Origin: Massariosphaeria phaeospora
Taxonomy: Eukaryota > Ascomycota > Dothideomycetes > Pleosporales
Reading direction: 5' to 3'
NCBI GenBank assembly: GCA_011032825.1
Contig: JAADJZ010000001.1
Span: 1 to 64,000 of the forward strand
DNA length: 64,000 bases
The position numbers were made by a program, and so were the translations under genes. Each line of letters opens with the position of its first letter. The first letter of the stretch is position 1. Below the pieces are notes generated by a model. It did no database searches. It was given only the letters and a program-made list of their open reading frames with translations, and was not told the DNA's origin. Positions 1 to 64,000 of the stretch are shown piece by piece.

Positions 1-2
1 TG

Positions 3-2960
3 AAAGACACCGACGACGAGATTCTGGAAATTCGGATGAAGCTTGCGAACATAACTGGACTGCCTAGTTTTGGAGAAGTCCATTTTAATCAGGACCAGAT
101 TTGGGCCGACAAACATGTCAAGGTTCGCACAAAGGCGCGGAACCTTGCATCTGCACTCGGCTTCGCTGCGACGGCTTGGTTTTCGAGAGGCTCGGTGCGA
201 CAAGATCAAGAAATCATGCTTCGCCTACGCAAGAGTATGTTTCGCGGAGGTAAGCTCAAGCAAGGCCCAATCAGCATTACATTAAGACCGCCCCCGGAGT
301 TCTCCCAGGTAGGCTGGCGATTAGACGCTGCACCATTGGAAGCAATACTCGGTTTGTGGATGTGGACAATGGTCAACGACACGGAAGTCATTGGTACTGA
401 TGCTTGGGGTTCTGGTGTGAATTCAGACGAAGCTCCTGTCTCATCAGTTATTGACAACGTACCCACTGCGAGGATAGTGTCAATAGGTCTCGATGATTCT
501 GACTGGGCAAAAAGCACCGATGTGCAGGGCGAAATGAACCTCTGGCTTGGTCGCAGCTCGATCAAGCTCCGCCAAAGTACACTCACAGTTCGTACGCAGC
601 AACATTACGGCCTCGCCACCCTTTTCCTACAATCTCGCCATAGTAACGAGTGGGAACCACGGGAACAGCGTAAAGAACACTTCGATGGTCTTCCGTCGCG
701 CTCGCAGCGTTTCTCTGGTTGGAATCCGGCACATCGCGTGATATCATCTCAACGAGTTGCGAACACAGCCAGTCCCGGCACGGTGACTAAAGCGCAACCC
801 ACAGAAGATGCGACAGTTAGCTTTCGCATTCAACACACTCAACTGGACGCCACCGATACTTCGCCCCTAGATGTCTGCTGTCAAGAGCTCTTCGTGACGT
901 TGATCATGTCGCTCATCGAGCTCGAAGATGTCCCCATCGGAAACGCATCTTTTGTTGAACATGACGATCTACTTCGACTAGAGCATCCGGTAGTCACAAC
1001 CTTCGCTGAAGCATTTGTAGAAGGTGGTTTGGGCACATACTCGGATGCATTGTTGTGCATACTCCCGGCACTGCGCGATAAGATGCCATCCTTGGATCCC
1101 GAGACCATGCTTCCAGAGCTCATCAAGGCGGCTGAAACCTATCGTCGTGCAGGACAGTGGGAACGAGCCAGAAAAGTGTTACAATTTGGGATCACCCAAA
1201 CGGAGCAGCAAGGTGTCGATGCTTTCTATCTCGAGCAAGCTTTACTAGCATTGTGTGAGCTGTACAGATGGTCACTCTCGACATCTTCTGGTCCAGAGCA
1301 AGATTTCGGACTAAACGGCATCGATAGCGTCGTCGATACATACGCAAACAAGGCTGGCAATACTCTTACTTTACAACAGATGCTAGATGCTTATCAGGAA
1401 ATCGCCGAGAGGTATAAAAATGGTTCTCCCCAGAAAGAGCCTAGGAGCGCGAACAACTTGTCGAATATCCAAGCACGGCTTGTGCGGGCGATTGAGAGTC
1501 GTGACCTAACGGAAGCGCTATACCAGTTGTGTCTCATTACCCCCGCGTGTGAGCGTAGCTTCTCCGTACCAGCATCCGCTCTAGCACTATCTGCGCGAAA
1601 TAACTGGATCGAGGTTGTAGCCACTTTGCTCGAGCTTAGGGCAAACCCCAACGACGCCGACGAGGAAGGCAAAAGAGGCATTTATCATTGTGCTGAACTT
1701 GGAAACGACGCCTGTGCCAAACTGTTGCTCGGTCATCAAGTATCCTTGGATTCTACGTTCTCTAAAAAACACCGACGACTCGTGCTTCTTCATATCGCAG
1801 CCCAGAACGGACAGACCAGTATGGTGAAGCTACTGCTTAATAATGGATTCATAGATGTGGACGGGACTGACCTTGAGCAATATACTGCGCTCAGCCGAGC
1901 GGCTCAAAACGGAAGAACGGATATTGTTGAGATTCTACTCAACACACCGGGCGTCACGGTGGAGAGACCAGATCTCGTTCGAACTCCACTGTCATCGGCT
2001 GCAGAAAACGGCAACGTGGATATCATTCGCCTTCTGGTCGCCACTGCAGCTGTAAACCTGAATCGTCAGGGCGAAAAGCAACGCACCGCACTTTTTCAGG
2101 CCGTGGCAAATGGAAAAGATGCAGCTGCAAGGGTCTTAATCCAGATGGGAGCAAATATAGAGATACCGGACTTGGCTCAAAACACACCTTTAGCGTTCGC
2201 TGTTCAGCAGCACAACGTAGCGATGGTGAAACTCCTGACGGAATATAACGCCAATGTCAACGCCGTGGTAGCTTGGAAGAGGCCAATCTTGTATTATGCA
2301 TGCATCGGTTTGTGTCACAGGGCACGCTTGCTAAAAAAGGCTCGAGATGAATGTGAGGAGGAGATCAACGCACTCATAAGTATTGTAACTCTGCTGCTGG
2401 GCAAGGGCGCCAATGCCGATGTTCCGGATGACCGCTTCGTACCGCTTCTCTCAAGGGCTACCTATACGTGCAATAGAGGCACTATCTGCTTGGACATCTT
2501 GCTAACGCACGGCGCCAACATCGAATCAAGAGACAAAGATAAGTGCACTCCCCTGATGCACGCCGCACATGCTCAAGCAAGCGACGCCCTCTTGAAACTC
2601 CTCGAAGCCGGAGCCGATATAGAAGCCCAAGATGCTAAAGGTCGAACTCCGCTCTTCCATGCAATGAAAGTTCCTCCACCCCGCTACTGGAATGCCGCAG
2701 ATAGTCTCTCACACATCAGACTCCTGCTCGAATGGGGAGCAAGCGTTGACGCGAAGAACAAGAGTGGTGACACGGTGTTGCAGGAAGCTATGCGGTGTGA
2801 AAATGTTCCGGCTGTGAAAATGTGGTTGGATAGGGGCGCTGATGGAGAATTAAGAGATGATAACGGTGTAACGGCGACACAGTGGTTGGGGGACCATGGG
2901 GACGAGTCCTCGCTCGTGAGCATTGATTATAGCAACGAGTCAGAGGTGAAGATAATGTGA
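3..2960 (+). CDS. Ankyrin-repeat protein, 5' end cut by window edge
   Basis: The reading frame is open from the third base of the window with no stop before the first Met at 36, so the gene very likely starts outside the window. From that Met it runs 974 residues. The first ~350 residues match nothing I recognise. Residues ~365-425 are helical and TPR-like (tyr-rich, with an AGQWERARKVL stretch). From ~515 to ~965 there are about a dozen ankyrin repeats with clear signatures such as TALSRAAQNGRTDIVEILL and TPLSSAAENGNVDIIRLL. Ankyrin arrays bind partner proteins, and many fungal ones sit behind variable N-terminal effector domains; here that part is missing or unrecognised. No transmembrane segment or signal peptide is visible. 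The ankyrin call is firm; the role is unknown. Confidence 0.85.
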   Translation, partial: KDTDDEILEIRMKLANITGLPSFGEVHFNQDQIWADKHVKVRTKARNLASALGFAATAWFSRGSVRQDQEIMLRLRKSMFRGGKLKQGPISITLRPPPEFSQVGWRLDAAPLEAILGLWMWTMVNDTEVIGTDAWGSGVNSDEAPVSSVIDNVPTARIVSIGLDDSDWAKSTDVQGEMNLWLGRSSIKLRQSTLTVRTQQHYGLATLFLQSRHSNEWEPREQRKEHFDGLPSRSQRFSGWNPAHRVISSQRVANTASPGTVTKAQPTEDATVSFRIQHTQLDATDTSPLDVCCQELFVTLIMSLIELEDVPIGNASFVEHDDLLRLEHPVVTTFAEAFVEGGLGTYSDALLCILPALRDKMPSLDPETMLPELIKAAETYRRAGQWERARKVLQFGITQTEQQGVDAFYLEQALLALCELYRWSLSTSSGPEQDFGLNGIDSVVDTYANKAGNTLTLQQMLDAYQEIAERYKNGSPQKEPRSANNLSNIQARLVRAIESRDLTEALYQLCLITPACERSFSVPASALALSARNNWIEVVATLLELRANPNDADEEGKRGIYHCAELGNDACAKLLLGHQVSLDSTFSKKHRRLVLLHIAAQNGQTSMVKLLLNNGFIDVDGTDLEQYTALSRAAQNGRTDIVEILLNTPGVTVERPDLVRTPLSSAAENGNVDIIRLLVATAAVNLNRQGEKQRTALFQAVANGKDAAARVLIQMGANIEIPDLAQNTPLAFAVQQHNVAMVKLLTEYNANVNAVVAWKRPILYYACIGLCHRARLLKKARDECEEEINALISIVTLLLGKGANADVPDDRFVPLLSRATYTCNRGTICLDILLTHGANIESRDKDKCTPLMHAAHAQASDALLKLLEAGADIEAQDAKGRTPLFHAMKVPPPRYWNAADSLSHIRLLLEWGASVDAKNKSGDTVLQEAMRCENVPAVKMWLDRGADGELRDDNGVTATQWLGDHGDESSLVSIDYSNESEVKIM

Positions 2961-3077
2961 CGATTGTATGGGTTTCCATTAGCGCTGCACCGGTCTGTAT
3001 ATGTAATAGGAGGATGAGGCGACGACGAGATAAATGCGCCGACGGCGGAGCTATTGCACGACCGGGATCGCTCTACT

Positions 3078-3858
3078 TTAATACCCCTTAACATTACCGT
3101 CTCTCCCAACCACTTTGCCGACGTACTTCTGGTCGACTCGCCAAAGACCTTGATCACGCCGTCGCCAGATGCCTCCGCGGTCAACTCCGTTTCGATATTG
3201 AAATGCTGTGCCGCTACGTTCCCGAGCTCGGTCTGCACAAAACCGGGATCCATGGCAAATCATTGAGCCAGGCGTTTTCGCTGTTGATGCGCGCCGTCAC
3301 TCAGTTCACCGCCGCCTTGGTGGGTCCATAGGCTGCGTTCGGGATTGAGTGTTGGTTCCTGTCGCAATCAACTCAGGTATACAAAAAAAAGAGGACAACG
3401 AACACAATACTGCCGGCAGAAAACCCAATAGGCGCAAAGAGAGGCTCCCTCGACGACTTCTGCATCAGGGCCTGCGTGGCTTGGTAGAGGGCGATGAAGC
3501 CCTGGACGATCGGAGACATGTGGCCACGGAAGTCGTCGAACTTGAGTTTGGCTACAAGCGGCCAGGCGTACGGAACGCCCGCGTTGGCGATGACGATGTC
3601 GAGGTGGTCAATCCCGTGCTTATCTGGCAGCCCCTGGATGGCGGAAAAGGCGTTCTGGTCGATCAAGGCGTCGAGCTTGACGACGATGAGTTTGCTGCCG
3701 TCGCCTTTAGGCAGTTCAGCCGACGTCTGCGACGTTGAGTGCGCAGGGTTGCGGTTGCCAGCAATGACGGTATGTTCAAGCAGGGTGATATATCTCTTCA
3801 ACATGCCCAGGCCAAGTCCGCGGTTGGCGCCAGTAATGAAGACGATGGTTTGGGCCAC
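3078..3858 (-). pseudogene. Broken short-chain dehydrogenase/reductase (SDR)
   Basis: The N-terminal half is intact: a Rossmann motif TGANRGLG near residue 10 and the NAG motif (IANAGVPYA) are readable to 3373, where a TGA stop ends the frame. The same frame continues with the catalytic Tyr-x-x-x-Lys as YGPTK (near 3323), but a second TGA sits where the family usually has Trp. The C-terminal part (DPGFVQTELGN) lies in another frame, and the last residues (GKVVGRDGNVKGY) return in a third. Two stops and two frameshifts make a functional enzyme unlikely. A short intron could remove the first stop, but no donor/acceptor pair gives the right phase. The best match by eye is the fungal norsolorinic-acid-ketoreductase-like SDR group. 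Confidence 0.75.
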
Positions 3859-4458
3859 AGTGGAGAGGGGCCCAGAATTGGGTGAGGGTGAAAGTGAAAC
3901 AAGCGGCCGGCTGATTCTTCAAAGTTTAGATGCATAGTCTGGTTTTAAGCGTTCCGGAATCATGATTCTCTTGATATCCAATTTCCAATGAAGCGAGCCC
4001 TTGCTACCAGAGGAAGTTTCTGACATCTGACCAAGTCGGACCACGCTGGGATATGTCCCAGCAAACCGCCGTGCCCCCAGCCAATTTCTTGAAATCAGCG
4101 TATATCTGAGTCACCAACAAAATGGCGGACCATCGATGGTGAATGAGATGCAGCTGGGAACTGATCGACAGGCAGTCAAAATGCCGAGCCCCGACCGAAG
4201 ATTGAGCCGATGGAACCCCGATTATGTAATGGCCCGAAGGAACTCGAACAACCTTGGAACAACCTCATGAGACGCGCAGACATCCGGAAAACATGCGAAC
4301 TATCACAGTCTCTGCAACAATCCTTGAATGAGCTGCAAACTGGCGATGTCTTATCACGCCGGACAGGCTTAGGCGCTCCGACGTCACTCATCAGGCCTCA
4401 GAATTAACAACGACGATCCAGCGCAGGGCCCGTATCTGTACCCAACTGGCGGGACGAG
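3859..4458. other. Intergenic, nothing clear
   Basis: About 600 bp between the two broken genes. A 65-codon plus-strand frame at 4210-4407 ends 51 bp before the next gene, but it has no family signature, so I do not call it. Confidence 0.4.
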
Positions 4459-5219
4459 ATGCCAACGGTCACCCAGAAAGATCTCCATCATACTCTCAAA
4501 ATGCGTGAGGATGAGGGATGGAAAGACCATCTACTAGCAGGCACAAGACGAGAACTTGATAGCATCCAGGACAGCCTCGACAACTATTACCTGCGACCAG
4601 GCGGACCATGGGGCTTCGTTGTGTTTCGCACCGTTTACGGCGACAACAGCGAGGCGCCTTGGGCCCGCTTCATCGAACATCTGCGCGACTCTATCGCAGA
4701 ACCGCTGTTGTCCGTGCAGCGGACTGATCTCAGCACCCGCCACGAGCTGACTATCATCGAGGACGAAGAGACGCTCGCTGGTGCCGATTCGCATACAGTG
4801 CGTCATGCATTTCGCGCATGGGTTGCTAATGACCTGTCACCACGGCTTGACGATACGGTGAAGCAGACGCGGTAGCAGTTGCTTAGCAACGACGCGCATT
4901 ATGCGACACATCTCGCGGCGATTCTCCCGGTTCTCCCCTCGAGGTGGAACTTTTGCTTGTTTGTGGACGAGGCTTGTTCTCGCTCGCTTGTTGTGTCGCA
5001 GTTTCCAGCCATCAAAATCCTGCAGACTGGTAATACGACAGAGTGGCTGTTGTAACCGAGGGCTGGGAAGATGGCGACACTGACGACGGAGTCGAAGAGG
5101 TCGGGTGGATGTACACCGACGTGGTCGAATATGTCAGGTGGTACGAATGTCTAATCGCCCCGCACGAGTGGCGCGAGTTCTACCAAAGGGCTTACAAAGA
5201 CTATGTGAACGACTTGTAG
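4459..5219 (+). pseudogene. Broken fungal hypothetical protein (PWGFVVFRTVYGD family)
   Basis: The frame opens with a 138-residue ORF whose GPWGFVVFRTVYGD motif and following WARFIEHLR helix resemble a widespread uncharacterised ascomycete family. A TAG at 4873-4875 interrupts it, but the same frame continues for more than 50 codons with the family-like FCLFVDEACS segment. Around 5045 the frame must shift once to keep the acidic C-terminal part (EEVGWMYTDVVEYVRWYE), which ends at a TAG at 5217-5219. The stop follows CGG and precedes CAG, so it may be a CAG to TAG change of the RIP type. One stop and one frameshift indicate a young pseudogene. The function of the family is unknown to me. Confidence 0.7.
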
Positions 5220-6350
5220 GAGGTCGATACCACCCGCAGCTTGTTCGGACCAGTTTCTAGCTTACGACGCAGCGTTCCAAATTTAGCGGAACATGTTTAG
5301 GTGTGCCCGGAACCAAACCGCGAATCCTTTCGATAGAGTCCTCGTCGATAAAGACTTTGCCCCGTCCCTATGACTCTACGCGGTATTGGATTTCGGTCTA
5401 CATGGGCCTGACCGGCTCTGTATCGACGGGAGCGAAGCGGTAGATTTTGAAAGTAATGTTGTACCGAGTATGACTTATGCAAGGACACCCGGGCGAGAAC
5501 GACCAGTACTATCAACACTTAACAACGTCCCTGCTTCACATAGTCAAACATACCCCGACATAGAGGAGAGCGCCTTTGGACTATGCTTTGAATGCTACGC
5601 TCCATCTCAAGCATCGCCTCGGATAACCTAATGGACACTCCTTCCTGCCATTTATCAGTTACCTGTTGAGTTCGTCCTCGTTGGCCTTAGTCCTCTGCTC
5701 GACAAACGTGTGCGCTTCAACAGCAGAGGAGAGCGCGCAGACCTCACTATGGCGTCGATTGGGAAAGTAATGCTTTATGAATGGTGAGTAGTGAGCGAGC
5801 AGTCAAGGTTCACCGCGGCATGCCATGGCTTCCGGGTGCGGGACGTCCGACGGAGGAAAGCAGATTATGAAGGGTCGTGAGGCAGCATTGTTTCATGCCG
5901 TCGTCGCTGAGGATGATCCAATACGTTTGGATGATGCCGCCGTCCATAAGACGGGTTGATTACTCACTGCCAGTCAGTTTGCGCGCTGGAGTAATGCCAA
6001 GCCTCGGCCCCCAATATGTAAGGCCCAACATCATGAGATGCGCAGAGTAGCGCCGCTTTCAGTATATGTTAAACTTGGACACAGAGCTTACCTGAGGCTA
6101 TGGTGTCAGCTTATGTAAAAGAACATACTCCGTATGTATGCTAATAATAGATAGGCGCTGATGCTACACTACCTTAAGTGCGACAAGAGGATAGATGAGT
6201 GATAGTACAGAAACGAGTTATCCTGCCAATTTAGGGCCACGTGCAGCTTTGTTTTGCCTATTCGCGTTAGGCGATAAGCGGAGCTGTAGTATCCAGACCC
6301 GGTTTGAAACAGAGGTCAGCTATACTATTTTCCACGTATTAACTTCTTGA
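5220..6350. other. Intergenic, 5' flank of the metallopeptidase
   Basis: About 1.1 kb with only short frames. No repeat or recognisable gene remnant was seen. It ends at the TATA box of the next gene. Confidence 0.5.
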
Positions 6351-6358
6351 TATAAAAG
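6351..6358 (+). promoter_or_regulatory. TATA box of the metallopeptidase gene
   Basis: TATAAAAG lies 84 bp before the start codon at 6442, followed by a pyrimidine-rich leader. This is a canonical core-promoter layout for filamentous fungi. Confidence 0.65.
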
Positions 6359-6441
6359 AGCCAGTATACACCGATACAATTCAGATTTTCAAACCAAGTC
6401 ATTCATTCTTCTCAATTTGTCATTTATTTCGTTACGTCAAT

Positions 6442-8034
6442 ATGTTTTCCAACACTTTGCTTCTCGCTTCCACGCTTATCGCCTGTATCTCAGCTACCAA
6501 CCAGCTTGTCGGTTACGAAGCATGTAGCAACGATCAAAAAGACAAAATTAACGAAGCGTTTCAACAAGCGAAAGATGTCTTCGATGTGGTCAGAGATGTG
6601 AACATCGACTGGAACAGTGCTGCGGCCGTGGAGTTCTTGGGCCCGCCAGGCTTCAACCAGAACATGCAATCAGTTATTCAAGGTGAGCAAGAGAAGATCC
6701 AAGGTGAGAGGGCATATTAGCTGCCTCCCGTAACTCTTGGCAGTGGATTATGGAGAACTCATAGCTAATCCGATTCGGAATACAGGCATCATCCATGACC
6801 TTGCGAAGGTGAATGGAGGAAGTATACATGATGATTTCAGTATAAACGTCCGATGCGATGACTGGGTAAAGGACTGTGATGGCAATTATGCATACACAAC
6901 CCAACGCGGCCCGAGTGGATCCAACTACAACACCGGAGTCATTGTCTTCTGCCAGAAATTTTTCGATAGTCCATCGCTCAGCGAAGTGGTGGACCGCGGA
7001 AGAAATGAGTTTGACTGGCAAAAGAAATACAGTATGAACACATACTCCGATGCACGAGGTATTGGTTGCCCTACTACACCTGCCTTAGGTTGCTAATTCA
7101 AAATAGCTGTGACTATGATCCATGAGTTCCTTCACATCGACTGGATAGCCAGCGCCGAACGCTACGGTGCCAACCTCCACGTCAAGGACTGGCGAGTCGA
7201 GTTCTACGATCACGAAAACCACGACAAAAAAGAAAGCCGCACCGTCTACGGCGCTCGGATGGCCAAAACGCTCGCGCGCTGGAACGACAGAACAAGCACA
7301 CCCCAGCCCGGCCGCTTCATTGCCCGAAGTGCCGAGAACCTCGCGCTCTATCCGCTCGCTATCTACATGAGCCGCCAGCTCGGCGCATACCCGCACCTAC
7401 CACTCGTGAACACCAAGCCGAATAAGGAACCCAATTTCCACAACGAAAATGCATTTGAAATTGATTCCACGGGCAATGTCTTCGCCAATACTACGTATCC
7501 GCAAGACATCGAAATCTTTTCCACGCAAGAGGGTCTTGAAGTCGCCACAATAGACTCCTTCCTCGACGACTCGCTGTACCCGAAAGCCTACCTCGACGAC
7601 TGGCATCACTGGGCTAACCCGATGACCCAATCATCCAACTTCGTACGTATATCCACCTCACCTTACCTGACCATTACTCTCAAGTACAATACCGAGAACT
7701 AATCGTCTCCATAGCACAATCAACTCCACGACGGCTTCATAGAATGTGCTACCATGGTACAATCCACTTGGTCTCACCACACCGTTACATCGAAGGCCAA
7801 TGCTGGCTATACCGGAGTTTGGGATGGCTGGGTCAAGTATTGGTCGCCGTCTTGCCCGAACGCGGAAGCGACGTTTATGTGGCCGGCGGGATACGGCGAC
7901 GTTTATTTGAAGTCTGATGGGTATTTGCATGATGGTGGTGGTAAGTGACGCATGCGATCCGCGTTGAAAATCGTCACGTTTGCTAACCCATAAAACCAGA
8001 TAATATCATCGGGACGATTAAGATCAATTGTTAG
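6442..8034 (+). CDS. Secreted HExxH zinc metallopeptidase
   Basis: Five exons: 6442-6682, 6744-7058, 7107-7642, 7715-7940 and 8000-8034, giving 450 residues with all junction phases consistent. The N-terminus is a typical signal peptide (hydrophobic core FSNTLLLASTLIACISA). The zinc site is HEFLH at residues 191-195, with Asp two residues further on, and a downstream AENLALYP stretch resembles the conserved element of deuterolysin-like and related fungal peptidases. It should be secreted and hydrolyse extracellular protein. A second in-phase donor at 6704 would add seven codons to exon 1 but leave only a 40-bp intron, so the first donor is preferred. The many cysteines fit an extracellular protein. 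The exact MEROPS family is uncertain (M35-like). Confidence 0.8.
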
Positions 8035-9711
8035 AGTGGTATTCACGAGCTCATCGCGAGCCTCTCTCTTTCCCGCATACAATTTTGGTCATTCTTTGAA
8101 TCTGTTTTTGCTTTCATATCGTGTTTTTGGGTTTTTCTTTTTGCATTGTTTCTTTTATATCGTCTTTTTTGTTAGAATAGTACATTCGACTAGATGGAAT
8201 CAGGATTAGGCCTATACCGGCGCTGAACTCGTACGCATGCTCAGACAGTACTGGGCCATGAGGATCCTAATTTATGACATCTTCCAGGCCAGATGGTAAC
8301 CGGGAAACAAGTCGCGTGGATGCTTCGAAATACCCGAGCCGAACAGATTTAACAGATTAGCGGGGAGGCCATCCCTTAGAAATTCTCGTCCGGACATAGA
8401 CAACCTCTCCGGCCTGATGATATCTATCGTTGAAAATCGTCGGTTCGTCCTTGTAAATTCGACGAAGTCCTGGGGTATACCCGATCTGGGTGTGCGCGCT
8501 GGACCCGGTCGACGAGTTTATGGGCAAAGTGAATCTTTTTGCGGAAACGCAAAACGCAAGCTGCCGCGCATGACACAACCCTTCGTGAGATCCATATGCG
8601 GATACTTCTACAAGCCGTTTAACAGTTCTCTGAACTTAGTTGAAGACAATTGGTTGATGTAATCAACGTCCAGATGGCCTCGGAGATGGCCAGCGAGTGG
8701 AGATAGCCGCGCGGAGAGCCGGCGCCCGAGGAGGCAACTATATAGGCAGCTCTGCCCCCTCATCTCACCTATCTCACTCATCTCGTCTATCTGATCTACC
8801 TGCTCTGAACCTGCTCCGCTATCTGCTCTATTGAACCATTGTCCGTCTGCGCGAAAAGACACATGAAACAAAATTCTGTCTACTATTTCGATTAGTGCAT
8901 GATGCTTTACAACCCATTCCGGAGCACTACAGATGAGCTACAATTTATAAGACCGTTGGACTGCCACGATTCCTTATACAAAACTTATCGCACCCACGGA
9001 CCGAGTTCCCAGCGACTCCGCTCCATGCCATTCCAGGCACATTGGGAGGCATGCCGCAGAAGCACCACAGAGATGGATAGACCGGCCTGAATTATTAGCG
9101 CACAAAGCAGTCATAAGGCTTATGAAAGATGCGAGATGTTGTTTGCGCAAAAGCTGACATGGGTAGCGGAGTGGAGTCTTCGGAATCAGTGTTAGTATCG
9201 ACTCCATGAGATTTGGTGTTCCATTGCAAAGCACGACTCGTTTGTCAATACCATAGCTGAGGATAATCGAATAGTCAACTTTTTACTTAGCAAGATAATG
9301 AATAGACGAGCGCAGTGTGCACGTGCTCTCACCAAGCTTTCAGAGCCGTTTTCGTGTGGCCCCACGTGCTGCCCAGTACCAAACTCCATCCCGGTCAGTG
9401 CCAGTAAATCCCCATCGTTTGCCGGCGGATTAGATATAAATACGATATGAATGGCTTGTTCTTTCAGGTACGAGTAGCCTACGTGTTTCGCTAATGCCCA
9501 AGGTTTTGCCCTCGGCTCACACGCTTGTCTCCAGGTTTTTCGAATTCTTTCCCTTTTACGACAGCCGCGAGGTCAATATTCTCGTAGTTCTCTCCTTTCC
9601 ACATAATCTAGTTCTTGCAAACTCGCTTCAGGAGGACCCTTACACGTCAACCGCAGACTAGTTCTTCCCTCCTCAGATCAGAAGCCCGCTTCCGCTTGAA
9701 CAGCCCAAGTC
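8035..9711. other. Intergenic with a short CT-rich low-complexity tract
   Basis: About 1.7 kb without a supportable gene. Positions 8757-8830 are a degenerate CTCATCT/CTATCTG-type pyrimidine tract. A minus-strand frame at 8357-8578 has a plausible C-terminal composition but no recognised family. Confidence 0.4.
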
Positions 9712-10260
9712 ATGGGTTTTCGAAAGACACTCAAGAAACTGCTCCAATCTGGCACTCGTCGTCTCCGCTCAATCTCCCACCTGCGCTCACGACGACCTCA
9801 AAGCCCTCCACCTTTCGACGATGCCCCATCACAACCACGCCACGTCCAGCACCGCATCTTCAAGTGCCACGCCCCACCCCGCAGCGAACCCCTCCCACGA
9901 CCCAGACCCTCGCCACCACCAAGCCCTAGCCCGAGAGAGAAACCCAGCGGACTACAAGCTGCCAGTCGCGAAGAGAAAGGCAGCGCACCACAAGCCGACA
10001 ACCCCGAAGAGAAAGACAGCCCACCACAAGCCGCCAACCCCGAAGCAAACGTCAGTGTACCACAAGCCACCGGTCCAGAAGAGAACGTCAGCGCACCACA
10101 AGCCGCCATCTCCGCGTGCTGCACGCCCACGTGCCCATTCCAGCAGCCCACGTCGGTCGCCGAGGACCGAGGTCACGTTCTTCCCGCGACTCAACGGCCA
10201 GGGAGTTCCTCCGGGGCAGTACTGCCACCCGCACCGGAGCATTTCGGTTTGGCAGTCTGA
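9712..10260 (+). CDS. Hypothetical disordered protein with 12-residue repeats
   Basis: Predicted 182 residues starting with a basic amphipathic peptide (MGFRKTLKKLLQSG), followed by a Pro/Ser/Arg-rich region and five 12-residue repeats of the form EEKxSxPQAxxP. No domain is recognised and the protein should be disordered. The start is chosen because its first residues resemble an internal Met of the nearby minus-strand F-box-like gene (MGLRKFLQRLRRQ), which suggests a shared N-terminal module. A second frame (9821-10279) is also open across the repeats and codes basic 12-mers (KRKTAHHKPPTP), so the true frame is not certain. Codon evidence or transcripts would decide. Confidence 0.4.
   Translation: MGFRKTLKKLLQSGTRRLRSISHLRSRRPQSPPPFDDAPSQPRHVQHRIFKCHAPPRSEPLPRPRPSPPPSPSPREKPSGLQAASREEKGSAPQADNPEEKDSPPQAANPEANVSVPQATGPEENVSAPQAAISACCTPTCPFQQPTSVAEDRGHVLPATQRPGSSSGAVLPPAPEHFGLAV
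9934..10113 (+). repeat. 36-bp tandem repeat, five units, inside an ORF
   Basis: Five consecutive 36-bp units share a core of GAAGAGAA...CACCACAAGCC. The unit length is a multiple of three, so copy changes keep both open frames. Units 2, 3 and 5 are the most alike; units 1 and 4 are diverged. Confidence 0.85.
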
Positions 10261-11062
10261 ACACGATGGTGGCGAGTAGGCGATTGGACGACTGAGTGCC
10301 ACTCAACGTAGCCGGGCTCGGCGGCCCCCGTCTCAAAGAAGAGCTTATGTCTACCGTCACTCGCGTGAAGAAAGAGGGTCATTTTGGGTATTGGTCTCAA
10401 GAAAGATGCCCGGCTGTTGGTCTGGTCTGGTGCAGAGAGAAGATAGCCTGTCCTGCCCCTCCCGCAACTGCACGGTTGGAGAGCTGTGCCTGGGCAGGAC
10501 TACCACTCGCACTGGTTCATTGCAGTTGCAGCCTAGACATGATGATAGCGAGTCTGCACTCACATCCGTAGCCCTTTCGGATCATACGCGAGAGTGACTC
10601 GCAAGCACGGGTCCCAGGCTGAGGGCGAGCGGTTGGTGTCCTTGTCCACAGTTCTAGCGGACCAGACGGTGAAGAGATACTACTGGGAGAGGCCGCTGGG
10701 CAGGTTTTTGACCTAGGATGGAAATGTTGATGCGAAGACGCGAGAGGTGGACGAAGAGGAAGCGGAGGAAACGAAGCATCAGCCTTGGAGTTGGCGGAGG
10801 GTGGGTGGTTCTGGGAATAAAGCCGTTTGCGTTAGTGACTATATAAACATGTAATCTGTTATTGATCCTTCCGTCACTGGTGTTTGATGTGCGGAGGAAG
10901 TTTTCGCACTCTCAGCACATGATACTATTTGTCCAAAACTTTCACCAGCCTCTTCCATAACCTCCGTGTGGCAGCGCGCAGTTTCCAGAGGACCGCGTTG
11001 GCAGATTCGATACCTCGTTCTCTTGCGATGCTTCGTTGCGAAGTTCTCTGTACTATACGTCC
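10261..11062. other. Intergenic with a diverged ~100-bp duplication
   Basis: A stretch at about 10450-10560 resembles 10170-10280 from the tail of the preceding ORF. Translated, both give similar strings (NGQGVPPGQYCHPHRS against NCTVGELCLGRTTTRT), with Asp/Glu-His-Asp close behind. It looks like a decayed partial copy of the preceding gene. Nothing else was seen. Confidence 0.45.
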
Positions 11063-11881
11063 CTACATCCGTGCATGCATCGCGTAGATTCGCATGAGCG
11101 ATTTCCAATTCAGGGCTACGACTCTAAATCGAACGTCCCAATCTCCCTTCGTTCTAGCTGTGGTGCGTCGCGGTGCACGTCCCGACAACTTCCATCGTAT
11201 TTCCAAAGCGTGGGGGAGCGTGTAACTCGGCGTCTTAACCAGCCCCCAAGGAGGCGGGCGATCGATGTCAGGCGTCCAGATAATGGCTGTGTCAGGGTGG
11301 ACTCGTTCAGTGATCTGTATAGTATATATTGCCCAAGTACTGGGGGGTGTCGGCTGGGCTCTCATGCAGTATTTCATCGTGAAATAATCAGAACCACGAT
11401 TGGTAAAGAGAACTTTCCCGAGGAAGGTCGCTGGTATGGAACTTCTAACAATAACAAAATCGGTGCATTCCTTGAACTTGTACGAGACGGAACGACAGCT
11501 TTTCCATAGGGTGGCTGGGTCGACTTCGCGGAGGATTTGCAGTAAGAGCTCAGTAGGCAGCATGGATCCACGTGCTGCGGGTGGCGATGTCTCGTCCATA
11601 ACCGTGGCTAGATTTCTGGCAGAAGGACCTGCTGGAGGCATGTTGAGTGGGGTTATCTCCGTGACTGCCGCCGCAGTTCCAGCTGTTTTGTGATCAGTAA
11701 GAAGACAGCGTGATACAACAAGGGTTGAAAACACACCATTGTTGCGCGACTGCAGCGTTGACTTTCTCTGCCGTCGTAATCGTTGGAGAAACTTGCGAAG
11801 TCCCATCGCGATGAGTGTGGTTTTTTGGAGTGTGAACAGCTTACGGGCGACCGGAGGAGTCAAGGTCATTTGAGCTGCCAT
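11063..11881 (-). CDS. F-box-like protein
   Basis: The frame is open for 272 codons. Around residues 107-140 it has an F-box-like helix pair (LPTELLLQILREVDPATLWK, then CRSVSYKFKE), the pattern that binds Skp1 in SCF ubiquitin ligases. Downstream, WKSCRS and the Trp/Tyr-rich C-terminal half look like fungal F-box proteins of unknown target. A probable 54-bp intron (11683-11736; donor GTGTGT, acceptor ACAG) lies in-frame, and splicing it would give about 254 residues. The start could be 11881 or the Met at 11806, whose MGLRKFLQ resembles the N-terminus of the gene at 9712. The target and substrate are unknown. Confidence 0.6.
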   Translation of the reverse strand: MAAQMTLTPPVARKLFTLQKTTLIAMGLRKFLQRLRRQRKSTLQSRNNGVFSTLVVSRCLLTDHKTAGTAAAVTEITPLNMPPAGPSARNLATVMDETSPPAARGSMLPTELLLQILREVDPATLWKSCRSVSYKFKECTDFVIVRSSIPATFLGKVLFTNRGSDYFTMKYCMRAQPTPPSTWAIYTIQITERVHPDTAIIWTPDIDRPPPWGLVKTPSYTLPHALEIRWKLSGRAPRRTTARTKGDWDVRFRVVALNWKSLMRIYAMHARM

Positions 11882-12148
11882 GAATGCAACGTATCATCAA
11901 CCAGAACCTAGCCAGTGCAAGGACATGATTTGTGTAGTGTCGACGCCGAGTGGTAGAGAACAAATGTACCAACCGTGGTTATTAGGAAGGAGCATTTGAT
12001 GTGGGACCCACAAAAGTCGATTCTTTTCGTTCGTACTATCCACTGCTCATAGCTCTTGCCTGGAACAACAGTTTCGTATGCAAACCTCGCTCTCAGGTCA
12101 AGAGGTTGCACTGCTCATCGTAATCGCAGCCATCGTCCTGGACATGCC

Positions 12149-12376
12149 ATGTCGTTTCACCGCTGGGGCTCGCTTCCTCCTGAACTCCGGATAGCCATAT
12201 TATCTCAAGCGGCGGAAACCGATGTCGGCCACTTCCTATTGAGTTGCAGCCGCGTATCACATGAGTTCCGGGAACTGGTCGTAGGTATCGTGGAGCTTGC
12301 ATGCCAGAGACGAGACCGGTTGCTATATCAGGTTCTAGTGGCATATGTGCAAAGGCGCAGTAGCTCCAATTTGTGA
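12149..12376 (+). pseudogene. F-box gene fragment
   Basis: A 75-codon frame whose residues 9-45 carry an F-box-like motif (LPPELRIAILSQAAETDVGH, then LSCSRVSHEFRELV). It stops shortly after the motif, without the C-terminal domain of normal F-box proteins, and no intron rescues it. It lies 267 bp from and divergent to the larger F-box-like gene, so it is probably a decayed paralogue. Confidence 0.45.
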
Positions 12377-12613
12377 AGCTTTTCCTGTGTCGTGGCAGCA
12401 CCGGTCGCTTCCGTTGCGGCATGTGATGGATCATGGATCTTGGGATGGATGGTCCACGGGTTCACGGGCGGCACGGGTGAAGAGGAAGTGGGATGACGTC
12501 AGCTCCTTGGCGCAAAAACTCCAGCCCCGCCAAAATTTGCCGTGCGCCTCTGCTCTGGAGCGCCAACAACGCCCGCGGCTTCAACACGTCGACACCAGGT
12601 AGCAACAACCAGC

Positions 12614-13471
12614 ATGGCAACTTGCGTAGCGTGCCAGCAACCTCTCGTGATCAGGCTCGAGCCTGATGAGGACGATGAGAACCTCGACACGGCCGCTGCA
12701 TCGTCCGGCAAAGCGCCCGCCCCCGAACCCGAAACAGTGCCCGACGACGTGCACCTGAATTGCGGCTGCCATTTCCACTGGTAAGAGAGCACACAGCTCA
12801 GACTCTACATACCTGCTAATGCGCCCGCGGCTAGGGACTGCCTCCTCGAAGCCTACGAGATCACCCAATGCCCCAGCTGCGGCAAGGAAATCGCAGCAAC
12901 AGCGTCCGACGGCTCGCAGCAGGTCTTCTGCCACCTGCACAACGAGGGCGGGCTGCAGGAGGACCTCGACATCCTTCCGCTGCTCACCGAAGAGAGTTAT
13001 CTGAAGGCGTACCCCGAGGAGCGCAAATGCCGCGCCTTCCTCGAATTCTGTCGCGAGGGGGACATCAAGGCCATCACCAACATGCTGCAAGACGGTGACG
13101 ACGATGAAGACGATGACGACGAGGAAATGGAGGACAACGAACAACCAGGTCGCGAGGTTGGAGTGGACGCGCTGCTGCGATACCAGGATCCCATCGGGGA
13201 CATGCAATCCGGTCTGCACGCTGCTGTGCAGGCTGGGAGTCGCGAGGTCGCATGGCTGCTGTTGCTGCTGGCAAGTAATCTGGACCTTCTGGAGTTCCCT
13301 CTTCAGGTGTTCCAGGAAGCTGAAGCCCTAGGCATCATGAGGGGGATTACCGAGGACAAGACCGATATTAGGAGTCTGAAGGATGCGAACGGGAAGACTG
13401 CCGAAGACCTGGCTAAAGAAATCGGAGGAGTATGGGCTGGGTGGACTGGTACGGGTAGGTTGTCGATATGA
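12614..13471 (+). CDS. RING-like zinc-binding protein with acidic and ankyrin-like C-terminus
   Basis: Two exons (12614-12780 and 12835-13471) give 267 residues. The zinc ligands are CVAC near the N-terminus, CGCHFHWDC spanning the splice junction and CPSC shortly after, which together resemble a RING-type finger. That suggests an E3 ubiquitin ligase, although the ligand spacing is not textbook. Next come a conserved block rich in Leu and Glu (YLKAYPEERKCRAFLEFCRE) and a very acidic run (DDDEDDDDEE type). The end resembles one degenerate ankyrin-type unit (LHAAVQAGSREVAWLLLL). The intron sits inside the finger, so both exons are needed for a functional fold. It looks like a conserved housekeeping fungal gene; the substrate is unknown. 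Confidence 0.75.
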
Positions 13472-14026
13472 GGCGGGTTGGAAGAGTCAACAAGTACCAT
13501 AGATTGCAAAACTAGGATGGGCGGCCACGCACACGTCAAAGAGAAGACTTCAAGTCCCTTTGACCAGACTAGAGCAAGCAGGTTTTGTAAAGCCAGGGAA
13601 TATTCCACTGGACGAAGCGGTTGCGGTTCTGATATATGCTGGAAAAAGCGAGACACGGTGCCAATCGCGATGGTCGCCCGATCTGACACATGGGATGCGG
13701 CCCCACCACCATCGCGACTACAACCAAGTACAACTAGCCCTTCCGGATTTCGCACGAACCTGTGGACTATGATTGCCTACTCGGAACTTGGTCAATTCGA
13801 AGACCGAACCCGGGTGTTGTTCAGGCAGCATACCTGCAACAAGCTACACCGCTGCGTGACGCGTAATGCATTATGCGGCTATCCCGCCCTCGACTCTTTC
13901 CTAGCCATTATAAATTCGGTATTGGAGAACGGTCCTGTCGATACCTTGTGATTATCTTTGGACATATCTACAACCCCAGCTAAATACGCCGACGCATCAT
14001 CGCCGACGCATATCGTTCACCTAATC
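13472..14026. other. Intergenic, nothing clear
   Basis: About 550 bp between the RING-like gene and the dehydrogenase. The open frames in it have no family features. Confidence 0.5.
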
Positions 14027-15081
14027 ATGACGGATACGATTGACTTTAGTAAGGACCTAGATACGGGGACCTTGAAGGACCAGAATGTCATCGTAACCGG
14101 TGGTGCCAACGGGATCGGTGCTGGGATTGTAACAGCTTTTGCAGAAGCCGGGTAACCAACAGTCATGATGGCCCTCCTATCGTCGACTAATTCAACATTA
14201 GTGCATATGTGAGCATTCTCGACATCAATGAAGAGATGGGAACGGCGCTGGCCAACAGGCTGAGTGAGATCGGGCATCAGTAAGCTTGCCGAACTGTTTC
14301 ATCTCGCATCGCATCGGTTCTAAGCGCCGACAGTGTTCAGTTTACAAGAGCCGACATGGCTTCCTTCACATCCCAAACCACAGCCTTCAGATCTGCTATC
14401 GCCTTCTCACCCAATAAAACTATCGACATCGTCGTTGCGAACGCCGGGGTACCCGGTAACGGCATCCTTCCGTGGCTGGACAATGGCTCCCCTTCCGCCG
14501 ACCCTGAGCCTCCAAGTACAGTTGCGCTAGATGTAAACCTGACGGGCATTTTCTACACCGCTCACCTCGCCGTGCACTACTTTAGACAAACGGTCTCTGC
14601 CGGATCGTCAGCATCTAGCAAACAGCTAATTCTCGTATCGAGCCTCGCGGCATACATCGAGATCCCCAACACCCTGGACTACACCGCGTCCAAATTCGGC
14701 GTGCGAGGCATCTGGAGATCACTACGCAACTCTGTATCTATCCTCGGGCACTACAAGCCGCCTCTGCGCACGAATCTCATCGCGCCGACATTCATCCGTA
14801 CGGCAATGACGACACAAATTGAGTCGTCCGTATTGGGATCGGGTGGGAAGCTAGGCGAGGTCGAAGATGTGGTGGCGGGGGTTTTGAGAGTTGCCACGGA
14901 TGAAGGGATCTCTGGAAGGGCGTTGGCGGTCGCGAAGGGAGAGGACCGTGCTGGGGACCGCAACTTTGACTTGGGAGATGATTTTGAAGGGGGTGGTGGC
15001 GGCGTGGAGGTGCCGCGGCGGATGAGAGATGGGACGTTGGCTGAACAGGTTTCAGCGAATTGTGTAGAATGGATGATCTAG
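14027..15081 (+). CDS. Short-chain dehydrogenase/reductase (SDR)
   Basis: Three exons (14027-14151, 14202-14279, 14334-15081) encode 316 residues. The NAD(P)-binding motif TGGANGIG is in exon 1, and a following Asp (SILDINEE) suggests NAD preference. Later come NAG (VVANAGVPG), the catalytic Ser (VSSLAAY) and Tyr-x-x-x-Lys as YTASK. It should oxidise or reduce a secondary alcohol or ketone. The layout resembles fungal 15-hydroxyprostaglandin-dehydrogenase-like SDRs. The introns are 50 and 54 bp and keep phase. Met at 14027 is chosen over 13958 because the conserved fold begins about 20 residues after it. The C-terminus is Gly-rich and unusual. The substrate cannot be told from sequence. Confidence 0.85.
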
Positions 15082-15223
15082 ATGCTAATAGAGTGTCCCA
15101 GGCCAGCTTACATCATGGTAAGGGCTGATGACTCTCGTTTACCTGCATACTGTTGATTAGTAGTGCGCACTGATTTATTGACCACCATAGACAGCTCCTA
15201 TCTCTGACACCTGTGTAAGACAG

Positions 15224-15229
15224 CACGTG
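15224..15229. promoter_or_regulatory. CACGTG E-box upstream of the PC4/SUB1 gene
   Basis: A CACGTG palindrome lies 177 bp before the start codon of the PC4/SUB1 gene. This is the binding word of Cbf1-type and other bHLH factors. It is a single site, so the evidence is modest. Confidence 0.35.
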
Positions 15230-15405
15230 ATGTTAGGCCCTAGCGCGATTTTTGGCTCGGCGCGCGTCATTGTTCTCCAACCTCACTCCCTTGCGCCGCC
15301 ATTGTTCTCCCCACCTCGTCTCTTGTCCCTCGCTATCTCACCATCAACTACGCGGCGCTCCAGCGTAACTGACTCCATTTTCTTTCGCACCAAAAACTGT
15401 AAACA

Positions 15406-16109
15406 ATGGCCCGTGGCGTTACCCGCGGCCGCGGTCGTGCTCGTGGTCGCGGCAGTCGTGGCGCGCCCTCTACGAGCTTCTCGAGAAAGCGCACGTCGCC
15501 AGACGATGAAGAAGGCACTCCGCGCCCGTTCAAGAAGTCGAAGGGTGACGGCGAGCCAGATGTCCATCCGCTCGGAACCCTGCTACGAGATGCCGAGGGC
15601 AATCAATACGTCAATGTGAGTTGTCCTGCCGATGATCGCAGTATAGTAAACGCATGGAGCAACGACTGATTCGAGTCTTGCAGATCAAACCCAACGGCAT
15701 GCGCAGAGCCACGGTCAGCGACTTCAAAGGCACCACGCTCGTGAGCATCCGCGAATACTACGAAACCGACGGCGGCGAAATGATGCCGGGCAAGAAAGTG
15801 AGGGTGTCCTTCTGCCATGCACGTAGAGCTCTGTGCTGACGTTGTAACTCGTAGGGTATCTCCTTGTCGGTCGAACAGTACAACGCACTCCTCGCTGCTG
15901 CGCCTCTGATTGGGTCGGTTCTTGAGCAGATGAACGAGACGGTCGTGAGGCCGGATTATAGCGAGGAGGCTCTTGCAGCGCTGAATAAGGATGCGGAACA
16001 GGAGGCGCCAGAAGAGGTTGCGGCTGCGAAGGACCAAGACCAGGACGAAGCTGAAGATATGAATGAGGAGGTGAAAGAGGAGGACGAGGACGACGAGGAA
16101 GAGGGTTAG
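15406..16109 (+). CDS. SUB1: Transcriptional coactivator PC4/SUB1
   Basis: Three exons (15406-15615, 15684-15797, 15855-16109), all phase 0, give 192 residues. The first ~20 residues are an RG-rich basic tail (RGRGRARGRG), followed by a nuclear-type basic patch. The PC4 fold runs from about residue 58 to 125, with characteristic strands NIKPNGMRRATVSDFKG and the TLVSIREYYE / GKKGISLS segments. The C-terminus is a long acidic Asp/Glu tail. PC4/SUB1 binds single-stranded DNA and helps RNA polymerase II initiation in the nucleus. The acidic tail and N-terminal RG box are common in fungal homologues. It is well conserved and looks intact. Confidence 0.9.
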
Positions 16110-19100
16110 GGCATTTGATATCCCCTGCACTTCTCTCGCTTTGGCTGGAGTGGGTGCGTGTTATATGTGGGCTGGGTTTATGAAGACGGTGTTCATGGCG
16201 TACTATGTGCTGGCTGTGGGAAATACCAGCTGGCATGCCGAAGGTCTACGTCTCGCGCATGGGCGTGCTGGAATCTCGTGTTTCCATCTTACAAATGATG
16301 CTGAGTTACATCCAGTCGGTGCTTCGGAGTATCTCCATCTTCGCTACGAATACATGGTGATGATCATCATACTTGGCGCGGGTACAGCGTGGTAGACCGT
16401 ACACCTACGCGATTCTCTGCTTTCCCTTCCATGAACGTGTCCTCCGTTCGTTTCGTTCTCAGTTTCCTCTCCCGTTTCTGCCTGTAAGTCTTAAATCCAG
16501 ACTCGCTCAGTCCAGCATAACGATGTTAATTTCGCTGGCCATCTCCCAGGTCATCAACACGCCGATTGACTTTTGTTTTCGTTGCCCTCCAACAACACGG
16601 CATCGCCTGTTTTTCGTTCTATTCTACGCACATCGTGAGCTAATTTGCGCAATTTCATTTCCTCTCACTCATACGGTGATGAACCTTTTGTTTTTGGTCG
16701 GACACCCATATAAACCCTGTGAGACAACTTTTGATGAGCTTGATAGCTGTAATAGCCCGGGGCATGTGAGGAACAGACATTTCCAAGCTGAGCAGCGATG
16801 CCGCATTCTGACTTTACCGGCATGCGGAGGTACGGTGTACCTCTTTCGCTTCGAAATTCGACATAAACCACCGCTGTTTCTGCTTATGATGCAAGGGCAT
16901 TCCGCCTAGACGGCGGCCATCGCAAGCATTTTCTGTGAGTTTACATTCAAAGAACTGTCGCATTATCTCATGGGTGTGTGCAGCCATGTTTTAATCTATA
17001 TATTCTGACGACGAAAGGCTGTTGACATTCTTGAACTCTATCGTAAGTTCAGATCATCATTGTCCGGGTCTCTGATTTCGAGGCGCTTTGAACCAACTCG
17101 GTGTCTCATGAGCGAAAGCAGCGGCAGTTTAGATACGCTCGGACGTTGGAACACTGCGGCCATTTTTGGATATCACGTCCGGTTCAATCATGTTTCGTGC
17201 CAGGCTCGTTTTAAGGAAGCGATAACCCTCTTTCTGTCTCATGGTCATGAGGAAGGTGTTTTTATATTCTTAAACAGCGGCACGTTGCAGCCATTCGTCG
17301 AAGAGAAGGCGGATTCTGCCCATTCACTGGATGCTAATACCTTTTCTGCGCCTTTTCTATCCCATGAGAATGTCGAACGCTATTTTTGTATTCCCAGACA
17401 ACGGGTCGCGCAACCATTTGCATATTTTGCGATGAGTTCTACTCATCACGAATGGAGGTCTGGCGTTTTTAAGAGGTTGGGAATTGCGACGGACCGCTCA
17501 GCGGATTAGAGTAAACGGATTAATATGTCTGCTCTCCATGAAAAAACTGGTTCCCGCTTTTGTTCGCGAAATCATGCGCTTGTTGGTGAAAGATTTCTGG
17601 ATACAGGACAGGCCGCAGTCATGAATTGTATTCGGTTTGTATTACTCGAGATCCACATCTGCCGTATGTCTGCGAGGTTTTTCGATAGCAGACGTCGGCT
17701 TCATCATCTACCTGTTGCACAGAGAACATGGCCAAATCCTGCTGACTGGATTTCGACGGATCCTACCACAGCGAAACATCCCACCGTCATTTGCAGATCC
17801 TTCTAAGGATCTTACACAGATATGGCCGCGTCTTTCCCGCAACCACACCAACTCATCGTTCATCATGGCGGTCATTCATTATTTCAACAGCCGCAGAGAA
17901 ACACACTCATCATTGGTCTTTCTGTCTCTTTCTTTTTCAAACTTCACTTTTCCCTCTTCACCGTCTTCCAGCTCCAGATTCCCACATGACGAAGATGCCA
18001 TACTCTTTCCAACGATCGCATTAGAAGCGCGACGTCCCCAGAGAACCGGTCCATGTAGCGCGTGACCAATGCTTTCCAACTCTAGAGTCCGGCCCTCCAA
18101 CTCGGGCGAACTCCATAGGCATGCCAGATCTGAGTTTCTAATGCAAAAAATCCATTCTCCAACAGGCTCCATTAGTTGGCAAATTTTGGTTTTGAGTGAC
18201 GATGGATGGCGCGGACGTCTCCGAACTCATCGGCCCTTGCCGTTAGGTGTTTTGGCCGCAACATATGAACTTCAGTGTGGTGTTTTCAAACCGGGAAGCC
18301 CATGAATTCTTAGAAAGCCGGATTTTTGGTTGCTAGAAGGATAATATGTTTTCCACCAGAGCGAACTCATAGTTCTTCAGTGGTAGGTTTTAAGATTGCC
18401 AACCAGCGCCATGACTCGGTTGAGCAGTTTTTTTAGTCTCCAGAAGAACATCGTACTCTCTCAGAGTGGTTTTGTTCCTGGACTTTCAGATGAGATGTGA
18501 GAAGGAGAGCTGTAACCGCTTGTATACCCTCTTCCTTTCGCGACCACAGGATCATGCGCATCGAACTCTCTTTTTCCGGACCGCATAAGCTCTGCGCAAG
18601 ATGTCCTTTTATCGCAGCGGGTCGCAGCCTTCAGAACATGTCTCGTCATCCTCCAGTTTTTTCGCAAATACGGCAACACAGGGCCATGTGAATGGTCGAA
18701 CAGATATTTATCAGAAGTATGATCTTTCTAATTACTCCAGCTGAACATCGAAGTCGTTGCTCTTATGTTTGACGCGGAGAGAGTCGACCATTTCCCAACT
18801 TCCACGTGCCTCGTTTTTGGTGACTTTTTTTGCCAACTATACAAATCAACATGTGGCAATGAATTATCGGTAGTCTAGCTCTTCAAACAGCATTCTTGTG
18901 TGTGTTGAGTGTGTTTTCAACCGCAGTAACCGCATAAACCTTTTGACAATCTGATTTAAGATATATTGGACTTTGAGGATGGGTGTAGAGGAAATAGTAG
19001 AGTGACAAGCTGGAATAGATATAGCCAGGATGTACGCGCAAAAGAAGTGCAGCACGGCAGAACGTCGTCCATTTGGTAAAGTCATGTTCTTTACTGAACA

Positions 19101-20590
19101 TCGTGGGCACTGTCTCTCCTAAACAGCACGACTCATAATTCGACCAGACGAACGATTTATATCAAGGCTCTCGGAAACCGTAATACAGAGAAACTTTTAT
19201 TCTGAACTCCGGGCATCTTGTTGGTCTCCTTGCACTTTGAAACACGAAACGCATATAGCGATATAGACGTCTACTCCAGAAGGTTTGAACTCAAATGATC
19301 GGTGCAAGAGAATAATTCAATGAGCTGGAACAGCCGGGCTTTATGTAGACAGACTCGCAGCTAGAAATTACTAGTCATAGAGGCTATTCATTTTCGTTTA
19401 GATATCTTTCTCAATAAGAGATGACCCAGACATTTCGGTCCTGCGTGCAGTTTTTGAAAATGTGCGCTCACGAAACTCACTATCGTGATTTCCGCACCAT
19501 CACCTTGTATCCGGACATTTTTATCTTATAAAACGATGCTTAGCGGTGTAACGATCTTAGAAGCTCAGTTTGTTTCGGTTATCGGTATTGCGCAGAGTTC
19601 TGGAAAGCCCCATGTAGTTTGAATGCTTGGGATTTTTAGGGAGAGAACCATACGAGAATATCTTAAGGATCTTTCTTTGGCGGTCAAGTACTGCAAGAGT
19701 ACATCTTCCAAAGACTCATGTATAGGGCTTATGGTGTTTTGTTTCGCGTAGACTAGACACCGAAGATATCTTGCGCGAGTAGCATGTCAAAGAAGTCTTA
19801 TGCATATCTTTCTAACATAATGAGTTCTCTTTTAGGAAGCACACTCTCTCACATACAAATTGTCCTGGCCTTGTTTTCGATACTTCTAACACGTCAGAAG
19901 TCTCTCGTCACATCTGTCCACGACATTGATTTCCCAGCAAGCAAATCCACTCATGTCTTATTGTATTCTTTAATCTTGCGAACGACTTCATGAAGTAAGC
20001 TGGAAAACGACCAACAGAGAGCTCCATATGCATAGTTGAGAGATGTTTTATTCGTCCAAGCTGCTACACATCATTCTTCGATTGGTAGTATTTTAGTCAT
20101 CCAAACGCAAGCACACAACAAAGGAAATTCTACAGTTTTAGTTGTGCTAGAGAGTGTCCAAGGCCATGCGCATTTTTGATGGGCCTTTTAGTAGTGTAGT
20201 TCAACTAGAAGGGAGAGAATAGGCAAGAGCATATATAATAATGCTCCTTCCCCCAAGCCAACAAATTCTCCATGTACTGGGTCCGGATGGACTTTTTGAT
20301 AAGAGCTACCAACATCGCCATTCTCACCGCGGCGTTTGGAAGACCGCCAGACCAGAATGCGCATATTATATTGACCGGACCGTTTCTCTCCACGACTCCG
20401 TGCAGCGACAGCATGTTTGCGCCGAAGCACAGATTCCAGGCTTCCGAACTCGAGACCACGACCAGGACCACGACCATTTTTTTATCCTAGATAGTTTTAA
20501 TTCGTATCTGATAGCGTAGCCGCCGTTAGAGATAGCAGTCTATGGAATCCAAAGTAACACATTACTCATGGTCACCTGGATTTTAAGTTT
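16110..20590. other. Long gene-free stretch
   Basis: About 4.5 kb without a supportable gene on either strand. Several ORFs of 60-178 codons exist (for example 16373-16909 and 17060-17509), but none shows a domain, splice-consistent extension or family signature. Base composition is not strongly AT-rich, so this is not a classic RIP island. Recurring T-tracts followed by short words such as CCAGA and CATGAG hint that it is the older part of the repeat zone to its right. Confidence 0.5.
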
Positions 20591-20593
20591 TCC

Positions 20594-21400
20594 GAGCACG
20601 TCACGTCGATTCCAGACACAGTTCACATTCTCCACACCCAGGCAGCGAGCACATATGTGTGTGTTGAACGATTTCCTTGCACCAACAAACCGTCGCATCT
20701 GAGAACCGCGTAGAGATTTAATCAAGTACACATCTTGACCGCGGGGAGATCGAAGAACCACATAGCACAGTTATTTCATTCGCTTTAGGCCTTTTTAACG
20801 TGTTTCCAAGCTTTTTCGCTCTATATGGCGGTACGTTCTGGGTTTCTAGATACCAGATCGCGAGCACATCAGATGTCCTGGTGATTTTTTATTTCGTACC
20901 CGCAAACTGTCACATAAGACCATGCCTTTGAAGTTTCGGTACACCTCGTAGCCGCCTGGGAGAAGCAGGAACCGACATACTATTGTAGTGATCATGTTTT
21001 GAGTTGTTCTAGACTCTTTCTTCCCATTTATTGTTCGGATATCAGTTTCCAAACCGGAGGCCTTGAGCACATACGTTAGACCAAGAGTATATTTCGCTGT
21101 GCCTAGAACAGTCGCATCAGGACCTGGCGATGGAATTCTGGTATACATCAAGAGCTGTAGGAGAGACGGGAATCCACATAGTGAGCGAGCGGTTCTGTTT
21201 TGAGGTCTTTCATAATTCTTCGTCTCCATTTCCGAAACAAAGTATCAGTTTTCCAGACTTCAAAACCGCGAGCACATGAGTTCAGCTTGTTATATTTTTG
21301 ATTCTGCCGAGAACAGTTGTATATGTATGGCATACATTGCATGTCCTCGCCAGTGACGAACTATCGGATTCCAGACCACGAGCACATACCGGGGAACGGA
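20594..21400 (+). repeat. Degenerate repeat with GAGCACAT core, ~205-bp spacing
   Basis: The word GAGCACAT, usually preceded by TTCCAGA/TTCTAGA about 10-20 bp earlier, begins at 20647, 20862, 21065, 21270 and 21380 (a variant GAGCACGT is at 20594). Most spacings are 203-215 bp; the last is 110. The segments in between share pieces such as AGAACAGT. It is a decayed tandem array of roughly five units. Confidence 0.55.
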
Positions 21401-21727
21401 TTGAATCTTAGAGTGCCCAAAACAATCCCATTGTCATGGTGTTCGCGGATTCTTAGTAGAAGTTGGTGTATAGTAATGCAGAGAAGAGAGGCAGAGGAGC
21501 GGAGATAAGGGGTGTATGTATCCTAAGCCTTTTTCTAAACCCCTATAACCTCAAGCTAGGTGCCGTACCGTATATTATATGAGACGCTACCGGCAAGTTT
21601 TAGTACCCGAAAGTAGAACCCACGACCGAAGTAAACAACCGTCAAAGGACCTAGAAGCTCAGGGCCTTATATATCCATCTGAGTATAAAGCCCGCCAGCC
21701 GAGTCATGGGTCCGAAAACCCGGAATT

Positions 21728-22010
21728 TTCTTCTCAACACGGCGCTCGCATGTACTATTTGCGCATCTCTTTTAACACGGCGCACATAGGTAATGTTTGC
21801 GCAATTTTTTCGACACAGCGCTCGCATGTGACAGCAGCTCTTATTATTTGACAAATCGCTCGCATGTTTAGGTTCGCGCGCACTTTTCAACGTCGCTCAC
21901 ATCAACGCTCTTCTAGATTTTCCACACGCCGCTCACATGCATCTTCGGTACCGAAATTTCAACACGTCGTTCCCATACACCGTTTGCAGTAATCTTTCAA
22001 TGTTCTCCCC
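21728..22010 (+). repeat. Degenerate ~37-bp tandem array, about seven units
   Basis: The core CGCTC(G/A)CATG or a close variant begins at 21743, 21779, 21819, 21857, 21894, 21930 and 21968, so spacing is 36-40 bp. Each core is preceded by a TTTTC(A)ACAC-like run. No cas-like gene or conserved spacer/repeat alternation exists, and the units are diverged along their whole length, so it is a minisatellite, not a CRISPR. Confidence 0.7.
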
Positions 22011-22107
22011 CTAGAACGCACATACCATGATCTTCCTGGACGTTTTTACCCAAGCCTCTCATCACATCCACAGAAACCAGCCATGTTTCCACTCGTCCCC
22101 GTGTCAT

Positions 22108-22520
22108 ACATTCCAAGAAGCAGAAAACCCCAACATCATCCTTATACTTCAAGACTTTAGATTTCCAACGCCAGAAGAGCAGAACATGAAATTCCTGACT
22201 TGGATGTTTTCATTCACACTCATCGCTTCGTCGCATTCCTGGGCATCGGGCATGTTTCCTGTCGATATGATAGAGTTCCGAGCGGGAGGAAAACCGCAAC
22301 ATGAAATCCAAGTATTGAAATTTTTGAGAAGCAGAAGAGCAGAACATACAACTCTTTGGCTTGGCTTTTTCGTCCGCACACAGCGCTTCGTCGCATATCC
22401 ACATGCGCTCAGCCTTTCCACTCCACTCGATGCAATGCGATGAGTTCCGAGGAGGGAAAAACTGCAACATGATAGTGTTGTCTGTAAATTTTAATCCAGA
22501 CGAGCAGAGCGGGCCATCAG
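22108..22520 (+). repeat. ~160-bp tandem duplication
   Basis: Shared landmarks recur at a 160-bp offset: AGAAGAGCAGAACAT at 22173 and 22333, and CGCTTCGTCGCAT at 22224 and 22384. GAGTTCCGAG recurs at 22273 and 22442 (offset 169). Weaker matches before and after suggest one more partial unit on each side. No coding frame is conserved between copies. Confidence 0.65.
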
Positions 22521-22706
22521 TCAGGTATGACATCATTTTTTTCAAGTCCAGGAAGTCCGCCATGGAACAAGATCCACGGCGTTTTTAGTGCTCATCAGCG
22601 AAGTCGGTGAAGAAGAAAGGAAGGCTGGAAAGGGGCTTATATACGTATCTAGACCCTGTGTGAGTAAGCAGCAGCGGTCCGGAAAGCTGAAAGTGGATGT
22701 GTCAAG

Positions 22707-22727
22707 TCACGTGCCGTAAATCACGTG
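22707..22727. promoter_or_regulatory. Paired TCACGTG E-boxes
   Basis: Two TCACGTG sites start 14 bp apart at 22707 and 22721, in the same orientation. Such pairs are typical of bHLH-regulated promoters, yet no clear gene follows. The nearest candidate is a weak 49-codon ORF at 23209-23358. Confidence 0.4.
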
Positions 22728-25700
22728 CGATCTGTCATCTACCTTGACGGTGCTCACCACCACCATGGCAAGCCCGGAAAAAGCCACGATGATCTTTTTT
22801 TACCACTGGAATAATTCGACACTGCAGAGAGAATCCATACTGCTGCCGTTCTTGTGACCTCGGGCTTGGTTGGATATTGCATCGGCTAAGTGAGTTGGGA
22901 TAAAGTTTGCGCGAATGCTTAAGGGGAGCCTCATTTGTATTCTAAGTGAGTTGTTGTTCTTACTTCTATGTGTCTCTTTCTTGCAGGAGCGACAAAAGTC
23001 TATTATGCGTTCTGGGGAAGATGCACTTACAGTGTCGGATTTCCCAAGTCTCGCAAGACAAAAATAGATACCTAGTTAGCTACAGCCCTCTCAATGTCCC
23101 AGACACAGGCCCACGTGCCCACGTAGCCTGAGCCAATTTTCTCACCACCCACAGCCCAACCACACTATTCTATTCATAGCTCTTCTGGGACCCCATGGAC
23201 AATCAATCATGTCTCTAGCAAAGATAGTACATAGATCCGTAAGCCGCCATGTACCAGGTGAACCGCATCACTCAGGCGCAGCTTCGGTCAACACTGCCGA
23301 GTTCGATGTTTCGTGGAAAACCGGCCAAATCAGCGTCATGCAGCCCTGTCCGGGATAAACATCATAGGCCGTCGAGCGGTAAGGCAGAGGTCCTTCAGGA
23401 GAAAGTCTAAGACCAAGAGAAGGCGTGTTTGATGGCAGGAGAGTTGTGCATGCGTGTGTAAAAGGCGAAAGTTGACAGATGCGACGACGTACATGTCATC
23501 AGCTAGGCAATGAAACAGAACTGCTGGTTTGATTGGGGATTCAGATGCGGCCCGAGTGGTGAAAGGTGGTGAGTGTGCACTGACCGTAAACTTTCGAACA
23601 ATCAAGAGACCGCAATAGGAAGCTGAGTACTAGCAAGCGTCTGGGGGCATCATAGTTGTCTGCATGCATGTGCTGGGCCGACATCGCTCGAGTAAGACCA
23701 ACGTAGGCGGTTTTCCTCCTTATTCGTCGGCGATCAACCAGTGTGTGCAAGCGGTGGAGGGCCGCAGCAGTCGTCTTCGGGGAACTGCCCGGTATCCAGA
23801 ATAGTCACTGTAGAGTCAGCGGAGAAGAGACCTGAACAAAGATGAAGAGCCGAGACCAACACAAAGATACAGCCACCGTGTTCCATTCTGACGTAGAGAC
23901 CAGCGACTTAGGTGTATGTTGACGTTCATGGCGTGTCTCTAGTATTCGGACTGCTAGCTCGTAATGATTATCCCTAGTACCGAGGCAGCGAGGCGCAACA
24001 TATTGGCACACTGTTCGGCGAGTTGTTTGCATGAAGTGTTCCCTCGGGGCTTTACTCACAATGACTATAGCACCGCTGTGGGTACGTCAAAATGAGAGAG
24101 ACGCTACCGGAGGTCGGATTCGGATGAGCTCGGACGGACATCGGGCTAAGTTCAAGTCGATTAACTGGATTCGGAGGGACCGGGGCATGTAGAAGTTTCC
24201 ATGCATAGAAGTTTCATGCTGGATGGAGCCTGCAGAAGAAGAACCGCAGCACGGACATTGCAATGTGGCTGTGGCAAGTCAAGCCGTGAATGCGAGAGGT
24301 GTCGGACAACGAGTTGAGGGACCAAAGGGGTGTAGATTGCCGTGGTTTGGGGTCCACTTCAGTCATCACTGTGGCTCATTGTAGGCCAAGCCTCGCAGAC
24401 CGTTTTCCGTGTCCGCAATGAACCTAGTAACATTGACCAGGCTACCCGGCACGTTTGGATCAGACAGAAAGCACGGCCGGCGCGGGCGTCTTGTTAGTTT
24501 GTGTGATGTGAGTCGTTGTTGCTGCCGGGTCATGGTCGGCGAGCATGTTCATTTTGGAGTTCTTCGGCGAAGAACCTCCTTATGACCGACAGCTTTGAAA
24601 CAGGTGATGGGGCATCGAGCCGTTCGTTCCATTCGCCTTGAGTATATGTCCATACATTTTCTCTCGCTGGGGAGAGCTGTGCGTTGCACTTGGTAATCTG
24701 GCTTTGGAACAACTGATGAATGACCTCGTTAGTCGAGATATTGGTCGTAGCCGTACAAGCTTGGAACATTATCCTATCGATTATGAGTTTTCCGGGCGGT
24801 GGAACGAGCCATTCTGTGTCTTGCGCTATAGAATCTGGGGCTCGGCTGAACCCCCCACTCCTTAGTCCGCGCTGGCGGAGACGGACGTTCTTGTATAACC
24901 ACAATCCATGTAGATGGGGCGGCAGGCTGAAAGAGAGAATGATGGGGGCCCGATTTTCCAGGCTTATGGCATCATCGACGGCTAAAGGCTACGCGATGGC
25001 CCCAACACTCAACGAGCTTCCCAAAAGAGCTGGGCGACGGTCGTGCAAAGAATCGGGCGGATCAACCATGAGAGATCTGTAAAAGCCCCATGCCCGACAG
25101 TGTGGGATTTGGATCGTGCCTGCGCCCGCCCAGGTGCCCGTGGAAGTAGGATATGGATGACTGCAGCGCGCTAGGCCCGAAACGGCCATTATCCGCTCTT
25201 GCGGCAGGCTATGCTCCTGCATGCAGAACAATTTTGAGGCAGTATAGGGGGCGACGTCTTCTGCTTTGTGCGTGTCAACGCTGTTTAGCTTGTGTGCTTC
25301 CATCTCCTAGAGGATGAAGAATCCCTGCGAACACGAGTTCGCCCGACCACGGGCTCTGCCTTGTCATACAGAAGCTAACCCAGTTGGAGAGACGGCCCGG
25401 TGAGGCATACCATTTTTAGTACTTGAACAGTGAGTAGGTTTGTGTGAAGCCGTCTTCTTGTCTTGCGATGTCCATTGAAGAGGTACTCGTGAAAGCACGC
25501 TCCACAAAGCATCAGTGAGTAGCGATACACACTGAACTAGGGAGAAATCCTGGTTAAAGCGGTCGGAGGACCTCTACAGGTGAAGCGTCGGACTTACGAT
25601 GGCACTTGCGCTCCGAGAGGTGGACCGTGATGGGGTGGCAGTATGTCTTCCGAGCTTGTGAATAAGGAAGGTCGCTCACGCCAGCTGCGATTGATTGGCG

Positions 25701-25804
25701 AATGTATAGATGCTACAGATGGTGTCTTAGAGGTTGGTTGAAGTGGTTGCGGCGACCTGGACAGAGCTGGAGTGCATTCTGTAGGCTGAGTTGTCAGTGA
25801 ATGA
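22728..25804. other. Gene-poor stretch
   Basis: About 3 kb with short frames only. A plus-strand ORF at 23209-23358 would encode 49 residues starting MSLAKIVHRS, but it has no other support. No repeats or transposon remnants were recognised. The right edge is the promoter of a small gene. Confidence 0.45.
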
Positions 25805-25812
25805 TATAAAAG
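25805..25812 (+). promoter_or_regulatory. TATA box of the small Gln/Asn-rich gene
   Basis: TATAAAAG lies 104 bp before the start codon at 25909, with a pyrimidine-rich leader and a Kozak-like CGCAATGG context. Confidence 0.6.
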
Positions 25813-25908
25813 GGTCGCCCTGGGAATCCAGAAAACTCACACAACGGCTACCAACACTTCCTTCTGCTCACGCCTTTCTCCAATATTCCATTCAATTACC
25901 CTTTCGCA

Positions 25909-26203
25909 ATGGCTTCCAACCAGACCCAAAACACTGCAGCATACAATGCGACTCCACAAGACCAGACTCCGGCTATAAATGGAACCGGTGGTGGGACCGA
26001 ACATGCCCAAACGGTCAGTACTCGGAACTCTTAGCAGCGGTTGTTGCTAATTATCTTAGACTCCAAGTGAAGGCCAGTCGCAGGGTCAGCCTCCTAGCAC
26101 TGGAGGGCAGGACAACGGAAATCAGAGTTATGGGATGCAGCAGTATCTCGGCCAAGGGGAACATGAGGACCCCTGGTCCCATCTCAATGCCAGCAATCAG
26201 TGA
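25909..26203 (+). CDS. Small Gln/Asn/Gly-rich disordered protein
   Basis: Two exons (25909-26013 and 26060-26203), phase 0, give 82 residues. The 46-bp intron has donor GTCAGT, a GCTAAT-type branch site and acceptor TTAG. The product is rich in Gln, Asn, Gly, Ser and Thr (MASNQTQNTAAYNATPQDQT at the start; repeated GQ and GG dipeptides later) and ends EDPWSHLNASNQ. There is no signal peptide, membrane segment or cysteine, so a soluble disordered protein is expected. A good TATA box, start context and splice signals make this credible although both exons are short. It is the only supportable gene in the 12-kb gene-poor zone. No family is recognised; a stress- or conidiation-type small protein is only a guess. 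Confidence 0.6.
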
Positions 26204-28211
26204 TGGAGTTCGAACCAAATATGAAAGCTTCCAGAGCTTATGTATGACGTTGTAGAATAGAAAGTACGAACGGAGGAAAGGATATCTGAGAAGGGCAACT
26301 GAATCGATGTCTGAACATGGCTCTCAACTCCATGGACGATCTTTCTCTATGATAGTGTCAAATATTTCCTCCCCGTGCATGCGTGAAAGCGTGAAGGCTT
26401 GACGAAGACCCTATACTGCGCAGGCAGAAAGGTGTGGAGATGTAGACTTGTCGAGACTAATTCGAATGAAATGGAGTAGACAACGCGGTCAAGGGAAAAT
26501 AGGTACGCGATGAAGTGATTGATTAGTGGGAAGAGTAACAGAGACTGCTATGGAGATGGAGCGTTTTGTTGTTGGTGAAGGCTGAAGGGAACGAATGCGA
26601 CATGACGTGGGTTTAGCGGTGCACGGGCCTGAGCTAACGGACCACGGATCACCGGTCCGATCAGTCCGTGCCCCTCCCTCCGACCACCTTCAAACTGTCG
26701 GCGTCGTTACATCTACTCCATCGCGCCCGTCGTAAACGGTCCTTGTTGTTCTGATTTTGACACTATCCCACATATTTTATTCCGGCTGGCACGATCTCGT
26801 TATATCCCCTTCTCGCCTTGTTTGAACCTTGAAACTCAAGCCTTCATGCTAGCCTTCGGGCGCTCCCGCTATACACGGCTCTTCTGGCGGACCATGCTGG
26901 TGCGATCCGAAGAGCTTGGAGTCGTCAAGCTTTCTGAAGAAGATCCTACTTACTAAAAAGATTTCTCTTCAAGCATGACGACACCGGGTATTTGTTTTTT
27001 CGGTATGACCAAAAGACAACGACTGTGGCGGATGCCCTCGCTGCGTTGCTTTTGTCTTCCGCGGCCCAATGTATGTACCCGCCTGAGGGCACGAGGGTAG
27101 GGAGCGTGCCAGGGTGTGATCTACATACCCGTCCGCTTGGCTAGGTATCTTCGAGAACGAAGCTTTTCTTGATAGCGATAGAGCTACCGGGACGAGCAAA
27201 CTAGCTTGAGAGCCCGTTCCATCGCATGTAAAAGACGACCAGATCGTACTTCTCGAGGAAGCTCTGATAAAGGGCCCGCGTCACAGTCACACCAATGTCT
27301 TACAGTATTCCAGCATCGTATTGGGCAAGTATATGGAGGGGTAGAGGGGGTTGAGCGAAGACGATGACGATGATGCTCTGTTGCATGGAGCTTGCTGGGA
27401 TGCCCCCGGCATGACTACAGTCACGGCGCAGCGTCCTGTACACACCATCGAGGAAGCGGAAGAGCCGTGGAACTTGGGGCAAGCAGGTCAGTTACTGTAG
27501 ATCCCGCGCACGCAAGACGCTTGAAGTAACCCTCAGGGAATTTATACTGCTTCCCTCGAAGACAGCATTTGCGGCGAGCTCATGATAGATGGGTGGACTG
27601 CAGGTTAAAGACTCCCGACTCAACACCTCGATGCTGGACTGATGCAGTCGTATGTATGAAGGCTCGCTGTCACAGCAGCACAAAGAAATGTACAACATCG
27701 ATACTGGTGGACACGGATATTGAGAGAGCGCGCATCCCGAGGGTCGTCGAACATGCCGCTTGCGCTAACCCCGATCAAGGCTAGCCGCAAGCCTGGTCCA
27801 TGCGCGGCGGCACAGTGACGTAAGACCAGCTGTCCGAAACTGCGACGAAGCGGCGGTCAAGTCGCAGCGTGCGGAGCGTGCAGCACTCATCCTCGGGGGT
27901 GCCAGGTGCCATGCTGCGAATTGTGCAATCAGCGGCCTCCGTCTTCTCTGGTGCCCGAGCTTGGGGCGCCTGAGGCGTGGTGGGCGATAACACCTCGTCA
28001 TCTTGCCGTCTTCCCTTCTTTCCTTCATCCACTACTGTTCTCAGTCCTCAAAGTCTCCACTCGCGTTTCCGCGTTGCTCTTCCTGTCACGGGCCAAGGCT
28101 AAACACAGCATCAACGGTGCTCCGTCGTCTCCGGTCCTCGGACCCAATACCCCACGGAAAGAGCTGTGTGCGCATCGCCGCTCACCGCGCTCACCACCAC
28201 CACCGCCCACG
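26204..28211. other. Intergenic, 5' flank of the coiled-coil/zinc protein
   Basis: About 2 kb. Around 26638-26680 there is an imperfect dyad with CGG and CCG triplets (GGACCACGG ... CCGGTCCG), a type of site bound by Zn2Cys6 factors, but this is weak. Pyrimidine-rich DNA before 28212 is typical leader sequence. Confidence 0.4.
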
Positions 28212-29550
28212 ATGAACTACGCCAACATGATCGAGGAGAAGAACCTCAAGGTATGGCCCCCTCCGCGCTCTCCGCACCCTCCCCGCGCCGCCGCCCGCCC
28301 CCCGGCACCGGCTCCGGCTTTCCATGGTCCTCTAACCCGTCCTCCGCGCAGAAAACCTTCATCATAGCGACGCTCTGCTCCACCCTCGTCGGCACCTTCT
28401 CCTCGTCAATGGGCCTCTGGGACGGCATCAACAAGCGGCGCCAGTCGAAACGCGACTCGCGCCAGGACGACGAGGTCAAGAAGCTGCGCGAGGCCGTCGA
28501 GAAGAACACCAAGAACCGCGAGGCGGAGGCGCCGCGCCGGCGAGACCGCGACCGCGAACGTGACCGCGACGACGTCGGCGAGACGTTTGAGCGCTCGGGC
28601 GCCATGATCCAGCGCCAGTACGACGAGGGCTTCGGGCGCATGGGCAGGAAGTTCGCCATGGGAGACAGTACGTCGCGCGCACACTATCAGTGCAGTACCG
28701 GCTGGATATACATATATGCTAATGCAGCGTGCCTGTAGCCGTGACGGAGAACCAGCTGCAAGCGCAGATCATCGCCCTCCAACAAACCGTCATACAAGTC
28801 CTCCAAGACGCCCTGTACAACGACCGCCCGCTTTCGCGCGCCGACATGGCTAGGCTGGTCGCGGCCTCGACCGCCGCGCGCGAAGGTTCCATCGACGCGC
28901 TGCGCCAGCAACAAGCCCGCCTAGCCCTCGACCCAGCACCGCAGCGCGCCCTCTCCCTCTCCGACGCCCCCTCGCGGCAGCCCCCGCGCGCCCCCTCCGT
29001 GGCACTCTCGCTCTCCGGCCCCCCAAAACGCGCCTCCACCGTCCTCGACACCACCTCCCCACTCTACTGCCGCTACGCCCTCGCCCTGCAACATGCGCCG
29101 TCGAAACCGCTCGCGGCGTCCTTCGCCCCCGGCGGCGACTGCCGCTGCCCAGACTGCGGTCTGCGCCTCGGCGCCACATCCGCCGACTTCTGGCAGATCG
29201 GCAAGAGCGCGCATGTCATAATCGCCGAGGGCGGCTACGAGAAAGAGGTCCTGGAGACGCGCGAGTTCCACCTCGGCCAGCGCTTCGTGCTCAAGTGCCA
29301 CACGGCCGATGGCGAGTACGCGTGCGTGCTGTGCAGCCGGTACCGCGACGTCGATGCGCTGTGTCGCAGCGTCGAGGCGCTGGTCAACCACGTCGGCAGG
29401 TTCCATGACGTGGGCGAGTTGGAGCGCGATGCCGATTTGCGGGAGGCGGTTGTGCCGTTGGGGTTGCCGCCCGTGGCGCCGCCTGCGCCTGCGTCGTCTG
29501 TGGGGAGGGGCGTGCGAGAGCGCGAGGTTGAGGTCATCGAGTATCGGTGA
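28212..29550 (+). CDS. Conserved fungal protein with coiled coil and C2H2-like finger
   Basis: Three exons (28212-28250, 28352-28667, 28739-29550) encode 388 residues. The second exon starts with a hydrophobic stretch (TFIIATLCSTLVGTFSSSMG) that could be one membrane helix, then a highly charged Arg/Glu/Asp coiled-coil region with RDRDRERDRD runs. The middle is Gln-rich, then Ser/Pro-rich and disordered. The C-terminal third has paired cysteines (CRCPDCG) and a finger-like CVLC...HVGRFH, which may bind zinc. The short first exon (MNYANMIEEKNLK) is supported by a clean GTATGG donor and a CGCAG acceptor in phase 0. The second intron has a TGCTAAT branch site. I know no function; a membrane- or chromatin-linked role is possible. 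Confidence 0.75.
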
Positions 29551-29827
29551 TGCTGTCCCTTGTGCATTTGCTTTAGCGTTGGCGTTGGCTCATGCGATGT
29601 GCACACGCTGGGTTTGGCGGCGAATGGGGATTTGGGAAGGCCGAATATCACGGCTCTGGTTTGGCATATTTCTGGTTTGTACGAGTATACACGAATACCA
29701 CGGCACTGTTCACGAACGATACACTGATATATTTCACTCGACAATGATCCTGGCAGCCTTAGTATCGTCACCAGAAACATCCTTTTACTCACTATCGCCC
29801 TCTCTTCTTCTCCGTCCGCCTCTTCTT

Positions 29828-32800
29828 CTACGCACTCGCTTCCGCCTCACTCTGCCTCCCCGCTACACTCCCCATCCTCCACCCCGCCTTCGGATCCACC
29901 ACCTTATCCAGAACTTGGCTCCTCTCGCCCTCTTTGCCCCATCCCCCGCCCCCAGGCGTACACACAATAATGCGCTCCCCGGGCCTCATGCTCGCCGTGT
30001 TCTTGGCGCCGAGGTTGATATACCGGTACTCCACCTCTCCCTCTGCCTCGCCATCCCCTTTATCCGCATGCACGATACGCCTCTCCCGCGCTTCGAGGTC
30101 CTCTACCACACCGCCCTCGTCCAACGAAGCACTCTTGTCGGTATCCGACTTAGCGTCTCCAGCCTTGGAGTCTGAGTTCCTGTCGATAGACCGCTTGTCG
30201 ACTTTGCGCACCCAAATGTTCAGTCCGCACGCTGCGTCGCCGCCGCCCGCCATACCGTACGGATGGTACACGCGGCGCTCGCTCAGAATCGACACCTGCA
30301 CCGGAATGCGAAACTCGATGTCGCGGACGACACCCTCGCCGCCGCGGTGCATACCCGAGCCTGCCGAACCAGACCGCAACCCGAACTCGCGCAACAGGAC
30401 CGGGTAGCGGCGCTCGAAGATCTCCGAGTCAGTGATGCGCGTGTTAGTCATGTGGACGTGGACGCCCGAGGTACCGTGCCAGGTGGGACCTGCGCCCGAG
30501 CCGCCAGCGATGGTCTCGTAGTAGCCGAAACCCTTTGTCTCTTTGCGTTCAGACGAGCCGGCCTCGAAGGACGTGCCGCCGAAGCCGAAGGTCAGGTTGT
30601 TGCAGTCGCCTTGCGAGGCGGCGCAGGCGCGGAAGGCTTTGAAGATGACGTCGGTGACGCGCTGCGAGGTGAGGACGTTGCCGCCGACGACGGCGGCGTT
30701 GTCCGAGGGCGAGAGGAAGGATTTCTTGGGGATGCGCACGTGGATGGGCGCGAGGCAGCCTTGGTTTAGCGGGATGTCTTCGCTGATGAGACAGCGGAGG
30801 CAGTAGATGATGGCCGAGTAGGTGACGGCTTCGGGGGCGTTGATGTTGCCGTAGACTTCGGGACCTGTGCCGGCGAAGTCGAATACTGCCTCGCCTTTTT
30901 CGGGGTCGATAGTGATTTTGAGCTTGATGGGTGACCCGTCATCCATGAAGTCGATCGCAGACAGGTCTTGGCCTTCGAATCGCTTGTAGACGTCTTTCAG
31001 GAGACTACGTACGCTAGCTTCGGCGTTCGCCTGGATATTGTGCATATAGAACTTAACCACCTGCTCGCCGTAGTCGTCCATCAGCGTGTTAATGAGATTG
31101 ATACCTTTTTGGTTGGCAGCGACTTGGGCTTTCAAATCGTTGATGTTATCGCTCAGACCACGAGTGCCACTGCACCCCGGGTACTGGCCGGGCTCGTCGA
31201 GGAGGAGCTCCGTGATGCGTTTCTCGTTGAAGTGACCTTCCGAAACAAGCTTTTCAGATTTGATGGCTGCGCCTTCTTGGTAGAGTTCTTTGGAGTGCGG
31301 AGGCATAGAACCGGGGAGGATGCCACCGATGTCAGCGTGGTGAGCCCTAGATGCAACATAAAATATTATATTGTCACTGGAAAACGCAGGCGTAATGACG
31401 GTGATGTCCGGAAGATGCGTACCGCCGAACATGGGATGGTTGGAAACGAGTACGTCGCCCTTGTTCAGCTTGCCCTTCCAAATCGAGGCTTGTTTCCGGA
31501 CGCATGTAGACATGCTGCCTAAATGTACAGGTAGGTGAGGCGCTGAAGACTTGTTAGTATTGGCGTAAAAATATACGAGGTCCCATAGTCATACCATTAG
31601 CGACAAGGCCACCGTTAGCGTCAAAGAGCGCACATGAGTAGTCCAGACGCTCTTTAACGTTTGTGGAGACGCTCGTCTTCTGCAGCGCGCGACCCATCTG
31701 CTCGGCAATAGCCATAAATCTGTGAGCGAAAATACTCAGAAGGATCGGGTCGACCTCTTCTGTCCCAATTGCTTGGTCTTGGCCACTACTCTCGCCGATA
31801 TTGATGACAACATGAGTGTCGATTACCAAGGCTGAGGCATCAGGCGTAACAACGATGGTCTGAGTGCCATCAGCAATGATAGCCGGTCCTCTGATGCGGT
31901 CCCCTGTCGCTAGATCTTCTAGTTTGTAAATCGATGTGTCTTGACGTCCCCCTTCGAAGAACACTTTCTTTGAACCATGTTGCTTCTCGCCTTTGCTTAG
32001 TTCGTTCGGCTTCACTACCTTCAACTGCTGGTCTACAGTCTTTTCTAAGCCTTCGAATGTCTTTCCAATACCCCTGGCACGGACGTCGTCGACAATGATG
32101 TCGCGGTCGGGAAGGGTGAAACCAAACTCTTGTTCGTGCTGCTTTACGAAAGCTTTACCGAATGCCCACTCATCGCCATTGTAATCTTTCTCGGCTTCTT
32201 CCTTCGAAGGTTTCACTATCATCAATGCCGATTCAGTTCCGCGATACCGGAGGTTGAGGTATTCTTCAAAGTGTACTTGTTCTTCTGAGAATCCTTGGTC
32301 TTTTAGCGTTACCATTGATTTAGACTTCAGCTCTTGCATTTTCTGCTGAAGATAGTCCCGCACCTCCTTCTCTTCTGACCAAACCTTCGACTCGGGTTCT
32401 TGTCTCTCATCCACGACGTCTGCGAGAGCCATGCCGTATGCTGAAAGTACTGACGAGTATCGGTGCACGAGAATCTGCGATATGCCCAGCGCTTGCGCAA
32501 TGGCCACTGCGTGTTGGCCTCCAGCTCCACCGAAGGTAGCAAGTCTGTGTTTCGACGTATCGTGCCCCCGCGCTTCGGTCAGACTTCGAATTGGGCGTGT
32601 CATTGTCTCGTTCGCAATCTGGATGAAGCCATTAGCAACCTCATCTAGCGACATCTCCTTTTCCTTGTTGCCACCAGAAACCTCTTCATTTATCTGCGCT
32701 GCTAGCTCTTTGAACAGCTTCTCACTCGCATCGGCATCGAGCCCTTCGTCCTCATTCTTGCCGAAAATCTTGGGGAAGAATTCGGGTAGGAGCCGGCCGA

Positions 32801-34140
32801 GGAAAAGATTAGCGTCCGTAATAGTCAAGGGACCTCCTTTGCGATAACAAGCAGGTCCAGGATGCGCACTAGCTGATTCTGGTCCTACCACGAACAGGCC
32901 GTTTTTCCAGAACAAGCGAGACCCCCCTCCGGCAGCTACAGTGTTAATATCAAGTTGAGGAGACTGGATGGTGACGCCTGCTGTAGTAGTCTCAAAGACA
33001 TGGTCGTATCTTCCGGCGCCATATCGACTGACGTCCGTACTGGTGCCACCCATGTCAAAGCCAATGACTGGGATTTTGGTTTGAGGGTCGTAAGAAGTCA
33101 GCGCATAGCCCACTACTCCGCCTGCCGGTCCAGAAAGAATGGCCTTGAGTCCGGAAAAGATGTCCACATCCACGAGGCCACCATCCGATTGCATGAACTC
33201 GCAACGCGCACCTTTCGATTCACCTTCTTGCTTTACACTCTTGGAGCCGAGGCCGCCAGCGAAACCGTTCGAGAAGCCATCAATGTATTTGCGGATGGCA
33301 GGGGTGAGATACGCGTCGGCGCATGCAGAAGTGCCTCTCGGGACCAGCTTTATCATGGGCATGAGCTCATGGCTTAGGCTGACGTGCTCAAACCCAATTT
33401 CTTTAGCGATCTTGCCCACCAAAGCCTCATGCTTGGGATATGTGTAGCCATGCATCATGCATACAGCAATGCTTCTTAGACCCCCGTCATATACATCCTG
33501 CAGTTGTTGTCTTATTCTTTGTTCCCCCGGTCGTTGTAGGATCCGCACCGTTTCGCCGGAAAGTCCTCTTACCAAGTTGGCGTCTTCTCCAGCCTTCTCA
33601 ATCGACTCAGCTTCGGTATGGTTCCTCTCCGGATCCTCAGCGTAGTCTTCCAGAGTCACACGCTCCTCAATTTCAACCACCTTCTTGTATAGCACCTCGG
33701 GCTTCCTGATGTCGAGCGCAAAGATGTTCGGCCGTGATTGGTTGCCGATCTCTAGACAGTCCTTGAAGCCCTTTGTGACCACCAAGGCAATATCTTCGCC
33801 TTTTCTCTCCAACAGTGCGTTCGTTGCGACAGTGGTGCCCATGCGGATGCTCTCGATCTTGGACGTGTCCAGTGCTTCCCCGCGCGGGATCTCGGTACCG
33901 GTGAATCTGGATAGCAAGCGCCGTATGCCTTCGAGCGGCGCGTCGTCGTAGTTGGCCGGGTCGACGGAAAGCAGCTTTATGATGACGTCGTCTTCCATTT
34001 TTCCCGTTCCGGGGTTGCCTACACAGTCTGTGAAGGTGCCACCTCTCTAGTCCGGTCAACAGCGTGGCAATCAGAGTAGGGCTGAGACTTACATCTATGG
34101 CAATGCGGATTCCCCGCTGGCCTATGCTTACTGAACCCAT
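29828..34140 (-). CDS. OXP1: 5-oxoprolinase (ATP-hydrolysing)
   Basis: Three exons (34093-34140, 31595-34046, 29828-31542) give 1404 residues, within the usual size of eukaryotic 5-oxoprolinases or slightly longer. The enzyme opens 5-oxoproline to glutamate with ATP in the gamma-glutamyl cycle of glutathione turnover, in the cytosol. The N-terminal hydantoinase-A half begins [16 protein letters not shown] and, across the 46-bp intron, [10 protein letters not shown]. Further on are [14 protein letters not shown] and the [11 protein letters not shown] motif. The hydantoinase-B half starts near residue 790 and has [21 protein letters not shown] and a C-terminal GGGGWG. The second intron (31543-31594) joins GLVAN to [11 protein letters not shown] exactly as expected. 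A charged insertion near residues 1300-1345 is unlike the core family. The call is firm. Confidence 0.93.
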
Positions 34141-35625
34141 TGCTCCGACTGAAGTATGTCCAAAGGCAGGAGTCGTTGCTATCGGAGATTCGGGGGAGGG
34201 TGCAGCTGCATTTGAAGTGTGCGAAACAGCTCAGGAAACTGAACGGAAATATGAACGAACAATGATGCCGGCAGCCAGCGCGTCAGGCCACTCGTCCGCC
34301 GCGAAAAGATGTGAAGAGTGGGGTGTATGTTAACGCCGAGTACCCCGCCGCGGCTTTTGTCATCGCCAGTGCGTCATCCTGGGTTTAGCGAACATCAGCC
34401 TTATCTAAACGTCGAGTTGATCGTGCCATGCGTGGAAGCGCACATGCACTCGAAGACGCATCCGACTGTGACCTGTGTCTGATAGATCTCACATCATACA
34501 TAAGCTCGGCTATCTGTCCCTCCTGCGGTGGCAGTAGGCAGCAACCTTTGCGGGTTGATGCGGTTACAACTTAGAGCGTGGAACTGACCGGACGAATAAA
34601 GAATTTTCCAGAAAGTCAATATAGTACCTATGCGCTGTGATCGCGTGGTGCGATGGAGCTAGTGCGAGCTAATCATGGGTGGAATTAATGCTCCGGTCAA
34701 TGATCGCCATTGAACGGCCACCTGATGTATCTCACCTCCAGAGCCAGGCAGAATCGCTTCAACTCCGAAAAAGGTGTATGACTCTCAAAATTATTTTGTT
34801 TTAGAGAGATCCTCAGCTGTGGCTTACTCGCACAAGTCCCTTGAGGCGAAACTCATAGGTCACATGGTTGTTGCGACAGTCGATGCTACGTCGAGGATAG
34901 CGCAGAAATCAGACTTTTACCCTGATCAAAGCTAAACCCGACAATATAATTAATCCTGGTAATTTACCCACCGAAGAAAGGGGAAAGTGACTCATAATGA
35001 GTCCTGCCTGCCCGAGTGGACTCGCTTACCTTAAATTTCTGACTGTCAGGAACCTGCTTAGATTTCAGCGTAAGCTGAATGGGTGGCTCATTTTGTGTGG
35101 CTCTCAAAACCATGGTTTTCATCAAGACGGCCTCTATAAAATCGCTTCGTTCGCCTTCTCTAAGATTTTTCCTCTTGCAGGGTTTGTTGGTAGAATATAC
35201 CAAACTGGTAAGCTTTTTCCAGTACCAGCATCATGGTGTTCATATCTTCCTATCGCGTTCGCTCGTTTTTAATACCTACCTGCGTACGGGGTCCGGAATG
35301 GCTTCAAGAAGATGTGTCCCGTTGCAGCCTAGCTTCGTGCGCCAGTTCCACCTTACCTTTCAGTATTACCTGTGTGGGCGGCGGTTCGCCTATAAAAACC
35401 ACCCTTCGTCAAGATTTTCACTCCCTTCTCAAATTCAACATCCGCAACGCAAAAGGATCAGGTAAGCCACAGTAGATACCGATCGTCAAAGCTAGCTAAG
35501 AGTAACGCATTGAACTTACCAGAAACACAGATTCTAAACTACACCAACCGCTTGCACACACGAACACCCATGCATGCCCTATTGAAGATTACCTCATTGC
35601 CCGTATCGTCCAGGTTCCTACCAGA
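34141..35625. other. Intergenic region
   Basis: Holds the 5' flank of 5-oxoprolinase and of the next 2EXR gene. A TATAAAAA at 35391-35398 lies 235 bp before that gene. A separate promoter-like block at about 35060-35160 has no clear gene of its own. Confidence 0.5.
35060..35160 (+). promoter_or_regulatory. Promoter block shared with the F-box gene at 39.4 kb
   Basis: The stretch around TATAAAAT (35135-35142), with CCATGGTT and (A/G)TCAAGA upstream, resembles 39130-39215. That copy sits before the F-box/DUF6546 gene. Here the copy is about 490 bp before the 2EXR gene and could be an orphan left from a duplication. Confidence 0.5.
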
Positions 35626-36525
35626 ATGTCTTATGATGTACATGAGAACAGACCTGGAGTGGGGCAGAACAGAATGGCACCTGGGACAACTGGGACGTCA
35701 AATGGTGCTGTGAACCCCTCCCCGCTTCTTGCTCTGCCCAAGGAGCTACGCGAGATGGTATACGAGTTCGCCCTCACCAGTGCGGGAGGGCTCATCTGCG
35801 TCGAACTCGAGTCTGGGAGAAGGGGACTCTGTGAGCCCGTTGACCCACTCGCCGTGAATTCCCCTGTCAGAGAACTCAACCAGCTGAAGTACGTCTGCCA
35901 ACAACTATACGAGGAGACTAAAGGCCAAGAACTGCGCTTCAACTCGGTTACCTTCGACGTACGGTTCAGCGGCCCGAATTCCACGCTGACTGCGGAAGTC
36001 TTAGAGTTCCTTGACCCGGTTTGCGACAAATGGTGGAAGGACATTGGCAACATACACATTACCTGCCCCATGGTCGCGGCAGAGGCCATCGTTCCCGCCA
36101 ACGAGCGCCACCGTCTCAGCTTCATCATTCCAGGCATGACCGAGCAATGCATCCAGCTCCAAGAAGTGTGCCGCGCGCATCCTCAAATCACCATCTACTT
36201 CGAGTTGCAGGGGCTAGACGCTCGTCTAGGCGAAGACTTTGCGTACGCAGTTCAGTCCATGCACAAATCTTTCAGGGGATCCTCTATTCCGGGCATCACC
36301 GACTTCTTCGGGCGGCCGCACCACGAGCTGGAAGTCGAGAACCGACGCAAATTCTGCGGCGATATGGACTTGCCTCCGAACTTCCGAATCATGCCGCAAG
36401 GCGTCTGGGACCCATTGGCCTTCTTCAAGATACTGTCACCCTTCTATCAGCACCTTCTGGACAAAACGAAGGCGCGGGAGAGCACACTGAGTCAGATTGG
36501 GGGGTTGTATGGGACGGGTTTCTAG
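35626..36525 (+). CDS. 2EXR-domain protein
   Basis: A single-exon frame of 299 residues. Residues ~33-60 hold the 2EXR motif (LLALPKELREMVYEFAL), followed near residue 90 by the second element (NQLKYVCQQLYEETKGQEL). 2EXR proteins are numerous in Pezizomycotina and often of unknown function; the motif resembles F-box helices. The rest is helical with Trp-rich segments (KWWKDIGNIH) and no known catalytic motif. The start at 35626 is the first Met; a second Met at residue 17 is possible. Neither a signal peptide nor a transmembrane segment is seen. It is one of five family members in 28 kb. Confidence 0.8.
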   Translation: MSYDVHENRPGVGQNRMAPGTTGTSNGAVNPSPLLALPKELREMVYEFALTSAGGLICVELESGRRGLCEPVDPLAVNSPVRELNQLKYVCQQLYEETKGQELRFNSVTFDVRFSGPNSTLTAEVLEFLDPVCDKWWKDIGNIHITCPMVAAEAIVPANERHRLSFIIPGMTEQCIQLQEVCRAHPQITIYFELQGLDARLGEDFAYAVQSMHKSFRGSSIPGITDFFGRPHHELEVENRRKFCGDMDLPPNFRIMPQGVWDPLAFFKILSPFYQHLLDKTKARESTLSQIGGLYGTGF

Positions 36526-37518
36526 TAACAGCCTGCCTGCTTGACCACTAGACCATCGAGGATGCTTCGCCGCTAAGGGAAGCCTGTGTGTTGTACTATT
36601 TTTCCAGCCTGCTTAGAGAGTTATTTGTTCGGTTTTTCGCGAGGTCGTTTAGAAAATCCAGAAAAGTCAGTACACGAACAGATCAAAACCCAGAAAAGTT
36701 AAACGAGCTCCCAGAACCACGGTACGTTGAGATGACAACCCAAGGCCACACACAAGCCACCCCATCGATTTCTCATTCTCTCAATCTCTCGAAATTCCGC
36801 GTCACAATGCAGCAATAGTCACAGCTAACCTCGCCTAGGCCCCAGGCACCGACCACGATGTTCGCCCAAAGGCTCACACCTATCTCACCAGGTCCCCCAC
36901 GGAGGATTAGCAACGAGACCTAGTGCGAAATCCTCGAGCGGACCGAGGACTCGCAATCACCTTGGCTGTAGAGCAGGCGTCGTGTAAGCCCCCACCCCCT
37001 CTTCCACCGATAACCGAACCAGTCCCTCCCAACCTACCCCCTCGAACGGACCGAACTTTTCTTATCGACCCCCTCCGGCTATCCTCGTGCCTTCGATACA
37101 ATACAGCGTCCACGGAAAAGAGTTCGGACATACTTGTGAACAAGTGCATGGAAAGTTAGTGGGCTGACAAAAGGAAGAAAGAAAGGCTTGAAAAGACCGA
37201 TGCCGGCCAAGATGACATTGATGGAATTGAAGGTAAGAACATGTGCTTCAATGCATGCGACTACTGGAGCCAAAGATGCTTCGCACTGCGTATTGCGTAT
37301 TGCGCAATCCCCCAGGTCCTCCTAACAGTGTAAGAAATATCGAAAATACTCACAAGCTTTGCCCTTGCCTCTCTAACGCCCGGCTGAAAACATTCAGTGC
37401 ACTATGCAACTCATCGTCTTGGGAGCTTTCCGCGTCACGAGCACAAACCGATCCCCATACCAATCAAAAATCAAGCTCCCGTCGCGCACCGTCCATCCCA
37501 GCTCAAGCCCCCGCCGGA
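36526..37518. other. Intergenic, nothing clear
   Basis: About 1 kb between two convergent 2EXR genes. Short frames only, with C-rich stretches near 36990-37080. No remnant is recognised. Confidence 0.45.
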
Positions 37519-38514
37519 TCAAATCCCATAATCGAACCACTCCAATAGCTGCTTCTCCAGTTTATTGATACTGTTGCTAGGTTGTAGATGATCTTGACAG
37601 TGGCTCATCGCAAGCTGTATTTTGATCGCGAACTTCACTCGAGATTTGATGACGTTCCAAGGGTACACTTTGAAGTTCGGCGCCCCAACAAGTTCGTCCT
37701 TGGTCATGCCTTGGCGCAAGTCGTGAGCCGAATTTTCGTAGTAATGACTGTCCCAGGTGGGATCTGGAAAGATAGAGAACAGCGAGGTCTTGTCGATGTC
37801 ACGGTAGGCCAAGGTGTAAGAGACTCCTTTCGAAAAGAAGTGGCACAAGCTCACGGACAGCATCCATGTCGGACAGACCCAGTGGATTGTGATGTGCGTG
37901 TTCCTCGCACAGAAGCGTACCAGTGTCGCACGGTCCGTGAGTGCGGGTACGAAGCCTCGTGGGTCGCGGATGAAGATGTTTCGCAGATGCTGCGTCCAGA
38001 AAGAGTCCAAGGTAGGTAAGAAGGCGGCGGATATAGCGATCTGATGGGGAGGGTGTTCTTGTGAGGCACGGTCTGTTATGGGCATGTTCCGGACATTCGA
38101 CTCCACACCTACCGCCTGCTCGATCGCCGACTTTCCTCCGCCCTGTTCTGACGCGATTTCTGCGCGGGTTGTCTTGAACCAAAGGTCATTGAGCTTGAAT
38201 CCAAGGCACCGAGTTTCCGCGCGAAACTGCTTGTTGACATACTGCAGTTGGTTTGCCTCGATTGTTCCATCCTCCGGCGTTGTGTCTCGCAGGCACAGCA
38301 TTGCCTGACCATTCTCTCCTTCGCGGTAGCGCACGCCATTTTCTTCAGAGAGGGTGTAATCGTAAATGTGGTTGCGTAGTTCGGCAGGCAGCTCCAACAG
38401 CATGCACCTTCCATTAGCTGGCGGCCGCTCAGCTTTGTGAGGGTGAGGTTGACTGGTGGTCTTAGGCTCGGGCTCGGGCTTGGCGTCGTAGTTTCGCGCT
38501 CGAGTTTGCACCAT
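37519..38514 (-). CDS. 2EXR-domain protein
   Basis: A single exon of 331 residues starting MVQTRARNYD. An upstream in-frame Met at 38616 is less likely because a TATA-like TTTAAATAG lies right beside it. After a charged disordered N-terminus, LLELPAELRNHIYDYTL and NQLQYVNKQFRAET form the two parts of the 2EXR motif. The centre has FLPTLDSFWTQHLRNIF and the end is rich in Trp/Tyr. The function is unknown. It faces the 2EXR gene at 35.6 kb in a tail-to-tail arrangement. Confidence 0.8.
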   Translation of the reverse strand: MVQTRARNYDAKPEPEPKTTSQPHPHKAERPPANGRCMLLELPAELRNHIYDYTLSEENGVRYREGENGQAMLCLRDTTPEDGTIEANQLQYVNKQFRAETRCLGFKLNDLWFKTTRAEIASEQGGGKSAIEQAVGVESNVRNMPITDRASQEHPPHQIAISAAFLPTLDSFWTQHLRNIFIRDPRGFVPALTDRATLVRFCARNTHITIHWVCPTWMLSVSLCHFFSKGVSYTLAYRDIDKTSLFSIFPDPTWDSHYYENSAHDLRQGMTKDELVGAPNFKVYPWNVIKSRVKFAIKIQLAMSHCQDHLQPSNSINKLEKQLLEWFDYGI

Positions 38515-39399
38515 GGTCTTGGAGGACCGATCGCGTAGCCGGTGGGTTTCGTCGGTGGTTGCGAGCACGGGTGAGAGCGAGTGGTGTTGCGGGTGAGAAG
38601 CTTTAAATAGATACATGCGAAGCTAGCGGTGCTCGGAATCACCTAGAGGTTGCCCAGGTGATTAAAGGCGAGGTGAAAGCCTGAGTGAAGTACGCTTGTG
38701 TGATCGCCCCTAAGCGAGAGACTGTCAGTCACCGCACGCGCAAATTACTAAAGGGGGTGAATGGAACTAAATGAGCACAAGGAAAAAATAATGTTTTCCA
38801 ACACTAAAGAGCTTTCCAGAGAGGAAAAGGTAGACTATTTACCTAAGCTCCTATTGCCGTCTCTCAAGAATGTGAAGCGCTCCGCTGTTGGGTATTCCTG
38901 ATCCGTCGTGGTCGGGTTGTATTTAGAGGATAAGCGAGGCTTGACACAGCAGAGACAGACTTGTATTTTAACGACGGGTAGTTGAGAATGAGGTGTTGGG
39001 GACTGAAGCGCGAGCATTATTTGTCCTCCGCGTAGGCTGGGGGAATGATTCGTTATGTGGACGTCTCGATAAAAATCACGACGTGGCTCATACGTTTTCA
39101 GCTTATTGCGATAAACTTGTTTTGTTTTCAGCACGAGCTGAGTGGTTGGTTATTTTAAAGTGCGCGCTATCAGTAACTACCATGGTTCGTCAAGATGACT
39201 ACTATAAAATCTTCGCTTCTTTTTGCTTTCTTATCTTCACGCACATACACCCAAGCACAGTCTGACTTCTAATTTTACAGGCAGAATATCTGCGCTCTAT
39301 CTGCGCATCTACGTCGCCCCGAAAGCAGTGACTTTTCTAACGCCTATCCGATCAACTGGCCGCGAGGTTTACCTTCTCTCTCCTCCCGCCACCTTCAAG
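38515..39399. other. Intergenic, shared 5' region of two divergent genes
   Basis: About 900 bp between the 2EXR gene and the F-box/DUF6546 gene. It contains the promoter block described separately. No other gene is seen. Confidence 0.5.
39130..39215 (+). promoter_or_regulatory. Promoter of the F-box/DUF6546 gene
   Basis: TATAAAAT at 39203-39210, with CCATGGTTCGTCAAGAT just before it, resembles the block at 35060-35160 over about 80 bp. The distance to the start codon at 39400 is about 190 bp. Confidence 0.5.
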
Positions 39400-40914
39400 A
39401 TGTATTGGACGTCGCTAGCCGCAGAGCTTAGAGCCATGATCCTCGAGGAGCTGATACAGGAGGGCAACGTAGCACACTGTGCCTCAGTGTGTCGGGAGTG
39501 GCAAGCAGCTATCGAGCAACACAACTTCAACTCACTCAAACTCACCGCCCAGGATATTCCAATGTTCAAAATAATGGCAACACGAAACCTTAGCCTGATC
39601 AGATACATCTGGTGCTGTATCGAAGTTCGGGATTATGACTGTGCGGAATGCGACCTAGACGAAACACCGAATGCAAGGGAAACCAACCATGCCACATTCA
39701 AGGATGGCATACGGACGATTCTCTGTGCTCTTAGCAAACTTCCACTTAATTTAAATATGACCTTCGACATCAGCATTTATTCTCCCTCCGACTCACAACA
39801 TTACTTTCAGTACATACGCTTTGAGCCCGCAAACGCGCTCAGCTCTCGAGGTCCACTGCAGCATGCGCGACCTCATGAATCAATGCAAACCTTGTCAGCT
39901 CCTCTTCAATCTCTCACTGCCATCGACAGAATGTTCCCGGACATTGAGTTTGAGGAGGAGGATGACGAAGGCAAGGACGATTTTTGGACTTATGTGCCAC
40001 AAGTTCCTTGCGTTACCCATCTTCTGTTGCGACGGCAGACACGTCGGCGGTGGGATCCTATCGGCCTCAGTCGACTAGTTGCCACCTCCCAAGTCTGCAA
40101 GATATGTGTTATGAGCCATGGAGAGAATGGGGGCGATATAACCAACGACACACAGACATACGTAAGTGCTCATTGACTCCCATTACAGGATGCAACCGAT
40201 ATGTAATATCGCTAACTCTCTTCTATAGATTCCGAGCTTTTTTTCAAATCCCTCGTTCTCAATACCATGAAACGAATGACGATATTCGAGGACTTGAACG
40301 AGACATACATAACTGCGAATTCCACCGGCCTTCACGCAACAATGGATGCAGAACCCGTTCGCACAACAAGCACAAAATTGACCAGACAACTGGCCGAAGC
40401 AAGCCTCGGACTCCAACACTTGTCTGCGGCGTTTATAATCGACGCGCGTCAATTCGGGCAAGTTCGGCAACCAAGCTGGATATGGGAGCAGCTCCAAACG
40501 CTATCCATCACCTCTCGCGATCTCGTACCGTATCAAGGACCAAAGGTTAATGACCTGATTTATTCGGCGGCACAGGCAATCAAGACAATGCCAAAACTCC
40601 AAACCATGGAGCTCTGGAACGGAGGACTGGGACATGCTGCTGTGTTCCGGTACAAGAGTGGCAAGCCTGGTGGTGGTGGCTTTGCGATTGCCTGGCGGGC
40701 TAGTTGGGCTCTGCAATTCGAGCCGAGAGTGGTTGCAGCTTGGGAGAGTGTTGCAGGAACCAGTCGCGATGCTGGGCAATACCTGCAGATTGACAACGAG
40801 CTATTAGCACCCGCGCAAATCCGATCTCATGGGGAAGCGGTCTTGATTCTTGAACTGGAGATCGAGGTGGCTTGTTCCGTTTCGATTCAGCAAATTCACA
40901 GAGAGCATCTGTAG
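39400..40914 (+). pseudogene. F-box/DUF6546 gene with one frameshift
   Basis: Two exons (39400-40161, 40229-40914). The N-terminus reads MYWTSLAAELRAMILEEL and continues with an F-box (HCASVCREWQAAIEQHNF). Later family motifs include RQTRRRWDPIGLSRL, CYEPWREWGRYNQ and RMTIFEDLNE, then a DUF6546 C-terminal part (HLSAAFIIDARQF, LMELWNGG-like). The frame must shift by one base between about 40065 and 40095 to join RQTRRRWDP to LPSLQDMCYEPW. After the shift the 67-bp intron has the right phase and exon 2 is intact to the stop. No alternative intron removes the shift. Either the gene is freshly broken or the assembly has a one-base error. The protein would be an SCF substrate adaptor; its target is unknown. 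Confidence 0.65.
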
Positions 40915-41664
40915 ATTCCGACATAAGCGTTGCCGTTGAACAAGTTAGATGTTATGGGACTTTTGCAGCATGGTACGGCCATTCTGGGACCAAAGCCAGC
41001 TAATTAGATGAAAATCCGATCGTGTAGTTTTTTCCTCGATACGTGCGAAAAGAAAAATAGAACAGCGGGTATTCGCAAGTAAAGCGAAAGTGTGTATAGT
41101 TTCGCATACAATAAAAAGCAATTAAATCTGTGCGCAGATGTTTTAGATCACTTTAGATGGTGTTGGCACTGTGAGAGCATAGGCTGACGTTGCATTCGTC
41201 ATGTGTATTCATATCGACGACCCCGGCTAGCGCCAAGTGATTTCCTGGTACCCCGCACGTGGCTTAGCCCTCCACCACTGTCTTCTATGACTCATGGAAT
41301 GACTAAAGTTGTCTCGGCGTGTGTGTTTTTTATCATGGAGTTCTCTCGTCTTTGTGCTGTCAAGTGCGGTGAACGCCCTCCAAGGCTTCCTGCTAGCGCC
41401 ACGCAGGCGTTCGTCTACTATTCTAAGATACATCATATCCCGTTTTTAGATTCGTCACTTGGAGAATTCGCCTTCAAAATGGGGCCAGGCCGCGGCGTGT
41501 TAGCCTTCCCATGCCGCCCGGGCTGTGCAATCAGCCGCACCTTGGGCTGAGCTGGACTTGTTAGCTCCCTCTGATACACATATCCCTCATTCCGAGGGCC
41601 TCAGAAATACATCCCAGGAAGCAACATCCGACTCTTCGATCACGTTACACACCCGCCAAGAACT
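40915..41664. other. Intergenic, nothing clear
   Basis: About 750 bp before the membrane-protein pseudogene. A plus ORF at 41203-41550 has no recognisable features. Confidence 0.45.
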
Positions 41665-44143
41665 ATGCAACTGAAGAATATGACAATAGAGGTTCCATTG
41701 GGCGCTATACAGCATGGCAACAGTCGTACCTTTTGTATCCAAGGGCCTCTATGGAAAGATGCGCTGTCGGTAGTCACCTTCTTTGCCACGAGCTATATTG
41801 CCCACGCGGCAGCGGTCGAATCAACACCCGGCGAGGGGATAATCAGCACCGCATTCAACACCTTTTTAGCGCTCTGTTTTCCGATGTTCGGGCTTTTGCG
41901 CGCACTGAATGCCATTGCTCGCGGTGCACGGTTTGGAGGCTCTGAACTCAAGAACGCTTGTAGAGCAGGGGCTCTTTGCATGGTTGTGAGAAGCCCGGAG
42001 TGGCGACCCGAGCCTGGAGATACCATCGCAGAGGTCCTCGTGGAGAAAAGCCAGTCTGATGAAGAGAGCAGCGTTACGGCAGAAATTATCGATGCGAAGA
42101 TGATAAACTACTTCCCTACACATGCGCGAGAAGATTCATCAGCCTGGGCGTACTTTGATACCATTGGCTCCCGAGCTTATGTGGATCCGGACCTTACCAG
42201 GATACACGGTACATACTCGCTATCGAAAGGGTACGCATTCGCCATAGTACCCCGCAATGCTTGCTTGCTGGAGATCAATCGTGTCAGATCTATACCATTG
42301 GGGTCACACGGGGAGAACGCTTCTCCTGCAACTGTGGGTACAAGCCGACCCTTTGAAGCCGAAGTCAGTGTGGATCGCGCCTACAGCACTACACGAAACC
42401 TAGACCTTGATAGAGCAACTCTTCAATCTACGGCGACGGCTTGCATTACGCCAACGAATCAAAGCGTCAACAGTATAACCACTTCAGGGCATGGCTCTGA
42501 GCATACTGTAACCCCCACAGCTAGGAATGGCAGTAAAGCTAGCGCAAATAGCGACATCAGCTCAAGCTACAGTGTAGCGAAAGCAATCGCTTCCCTGATC
42601 CAAGTTCTAGGTGCATTAAGCATACTTCTGTTACGCAGATCCGGTTCCTTAGAACGCTGGGGATATGCATCGTTCCATTTGACAGTTATTCCATATTTGG
42701 TCATGACCGTAGTCAACTTCACCAGCAATGCGCTTACAGCAGACTACCCCTGTCTGTATATGGTTGAGTCGGAGCTCATGTAAGAAGCGCGAAATAGAGA
42801 CAGCAGGTTCGAGGGGACCGTGGCAGCCTTGGAAGAATTCTCAGGACCTCTGTCACCAGACATTTCGGCAAAGGACTTATCATCTTGGACAGGGTTTACG
42901 CAGAAGCATGTTCGGCGCATCGCAAGCGTCTTGTCCGGTGAATGGCTAAGCAATATGCTTTTGGGCAAATATTGGGAAAATTCCCAGTTTGAGACGCCCA
43001 ATGGCAATGTGCCCACGATCTCTTGTATTCGGCTTACCTGTAAGGAGGCAGCGGAGACCAACTATTTCCAGTCGGAGAGGACTTCCAATGATGACCAGGA
43101 AGATCACCAATCCGCCACCCACACATTACAAGAGAATTCCAACATCGAACTGGAACAGATCTTTTCAAGGGAACCGCTAGCTGGGGACTCGAGTTTACTT
43201 GCAGCTAACGAGACAATACAAACCGACATACCTGGTATCCGTCAAACCCAGGCACAACTCGCCGCAGAGAATTTCCGCCTTAATAACCTAGTCAACCCCC
43301 CTAAAGAGTCATGCATGATTTTGACAAACTCAAACGGCCAAGGATATCGCATACATGGATTCCGTCCTACCCCATAGCTAGATCCCGAACTTTTTTTTCA
43401 AGAGAAACAACTCCGGAGAGGTTTCTCCACAGTCCTCCATACGCGATCGGCTTCTTAATCTCGCGATTCAATTGAATATCCGTTATTACACCCACTTCTT
43501 TGGAATGCTCGACCCAATTCGACTGCGGCTCGCTGCAGCCGTTGAGCAAGTCAAGCAGGATTCTACCGGTACCGAGAGCTGGAAAATGCTCACGGTGATG
43601 CTATACAGGAAGCTGTCCGACAACACATTACATGCGAGCCCGGAGAACAGTGTCGGACATCAAGCGCCAAAAACCGTGATATACGTCCCAAACTGTTCTG
43701 CTTTTGTCCGCGACGACAAACATAAGGACCGACCACCAAAAGGCAGGGGCAATGCCGGGGCTATGATGGTTCTTGAGGTCCTTCTTGGGTGCTCCATACT
43801 CGGCCTTCTTATTGTCGTCCTCGGATGGCTTTCGCATTGGTTCTCTCGCGGGGAGAGTAGTCGTACTGAACGGGCCATTATCGTGCTATGGATGGCTGAA
43901 GGCGCGTTTGGTTTGCTTCTCCCACTTCTGAGTCTCAAAGAGTTGATTATGGTGTTCCTCTTACTGCCACTTTACGCAATCAGACTACGACAACAAAGCA
44001 GCTTCGTCACGTTAATACTAACAAGCAACCCGGTTCTTGAGTTTCTATATCTGTTAGCCTTGCTACCACTGGGTATTTTCGTGGCACCGATATGGGGTTT
44101 CGTAATTGTGGGGAACAACTTGTTGAATGGGGAAGTTGCGTAA
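41665..44143 (+). pseudogene. Broken large fungal multi-pass membrane protein
   Basis: The first 372 codons (41665-42783) encode an N-terminal part typical of a fungal membrane family (TIEVPLGAIQHGN, then hydrophobic helices and an ARAGALCMVV-like segment, ending LVMTVVNFTSNALTADYP). A TAA at 42781-42783 stops it, yet the same frame continues with family-like sequence (RFEGTVAALEEFSG) to a second stop at 43375. The C-terminal transmembrane part (43472-44143, VIYVPNCSAF followed by four or five helices) is in another frame. No intron with proper signals bridges the breaks; the GTAAGA at the first stop would need an intron of ~24 bp. The TAA could be a CAA to TAA change. The family is of unknown function, and the remaining frames may still be transcribed. 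Confidence 0.7.
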
Positions 44144-44258
44144 ATTTGTTCTGAAATCGGACTTGGTTAAGGTTTAAGCACTAACTACTTCCTATCTTAG
44201 GTCGTTTCTTTTTCTCTTCGTCTTTCTCTATCTCTTGAAACTACGGTGATAATAGCTC

Positions 44259-47143
44259 TTATAAGTGCCCGAACAATTCCGGCGACAGATAGAAAGTATT
44301 TGACTTCTTTCCCTTCCCGTCTTGCTTCAAGCTAATCCAAGCATGTATCCCGCGCCCTTCATCGAGCGGTCTCCGCTGAACGGCACTTACAATATTCGCA
44401 TAACGTCTTTGGAAAGCTGTTGGAAGACTCGCCACACTAATGTAATGTTGCACGCGGCGTTGAACCTCCGCATCATCATCCGCATACGCCACAACGGGGA
44501 AATGCACGGTGCCGACCGGACCATCGGGTGCCTCACTCGTGAATGCAAAGCAGGACAGCAGCGACTTTTTCGTGTATGGCCCAAGCGAGCCACCGGCCAT
44601 CGAGGAGCAAAATTGCTGGATCGAGTACGCGCAGGCGTTGGGGCAGATCTGCGCGTGCTTTTGGGCAATGGTCGAGGCGGTTGCATTTGGATGGGCAACG
44701 TAGATCTTGATACGAGAGTGAACTGGGTGCGGTGACAGATCGAGGGAGAAGTAGAGTACAGAGTCGTCGGGTGTCATGATGCTGGTCAGGAGCTGCCATG
44801 CACTGGCTAGGCCGAGACGCTCAAACGCCTCGCGAGTCACTGAGGAGGCTTGAGGTACGCCCGTTGCGCAAGGATTGAGATACACCTTCCATTCCGGTCC
44901 TGCTTTGGTGGCGGCGCAGCTGTGCCATGCGGCAAACATGCCTTCGGGCTGGGCAGGTAGGAAGAGGTCACGGATATCATTCATGCGGCCGAGAGAGACG
45001 GTTGAGCTGTATCTCTTTGCGATTTCGTCGTTTAGCCGGACGGCACTCTCTTGTAAGTCCTTAAGCCTGTTGCCGTTTGCTTGAGCTTCTATAAGGAAGC
45101 GGAGTTCGGCGTCCCCGGTCTTCTGGTCCAGTGCCACAGAGTACTCGTAGAAGGCATGATCGTTGCTGACGTTCGAGATCCACGCTGACGGATCGAGCTT
45201 TTGGGGCACTGGTAGTTTACCGAATTCGCCCCCTGATAACACCAGAGCCCCGAGTAGCTGTTCCTTTGCCGCTGGGTTGAGATTGCTGGCCTGCGCAAGA
45301 CGCGACAATTGCTTGCAGGCCTCGTCCATGTAGCTACCTGATATGCTTTGGGTCACTGGGATGGGTCTCAAACCACACGAAAAGTGCCGAAGCCTCATTT
45401 GCTTTCCCCTCGAGATTTCCATATTTGGAATCGTGTGCCTTCTGTTATACAGCGCTTTGATGGCCGCGACTGTGTAATCAATATGTTCTTTGGACTGAAC
45501 ATGACGCGGGACAGCAAAGCGGACAAGGTTCGGGATCTTTTCACGCTCCGCTGGCGACTTCTTGTCCCACTCCCATCCGAAAGGGCCAGCTTCTGCAGCG
45601 CGGATACCGAAATCTTTGATCAGCTCCACCGTGAATCCGACCGAGGCGAAGTCGTCCGGTTTCCTGTCGCACCCGAAGAAAAAGTCGTTCATTTCGAGGT
45701 AGACGGCGTGGCCTCCTGGCGGCAGAAGAACAGATATCCCGTTGGACAGGAGCTCCTGGGCGAAATTCTGGACCTGGCCAATGCGGTTACGGAGGTACGT
45801 CAACTTCGTGACTTCGTTGAGACCCATTACAGCGGTCATGAGATCACGTCCACTCACTGGTGATTGAAGTTAGCTATCTAAGTCCTAATCCGGCAGAGAC
45901 ATGTTTCGATCGATCAAAAACGAGACTTCAAGCAAACAGAGACGACTTACTGCCACCGTAGGAGTCATTTCCATAGCTCAGGATTTGCCGTTCCTTTAAG
46001 CGAAGGCCTATGCCCTCGTACCTTTGGGTGAACCTTCCCTTGTCACGAAAGCAGAGCACACCTCCCATGTTCGATAGACCATCTTTCTTCAAAGATATGG
46101 TGAAACCTTCAGTGTACGAGAACATTTCTTGGACGATTTCAGCAATCGATTTGTTGGCATAGCCCTCCTCGTACTGGTGGATGAAGAAGGCGTTTTCGGC
46201 AAACCGACAGGCATCGAAAAAGAAGGGAATCTCTTTGCGCTTGGCTAGTGCTGCCGCACTTCGAATGTTGGCCATGGAGACTGGTTGGGCGGCGGCCCAG
46301 TTGTTAGTGATGGTCATTAAGATCATGGCGACATGGCCCGGATGTTGATCTAGATACGCTTCTGTCGCCGCTACATCCAGGTTTCCCTTGAAGTCGTTCG
46401 ACTTCCCCACAAGCTCGTGGGGAAAAGCGTCGCTCAAGCCTGGCTGGGTAAAGGTCTGAAGCTCAAACCCGGCAACGGCGGCATTGGCACCCGTTGTGTC
46501 GAAGAACCCGTTGCTGATGATCGCAGGCAGCGCTTTGCCTCCGGAGCTTTCGGAAATCATACTACTCAAGGTAGAGAAGAGGAGGGCCTCGGCGCAGCGC
46601 CCCTGTGGCACAATGAAGAAATTCGGACGCTCCAGTTGGTGAGGGCCCCCGTTGACGAATCCGTCTTGCGAGGATACGAGGAGTTTGCTTCGGTAGTACT
46701 CGCTGTCGACCATGCCCGTGATGATGCCTTGGAAAGCATGTCTGGGGCTGTTGCCATGCTCGAAAATGTCCCGGAACGTGTCCAGCAGACAGTAATATCC
46801 CCAGTTGCGACCGTAGCTTTCGTCTCCTCGCATCACTGCATCGTCTTCAGTTAACACAAGCTCTTTTTCATAGAAACCAAGAAAGTAGCTAGGGAGTGGG
46901 TTGAGCCGGGGGTCTCTGTCGGGAAGACTTACGGGCGGCCCACTGTGTGTCTGTCATGGCCGAGGTACCAGAATCCGAGAGATAATCGCAAGTGAGGAGG
47001 CCAGCCGGGAAGGCGAAGATGTTGTACTCGACGTCTTCGAGGATGCGTTCGCGCTCCTCGGGCTTCACAGCGAGCAGAGACCGCACTACCACGGCACTAT
47101 GCGCGGGTGGTGCAGGCATACTTGTCCTCGTAAAAAGAGTCAT
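44259..47143 (-). CDS. Tryptophanase-DMATS prenyltransferase fusion
   Basis: Three exons (46933-47143, 45951-46862, 44259-45856) join in phase to 906 residues. Residues 1-~540 are a tryptophanase/tyrosine-phenol-lyase-type PLP enzyme: LSDSGTSAMTDTQWAA near 55-70, FFFDACRFAENAFFI near 284-298, and SLKKDGLSNMGGVLCF with the PLP Lys at about 330. The SYGGMSGRDL motif spans the second intron, and RLRHFSCGLRPI closes the domain. Residues ~548-906 are an ABBA/DMATS indole prenyltransferase: a probable catalytic Glu at 612 (FYEYSVAL), KVYLNP at 698-703, YFSLDLSPHP, RIKIYV at 756-761 and YLSPELFGHL at the end. The lyase would split tryptophan into indole, pyruvate and ammonia, and the transferase could add dimethylallyl to indole or Trp. 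An insertion near residues 120-150 is absent from bacterial tryptophanase. The Met at residue 9 is an alternative start. Confidence 0.88.
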
Positions 47144-47504
47144 GATTCGAATGTGAACTTCGTGGTAGGTAGCAGACCAAGATTCAATGTCGAGGTAAAT
47201 ACTCTCTTGTGTTATTGTATATTGATGGAAGTATTGTAACAGACAACGAGCAATCTACCTATATACTAGTCGCTAGCTATAATATAGAGCCCGTTCCGCT
47301 ACGGGGGACTACTGCAATCAAAAACCCCGAGTGGAAATGCACTGACCGCAGTTTGGTCTTTACAGAGGACGTTGATGCCAAGATATCCTCTTAGGAGAGT
47401 AACGGATAGGGTATTACGCGCAGAGCCACCCGCTCGCAACTTAGCAAGGATAAAAGTTTGCGTGGATGCTCAAGAGGAGCCTTATTTGTGTTCAGCGGAA
47501 GCTA

Positions 47505-47870
47505 AATATTAGCAAGCAAGAAAACTAAAACTCTACTTTTTATAATCTAGATAGTTAACTTTCTTTAGTTATACAGAATCTCTTTATTTTACTAGTATTA
47601 GTATTAGATAATATACAATTTAGTCTAGTAATAGATATAGTTAACTAGTAGATATAAATTATCTTTAGAATTTTTTTATACTAATTTATGTATAACTAAT
47701 ACTAGATGCTATCTATTATTTAGTAGTATTATAGTAGTATACACTATACTAGGTGTATTTAGTAAAGAGTAGTACTAGATATATTATAACTAGTTAAGTT
47801 ATTTATTTGCAGATATATTACTAAGCTAAATTATAATAAGTAAAAGATTAGATTAAGATTAGGTGTACTG
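47505..47870. mobile_element. AT-saturated RIP-like relic
   Basis: About 365 bp of extreme A/T content with very few CpG or CpA dinucleotides, abrupt edges and no ORF. In filamentous ascomycetes this is the usual look of a repeat destroyed by repeat-induced point mutation. No terminal repeats or transposase remain, so the original element cannot be named. Confidence 0.5.
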
Positions 47871-47941
47871 TATTGTACGCCGCTAATTTAACACGTAGAC
47901 CTGCCCCGCACAAGGTATTTTCGCGAACACCAACTGCAGTA

Positions 47942-47977
47942 AGGCTGCGGGTGAGGCTGCGGGTAAGGCTACGGGTA
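47942..47977 (+). repeat. 12-bp tandem repeat, three units
   Basis: Three imperfect copies of AGGCTGCGGGTA lie side by side next to the AT block. The repeat is small and probably neutral. Confidence 0.7.
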
Positions 47978-48383
47978 TACCTGCAGATAAGCAAGGCGCC
48001 CCGCTGGGCGTGAAAATGGCACAGCAACTCCGCCTCTTTCTCACCCCGTCTGTTGCCTTTTTTTGCGCCAGGCGCCCCCATGCCGTTCTCCGGATTCACA
48101 TGCCCGTCCGCCACCCCGCAAGCGCCTGCCTTGTGCAGGTAATGGTAATTACTTGCAGTTAGAATATCGCCTCTCACCTTCTGCCTCCTTTACCTTCCAC
48201 ACCAGTTTCCTTAGCAACACTTTTGTGCGGAATTCCGTTCGCGTACCCTCTGTCGATTTAGGCCCCTTTCATTATAATCAAGTCCACTCCGGTCGTTCTC
48301 CACCCCGAAAGATTGTTCGCGAGCTTATAGCGAGAAAGTCTCAGTTTGTTTTTAATTACCGTCATCCACCCATTTGACCCACG

Positions 48384-50057
48384 ATGGCTTCGCTAGCACT
48401 CTACACCGTCGTCTTCCTCGTCTCGCTATTGTTCCTGTACCTCTACCGAGCGTATATAGCAAAATCGTCTCTGCCTCTCCCTCCAGGTCCTCCCGCTCTT
48501 CCGATCATCGGCAATGTCCATCAGGCCCCCAAATCATACCCATGGCTGCAATATCATGCATGGGGTAAGACGTACGGGCCCGTCCTGCACCTGAACATGT
48601 TAGGTCAGCCGGTCATTGTCCTGTCCACGTCAGCCGCAGCCCACGATCTCCTGGCCAAGCGGGGCGCAACGTTCTCAGACCGCCCCCGATTTGTCGTACG
48701 TCTTTTGAACCAAACTCTTGTAAAGGCAGCTGTTGACATGTTATCTGCCTTCTAGGTGGCCGCTGAGCTGGCGCTAAAAGGTATGCATATGCTACTGAGA
48801 CCGTATGACGAGCGGTTCAGGGTGCATCAGAAGCTGGAAAGCCCGCTGTTGAGCATGCGAGCAGCTAGTGCATACCTTCCATTCCAGGAGCTCGAGTCGA
48901 AGCAGTTGCTATACGACTTGCTTGGCAACGCCGGAGGCTCTGGAGGTGATTGTCACGGCCACTTTGAGCGCACCACGGCCAGCATCATCTACGGCCTCTT
49001 CTACGGATTCCGGCTCAAAACTGCGTCGGACCCTGTGCTTCTCACTGCCCACTCGGTCAACCACGAGTTCGATCAGTTGGCCCAAGTCGGAAAGTACCTA
49101 GTCGACTCCTTCCCCGTGTTGAACAACCTCCCTGGCTCACTAGCGCCCTGGAAAGCCGAAGCCGAGAAACACTGGGAGCGACAGCGCGCCTTGCACGTCG
49201 GGAACTTGCAGCAAGGGTATGCCGCTAATGGCTGGAACTTCTCCAAACAGATGAAAAAGACGCTGGACAACGAGGCAATCGACATGTCCGAGGAGGAACT
49301 TGCCCTTGACGTGGGTATCATGGCGGACGCCGCCCTGGACGCCAGCACCGAGACACTCATGTGGTTCGTCGTTGCATGTATCACGTCGAATAAGGGTTTC
49401 ATCGCCAAAGCCCAGAACCATCTCGACACTGTGGTTGGCCGAGATCGGTTGCCCGACTTCGCAGACCGCCCGCAGCTGCTGTATATCGACGCGATCGTCG
49501 AAGAGCTGCTGCGCTGGCGCCCTGCTGGCGCCGCCGGCGTCCCCCACTTTACGAAAGTGGAAAGCAGCTACAAAGGCTACAGAATCCCGGCAAACTCGGT
49601 GGTGATCCCGAACCACTGGTCCATGACCCGCGAGGAAGAAGTCTTCGGTTCGAACGTCGAAGACTTCTCGCCCGAACGCTGGCTGCCGTCCGCGAACCCG
49701 GACGACGGCACCCCGTGCGCCCCCAGTGGCCTCCGCGATCTCCCCATTGTAGGTTTTGGCTATGGGAGACGGCTGTGTCCCGGACGCCATGTCGCTCGCA
49801 ACGTCCTATGGATCACGATTGCGCGCGTCCTGTGGGCGTTCGAAATCGAGCCCGGTCTGTCGGAGACTGGGGAACGTTTGGCTGTGGATAGCATGGCTGC
49901 CACTGATGGCCTCGTCTCGAAGCCGCTGCCGTTCAAGGCCAGCTTCAAGCCGAGAGGGTCGTGGGTAAATGATATTGTTATGGCGGAATGCGACACGCAC
50001 GATGTCGCCTTCGCAGACATTTTGCACCGGATTGGAGGGGATATGGCTCCAAGATGA
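48384..50057 (+). CDS. Cytochrome P450 monooxygenase
   Basis: Two exons (48384-48695 and 48756-50057) give 537 residues. The N-terminal helix (LYTVVFLVSLLFLYLYRAY) anchors it in the ER membrane, followed by the proline hinge PPGPPALPIIGN. In the I helix ALDASTETL replaces the usual AGxDTT. EELLRWRP is the ExxR motif, PERW follows, and FGYGRRLCPGRHVA is the haem-binding loop with Cys at residue 445. The 60-bp intron (48696-48755) joins RPRFV to VAAELALKGMHM. It resembles fungal secondary-metabolite P450s (CYP64-like by eye). It is transcribed away from the tryptophanase-DMATS gene across 1.2 kb, so oxidation of a prenylated indole is the obvious guess, not a proof. Confidence 0.92.
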
Positions 50058-50558
50058 TACTTGTGCTGGTGGAGAATCCAGAAAATTGCGTTCGCCCGCT
50101 TTTCTTTGCTCGGTCGTGTAGTAGATATTATTCCAAGACAGCAATTTTACCTACGCGAGAGGCCTGTGTACAAACTGTTTTGCGCTGTATTTTCCCCCTG
50201 GGCTGCCAGTCCAAAAAGGACTCTACTACCTGGATCTCACAGCTCTTTGGGGCGCTGTAGGTCGTCATCCAGTTCTGTTTCATTGCTGACGCAGTGATAT
50301 GTCGTTCATCTCCACTTAGGAACGACAGAGTAAAACACGCTTTTTCCAAAGAAATTCTTCTATTAAAATCTACTAGAAGAAGAGTCCCACTATTAACGAC
50401 ACTTTTACAAACCATGCGGCAGAAAACCAATATTAACCTGCCATCTTATAACACCCCCAATTATGCGATCCCACTGTATTGCTCACGAATCCGTCGTGAA
50501 ACCCAAGTACAAAGCTATAAACAAGAACCGGACAAACACCCTCACTCTGCTAACCCTA
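50058..50558. other. Convergent 3' flank of P450 and rhodopsin-domain genes
   Basis: 500 bp between two gene ends, with a pyrimidine/CA-rich stretch around 50520-50640 that reaches into the neighbouring terminal exon. No gene is seen. Confidence 0.45.
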
Positions 50559-51890
50559 CTATACCCCTATATACCGCTTCCCCGTTGCCTTCGCCTCATA
50601 CCCCATCCCATCTCCACTCTCCCGCCCGTCTTCCTTCTCCCCACCCCCCTTATGATCTCTCAACTCAATGTAATGATCCGTGGTGACAAGAATGGGGCCC
50701 GTGGAACTCTTCGACCGGCCATCCAGCGTCGTGCCCCGGGGCTGGCTTTTCCGGGACCGCGTGCCCATGGTGGTCGACGCGGTGGAAGCAAAGCGCGAAA
50801 AGAGGGCGGATCGGCGGAGGTGGTTGCGCCAGAAGAGGTGGAGGGCGGTGGCGCAGCTTACCATGATGATGATGCAGCATTCGAGGACGCTGGATGGTAT
50901 GGTTAGAACGGTGCGGAGCGAAAAAAGGGGGAGAAAGGGGCGCACTCACGTAGTCAGCATTGCATTGGTGATGTTGGACGAAGTGCTCCGAATCTGACTC
51001 GACTGGAAATACAACGACACGACGCCGGCAATCAGCGCGAAACTGCCCGTGAGAAAGACGAGCGCTATGCCGATTTTGTTGTGCAGCGCCATTTTCAGGC
51101 GCAGGACGATGGGTAGGGGGAGCACGAAGATAACTACGTCGACGGCGAGGGATAAGGCGTTCCGCGATACGGTGGTGTAGAAGGTGGCGGACACGCAGTT
51201 GAAAAGGTAGGGTACGTCGGCGGTGTGGATTTCGGGACTGCACCAGATGCCCGTGTACATGGCTGAGGCGAAGAAGCCGACGGCCGTGAAGGTCATGAGG
51301 GAGTAGCACGTGTAGCGTACCCAGCGCTTGACGCCGAAGGTGCGCAGGAAGAAGATTAGGAGGGGGAGCTTGGAGAAGTACATGGCGGACGTGGCGGTGA
51401 AGATGCATGCTGCTGCTAGCTTTTTGGGCTCGTTAGTTTCGTGGGAGAGGTACTAGTTTAGGGGATGTAGCGTACTCGAGTGATGTATTTTATGGATACA
51501 TCTGTCGGTGGTGAATTGAATGCTGTAGGGATATGTTAGCGCTTTCATCCAGAGACTCGAGAATCAGAAGGTAGAATAGATATTGTCGAGCGCCGAAGAA
51601 CCTGAGACGTACCCCAATTCATCATTGACGATGTAGCCGAGTAACTAGCTACAAAAGCCAGTGCAATAACGCACAAGTCTACGTATTTTGTTAGCGCAAG
51701 CATCAAATACTACTGAATGCCCATCAACGTAAGCTCCCCACGTACAGTCATCGGCCAGGAATTTCCTTGAGTGACTATAGTTGACCCATAACCTAATGCC
51801 GATAATGCCCAGCGTAACCGTACACATAGTAATCTGTGAAGAGATATAATTCCACGGGGGTATAGCCGTCGGGATAGTGATGAGATCCAT
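50559..51890 (-). CDS. Seven-helix rhodopsin-domain integral membrane protein
   Basis: Five exons (51746-51890, 51613-51678, 51476-51522, 50950-51419, 50559-50889) give 352 residues, and every junction keeps phase. The model starts MDLITIPTAIPPWNYISS and shows about seven hydrophobic helices, among them TMCTVTLGIIGIRLW, VIALAFVASYSA, KLPLLIFFLRTFG and ALSLAVDVVIFVLPLPIVL. The latter motif (DVVIFVLPLPI) and the CSPEIHTADVPY-like loop are hallmarks of the fungal rhodopsin domain shared with PTH11-related proteins. The C-terminal tail is hydrophilic and charged. Such proteins sit in the plasma membrane and some act in sensing. Ligand and signalling partner are unknown. The small exons 2 and 3 (66 and 47 bp) are inferred by splice phase. 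Confidence 0.75.
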
Positions 51891-52778
51891 TGTTTCGTTT
51901 CGTTCCGTTTCGTTTCGATTGTGAAGTCGCGCGCGTGAACTCGTAGGGATGTGAAAAACGGGCAAAAACGGTGTGGGGTTTGAATTACTTTCTTATGTGG
52001 CGTTATCGGCATCCACCCCATGTCTACCGTTCTCGGCACCTCTAGGCATTACTGTTGGACACTTGACCGGTGATTATGCGCTTGATACGAGTGGTCGGAG
52101 TTCGTCATCCCCGGACCCCAATGCCTGGGCGCCTAAGAGACCGATTAAACGCTGATCACATTCGTTTGTTGGGCTACTGTACCGCCCTCGGGGTTCAACA
52201 CGAAGGCATGGTACAGAAAGGGATGAAGGACGGAAGCAGACGGCACCCATAACGGCAAGCCTAAGCGCAACTGTGGAGATCGTCCCGCATTAAACCCAAA
52301 CTGTACGCGGCGTAAGCTTGGCATGGCTTACCTCCGAAACTCCAACACCATTTCCCGCAGTCGTGATGATTTGCTCGTGATGCCGCTCCACCCGTTTGGC
52401 AACAAACATGTGCCTGCCAACCAGCTGGAGCCACGTTGGGCTTTTACCCCAATGTCCCTCCGCAGCAAGTTCGAGCTTTGCGAAAACTTTCTCCGCTCCA
52501 CTGTTAGCAGTGTTTACTACATAAACTAACCTTAACTAGTGTATCTAGGCTTAACTAGGCAGTTTAGTTGTATTAGTAGAAAAATGGTAAGCTAGTCAGA
52601 TAGCTGCGGTAGAGCTAGATAGTATCTCTTAGTATAAGAATTAGTCACGTGGGTAACTGGGTCAACGGCTATTGCAGGTATTACATGCTATTTAATCGGT
52701 ACTAGGATTTAGCATCACTAAATAACTCATTTGTAAGGGTTCAACCCTTGGAAAGCACGGCTAGCGTGTTCTTTGTAC
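51891..52778. other. Intergenic with a second, weaker AT-rich relic
   Basis: About 900 bp. Roughly 52510-52640 is rich in TAACTAG/TTAG/TAGTA words, like a small RIP-affected relic. The rest has no recognised feature. Confidence 0.4.
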
Positions 52779-53822
52779 TTAGGCAGCCGAAATGCCATGC
52801 TCAACCCACTCCTGGGCATACCGCACCGCTAGTGCCCCGCCATCGTCATTCAGCGCCACATACCGGCGGAACTCGTCATCAACCTCAATCTCATCAGGAT
52901 AGAACCGGAAGTTCTTGACCCCCTTCAGCACCTTGTCCAGCTTCCCATAACGCCGCCAGCGCACTGCCCGGCCCCACCTAGTCATTGCCGACAGTCCATC
53001 GCGCCAATTCCCCGTCCCGTACAAGTTCGGGAACAGCTGGACCACAGGGAAGAGATCCACGCCCTGCACTGCCAACACCATTTCAAGGCCGCGATCCAAG
53101 AAGCGGGTCTCCGTGCGCTTGCCCTTGGCCTTGTAGCTGAAGTTGGGGAACACGTAGTGCATTTCGATGTGTGGATTGCGCTTGCAGAAATCGACGAGCT
53201 GTGGCAACTGCGTGTGCATTGGATTGTCGGCCATGTCCAAGCGCGTGTAACCCATATTCGACGCTCGAACGACGATTTTGTGCACATAGTGCAGCCGCGC
53301 AGAGGGGACGCAGGCGACGAAGTTGACGATCTGGGACTGCTTGTATTTCTGTGTGAAAAGCCTGCCAGTCTTGTGGCTAAAGGTTAGGGTGTGGTTGTTG
53401 AGTCTCAACTCGAGGTCTTGGGTTTCGAAGCGCAGGAGGCGGGATACCTGGCAGAACGGGTTGAAGAGGGTTAGCGTAGAAGCCTTGTCGACTTTTGGCA
53501 CGTAAGGGTCGATCTTGAGTGTAACGTCCTTATTGTATTCTATCCCAAGGGACGAAACTTTGTGGGGGTTTTTATGGTCAACGATATCCTCGTCTATATC
53601 GCGCTCTTCTTCTTCCAAACTCATTTCGTCGGCACTGAGGATGAAGTTGCCAGTTGGTTTGTTGACGTGGGTGACGCGGAGGGGCGAAGACGCTGTGAGC
53701 ACAAGCTCGTAGATGCGGTTACGTAGCTCACCAGGCAGAGTGCTGAAGAGAGACTCCTGTAGCACAGGCGCTTGCTCTAGTGGCGCGGTAGGTGTCGCGT
53801 TGTTGCTCGTTTCGGTGTCCAT
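52779..53822 (-). CDS. 2EXR-domain protein
   Basis: A single exon of 347 residues. The motif LPGELRNRIYELVL at residues ~29-42 is the 2EXR core, and FNPFCQVSRLLRFETQDLEL near 120-140 is the second element. An acidic segment (EEEERDIDEDI) lies between them. The C-terminal half has helices with GRAVRWRRYGK and NFRFYPDEIEVDDE, which recall the C-terminus of the 54.7-kb paralogue. No catalytic motif is known. Just before the start codon is a GA-rich minisatellite, which may affect the leader or promoter. Confidence 0.8.
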   Translation of the reverse strand: MDTETSNNATPTAPLEQAPVLQESLFSTLPGELRNRIYELVLTASSPLRVTHVNKPTGNFILSADEMSLEEEERDIDEDIVDHKNPHKVSSLGIEYNKDVTLKIDPYVPKVDKASTLTLFNPFCQVSRLLRFETQDLELRLNNHTLTFSHKTGRLFTQKYKQSQIVNFVACVPSARLHYVHKIVVRASNMGYTRLDMADNPMHTQLPQLVDFCKRNPHIEMHYVFPNFSYKAKGKRTETRFLDRGLEMVLAVQGVDLFPVVQLFPNLYGTGNWRDGLSAMTRWGRAVRWRRYGKLDKVLKGVKNFRFYPDEIEVDDEFRRYVALNDDGGALAVRYAQEWVEHGISAA

Positions 53823-53824
53823 TG

Positions 53825-53940
53825 CGAGATGAAGGAGTAGCGGTGGTTGAGAGATGAAGGAGTATCGGTGGTTGCGAGGTAAAGAAGTAGCGGTGGTTGA
53901 GAGATGAAGTTGGGAGGTAAAGAAGTATCGGTGGTTGAGT
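53825..53940 (-). repeat. ~28-bp minisatellite before the 2EXR start codon
   Basis: Four imperfect units of the type GAGATGAAGGAGTAGCGGTG lie directly upstream of the start codon at 53822, in the presumed 5' leader. Confidence 0.7.
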
Positions 53941-54693
53941 TATGAACCAGTAACCGTGGCTGCGATTTCAAGAATCAACCGTGCTTGTAACAGAATGCAG
54001 CAAGCGTGTTGTATGTTTCCGACTCTCTGAAGAATCCCAAGCGGAGAAACCCAAAGGTTAAATACCCACTTTGAAGCTAAACAACGCAACAAAGAATCCA
54101 TGCGGGTGACGATCATTGTATCAGCGACGCAGTTGCCCAGCCAAACGACAAGCAGCTCATTGTGAAAGCACGCGAAAAACTTTTATGTTTCAAGACAGTG
54201 AGTGACTGCTTGCGCAAGGCAAGCATAGTGAATTAAGTTCCTTCCAGGCTCCAATCTGAGACCCGGTGAAACAGGTGTGCGCAAGTTTTAGAGTTGACAA
54301 TCGCCCGACGGCATGGAACAAACAAATATTGAGATTCAGATAGAACTAATATGCTTGCTAGGCAATGCAAGCTTAGACTTACCGCTGTTATTAACAATGT
54401 CTCCACAGTTTAGTTGACGATGAGCAAAAAGCGGTCTTGAGGCACGTGAGCACGTGAGCTTTCCGGTATAGTGAGCCCTTGAGGAAGTGCCTGCCTGCGT
54501 CAGACAGTAGATGTTGTGAAAGAGCAGAGGAAAATACTCGCAGGCAACCCAAAAAACCGGTGAAAAGCCCTCTGATATCGGAACCAGATACATAAGAACC
54601 CTCCTAGCCTTCCCATATCCCTCCCAAACCCCCAAGTTCCCACCCCACCACAATCGCAACCCACTCACAAAACAAGCATCTCCGCCATCCACC
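53941..54693. other. Divergent promoter region of two 2EXR genes
   Basis: 750 bp. It contains two tandem E-boxes listed separately and nothing else recognised. Confidence 0.5.
54443..54456. promoter_or_regulatory. Two tandem CACGTG E-boxes
   Basis: CACGTG at 54443-54448 and at 54451-54456, eight bases apart, about 240 bp before the 2EXR gene at 54694. The tight pair suggests bHLH binding, though no factor is known. Confidence 0.45.
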
Positions 54694-55593
54694 ATGAGCA
54701 ACACCCCCAACTCCCCTTCCCCTCCGCCAGGCGGCCACCCATCCCAAACCGCGCCTTCCCTCCTCACTCTCCCCGGCGAAATCCGCAACCGCATCTACGA
54801 ATTCGCACTGCACAACCCCGAAGGCCTAACCCACACCACCCAGATCGTGAAAATCCGCGAGCCGCAATCCGGCAAAAAGAAAGCTCTCATCAAGCCCCTT
54901 TTCCACGCGTTCATCCATCCACTCTCCCCCGGCGCAGACAACCGCCCCGCCGTTGAATACAACCAGCTGAAATACGTGTGCCGCCAACTGTACGCCGAAA
55001 CCGCGGGTCTGGAGCTCAAGCTCAACGCGTGGGTAGTACCTGGCAAGTACGACCGCCGCGTCTCTCCCGAAGCCATGCTCGTCCGCTTCACCCGCTCGTG
55101 CGCGCCGCAGCGCCTCACCTGGCTAACCAACATCTCACTGTCCCCTACCGTCTGCGACTGCGGCGCGGCGCGCGACCTGCGGCTCCTGGACCGCATCAGC
55201 CAGGCGAACCCGCGCCTGACGATCAACCTGTTTCTGAGCAACTTCCACTTCGGCAGGAAGGCCATGTACGCGTTGCGACTGATGTCGCAGGGCCTCGCGA
55301 TAGCGCTTACGTTGTATGGCGTCAATCTGGGGTTTCTGCTCGAGGGGACGCGCTGGGCGGCTAATGGTCTGAGGGAGGATAAGGTTAAGGCGTATAGGGC
55401 GCGACACCCTTTTAGCAGCATTGAGGCGAGGAATCTGAGGGTTCGGCCGCAGGAGAGGGAGATGACGGATGAGTTTGTCGAGAGTTTTGTGGAGATGTTT
55501 GCGAAGGGATACTTGAGCAAGAAGGCGATGGTTACGTGGCTTAGCTTTGCGAAGCATTGGATCAACCACGGCATGTCGTATGGTAAGGTATAA
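54694..55593 (+). CDS. 2EXR-domain protein
   Basis: A single exon of 299 residues. After a Pro/Ser-rich start, LLTLPGEIRNRIYEFAL (residues ~22-38) and NQLKYVCRQLYAETAGLEL (~90-108) form the 2EXR motif. The central part shows SCAPQRLTWLTNISL and a small CDCG cluster. The C-terminus (WLSFAKHWINHGMSYG) is similar to the ending of the neighbour at 52.8 kb (RYAQEWVEHGISAA), which marks them as paralogues from a local duplication. The two genes are divergent. The function of the family is unknown. Confidence 0.82.
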   Translation: MSNTPNSPSPPPGGHPSQTAPSLLTLPGEIRNRIYEFALHNPEGLTHTTQIVKIREPQSGKKKALIKPLFHAFIHPLSPGADNRPAVEYNQLKYVCRQLYAETAGLELKLNAWVVPGKYDRRVSPEAMLVRFTRSCAPQRLTWLTNISLSPTVCDCGAARDLRLLDRISQANPRLTINLFLSNFHFGRKAMYALRLMSQGLAIALTLYGVNLGFLLEGTRWAANGLREDKVKAYRARHPFSSIEARNLRVRPQEREMTDEFVESFVEMFAKGYLSKKAMVTWLSFAKHWINHGMSYGKV

Positions 55594-55864
55594 GAGAATG
55601 CCCATCAAAAGAACCTACAAACGCGGCGAACAAGCTTCGTCGAAGTTGCTTTCCTGCAAAGATAGAAAACTCCTCTGGATTGGATGAAGACAAAATATAC
55701 GGAAGGGTGGATAGATCATAGTTACGTCAGCGAATAATCGACATCACGTCTTATTTGATCCGCGCCTAAAACCATCTCCTAAATGTCTTGAGAAACGTTC
55801 GTACCCGGAATGCACTATCCCGACTCAGGAGTGCCACGTGATTTCTTGTCGCCGGCTTACCTAC

Positions 55865-57028
55865 CTACTCATTTAACTTCTTCCCCGCACTCCTCTTCTC
55901 CGGAATCTGCACCATACCCCTCGCCTCCTTGGTGCGCCATTGAATGGCTTTGGCGATGTTATACAGCACTTCGAGCGTCGGCATGGGCACGCCGGCTGCC
56001 TTGCCTTCGCGGAGTGGCTCGCCGAGCAGGTTTTCGAACTCGATGAAATTGCCCTGGGGGGTGGTTAGTCAGTGAGAGTCAGACTGAAAACCAACACTAG
56101 AACCACACACCTTCCGCACATCCGCCAACATACTCGGCGCCAAATACAGCTCCAGCGCATCCATCTCGACCATCTCCTCCACCACGTCCTCGCCCCCCAA
56201 CTTCACGCCCGCAACCTGCTCCGCCGCCGCCACAATCTCGCGCATCGCCGGCCTCACCAGCGTCGCGACCGCCTCGCCCGCCAGCCGCACGCGCCCCGTA
56301 TCCAGCCCCGTGATCGCGCAGATCGGGTTCAAGCACGCGTTGTACACGAGCTTGCGCCAGCGGTCGCGCGGCACGTCGGCGGAGAAGGTGCATTCCGTCT
56401 TGCCGCCCGCGGCGTACATGCGCACGAAGTGGCGCGCCTGCCTGTCGGAGGCGGGGAGTGTTGGGTGGGGGAAGGCGCCGACGAGGAGGCGGTCGCGGTC
56501 GTCTTGGATGATGGTGCCGGGGGATGGTTCGGCGGAGCCGATGAGCGAGACGCCGGAGAGGAGGGGCGTGGTGGGGTGCGAGACCAGGAATGGGCGCTCG
56601 ATGTTGAGCCCGTTTTGCAGGAGGAGGAGCGTGGTGTGGGTGTTTGTGGGGGGCAGGGCTGGGGCGAGCAGGGCGGTGGCTGCGGGCGGGATGTCGGGGG
56701 TTGATTTTGTGGTGAGGACGATGTAGTCGTAGGGGGGAAGGGAGTCATCTGTTAGGGACGGGACGGCGGGGAGGACTAGATGGGGTGTTGTTAGTAGGAG
56801 AAGTAAAGAGTCGGGTGGAAATGATTCACTGAAACTGGGTTTCCATCCCTTCAAGCTGCCGTGGTCGCACGACTCGATTTTATACCCCCTCGTGCTAACA
56901 ATATCGTAATTCGAGCGCAGAACCACTGTCACGGTAGCCAGACCGCCGACTTCGAGGTTGAGTGCCGCGATGGCGCCAACAGAGCCGCCGCCGATAATCA
57001 GCACGCTTTTCTTCTGAGTGTCGGCCAT
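55865..57028 (-). CDS. Ketopantoate reductase-like oxidoreductase
   Basis: Three exons (56830-57028, 56111-56775, 55865-56053) encode 350 residues. The N-terminal Rossmann motif is VLIIGGGSVGAIAALNL; a later DYIVLTTKS and GLNIERPFLVS belong to the ApbA/PanE fold. The C-terminal helical domain contains KLVYNACLNPICAITGLDTG, which has the catalytic Lys and Asn of this family. It would use NADPH to reduce a 2-oxo acid; several fungal members are of unknown substrate. The first intron (56776-56829, 54 bp, branch CTACTAAC) is in-frame, so retention would add 18 residues. The second (56054-56110) is needed to reach the real C-terminus PEKRSAGKKLNE, and without it the frame ends shortly after residue 305. 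Confidence 0.85.
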
Positions 57029-57431
57029 AGTTAATATTTGTCTGAGTTGTGGTTAGACTCATGTTTACGTTTTGTAGCGGAGGAGGCGGAAAGGACGAGA
57101 CGCGTTACGCGGTGGTGGGGTAAAACTCCGCACCGGCATGCCGTTTTGGGACAGCTCGCAAGGTACCATAGCGTGCGCCCTGCGGTTGATGGATGATCAC
57201 AATCGACAATGTGATGCGTCATAAAACTCCGGGAGGGCTAAAAGATAGCTGTAGACGAACTGCGTGGAAATCATGAACATCGATTTTATAGACTTTCCCC
57301 CGAGACTCCCATATCGGCGTGGTATCTCATGAAAAATTAGCTACTCCGTCTAAAGAATATGCCTACCCCACCCCACTCTGTACCAATGATATGAAAAGCA
57401 TACGATACATAGGAAAGTGTAAGCCTAGTTA
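57029..57431. other. Intergenic, nothing clear
   Basis: About 400 bp between the start of the reductase-like gene and the 3' end of the SRC1-like gene, both minus strand. No repeats or genes are seen. Confidence 0.5.
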
Positions 57432-59568
57432 TTAGTAGATTGGGCGACCCTCATCCCAGGTCTTGTTGTCCTTCATCTCCTTGGATCCAGAAGGCGGGCT
57501 GCTGCCGAAAGCGGGTCCCAGACTCCGTCGGCCGCTCTCGCGCTTCCCACCACTACGGCCGTCTTCGAGGAGCTTGACAGGGCCAATCCATTCCCACATG
57601 CGCGAAACATCACCACTGCGTCCCTCCCTTACTGCGGCACGGACGTTGGAGTTAAGCTCTACTTTCTTCTGCACCCGCTCCCACAGCTTTTGGCGACGCG
57701 CAGACGAGAATTCGTTACGGAGGATGTCGTCGCGGAGATGGGCCATGCTGATGCCGAGATCAGAGTCATAGTCCTGATTGTTCACCGCGGCTTGGTTAGC
57801 AAGCCTATCGAAGACTTCACTAGCCAAGTACTTTGCCCGAGCTTCCATCTTTCGGCTGGTGTTGTAGGAGTAGCGGCCGTAAGCGGCACCCCCAACACCT
57901 AAGATGGTCAAAGCAAGGTGCCAAAGATATCGTTCAATTGCTGCTCGGAGGGATCGTCGGATGCTGCAGGAGAGGGAGAGCTCGGCGAGTGAGCCAGATG
58001 CGAGTTGGCGTCCACCGGTGGTTCTGTAGCGGCAGCAAGGAATCTGATTAGTACGGTTCTAGTCAGAGATGATTGCAGATATGGCGGAAAGACTCAAGGA
58101 ATCAAGCTTACCCGTCAGTCTTCTCCACAATCTCTTCGCGGCTCACCATCTCGCCAATGGCACTGCTGAAGAGATCGTCGAACTCTTCTTGCGACATGTC
58201 CTTCTTCTTCAGCGAAGCGATTTCCCGCCGGAGCTCATCCTCGGCCACCTCGGGCTTCTCGACTGGCTTTCCCTCGGCGTCCGGCTCGCCACATTCATAT
58301 TCGGCCTTGCGCTTCCTGAGCATCTGCACGCCGCGGTCTGCAACAAGTGTGATCCTCCGCGTCTTCTCGCTGTCCGGTTCGCACGTCGGCGGGAGGGGGA
58401 TCAAACCTCCCATGGCAAAGGGATGGTCCTTCTGGATGAAGTCGCGATCGCAAGCCACCTCGAGATTCTGGTAGCAGGTGGCATGCTGGGGACAGGGCTC
58501 GCATTGGGGCAGCATGGTGCCCGCCCACTCTGGAACATCCACGCCAGCGAGCGACGTCGCCTCCTTGCCAATCCCACAGAACCCGACGGCGTATTTTTCC
58601 TGGCGGTAGACGCCGCCCAGCACGGCGAAAGTCGTGGCCACGAGCGTGAAGCCGAAGGCCTTCAGCGTGCCGGTGGCCTTGGAAGCCTGCTTGCGGCGCC
58701 GCGGGGGCAGAACATCCACCTCTCCGGCCTTGGCGCGTTCGCGCACGAGTTCCAGCTGCTCCTCGCCTGTGAACTCCTCGCCCGCGTCGCCAAAGTCGGG
58801 CTCGTCGACGGGCTCCTCTTGCCTGGCTCGCGGCACAGACACGTCGAAGGTGCGGCGCGTCGGCACCACAATGCCTTCGTCCTGCTGCTCGGCGTTGGGT
58901 TGGACAGTCCTGCGCCGGAAGGCGTCGGTCCTGCGTCTCTCCCGCTGCTGCTCGGAGCCCATGGTCTTTCGTCGACGGTCGCGTGCGGCAGACTCTGGCC
59001 CCAAGGGCGAGCTGCCGCTCTGGAAGGGGTTCTCCTGCGTGAAGGGGCTTTCGTCTGCGCGGGCTGGCGGCTCCCTGAGAGCAGCCGCGGCACTCTTGCG
59101 GTTGCGCCGGGCCGGGGGGGCTTCGTCCAATTCGACGTCGGACCCTCGATCATGCTTCGTCGGCACCATCCGCGCTGGCGTGCGGCCGACCGGCGTAGGT
59201 GCTGCCCGACCGCCCGTCTCTTCTTCGGTGGATGCGCGCGTAGTGCGTCGCGACGCCCGCCTCGGGGTGATGGCGGGCAGCGCCAACAGCGTCTCGTCTT
59301 CAGCATCGTCAGTGGTGGTGCTGGCTTGGCTGGAAGACATGTCCTCGATGCCGCGAGTCGTCCTTTTTGTGCGTGCGTGGGTACGCTGGATGTTGGCTGC
59401 CTGTGGAGCCACTTGCTCGTTAAACAGCCCCACCAGGACGGGCTTTTTCGCCGACGATGGGTACGTCACGCCATGCTTCAGCAAGATGCTGCGCAGCTCC
59501 GGCACCGTGATCTTGCCGGCGTCGACGTCGGGGCCAAGGTACCAGTACTCGCCGCGTGCGTCGGCCAT
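57432..59568 (-). CDS. SRC1: Inner nuclear membrane protein SRC1/HEH (MAN1-like)
   Basis: Two exons (58112-59568 and 57432-58023) give 682 residues. The N-terminus has a HEH (LEM-like SAP) fold in residues ~6-52 (YWYLGPDVDAGKITVPEL, then LVGLFNEQV). A long basic disordered region follows, ending in an NLS-like PPRRRKQ just before the first membrane helix (~302-321). The lumenal part has paired cysteines (CEPCPQHATCYQN) typical of this family. Past the second helix (~518-537, YLWHLALTILGVGGAAYGRY) is the MAN1/Src1 C-terminal domain facing the nucleoplasm. It tethers chromatin and takes part in NPC quality control. The acceptor is CTACAG at 58024-58029; a nearer upstream acceptor would shift the frame, so this one is used. 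The long antisense ORF is a shadow. Confidence 0.9.
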
Positions 59569-61048
59569 GTTCTTTGTGGTGCTGTCTGGCGTGTGGCTTC
59601 GCGTGGGTGGGCGGGGGGAGGGCAAGGTCGCAGAGGCAGGTGGCAGCGAGGGGGTGCAGATGCAGATACTAATCTGCTAATAGAGCTGCGCAGTGCGTGG
59701 TGGGATGGCGGGCGAGGGGACAGAGCGCAGGCGTGGGCGCGAGGCTGGCGGTGGGGGTGGTCGTGGCGGTGGTGGTGAGGAAGAAAAGCGGTTTGTTGTG
59801 ATGTCAGTTGCAGAGGCAACAACTGGGCGCACCGACGCAGGGCGGCCCGTGCACACTGGACCGGAGCCTACCCACCTTCCTTGGAACTCACCCCATCCAT
59901 CTCAACGTCAGTCACCCGAGTCTGGATTGACGACTACCCTCAAAAGCTTCCCTCGCAGTAGCGATGGGATGCATCTCACTATTTTTCATCTTCGAGGTCC
60001 ACTCCGTACCCGGTGACATCATCGCACCCGCAACTAGTGGACGCTATCAATTCCATCGACCGTCACAGAGCCAACGCGAGTCTGACGAACCACAGCATGT
60101 GGACCTCGCGACACCAGTGCTTCGTCGAAACGGCACTCGTCGTACGGGCTGGCAACGATCCCGTCTATACGGAGTACTCGACGCTGCACACCACGATAGT
60201 GTCCGGATGATGTGTGTGAATCCGTGTACGCTTCAAATCGTGCTCTCGCGGCTATCAATGCCTTTCTGGAAGAGGACTGCAAGCAGCTTCACTATCATTC
60301 AGCCATGTTGCTCGGCGTGGTGCCTCCAAGATGCGATTCTTTTACCTCTCACGGAAAATCCATAATACTGTGTTTACCACATATGGGCTGACACTTTTGG
60401 CACAATTTTCCAGCCTCGATGAGACTCTTTATGTAGTCCCCACTCTAGAAAACGTTTTCGTACTGTGGTACAGTGTCCATGGATGTTTCAATGTCCATAC
60501 CAGCACTCCAATCACGCGCGCGTGCGGCTAGCCTATACCGGTAATGTGTGGGGAAGCTAAGACCTTTAATCTGAGCTTAATTGCGACCTGACTCTTCCTC
60601 CATGTCCCTTACTTTTATCACGGAATTCCCATCACGAACGCATCAGTCGTCCTAATGCCTACGACTGAGCTCACTCACTCCTTCTCAGCGGAAGAATTGC
60701 GGTCGCTCTCGCTCCGACGAATTCCATCTACTCAGAAATATATCCTGCCCCGGCCCGTTTGGCCGCCACTAGAACACCACATGTGCCTGAAATATCCATG
60801 GATGCCGGCGGCCACATATAGATTGATTAAGGACAGAGTCACGCAGCCACCATGGCCCGTTCGCGATCGTGGTCTGGAATCCTGCCTGCATATTACCTGG
60901 TAGGGCTTCGATTGCGGATCTGTCGCTCCGAATAAAGTAAAGAGTCCAGCCAGACTTATATATAGAGCTCCCGGTCGTCGCATCCATCTCGCGCCTCGCC
61001 TCCGTGTCTCCATCGCATCCAGCGTCTGCATCTACTTTCCTTGCCATC
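59569..61048. other. Intergenic, divergent 5' flanks
   Basis: About 1.5 kb between the SRC1-like and glucuronan lyase genes. Short frames only; none has family features. It includes the TATA box described next. Confidence 0.5.
60957..60965 (+). promoter_or_regulatory. TATA box of the glucuronan lyase gene
   Basis: TATATATAG lies 84-92 bp before the start codon at 61049, a typical spacing. Confidence 0.6.
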
Positions 61049-62125
61049 ATGTTCGGGAAAGTTACGATACTGAGCGCTCTTGCGAGTGCTGTCTCTGCTG
61101 GTATTGCATACCGATCTACACGAGAATGTTTCTAAAAGCGATGCCAGGCACTATTCTCTGGGACGGCCGCTTCAACGACATGACCAGCAGCGCCGACTTG
61201 AACAAATGTACGCCGCCCACCCCACCTTCTAGAAAACCCACTCACACGACGTAGGGTCTTGGGGCAACCAAGTGGGGAACTACCAGGTCAGCAACGACTG
61301 AACAACACCATTACAACGAAGCAAACTAAGCCCCCTTGCAGTACTACATCCACGGCTCCGGCGCCGTAACCAAATACGTCAACCTCTCCCCCTCCTTCAA
61401 GAACCCCGCCGACGCCGGCTCCACCCAAGGCGCCAAAATCACCATCGACAACACGGCGAAATGGAACTCGGACATGTGGCGCACGGAGCTGATCCCGCAG
61501 ACCACAGCCGCCATCAACAAGGGCACCGTCTACTACCACTTCTCGATTAAGCGCGCCGCGACCAACGTGCCCAGCGCCACCAACGAGCACCAGATCTGCT
61601 TCTTCGAGAGCCACTTCACCGAGCTGAAGTACGGGTGGGTGAACGGCGAGGCGGGGACGAGTAATACGAACCTGCAGTGGATGGTCGGCGGCCAGAGCAA
61701 GTGGAAGGTGCCGCTTGAGGCGGATGTGTGGCATAATGTTGCGTATGAGATTGTGCGTACTCCTTTCTTCATACTCAAACCTATCCCCCCCCCGATCATA
61801 CCCCCACCCTAGCCTACTACCTGTTCCCTCCCACAACCCACCCAAGATCCGATCCCCAACGCACCACCCCACTAACCCCCCACCCCCTTCCCAGAACTTC
61901 TCCTCCAACCAAGTCACCTTCTGGCACTCCACGGGCGCCGACGCCCTCACCAAGACGGCCGGCCCCTTCACCAGCTCCACGTCGTCTAACGGCGCCGACT
62001 GGCATCTGGGTGTGCTGCGGCTGCCGCGCCAGGGCAACGACGGCACCGGCGCCGAGGACTGGTATTTCAGTGGCGTGTATATTGAGAGTGGGACGCTTAC
62101 GACGGCGGTGGATAGCCCGAAGTAA
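61049..62125 (+). CDS. Secreted glucuronan lyase (PL20 family)
   Basis: Five exons (61049-61100, 61148-61207, 61255-61286, 61342-61752, 61895-62125) give 261 residues with consistent phases. The first 17 residues (MFGKVTILSALASAVSA) are a signal peptide. The mature part opens GTILWDGRFNDMTSSADLNK, continues with YYIHGSGAVTKYVNLSPSF and has WRTELIPQTTAAI, FFESHFTELKYGW and ADWHLGVLRLPR, all features of the PL20 beta-jellyroll family. The enzyme splits glucuronan, a beta-1,4-linked polyglucuronic acid, by beta-elimination outside the cell. Small exons 1 to 3 explain why only fragments appear as plain ORFs. The protein ends with SGVYIESGTLTTA, again typical. The call is firm at family level. Confidence 0.88.
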
Positions 62126-63104
62126 ATGAGCAGGTTGGATGGGATGGAAGGGGATGAAATGCAGGGGTGAGGGGGTTTGTGTGGGAGGAGAGGGGAGGAG
62201 AGGAACGTTGGGACGGGTCGCGATGTTTCTGATTCGGTTGTGATGTATATATTTTACGATCTGAGGATTTGGGGATGCGGTAGTACATCTGTCTTTCTAG
62301 CTGCTGCATGTGTACTGTTGCTGTTTCCATTGCTATTGCCGTTGGTATCACATAAACCGCCTTGGTAGTCAGTCATACTGCTCTGCTGCACTGAGTTGAA
62401 AACCAAACACTAGGCTAGATTAGTTCAGTTGGCTTCGATTTACATGGGTATTTGTTGCGTATTGCAAACAGTTGTTTACTACGCAGATGAATTAGGTGTA
62501 TGTATACATACAAAAGTAAAGAGAAGTAAACTAGTTTGCAGTAGGTAGGTAATAACAATCTTTTTCTTTGATTGCGGGGTTTTGGGATGTGGGGTTTAGC
62601 GTGCGTGCAGTAAAGCAAGAAAGCAATCAAGTAAGCAAGTAAGGAAAGCAATATGGTTTGCATTGGTCCAATCTTTCAAGGGGTAGATGAATATTACAAT
62701 TATAAGTCGTCTACAAACCTAATTCTGTTAAGATGATGACTCGGCCGCACAATGCAGAAGACCCTTCGCCTTCGTTGTTTTTCTTCTTCATCTTCCTCTT
62801 CGTCCTCGTCGTGGCTCTGCGCTTTGTGAAATCTAGAGGAATAAAAACTGGGTTGGGTGCAGTGAGGAAGATTAGGTGACAAGGTAGGTAGGCAGAAGGG
62901 ATAGGTATTGGCTGCTAATTGACACGCTCTTTTCACACTCATATATCGAAAGATAGGCATCGCCGGAGCTGTGGACGCGCTTTGTCTAGGTACTATGTAT
63001 GCGCTGGATGACTCCGGCCAGGCAACAGATGAGGCCCCCCTTGGGCATTCGCGCAGACTTTTATACCTCGTGCCAGGCAAGTTGGTTCCAATCGGAGGCG
63101 AGGC
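62126..63104. other. Intergenic
   Basis: About 1 kb of 3' flank of the lyase and the end of a broken 2EXR gene. AT-rich around 62400-62700. The minus frame 62700-63263 is open here, but its left part has no homology that I can see. Confidence 0.4.
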
Positions 63105-63679
63105 CGCCCTTGTATAGGGGTAGACGCCGTCGTCGAACAGCCTCTGCACCTCCCTAATCCGCTGCTCCACACAGTGAGCACATAGCTGCACATCGAGATG
63201 CCGCGTCAAGCTCACCCGCAAATTGTCCACGCCAGCCCGCACCGCCATATATGTATGGATCAAATCGGGAATACCCCATGAGGAAATGCTTCTCGTGGGC
63301 GTCAGATGTCACGCTGGTGTGCCCCCGCAAGGCATGTTCGACGGCGCTGGTGCACGCCAGCCAGACGCGCGGGGAGCACAGAGTGAGCTAGTCGTACCGC
63401 ACGACGACGCGGAACGCGGGATCTGCTTTGCAGATATCGTACAGCGCTTTCCCGCACGACCCTACCGGTAGCCAGTTGTGCCACTCCATGAACGCGTGTG
63501 TAAAAGTCGACGTGGGATGCGCATGGACATCAACGCGCTTCGTTGGCTGCGAAAGCCGAGGGGGTTGTGCTGATGACGACGAGGCCGGCGGGGTCGTGCA
63601 GCGCGTAGGTGTATATTTGGTTGCGTAGCTCGCCGGGTATGGACAGGAGATTGCAGTCGCTGGCGGAGGGGGATGGCAT
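63105..63679 (-). pseudogene. Broken 2EXR-domain gene
   Basis: Begins MPSPSASDCNLLSIPGELRN, the start of a good 2EXR motif (IPGELRNQIYTYAL), but a TGA stops the frame after about 50 codons. The body continues in another frame (FMEWHNWLPVGSCGKALYDI), where a TAG follows RVVVRYD; the sequence after it still reads as protein (LTLCSPRVWLACTSAVEHAL). The last recognisable part (NLRVSLTRHLDVQLCAHCVE) is in a third frame. At least one frameshift, two stops and one more shift make it a pseudogene. It is the fifth member of the local 2EXR family. Confidence 0.7.
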
Positions 63680-64000
63680 GGTTGGTAGGAAGGATGGGTT
63701 CGAGGATGAGATCGGGTGTTGGGGGTGGGAGACAGGGGGAGAAAGAGAATGGGGGAGCAGAGGGCGAATATTTAAATTGTGCTGTGGCTTTGCGAGTTAG
63801 TCTTGTAGATGAACCATGGTTGTGGTAGCTCGGCTCCACAAAAAGAACTGAGATCTAGCCAACTGCACGCTGTAATAAAGCATGCATATCTCTCGTCCGA
63901 TTGGTGATGTAGAACAGATTGAAGCGAGTGCAGAAGCTTGTTGGAGCATAAGAGGCTCTCGCGGCTATCGTTCATCCCGGTATCCCAAGTTAAACGGTGT
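63680..64000. other. 5' flank of the broken 2EXR gene
   Basis: About 320 bp to the window edge. A TTTAAAT at about 63771-63777 is TATA-like for the minus-strand gene. Nothing else is seen. Confidence 0.4.

What the first reader, a model, noticed from the sequence alone, without database searches (positions are those of the whole stretch)
44259..47143. Tryptophanase fused to a DMATS prenyltransferase in one fungal protein
A single spliced frame of 906 residues joins a full tryptophanase-type lyase (PLP Lys motif SLKKD, FAENAFFI, closing RLRHF) to an ABBA indole prenyltransferase (KVYLNP, RIKIYV, YLSPELF). Both catalytic halves look intact. The pair could turn tryptophan into prenylated indole or recycle indole, a biosynthetic logic that I recall in bacteria from separate genes (Streptomyces prenyl-indole pathways). 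The fusion makes channelling of indole from one active site to the other plausible.
Basis: partly seen in the sequence, partly recalled or inferred. Interest (0 to 1): 0.92.

Follow-up and report, generated by a model that had tools for sequence, protein, structure and literature searches.

The report
Fungal tryptophanase–prenyltransferase fusion enzyme
A fungus carries one gene that joins two bacterial-type enzymes, one that attaches a five-carbon prenyl group to tryptophan and one that cuts the side chain off tryptophan, so a single protein could probably make prenyl-indole directly.

Summary
The fusion is real. On the minus strand, 47143 to 44259, three exons encode one 897-residue protein (not 906: homologues place the first acceptor 27 bases further on). 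Residues 1-531 are a complete tryptophanase with the catalytic residues tested and the tryptophanase rather than tyrosine phenol-lyase signature. Residues about 540-897 are a complete DMATS-type prenyltransferase; the junction lies inside one uninterrupted exon. The prenyltransferase half resembles bacterial more than fungal DMATS enzymes in sequence and predicted fold. The halves do not come together from the sampled actinomycete pair: the tryptophanase half joins a long Fusobacterium tryptophanase, and the order is reversed. Bacteria support functional coupling: in 28 of 30 Micromonosporaceae loci examined a tryptophanase gene directly follows the DMATS gene, and one Micromonospora genome has both in one frame, in the other order. 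Two pocket residues of the tryptophanase half are alanine, one at the site where TPL M379A admits bulky substrates. How widespread the fusion is in fungi could not be tested. The papers that my searches listed do not describe it. New variant of a known kind.

The parts
44259..47143 (-). Whole gene (coding part with introns): tryptophanase-DMATS fusion, 897 aa
46933..47143 (-). Exon 1, start of tryptophanase half (alternative in-frame ATG at 47119)
46836..46932 (-). Intron 1 (predicted), GTAAGT...CAG, 97 bases; acceptor chosen by homologues, not the AAG that gives 906 residues
45951..46835 (-). Exon 2, core of tryptophanase half; PLP lysine K321 at 46084-46086
45857..45950 (-). Intron 2 (predicted), GTAAGT...CAG, 94 bases
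44259..45856 (-). Exon 3: end of tryptophanase half plus the complete prenyltransferase half, no break between them
44262..45359 (-). DMATS-type prenyltransferase half (residues 532-897); conserved glutamate E603 at 45144-45146
48384..50054 (+). Divergent cytochrome P450 next door (two open frames, at least one intron), 1.2 kb from the fusion start, with heme motif GFGYGRRLCPG; a shared pathway is not shown

Best explanation
One gene encodes one bifunctional enzyme. The C-terminal DMATS half transfers a dimethylallyl group from DMAPP to the benzene part of the indole of L-tryptophan (C6 or C5 by analogy). The N-terminal PLP-dependent tryptophanase half then removes the side chain by beta-elimination, giving prenyl-indole, pyruvate and ammonia. 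Shown: single open gene, both families, catalytic residues in place, predicted fold of the prenyltransferase half, bacterial homologues of the pair adjacent or in one frame. Inferred: the order of the steps, the site of prenylation, any channelling, and a role for the neighbouring P450.
For: Both domains in one protein and in one exon across the junction. Tryptophanase half: Y78, D183, N249, D278, R281, K321, R478, H523 kept against E. coli TnaA; D and H where the TPL row has T124 and F448. Prenyltransferase half: E603 and the other positions invariant over all 24 aligned rows are kept; AlphaFold model mean pLDDT 87 with ten strands; the first 28 Foldseek rows are bacterial DMATS-type chains, the best the Micromonospora olivasterospora 6-DMATS (origin printed for some rows, recalled for PriB, CymD, IptA, TleC). 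Pairing: a tryptophanase follows the DMATS gene on the same strand in 28 of the 30 Micromonosporaceae loci fetched out of 58 places, in 12 of 27 loci (some genomes are in both sets) and in 2 of 5 plasmid loci fetched. L023 is a 919-codon frame holding both domains. The bacterial pathway prenylates Trp first; in the sister Type B pathway the next enzyme has Km 0.57 uM for prenyl-Trp and 3300 uM for Trp (PMC3617294 Discussion). Pocket: E. coli V394 and I396 are A453 and A455 here; Ala at 394 in 13 of 14 DMATS-neighbour TnaAs and 1 of 12 others; Ala at 396 only in the fusion among 27 tryptophanases. The V394 site aligns with TPL M379, whose change to Ala admits bulky 3-substituted tyrosines (PMC9262865, abstract and passages).
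Against: No enzyme assay or transcript. Identity of the prenyltransferase half to bacterial relatives is about 24-34%, so the acceptor may differ. The pairing is not general: none of 7 other actinomycete loci and neither of 2 cyanobacterial loci shows a tryptophanase within the roughly 1.3 kb of flank held. The tryptophanase half is not of the DMATS-neighbour clade (AU p 5e-39), so substrate preference cannot be carried over from there. The 14 neighbours form one clade, so the residue count is not 14 independent cases.
Confidence: 0.6

Rival explanations
1. Indole first: the tryptophanase half makes indole, which the prenyltransferase half prenylates, perhaps by channelling.
For: Tryptophanase residues for Trp cleavage are present, including D183 and H523. 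The lyase comes first in the chain, though domain order does not set reaction order.
Against: The nearest structures are tryptophan prenyltransferases, several solved with Trp; the bacterial pathway prenylates Trp first; the pocket looks widened.
Confidence: 0.15
2. The two activities are used separately: the fusion only couples expression, or an internal start (in-frame ATG at residues 519 or 542) yields a free prenyltransferase.
For: In-frame methionines lie just before the prenyltransferase homology; the match to 6zrx starts at residue 542.
Against: No stop or predicted intron between the halves; no expression data either way.
Confidence: 0.12
3. The tryptophanase half works in reverse or as a beta-substitution catalyst, making prenyl-tryptophan from prenyl-indole and serine, or pyruvate plus ammonia.
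For: Reversibility is established for this enzyme family (recalled); the TPL M379A paper uses the synthetic direction.
Against: The prenyltransferase relatives make prenyl-Trp directly, so the reverse step would be superfluous.
Confidence: 0.07
4. One half is catalytically dead or has taken a new substrate (another aromatic), so the product is not prenyl-indole.
For: Long branch of the prenyltransferase half (1.47 changes per column); unusual A453/A455 pocket.
Against: The tested catalytic residues are kept in both halves; TPL-defining residues are absent.
Confidence: 0.06

Closest known systems
Actinomycete Type A indole prenyltransferase clusters (IptA with tryptophanase; 6-dimethylallylindole-3-carbaldehyde), PMC3617294
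   Same: Same two activities paired; bacterial-type DMATS fold
   Different: Separate genes in DMATS-then-TnaA order; the tryptophanase belongs to another clade
Micromonospora sp. HM5-17 DMATS-tryptophanase frame (L023, 919 codons)
   Same: Both domains in one frame; I see no in-frame ATG, GTG or TTG in the linker
   Different: Reverse domain order, linker of about 45 residues, actinomycete-type tryptophanase; 1 of 58 Trp_DMAT places in 354 Micromonosporaceae genomes; an assembly error is not excluded
Bacterial 6-DMATS / 5-DMATS / PriB / IptA / CymD (PDB 6zrx, 6zs0, 5k9m, 7w8v, 6os6)
   Same: Fold and invariant residues of the prenyltransferase half
   Different: 24-29% identity in the structural alignments; stand-alone proteins
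Long tryptophanases (PDB 8sl7, 569 aa; Fusobacterium vincentii L014, 545 aa)
   Same: 45.6% identity to L014 over nearly the whole half; 8sl7 also aligns through the stretch near residues 99-145 that shorter tryptophanases lack
   Different: Stand-alone; L014 has S and L where the fusion has A453 and A455
Fungal DMATS enzymes (FgaPT2, DMATS1; the genome's own L007 and L008)
   Same: Same overall fold
   Different: FgaPT2 and DMATS1 13-17% identity; a 100/100 branch parts the own two from the fusion and the bacterial rows
Fungal tryptophanases explained by transfer from bacteria (PMC8537960, passages read)
   Same: Tryptophanase genes reported in Sordariomycetes and Eurotiomycetes
   Different: 'prenyl' occurs 0 times in its main text

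Membership tests
Tryptophanase (EC 4.1.99.1) | PLP lysine in S-x-K-K-D and PLP/substrate ligands | tested here: met
   K321 in SLKKD, Y78, N249, D278, R281, R478 kept (roles recalled)
Tryptophanase (EC 4.1.99.1) | D137/H463 (E. coli) rather than TPL T124/F448/R381 | tested here: met
   D183 and H523; A455 at the R381 site (significance of these sites recalled)
Tryptophanase (EC 4.1.99.1) | Trp to indole activity | not testable with these tools
   needs an assay
DMATS-type prenyltransferase | Trp_DMAT profile over cut-off | tested here: met
   38.5 bits, cut-off 25
DMATS-type prenyltransferase | Ten-stranded PT barrel of ABBA units | tested here: met
   AlphaFold model, pLDDT 87, ten strands; TM by query length 0.80-0.85 to the first 28 rows, bacterial DMATS types
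DMATS-type prenyltransferase | Catalytic Glu and K/R/Y diphosphate site | tested here: met
   25 invariant columns over 24 rows include E85, R100, K171, Y173, R229, K231, Y233, Y370 of the half (roles recalled)
DMATS-type prenyltransferase | Trp as acceptor | not tested
   carboxylate-binding residues were not mapped
Actinomycete Type A (iptA-tryptophanase) cluster | TnaA from the DMATS-neighbour clade | tested here: not met
   AU p 5.33e-39, log-likelihood 136 lower
Actinomycete Type A (iptA-tryptophanase) cluster | DMATS gene before TnaA | tested here: not met
   reverse order here; DMATS then TnaA in 14 of 14 pairs and 28 of 28
Actinomycete Type A (iptA-tryptophanase) cluster | DMATS half from the tnaA-neighbour clade | tested here: inconclusive
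   AU p 0.517 for joining it, 0.219 with four cyanobacterial rows, 0.476 with the two fungal-type rows on one side

The most novel reading that the evidence does not exclude
A fungus acquired or built a two-step prenyl-indole synthase by joining two genes of different bacterial origin into one chain, convergent with a separate fusion in Micromonospora, and the tryptophanase half has been reshaped (A453/A455) to accept prenyl-tryptophan handed over from the other half.
Probability: 0.3. Interest if true: 0.72.

Novelty: new variant of a known kind. Interest (0 to 1): 0.6.

Why it matters
It would show a bacterial-style prenyl-indole pathway inside a fungus as a single enzyme, predict a specific class of fungal product (prenyl-indoles), and offer a self-contained catalyst. 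Joining of the same two activities in opposite orders in a fungus and a bacterium would be strong evidence that the two steps belong together, and would make the order of the steps testable in one protein.

Tried and rejected
906-residue model: rejected, it inserts nine residues absent from homologues. Tyrosine phenol-lyase for the first half: rejected by D183, H523, A455. Direct transfer of the sampled actinomycete DMATS-tnaA pair: rejected for the tryptophanase half and disfavoured by gene order; open for the prenyltransferase half. Descent from the fungus's own DMATS genes: disfavoured by similarity, but the AU test did not reject holding the half with the two fungal-type rows on one side of a branch (p 0.476), so its place at the base of the bacterial rows is unresolved. 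A regular-expression search for P450/FMO motifs near bacterial loci missed an annotated P450 and an annotated monooxygenase and was dropped. The first genome-contig scan, with one sequence, found nothing. Of 9 plasmid records with a DMATS match I fetched 5. L020 and L010 are the same record, so the 27 loci and the 5 plasmid loci are 31 distinct ones, 14 with a tryptophanase. From the DMATS trees I left out L041 (match in two pieces) and L020. Of 59 largely non-overlapping open frames of the window 30 were handed to Pfam, some of them parts of one gene.

Literature: looked for the fusion, for TPL M379 (open-licence PMC only). I saw listings (titles and starts of abstracts); one search listed 20 of 135 and 20 of 67. 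Passages were read in PMC3617294 (also its Discussion section), PMC8537960, PMC12719882, PMC2459174, PMC9262865, PMC9876896 and PMC8403587; in PMC3227686 the terms sought were absent. None of what I saw describes this fusion. Absence from print is not claimed.

Full report
Gene model. The region reads as the finding says. Enumerating ATG, GT and AG sites gives a gene on the minus strand with exons 47143-46933, 46835-45951 and 45856-44259. Intron 1 (97 bases) and intron 2 (94 bases) both begin GTAAGT and end CAG. The translation is 897 residues. The genome held is 42.1 Mb in 51 contigs; the introns make the gene eukaryotic, and 'fungal' is an inference from genome size and neighbours. Splicing itself is predicted, not observed.

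Fusion. Pfam finds Beta_elim_lyase (53-495) and Trp_DMAT (545-763). The junction lies within an open frame of 536 codons, so no frame break exists in the DNA. Third-position GC is alike in the two halves, 0.65 and 0.62. Of the six Beta_elim_lyase places in the genome, none but this gene gives a tblastn hit to the tryptophanase half at 1e-5. Besides this gene the genome has two other Trp_DMAT places, at 310 and 268 bits against 36 for this one.

Tryptophanase half. The best solved relative is 8sl7, a 569-residue tryptophanase, at 466 bits over residues 9-531; the next is 243 bits. Among 78 plasmid records with a match the best is Fusobacterium vincentii, 45.6% identity and 456 bits, the next 269. 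In an alignment of 28 rows (fusion, 14 DMATS-neighbour tryptophanases, 12 other tryptophanases, 1 annotated tyrosine phenol-lyase) the fusion keeps Y78, D183, K321, R478 and H523; the phenol-lyase row has T124, R381 and F448 at the discriminating places. D at the D183 site is in all 27 tryptophanases; H at the H523 site in 26 of 27 (Variovorax has N). Two pocket positions are small: A453 (E. coli V394, TPL M379) and A455 (E. coli I396, TPL R381). Ala at the first occurs in 13 of 14 DMATS-neighbour enzymes and 1 of 12 others (a Vibrio); Ala at the second in none of the other 26 tryptophanases. The 14 neighbours are one clade, so they are not independent. M379A in TPL admits bulky 3-substituents (PMC9262865, abstract and passages). 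The reading 'widened pocket' is inference.

Prenyltransferase half. By sequence the PDB matches at E up to 0.01 are ten distinct sequences: nine of bacterial type, the best 6zrx at 129 bits, and one that I recall as fungal (9iia) at E 0.003. All 25 columns invariant over 24 rows are kept, including the glutamate E603. The AlphaFold model from a 27-row alignment has mean pLDDT 87, pTM 0.87 and ten strands in pairs between helices. Foldseek ranks 28 chains of bacterial DMATS types first (24-29% identity), then DMATS1, FunA and FgaPT2 (13-18%), which I recall or read as fungal.

Origin. In the tree of 34 DMATS rows the fusion half lies with the bacterial rows, apart from the genome's own two (branch 100/100), but its own branch is long (1.47) and its neighbour is unresolved: AU p 0.476, 0.517 and 0.219 for three placements. 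In the tryptophanase tree of 28 rows the half joins Fusobacterium at 100/100 and is rejected from the DMATS-neighbour clade (p 5.3e-39). The two halves therefore do not look like one transferred actinomycete pair; whether they were fused in a fungus or came fused is open. The long tryptophanases are represented by one bacterial row only.

Bacterial pairs. Of 27 genome loci with a DMATS relative, 12 have a tryptophanase immediately downstream on the same strand; of 5 plasmid loci fetched, 2; one record is in both sets, so 14 of 31 distinct loci. In Micromonosporaceae 53 of 354 genomes have Trp_DMAT matches, 58 places in all, one of them under the cut-off; of the 30 best places, held as loci of at most 3.8 kb, 28 have a tryptophanase immediately downstream. 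Some genomes occur in both samples (L065 is L023). All these pairs are in the order DMATS then TnaA. Against a general rule: of the loci from the wider phylum sample (8 of 396 genomes, 9 places, the centre genome included) the 7 not already in the family sample show none, and neither do the 2 cyanobacterial loci (2 of 386 genomes, one of them the centre), within about 1.3 kb of flank.

A bacterial fusion. In L023 (Micromonospora sp. HM5-17) both lie in one frame of 919 codons, both confirmed by Pfam. From the sequence shown I see no in-frame ATG, GTG or TTG in the roughly 45-codon linker, whereas three other Micromonospora loci (L032, L038, L039) have a stop after the DMATS gene. Of the 58 places it is the only one in a frame over 460 codons. 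It could still be an assembly error.

Mechanism. The characterised bacterial route is tryptophan to prenyl-tryptophan by IptA; 6-prenylindole is the proposed intermediate towards 6-dimethylallylindole-3-carbaldehyde (PMC3617294, passages and Discussion). In the Type B route the following enzyme has Km 0.57 uM for prenyl-Trp and 3.3 mM for Trp, so the tail-modifying step comes after prenylation. I carry this order over to the fusion as the most likely one (0.6); it is inference, not shown.

Neighbourhood. A divergent P450 with its heme motif lies 1.2 kb away. Among 30 of 59 open frames scanned no PKS or NRPS domain was found. A pathway of fusion plus P450 is possible but unproven.

Known or new. 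Tryptophanase genes in Sordariomycetes and Eurotiomycetes have been reported and explained by transfer (PMC8537960, passages). Nothing I saw from the literature searches (two of them capped lists) describes a tryptophanase-DMATS fusion. The library lacks most subscription journals and the protein database was switched off, so frequency among fungi and earlier reports remain open.

Noticed in passing
L023:7794-10550 (+), Micromonospora sp. HM5-17: Bacterial DMATS and tryptophanase in one 919-codon frame, reverse order to the fungal fusion; three Micromonospora relatives have a stop codon after the DMATS gene.
   Followed up: partly
L018:7740-12871 (+), Calothrix parasitica NIES-267: DMATS gene followed by an unassigned frame, a P450 and a cytokinin-dehydrogenase-like oxidase (Pfam Cytokin-bind): a possible cyanobacterial prenyl-indole or cytokinin-like cluster.
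   Followed up: no
L010:6839-11474 (+), Calothrix sp. NIES-4101 plasmid: DMATS relative annotated as hypothetical protein, near genes annotated dimethylaniline monooxygenase and SDR, resembling the actinomycete Type B (FMO) arrangement.
   Followed up: no
L024:7947-10291 (+), Streptomyces ochraceiscleroticus: DMATS gene directly before a class I/II aminotransferase, perhaps a third kind of partner beside tryptophanase and FMO.
   Followed up: no
L089:1-3802 (+), Amycolatopsis sp. AA4 plasmid: Tryptophanase gene near tsrT, annotated tryptophan 2-C-methyltransferase; perhaps it cleaves 2-methyltryptophan.
   Followed up: no
window 47520-47870: AT-rich stretch, 79% A+T against 47% for the window, between the fusion gene and the P450.
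   Followed up: partly
window 29831-34046 (-): Two overlapping open frames carry hydantoinase/oxoprolinase A and B domains; likely one oxoprolinase-type gene with an intron or frame interruption.
   Followed up: no
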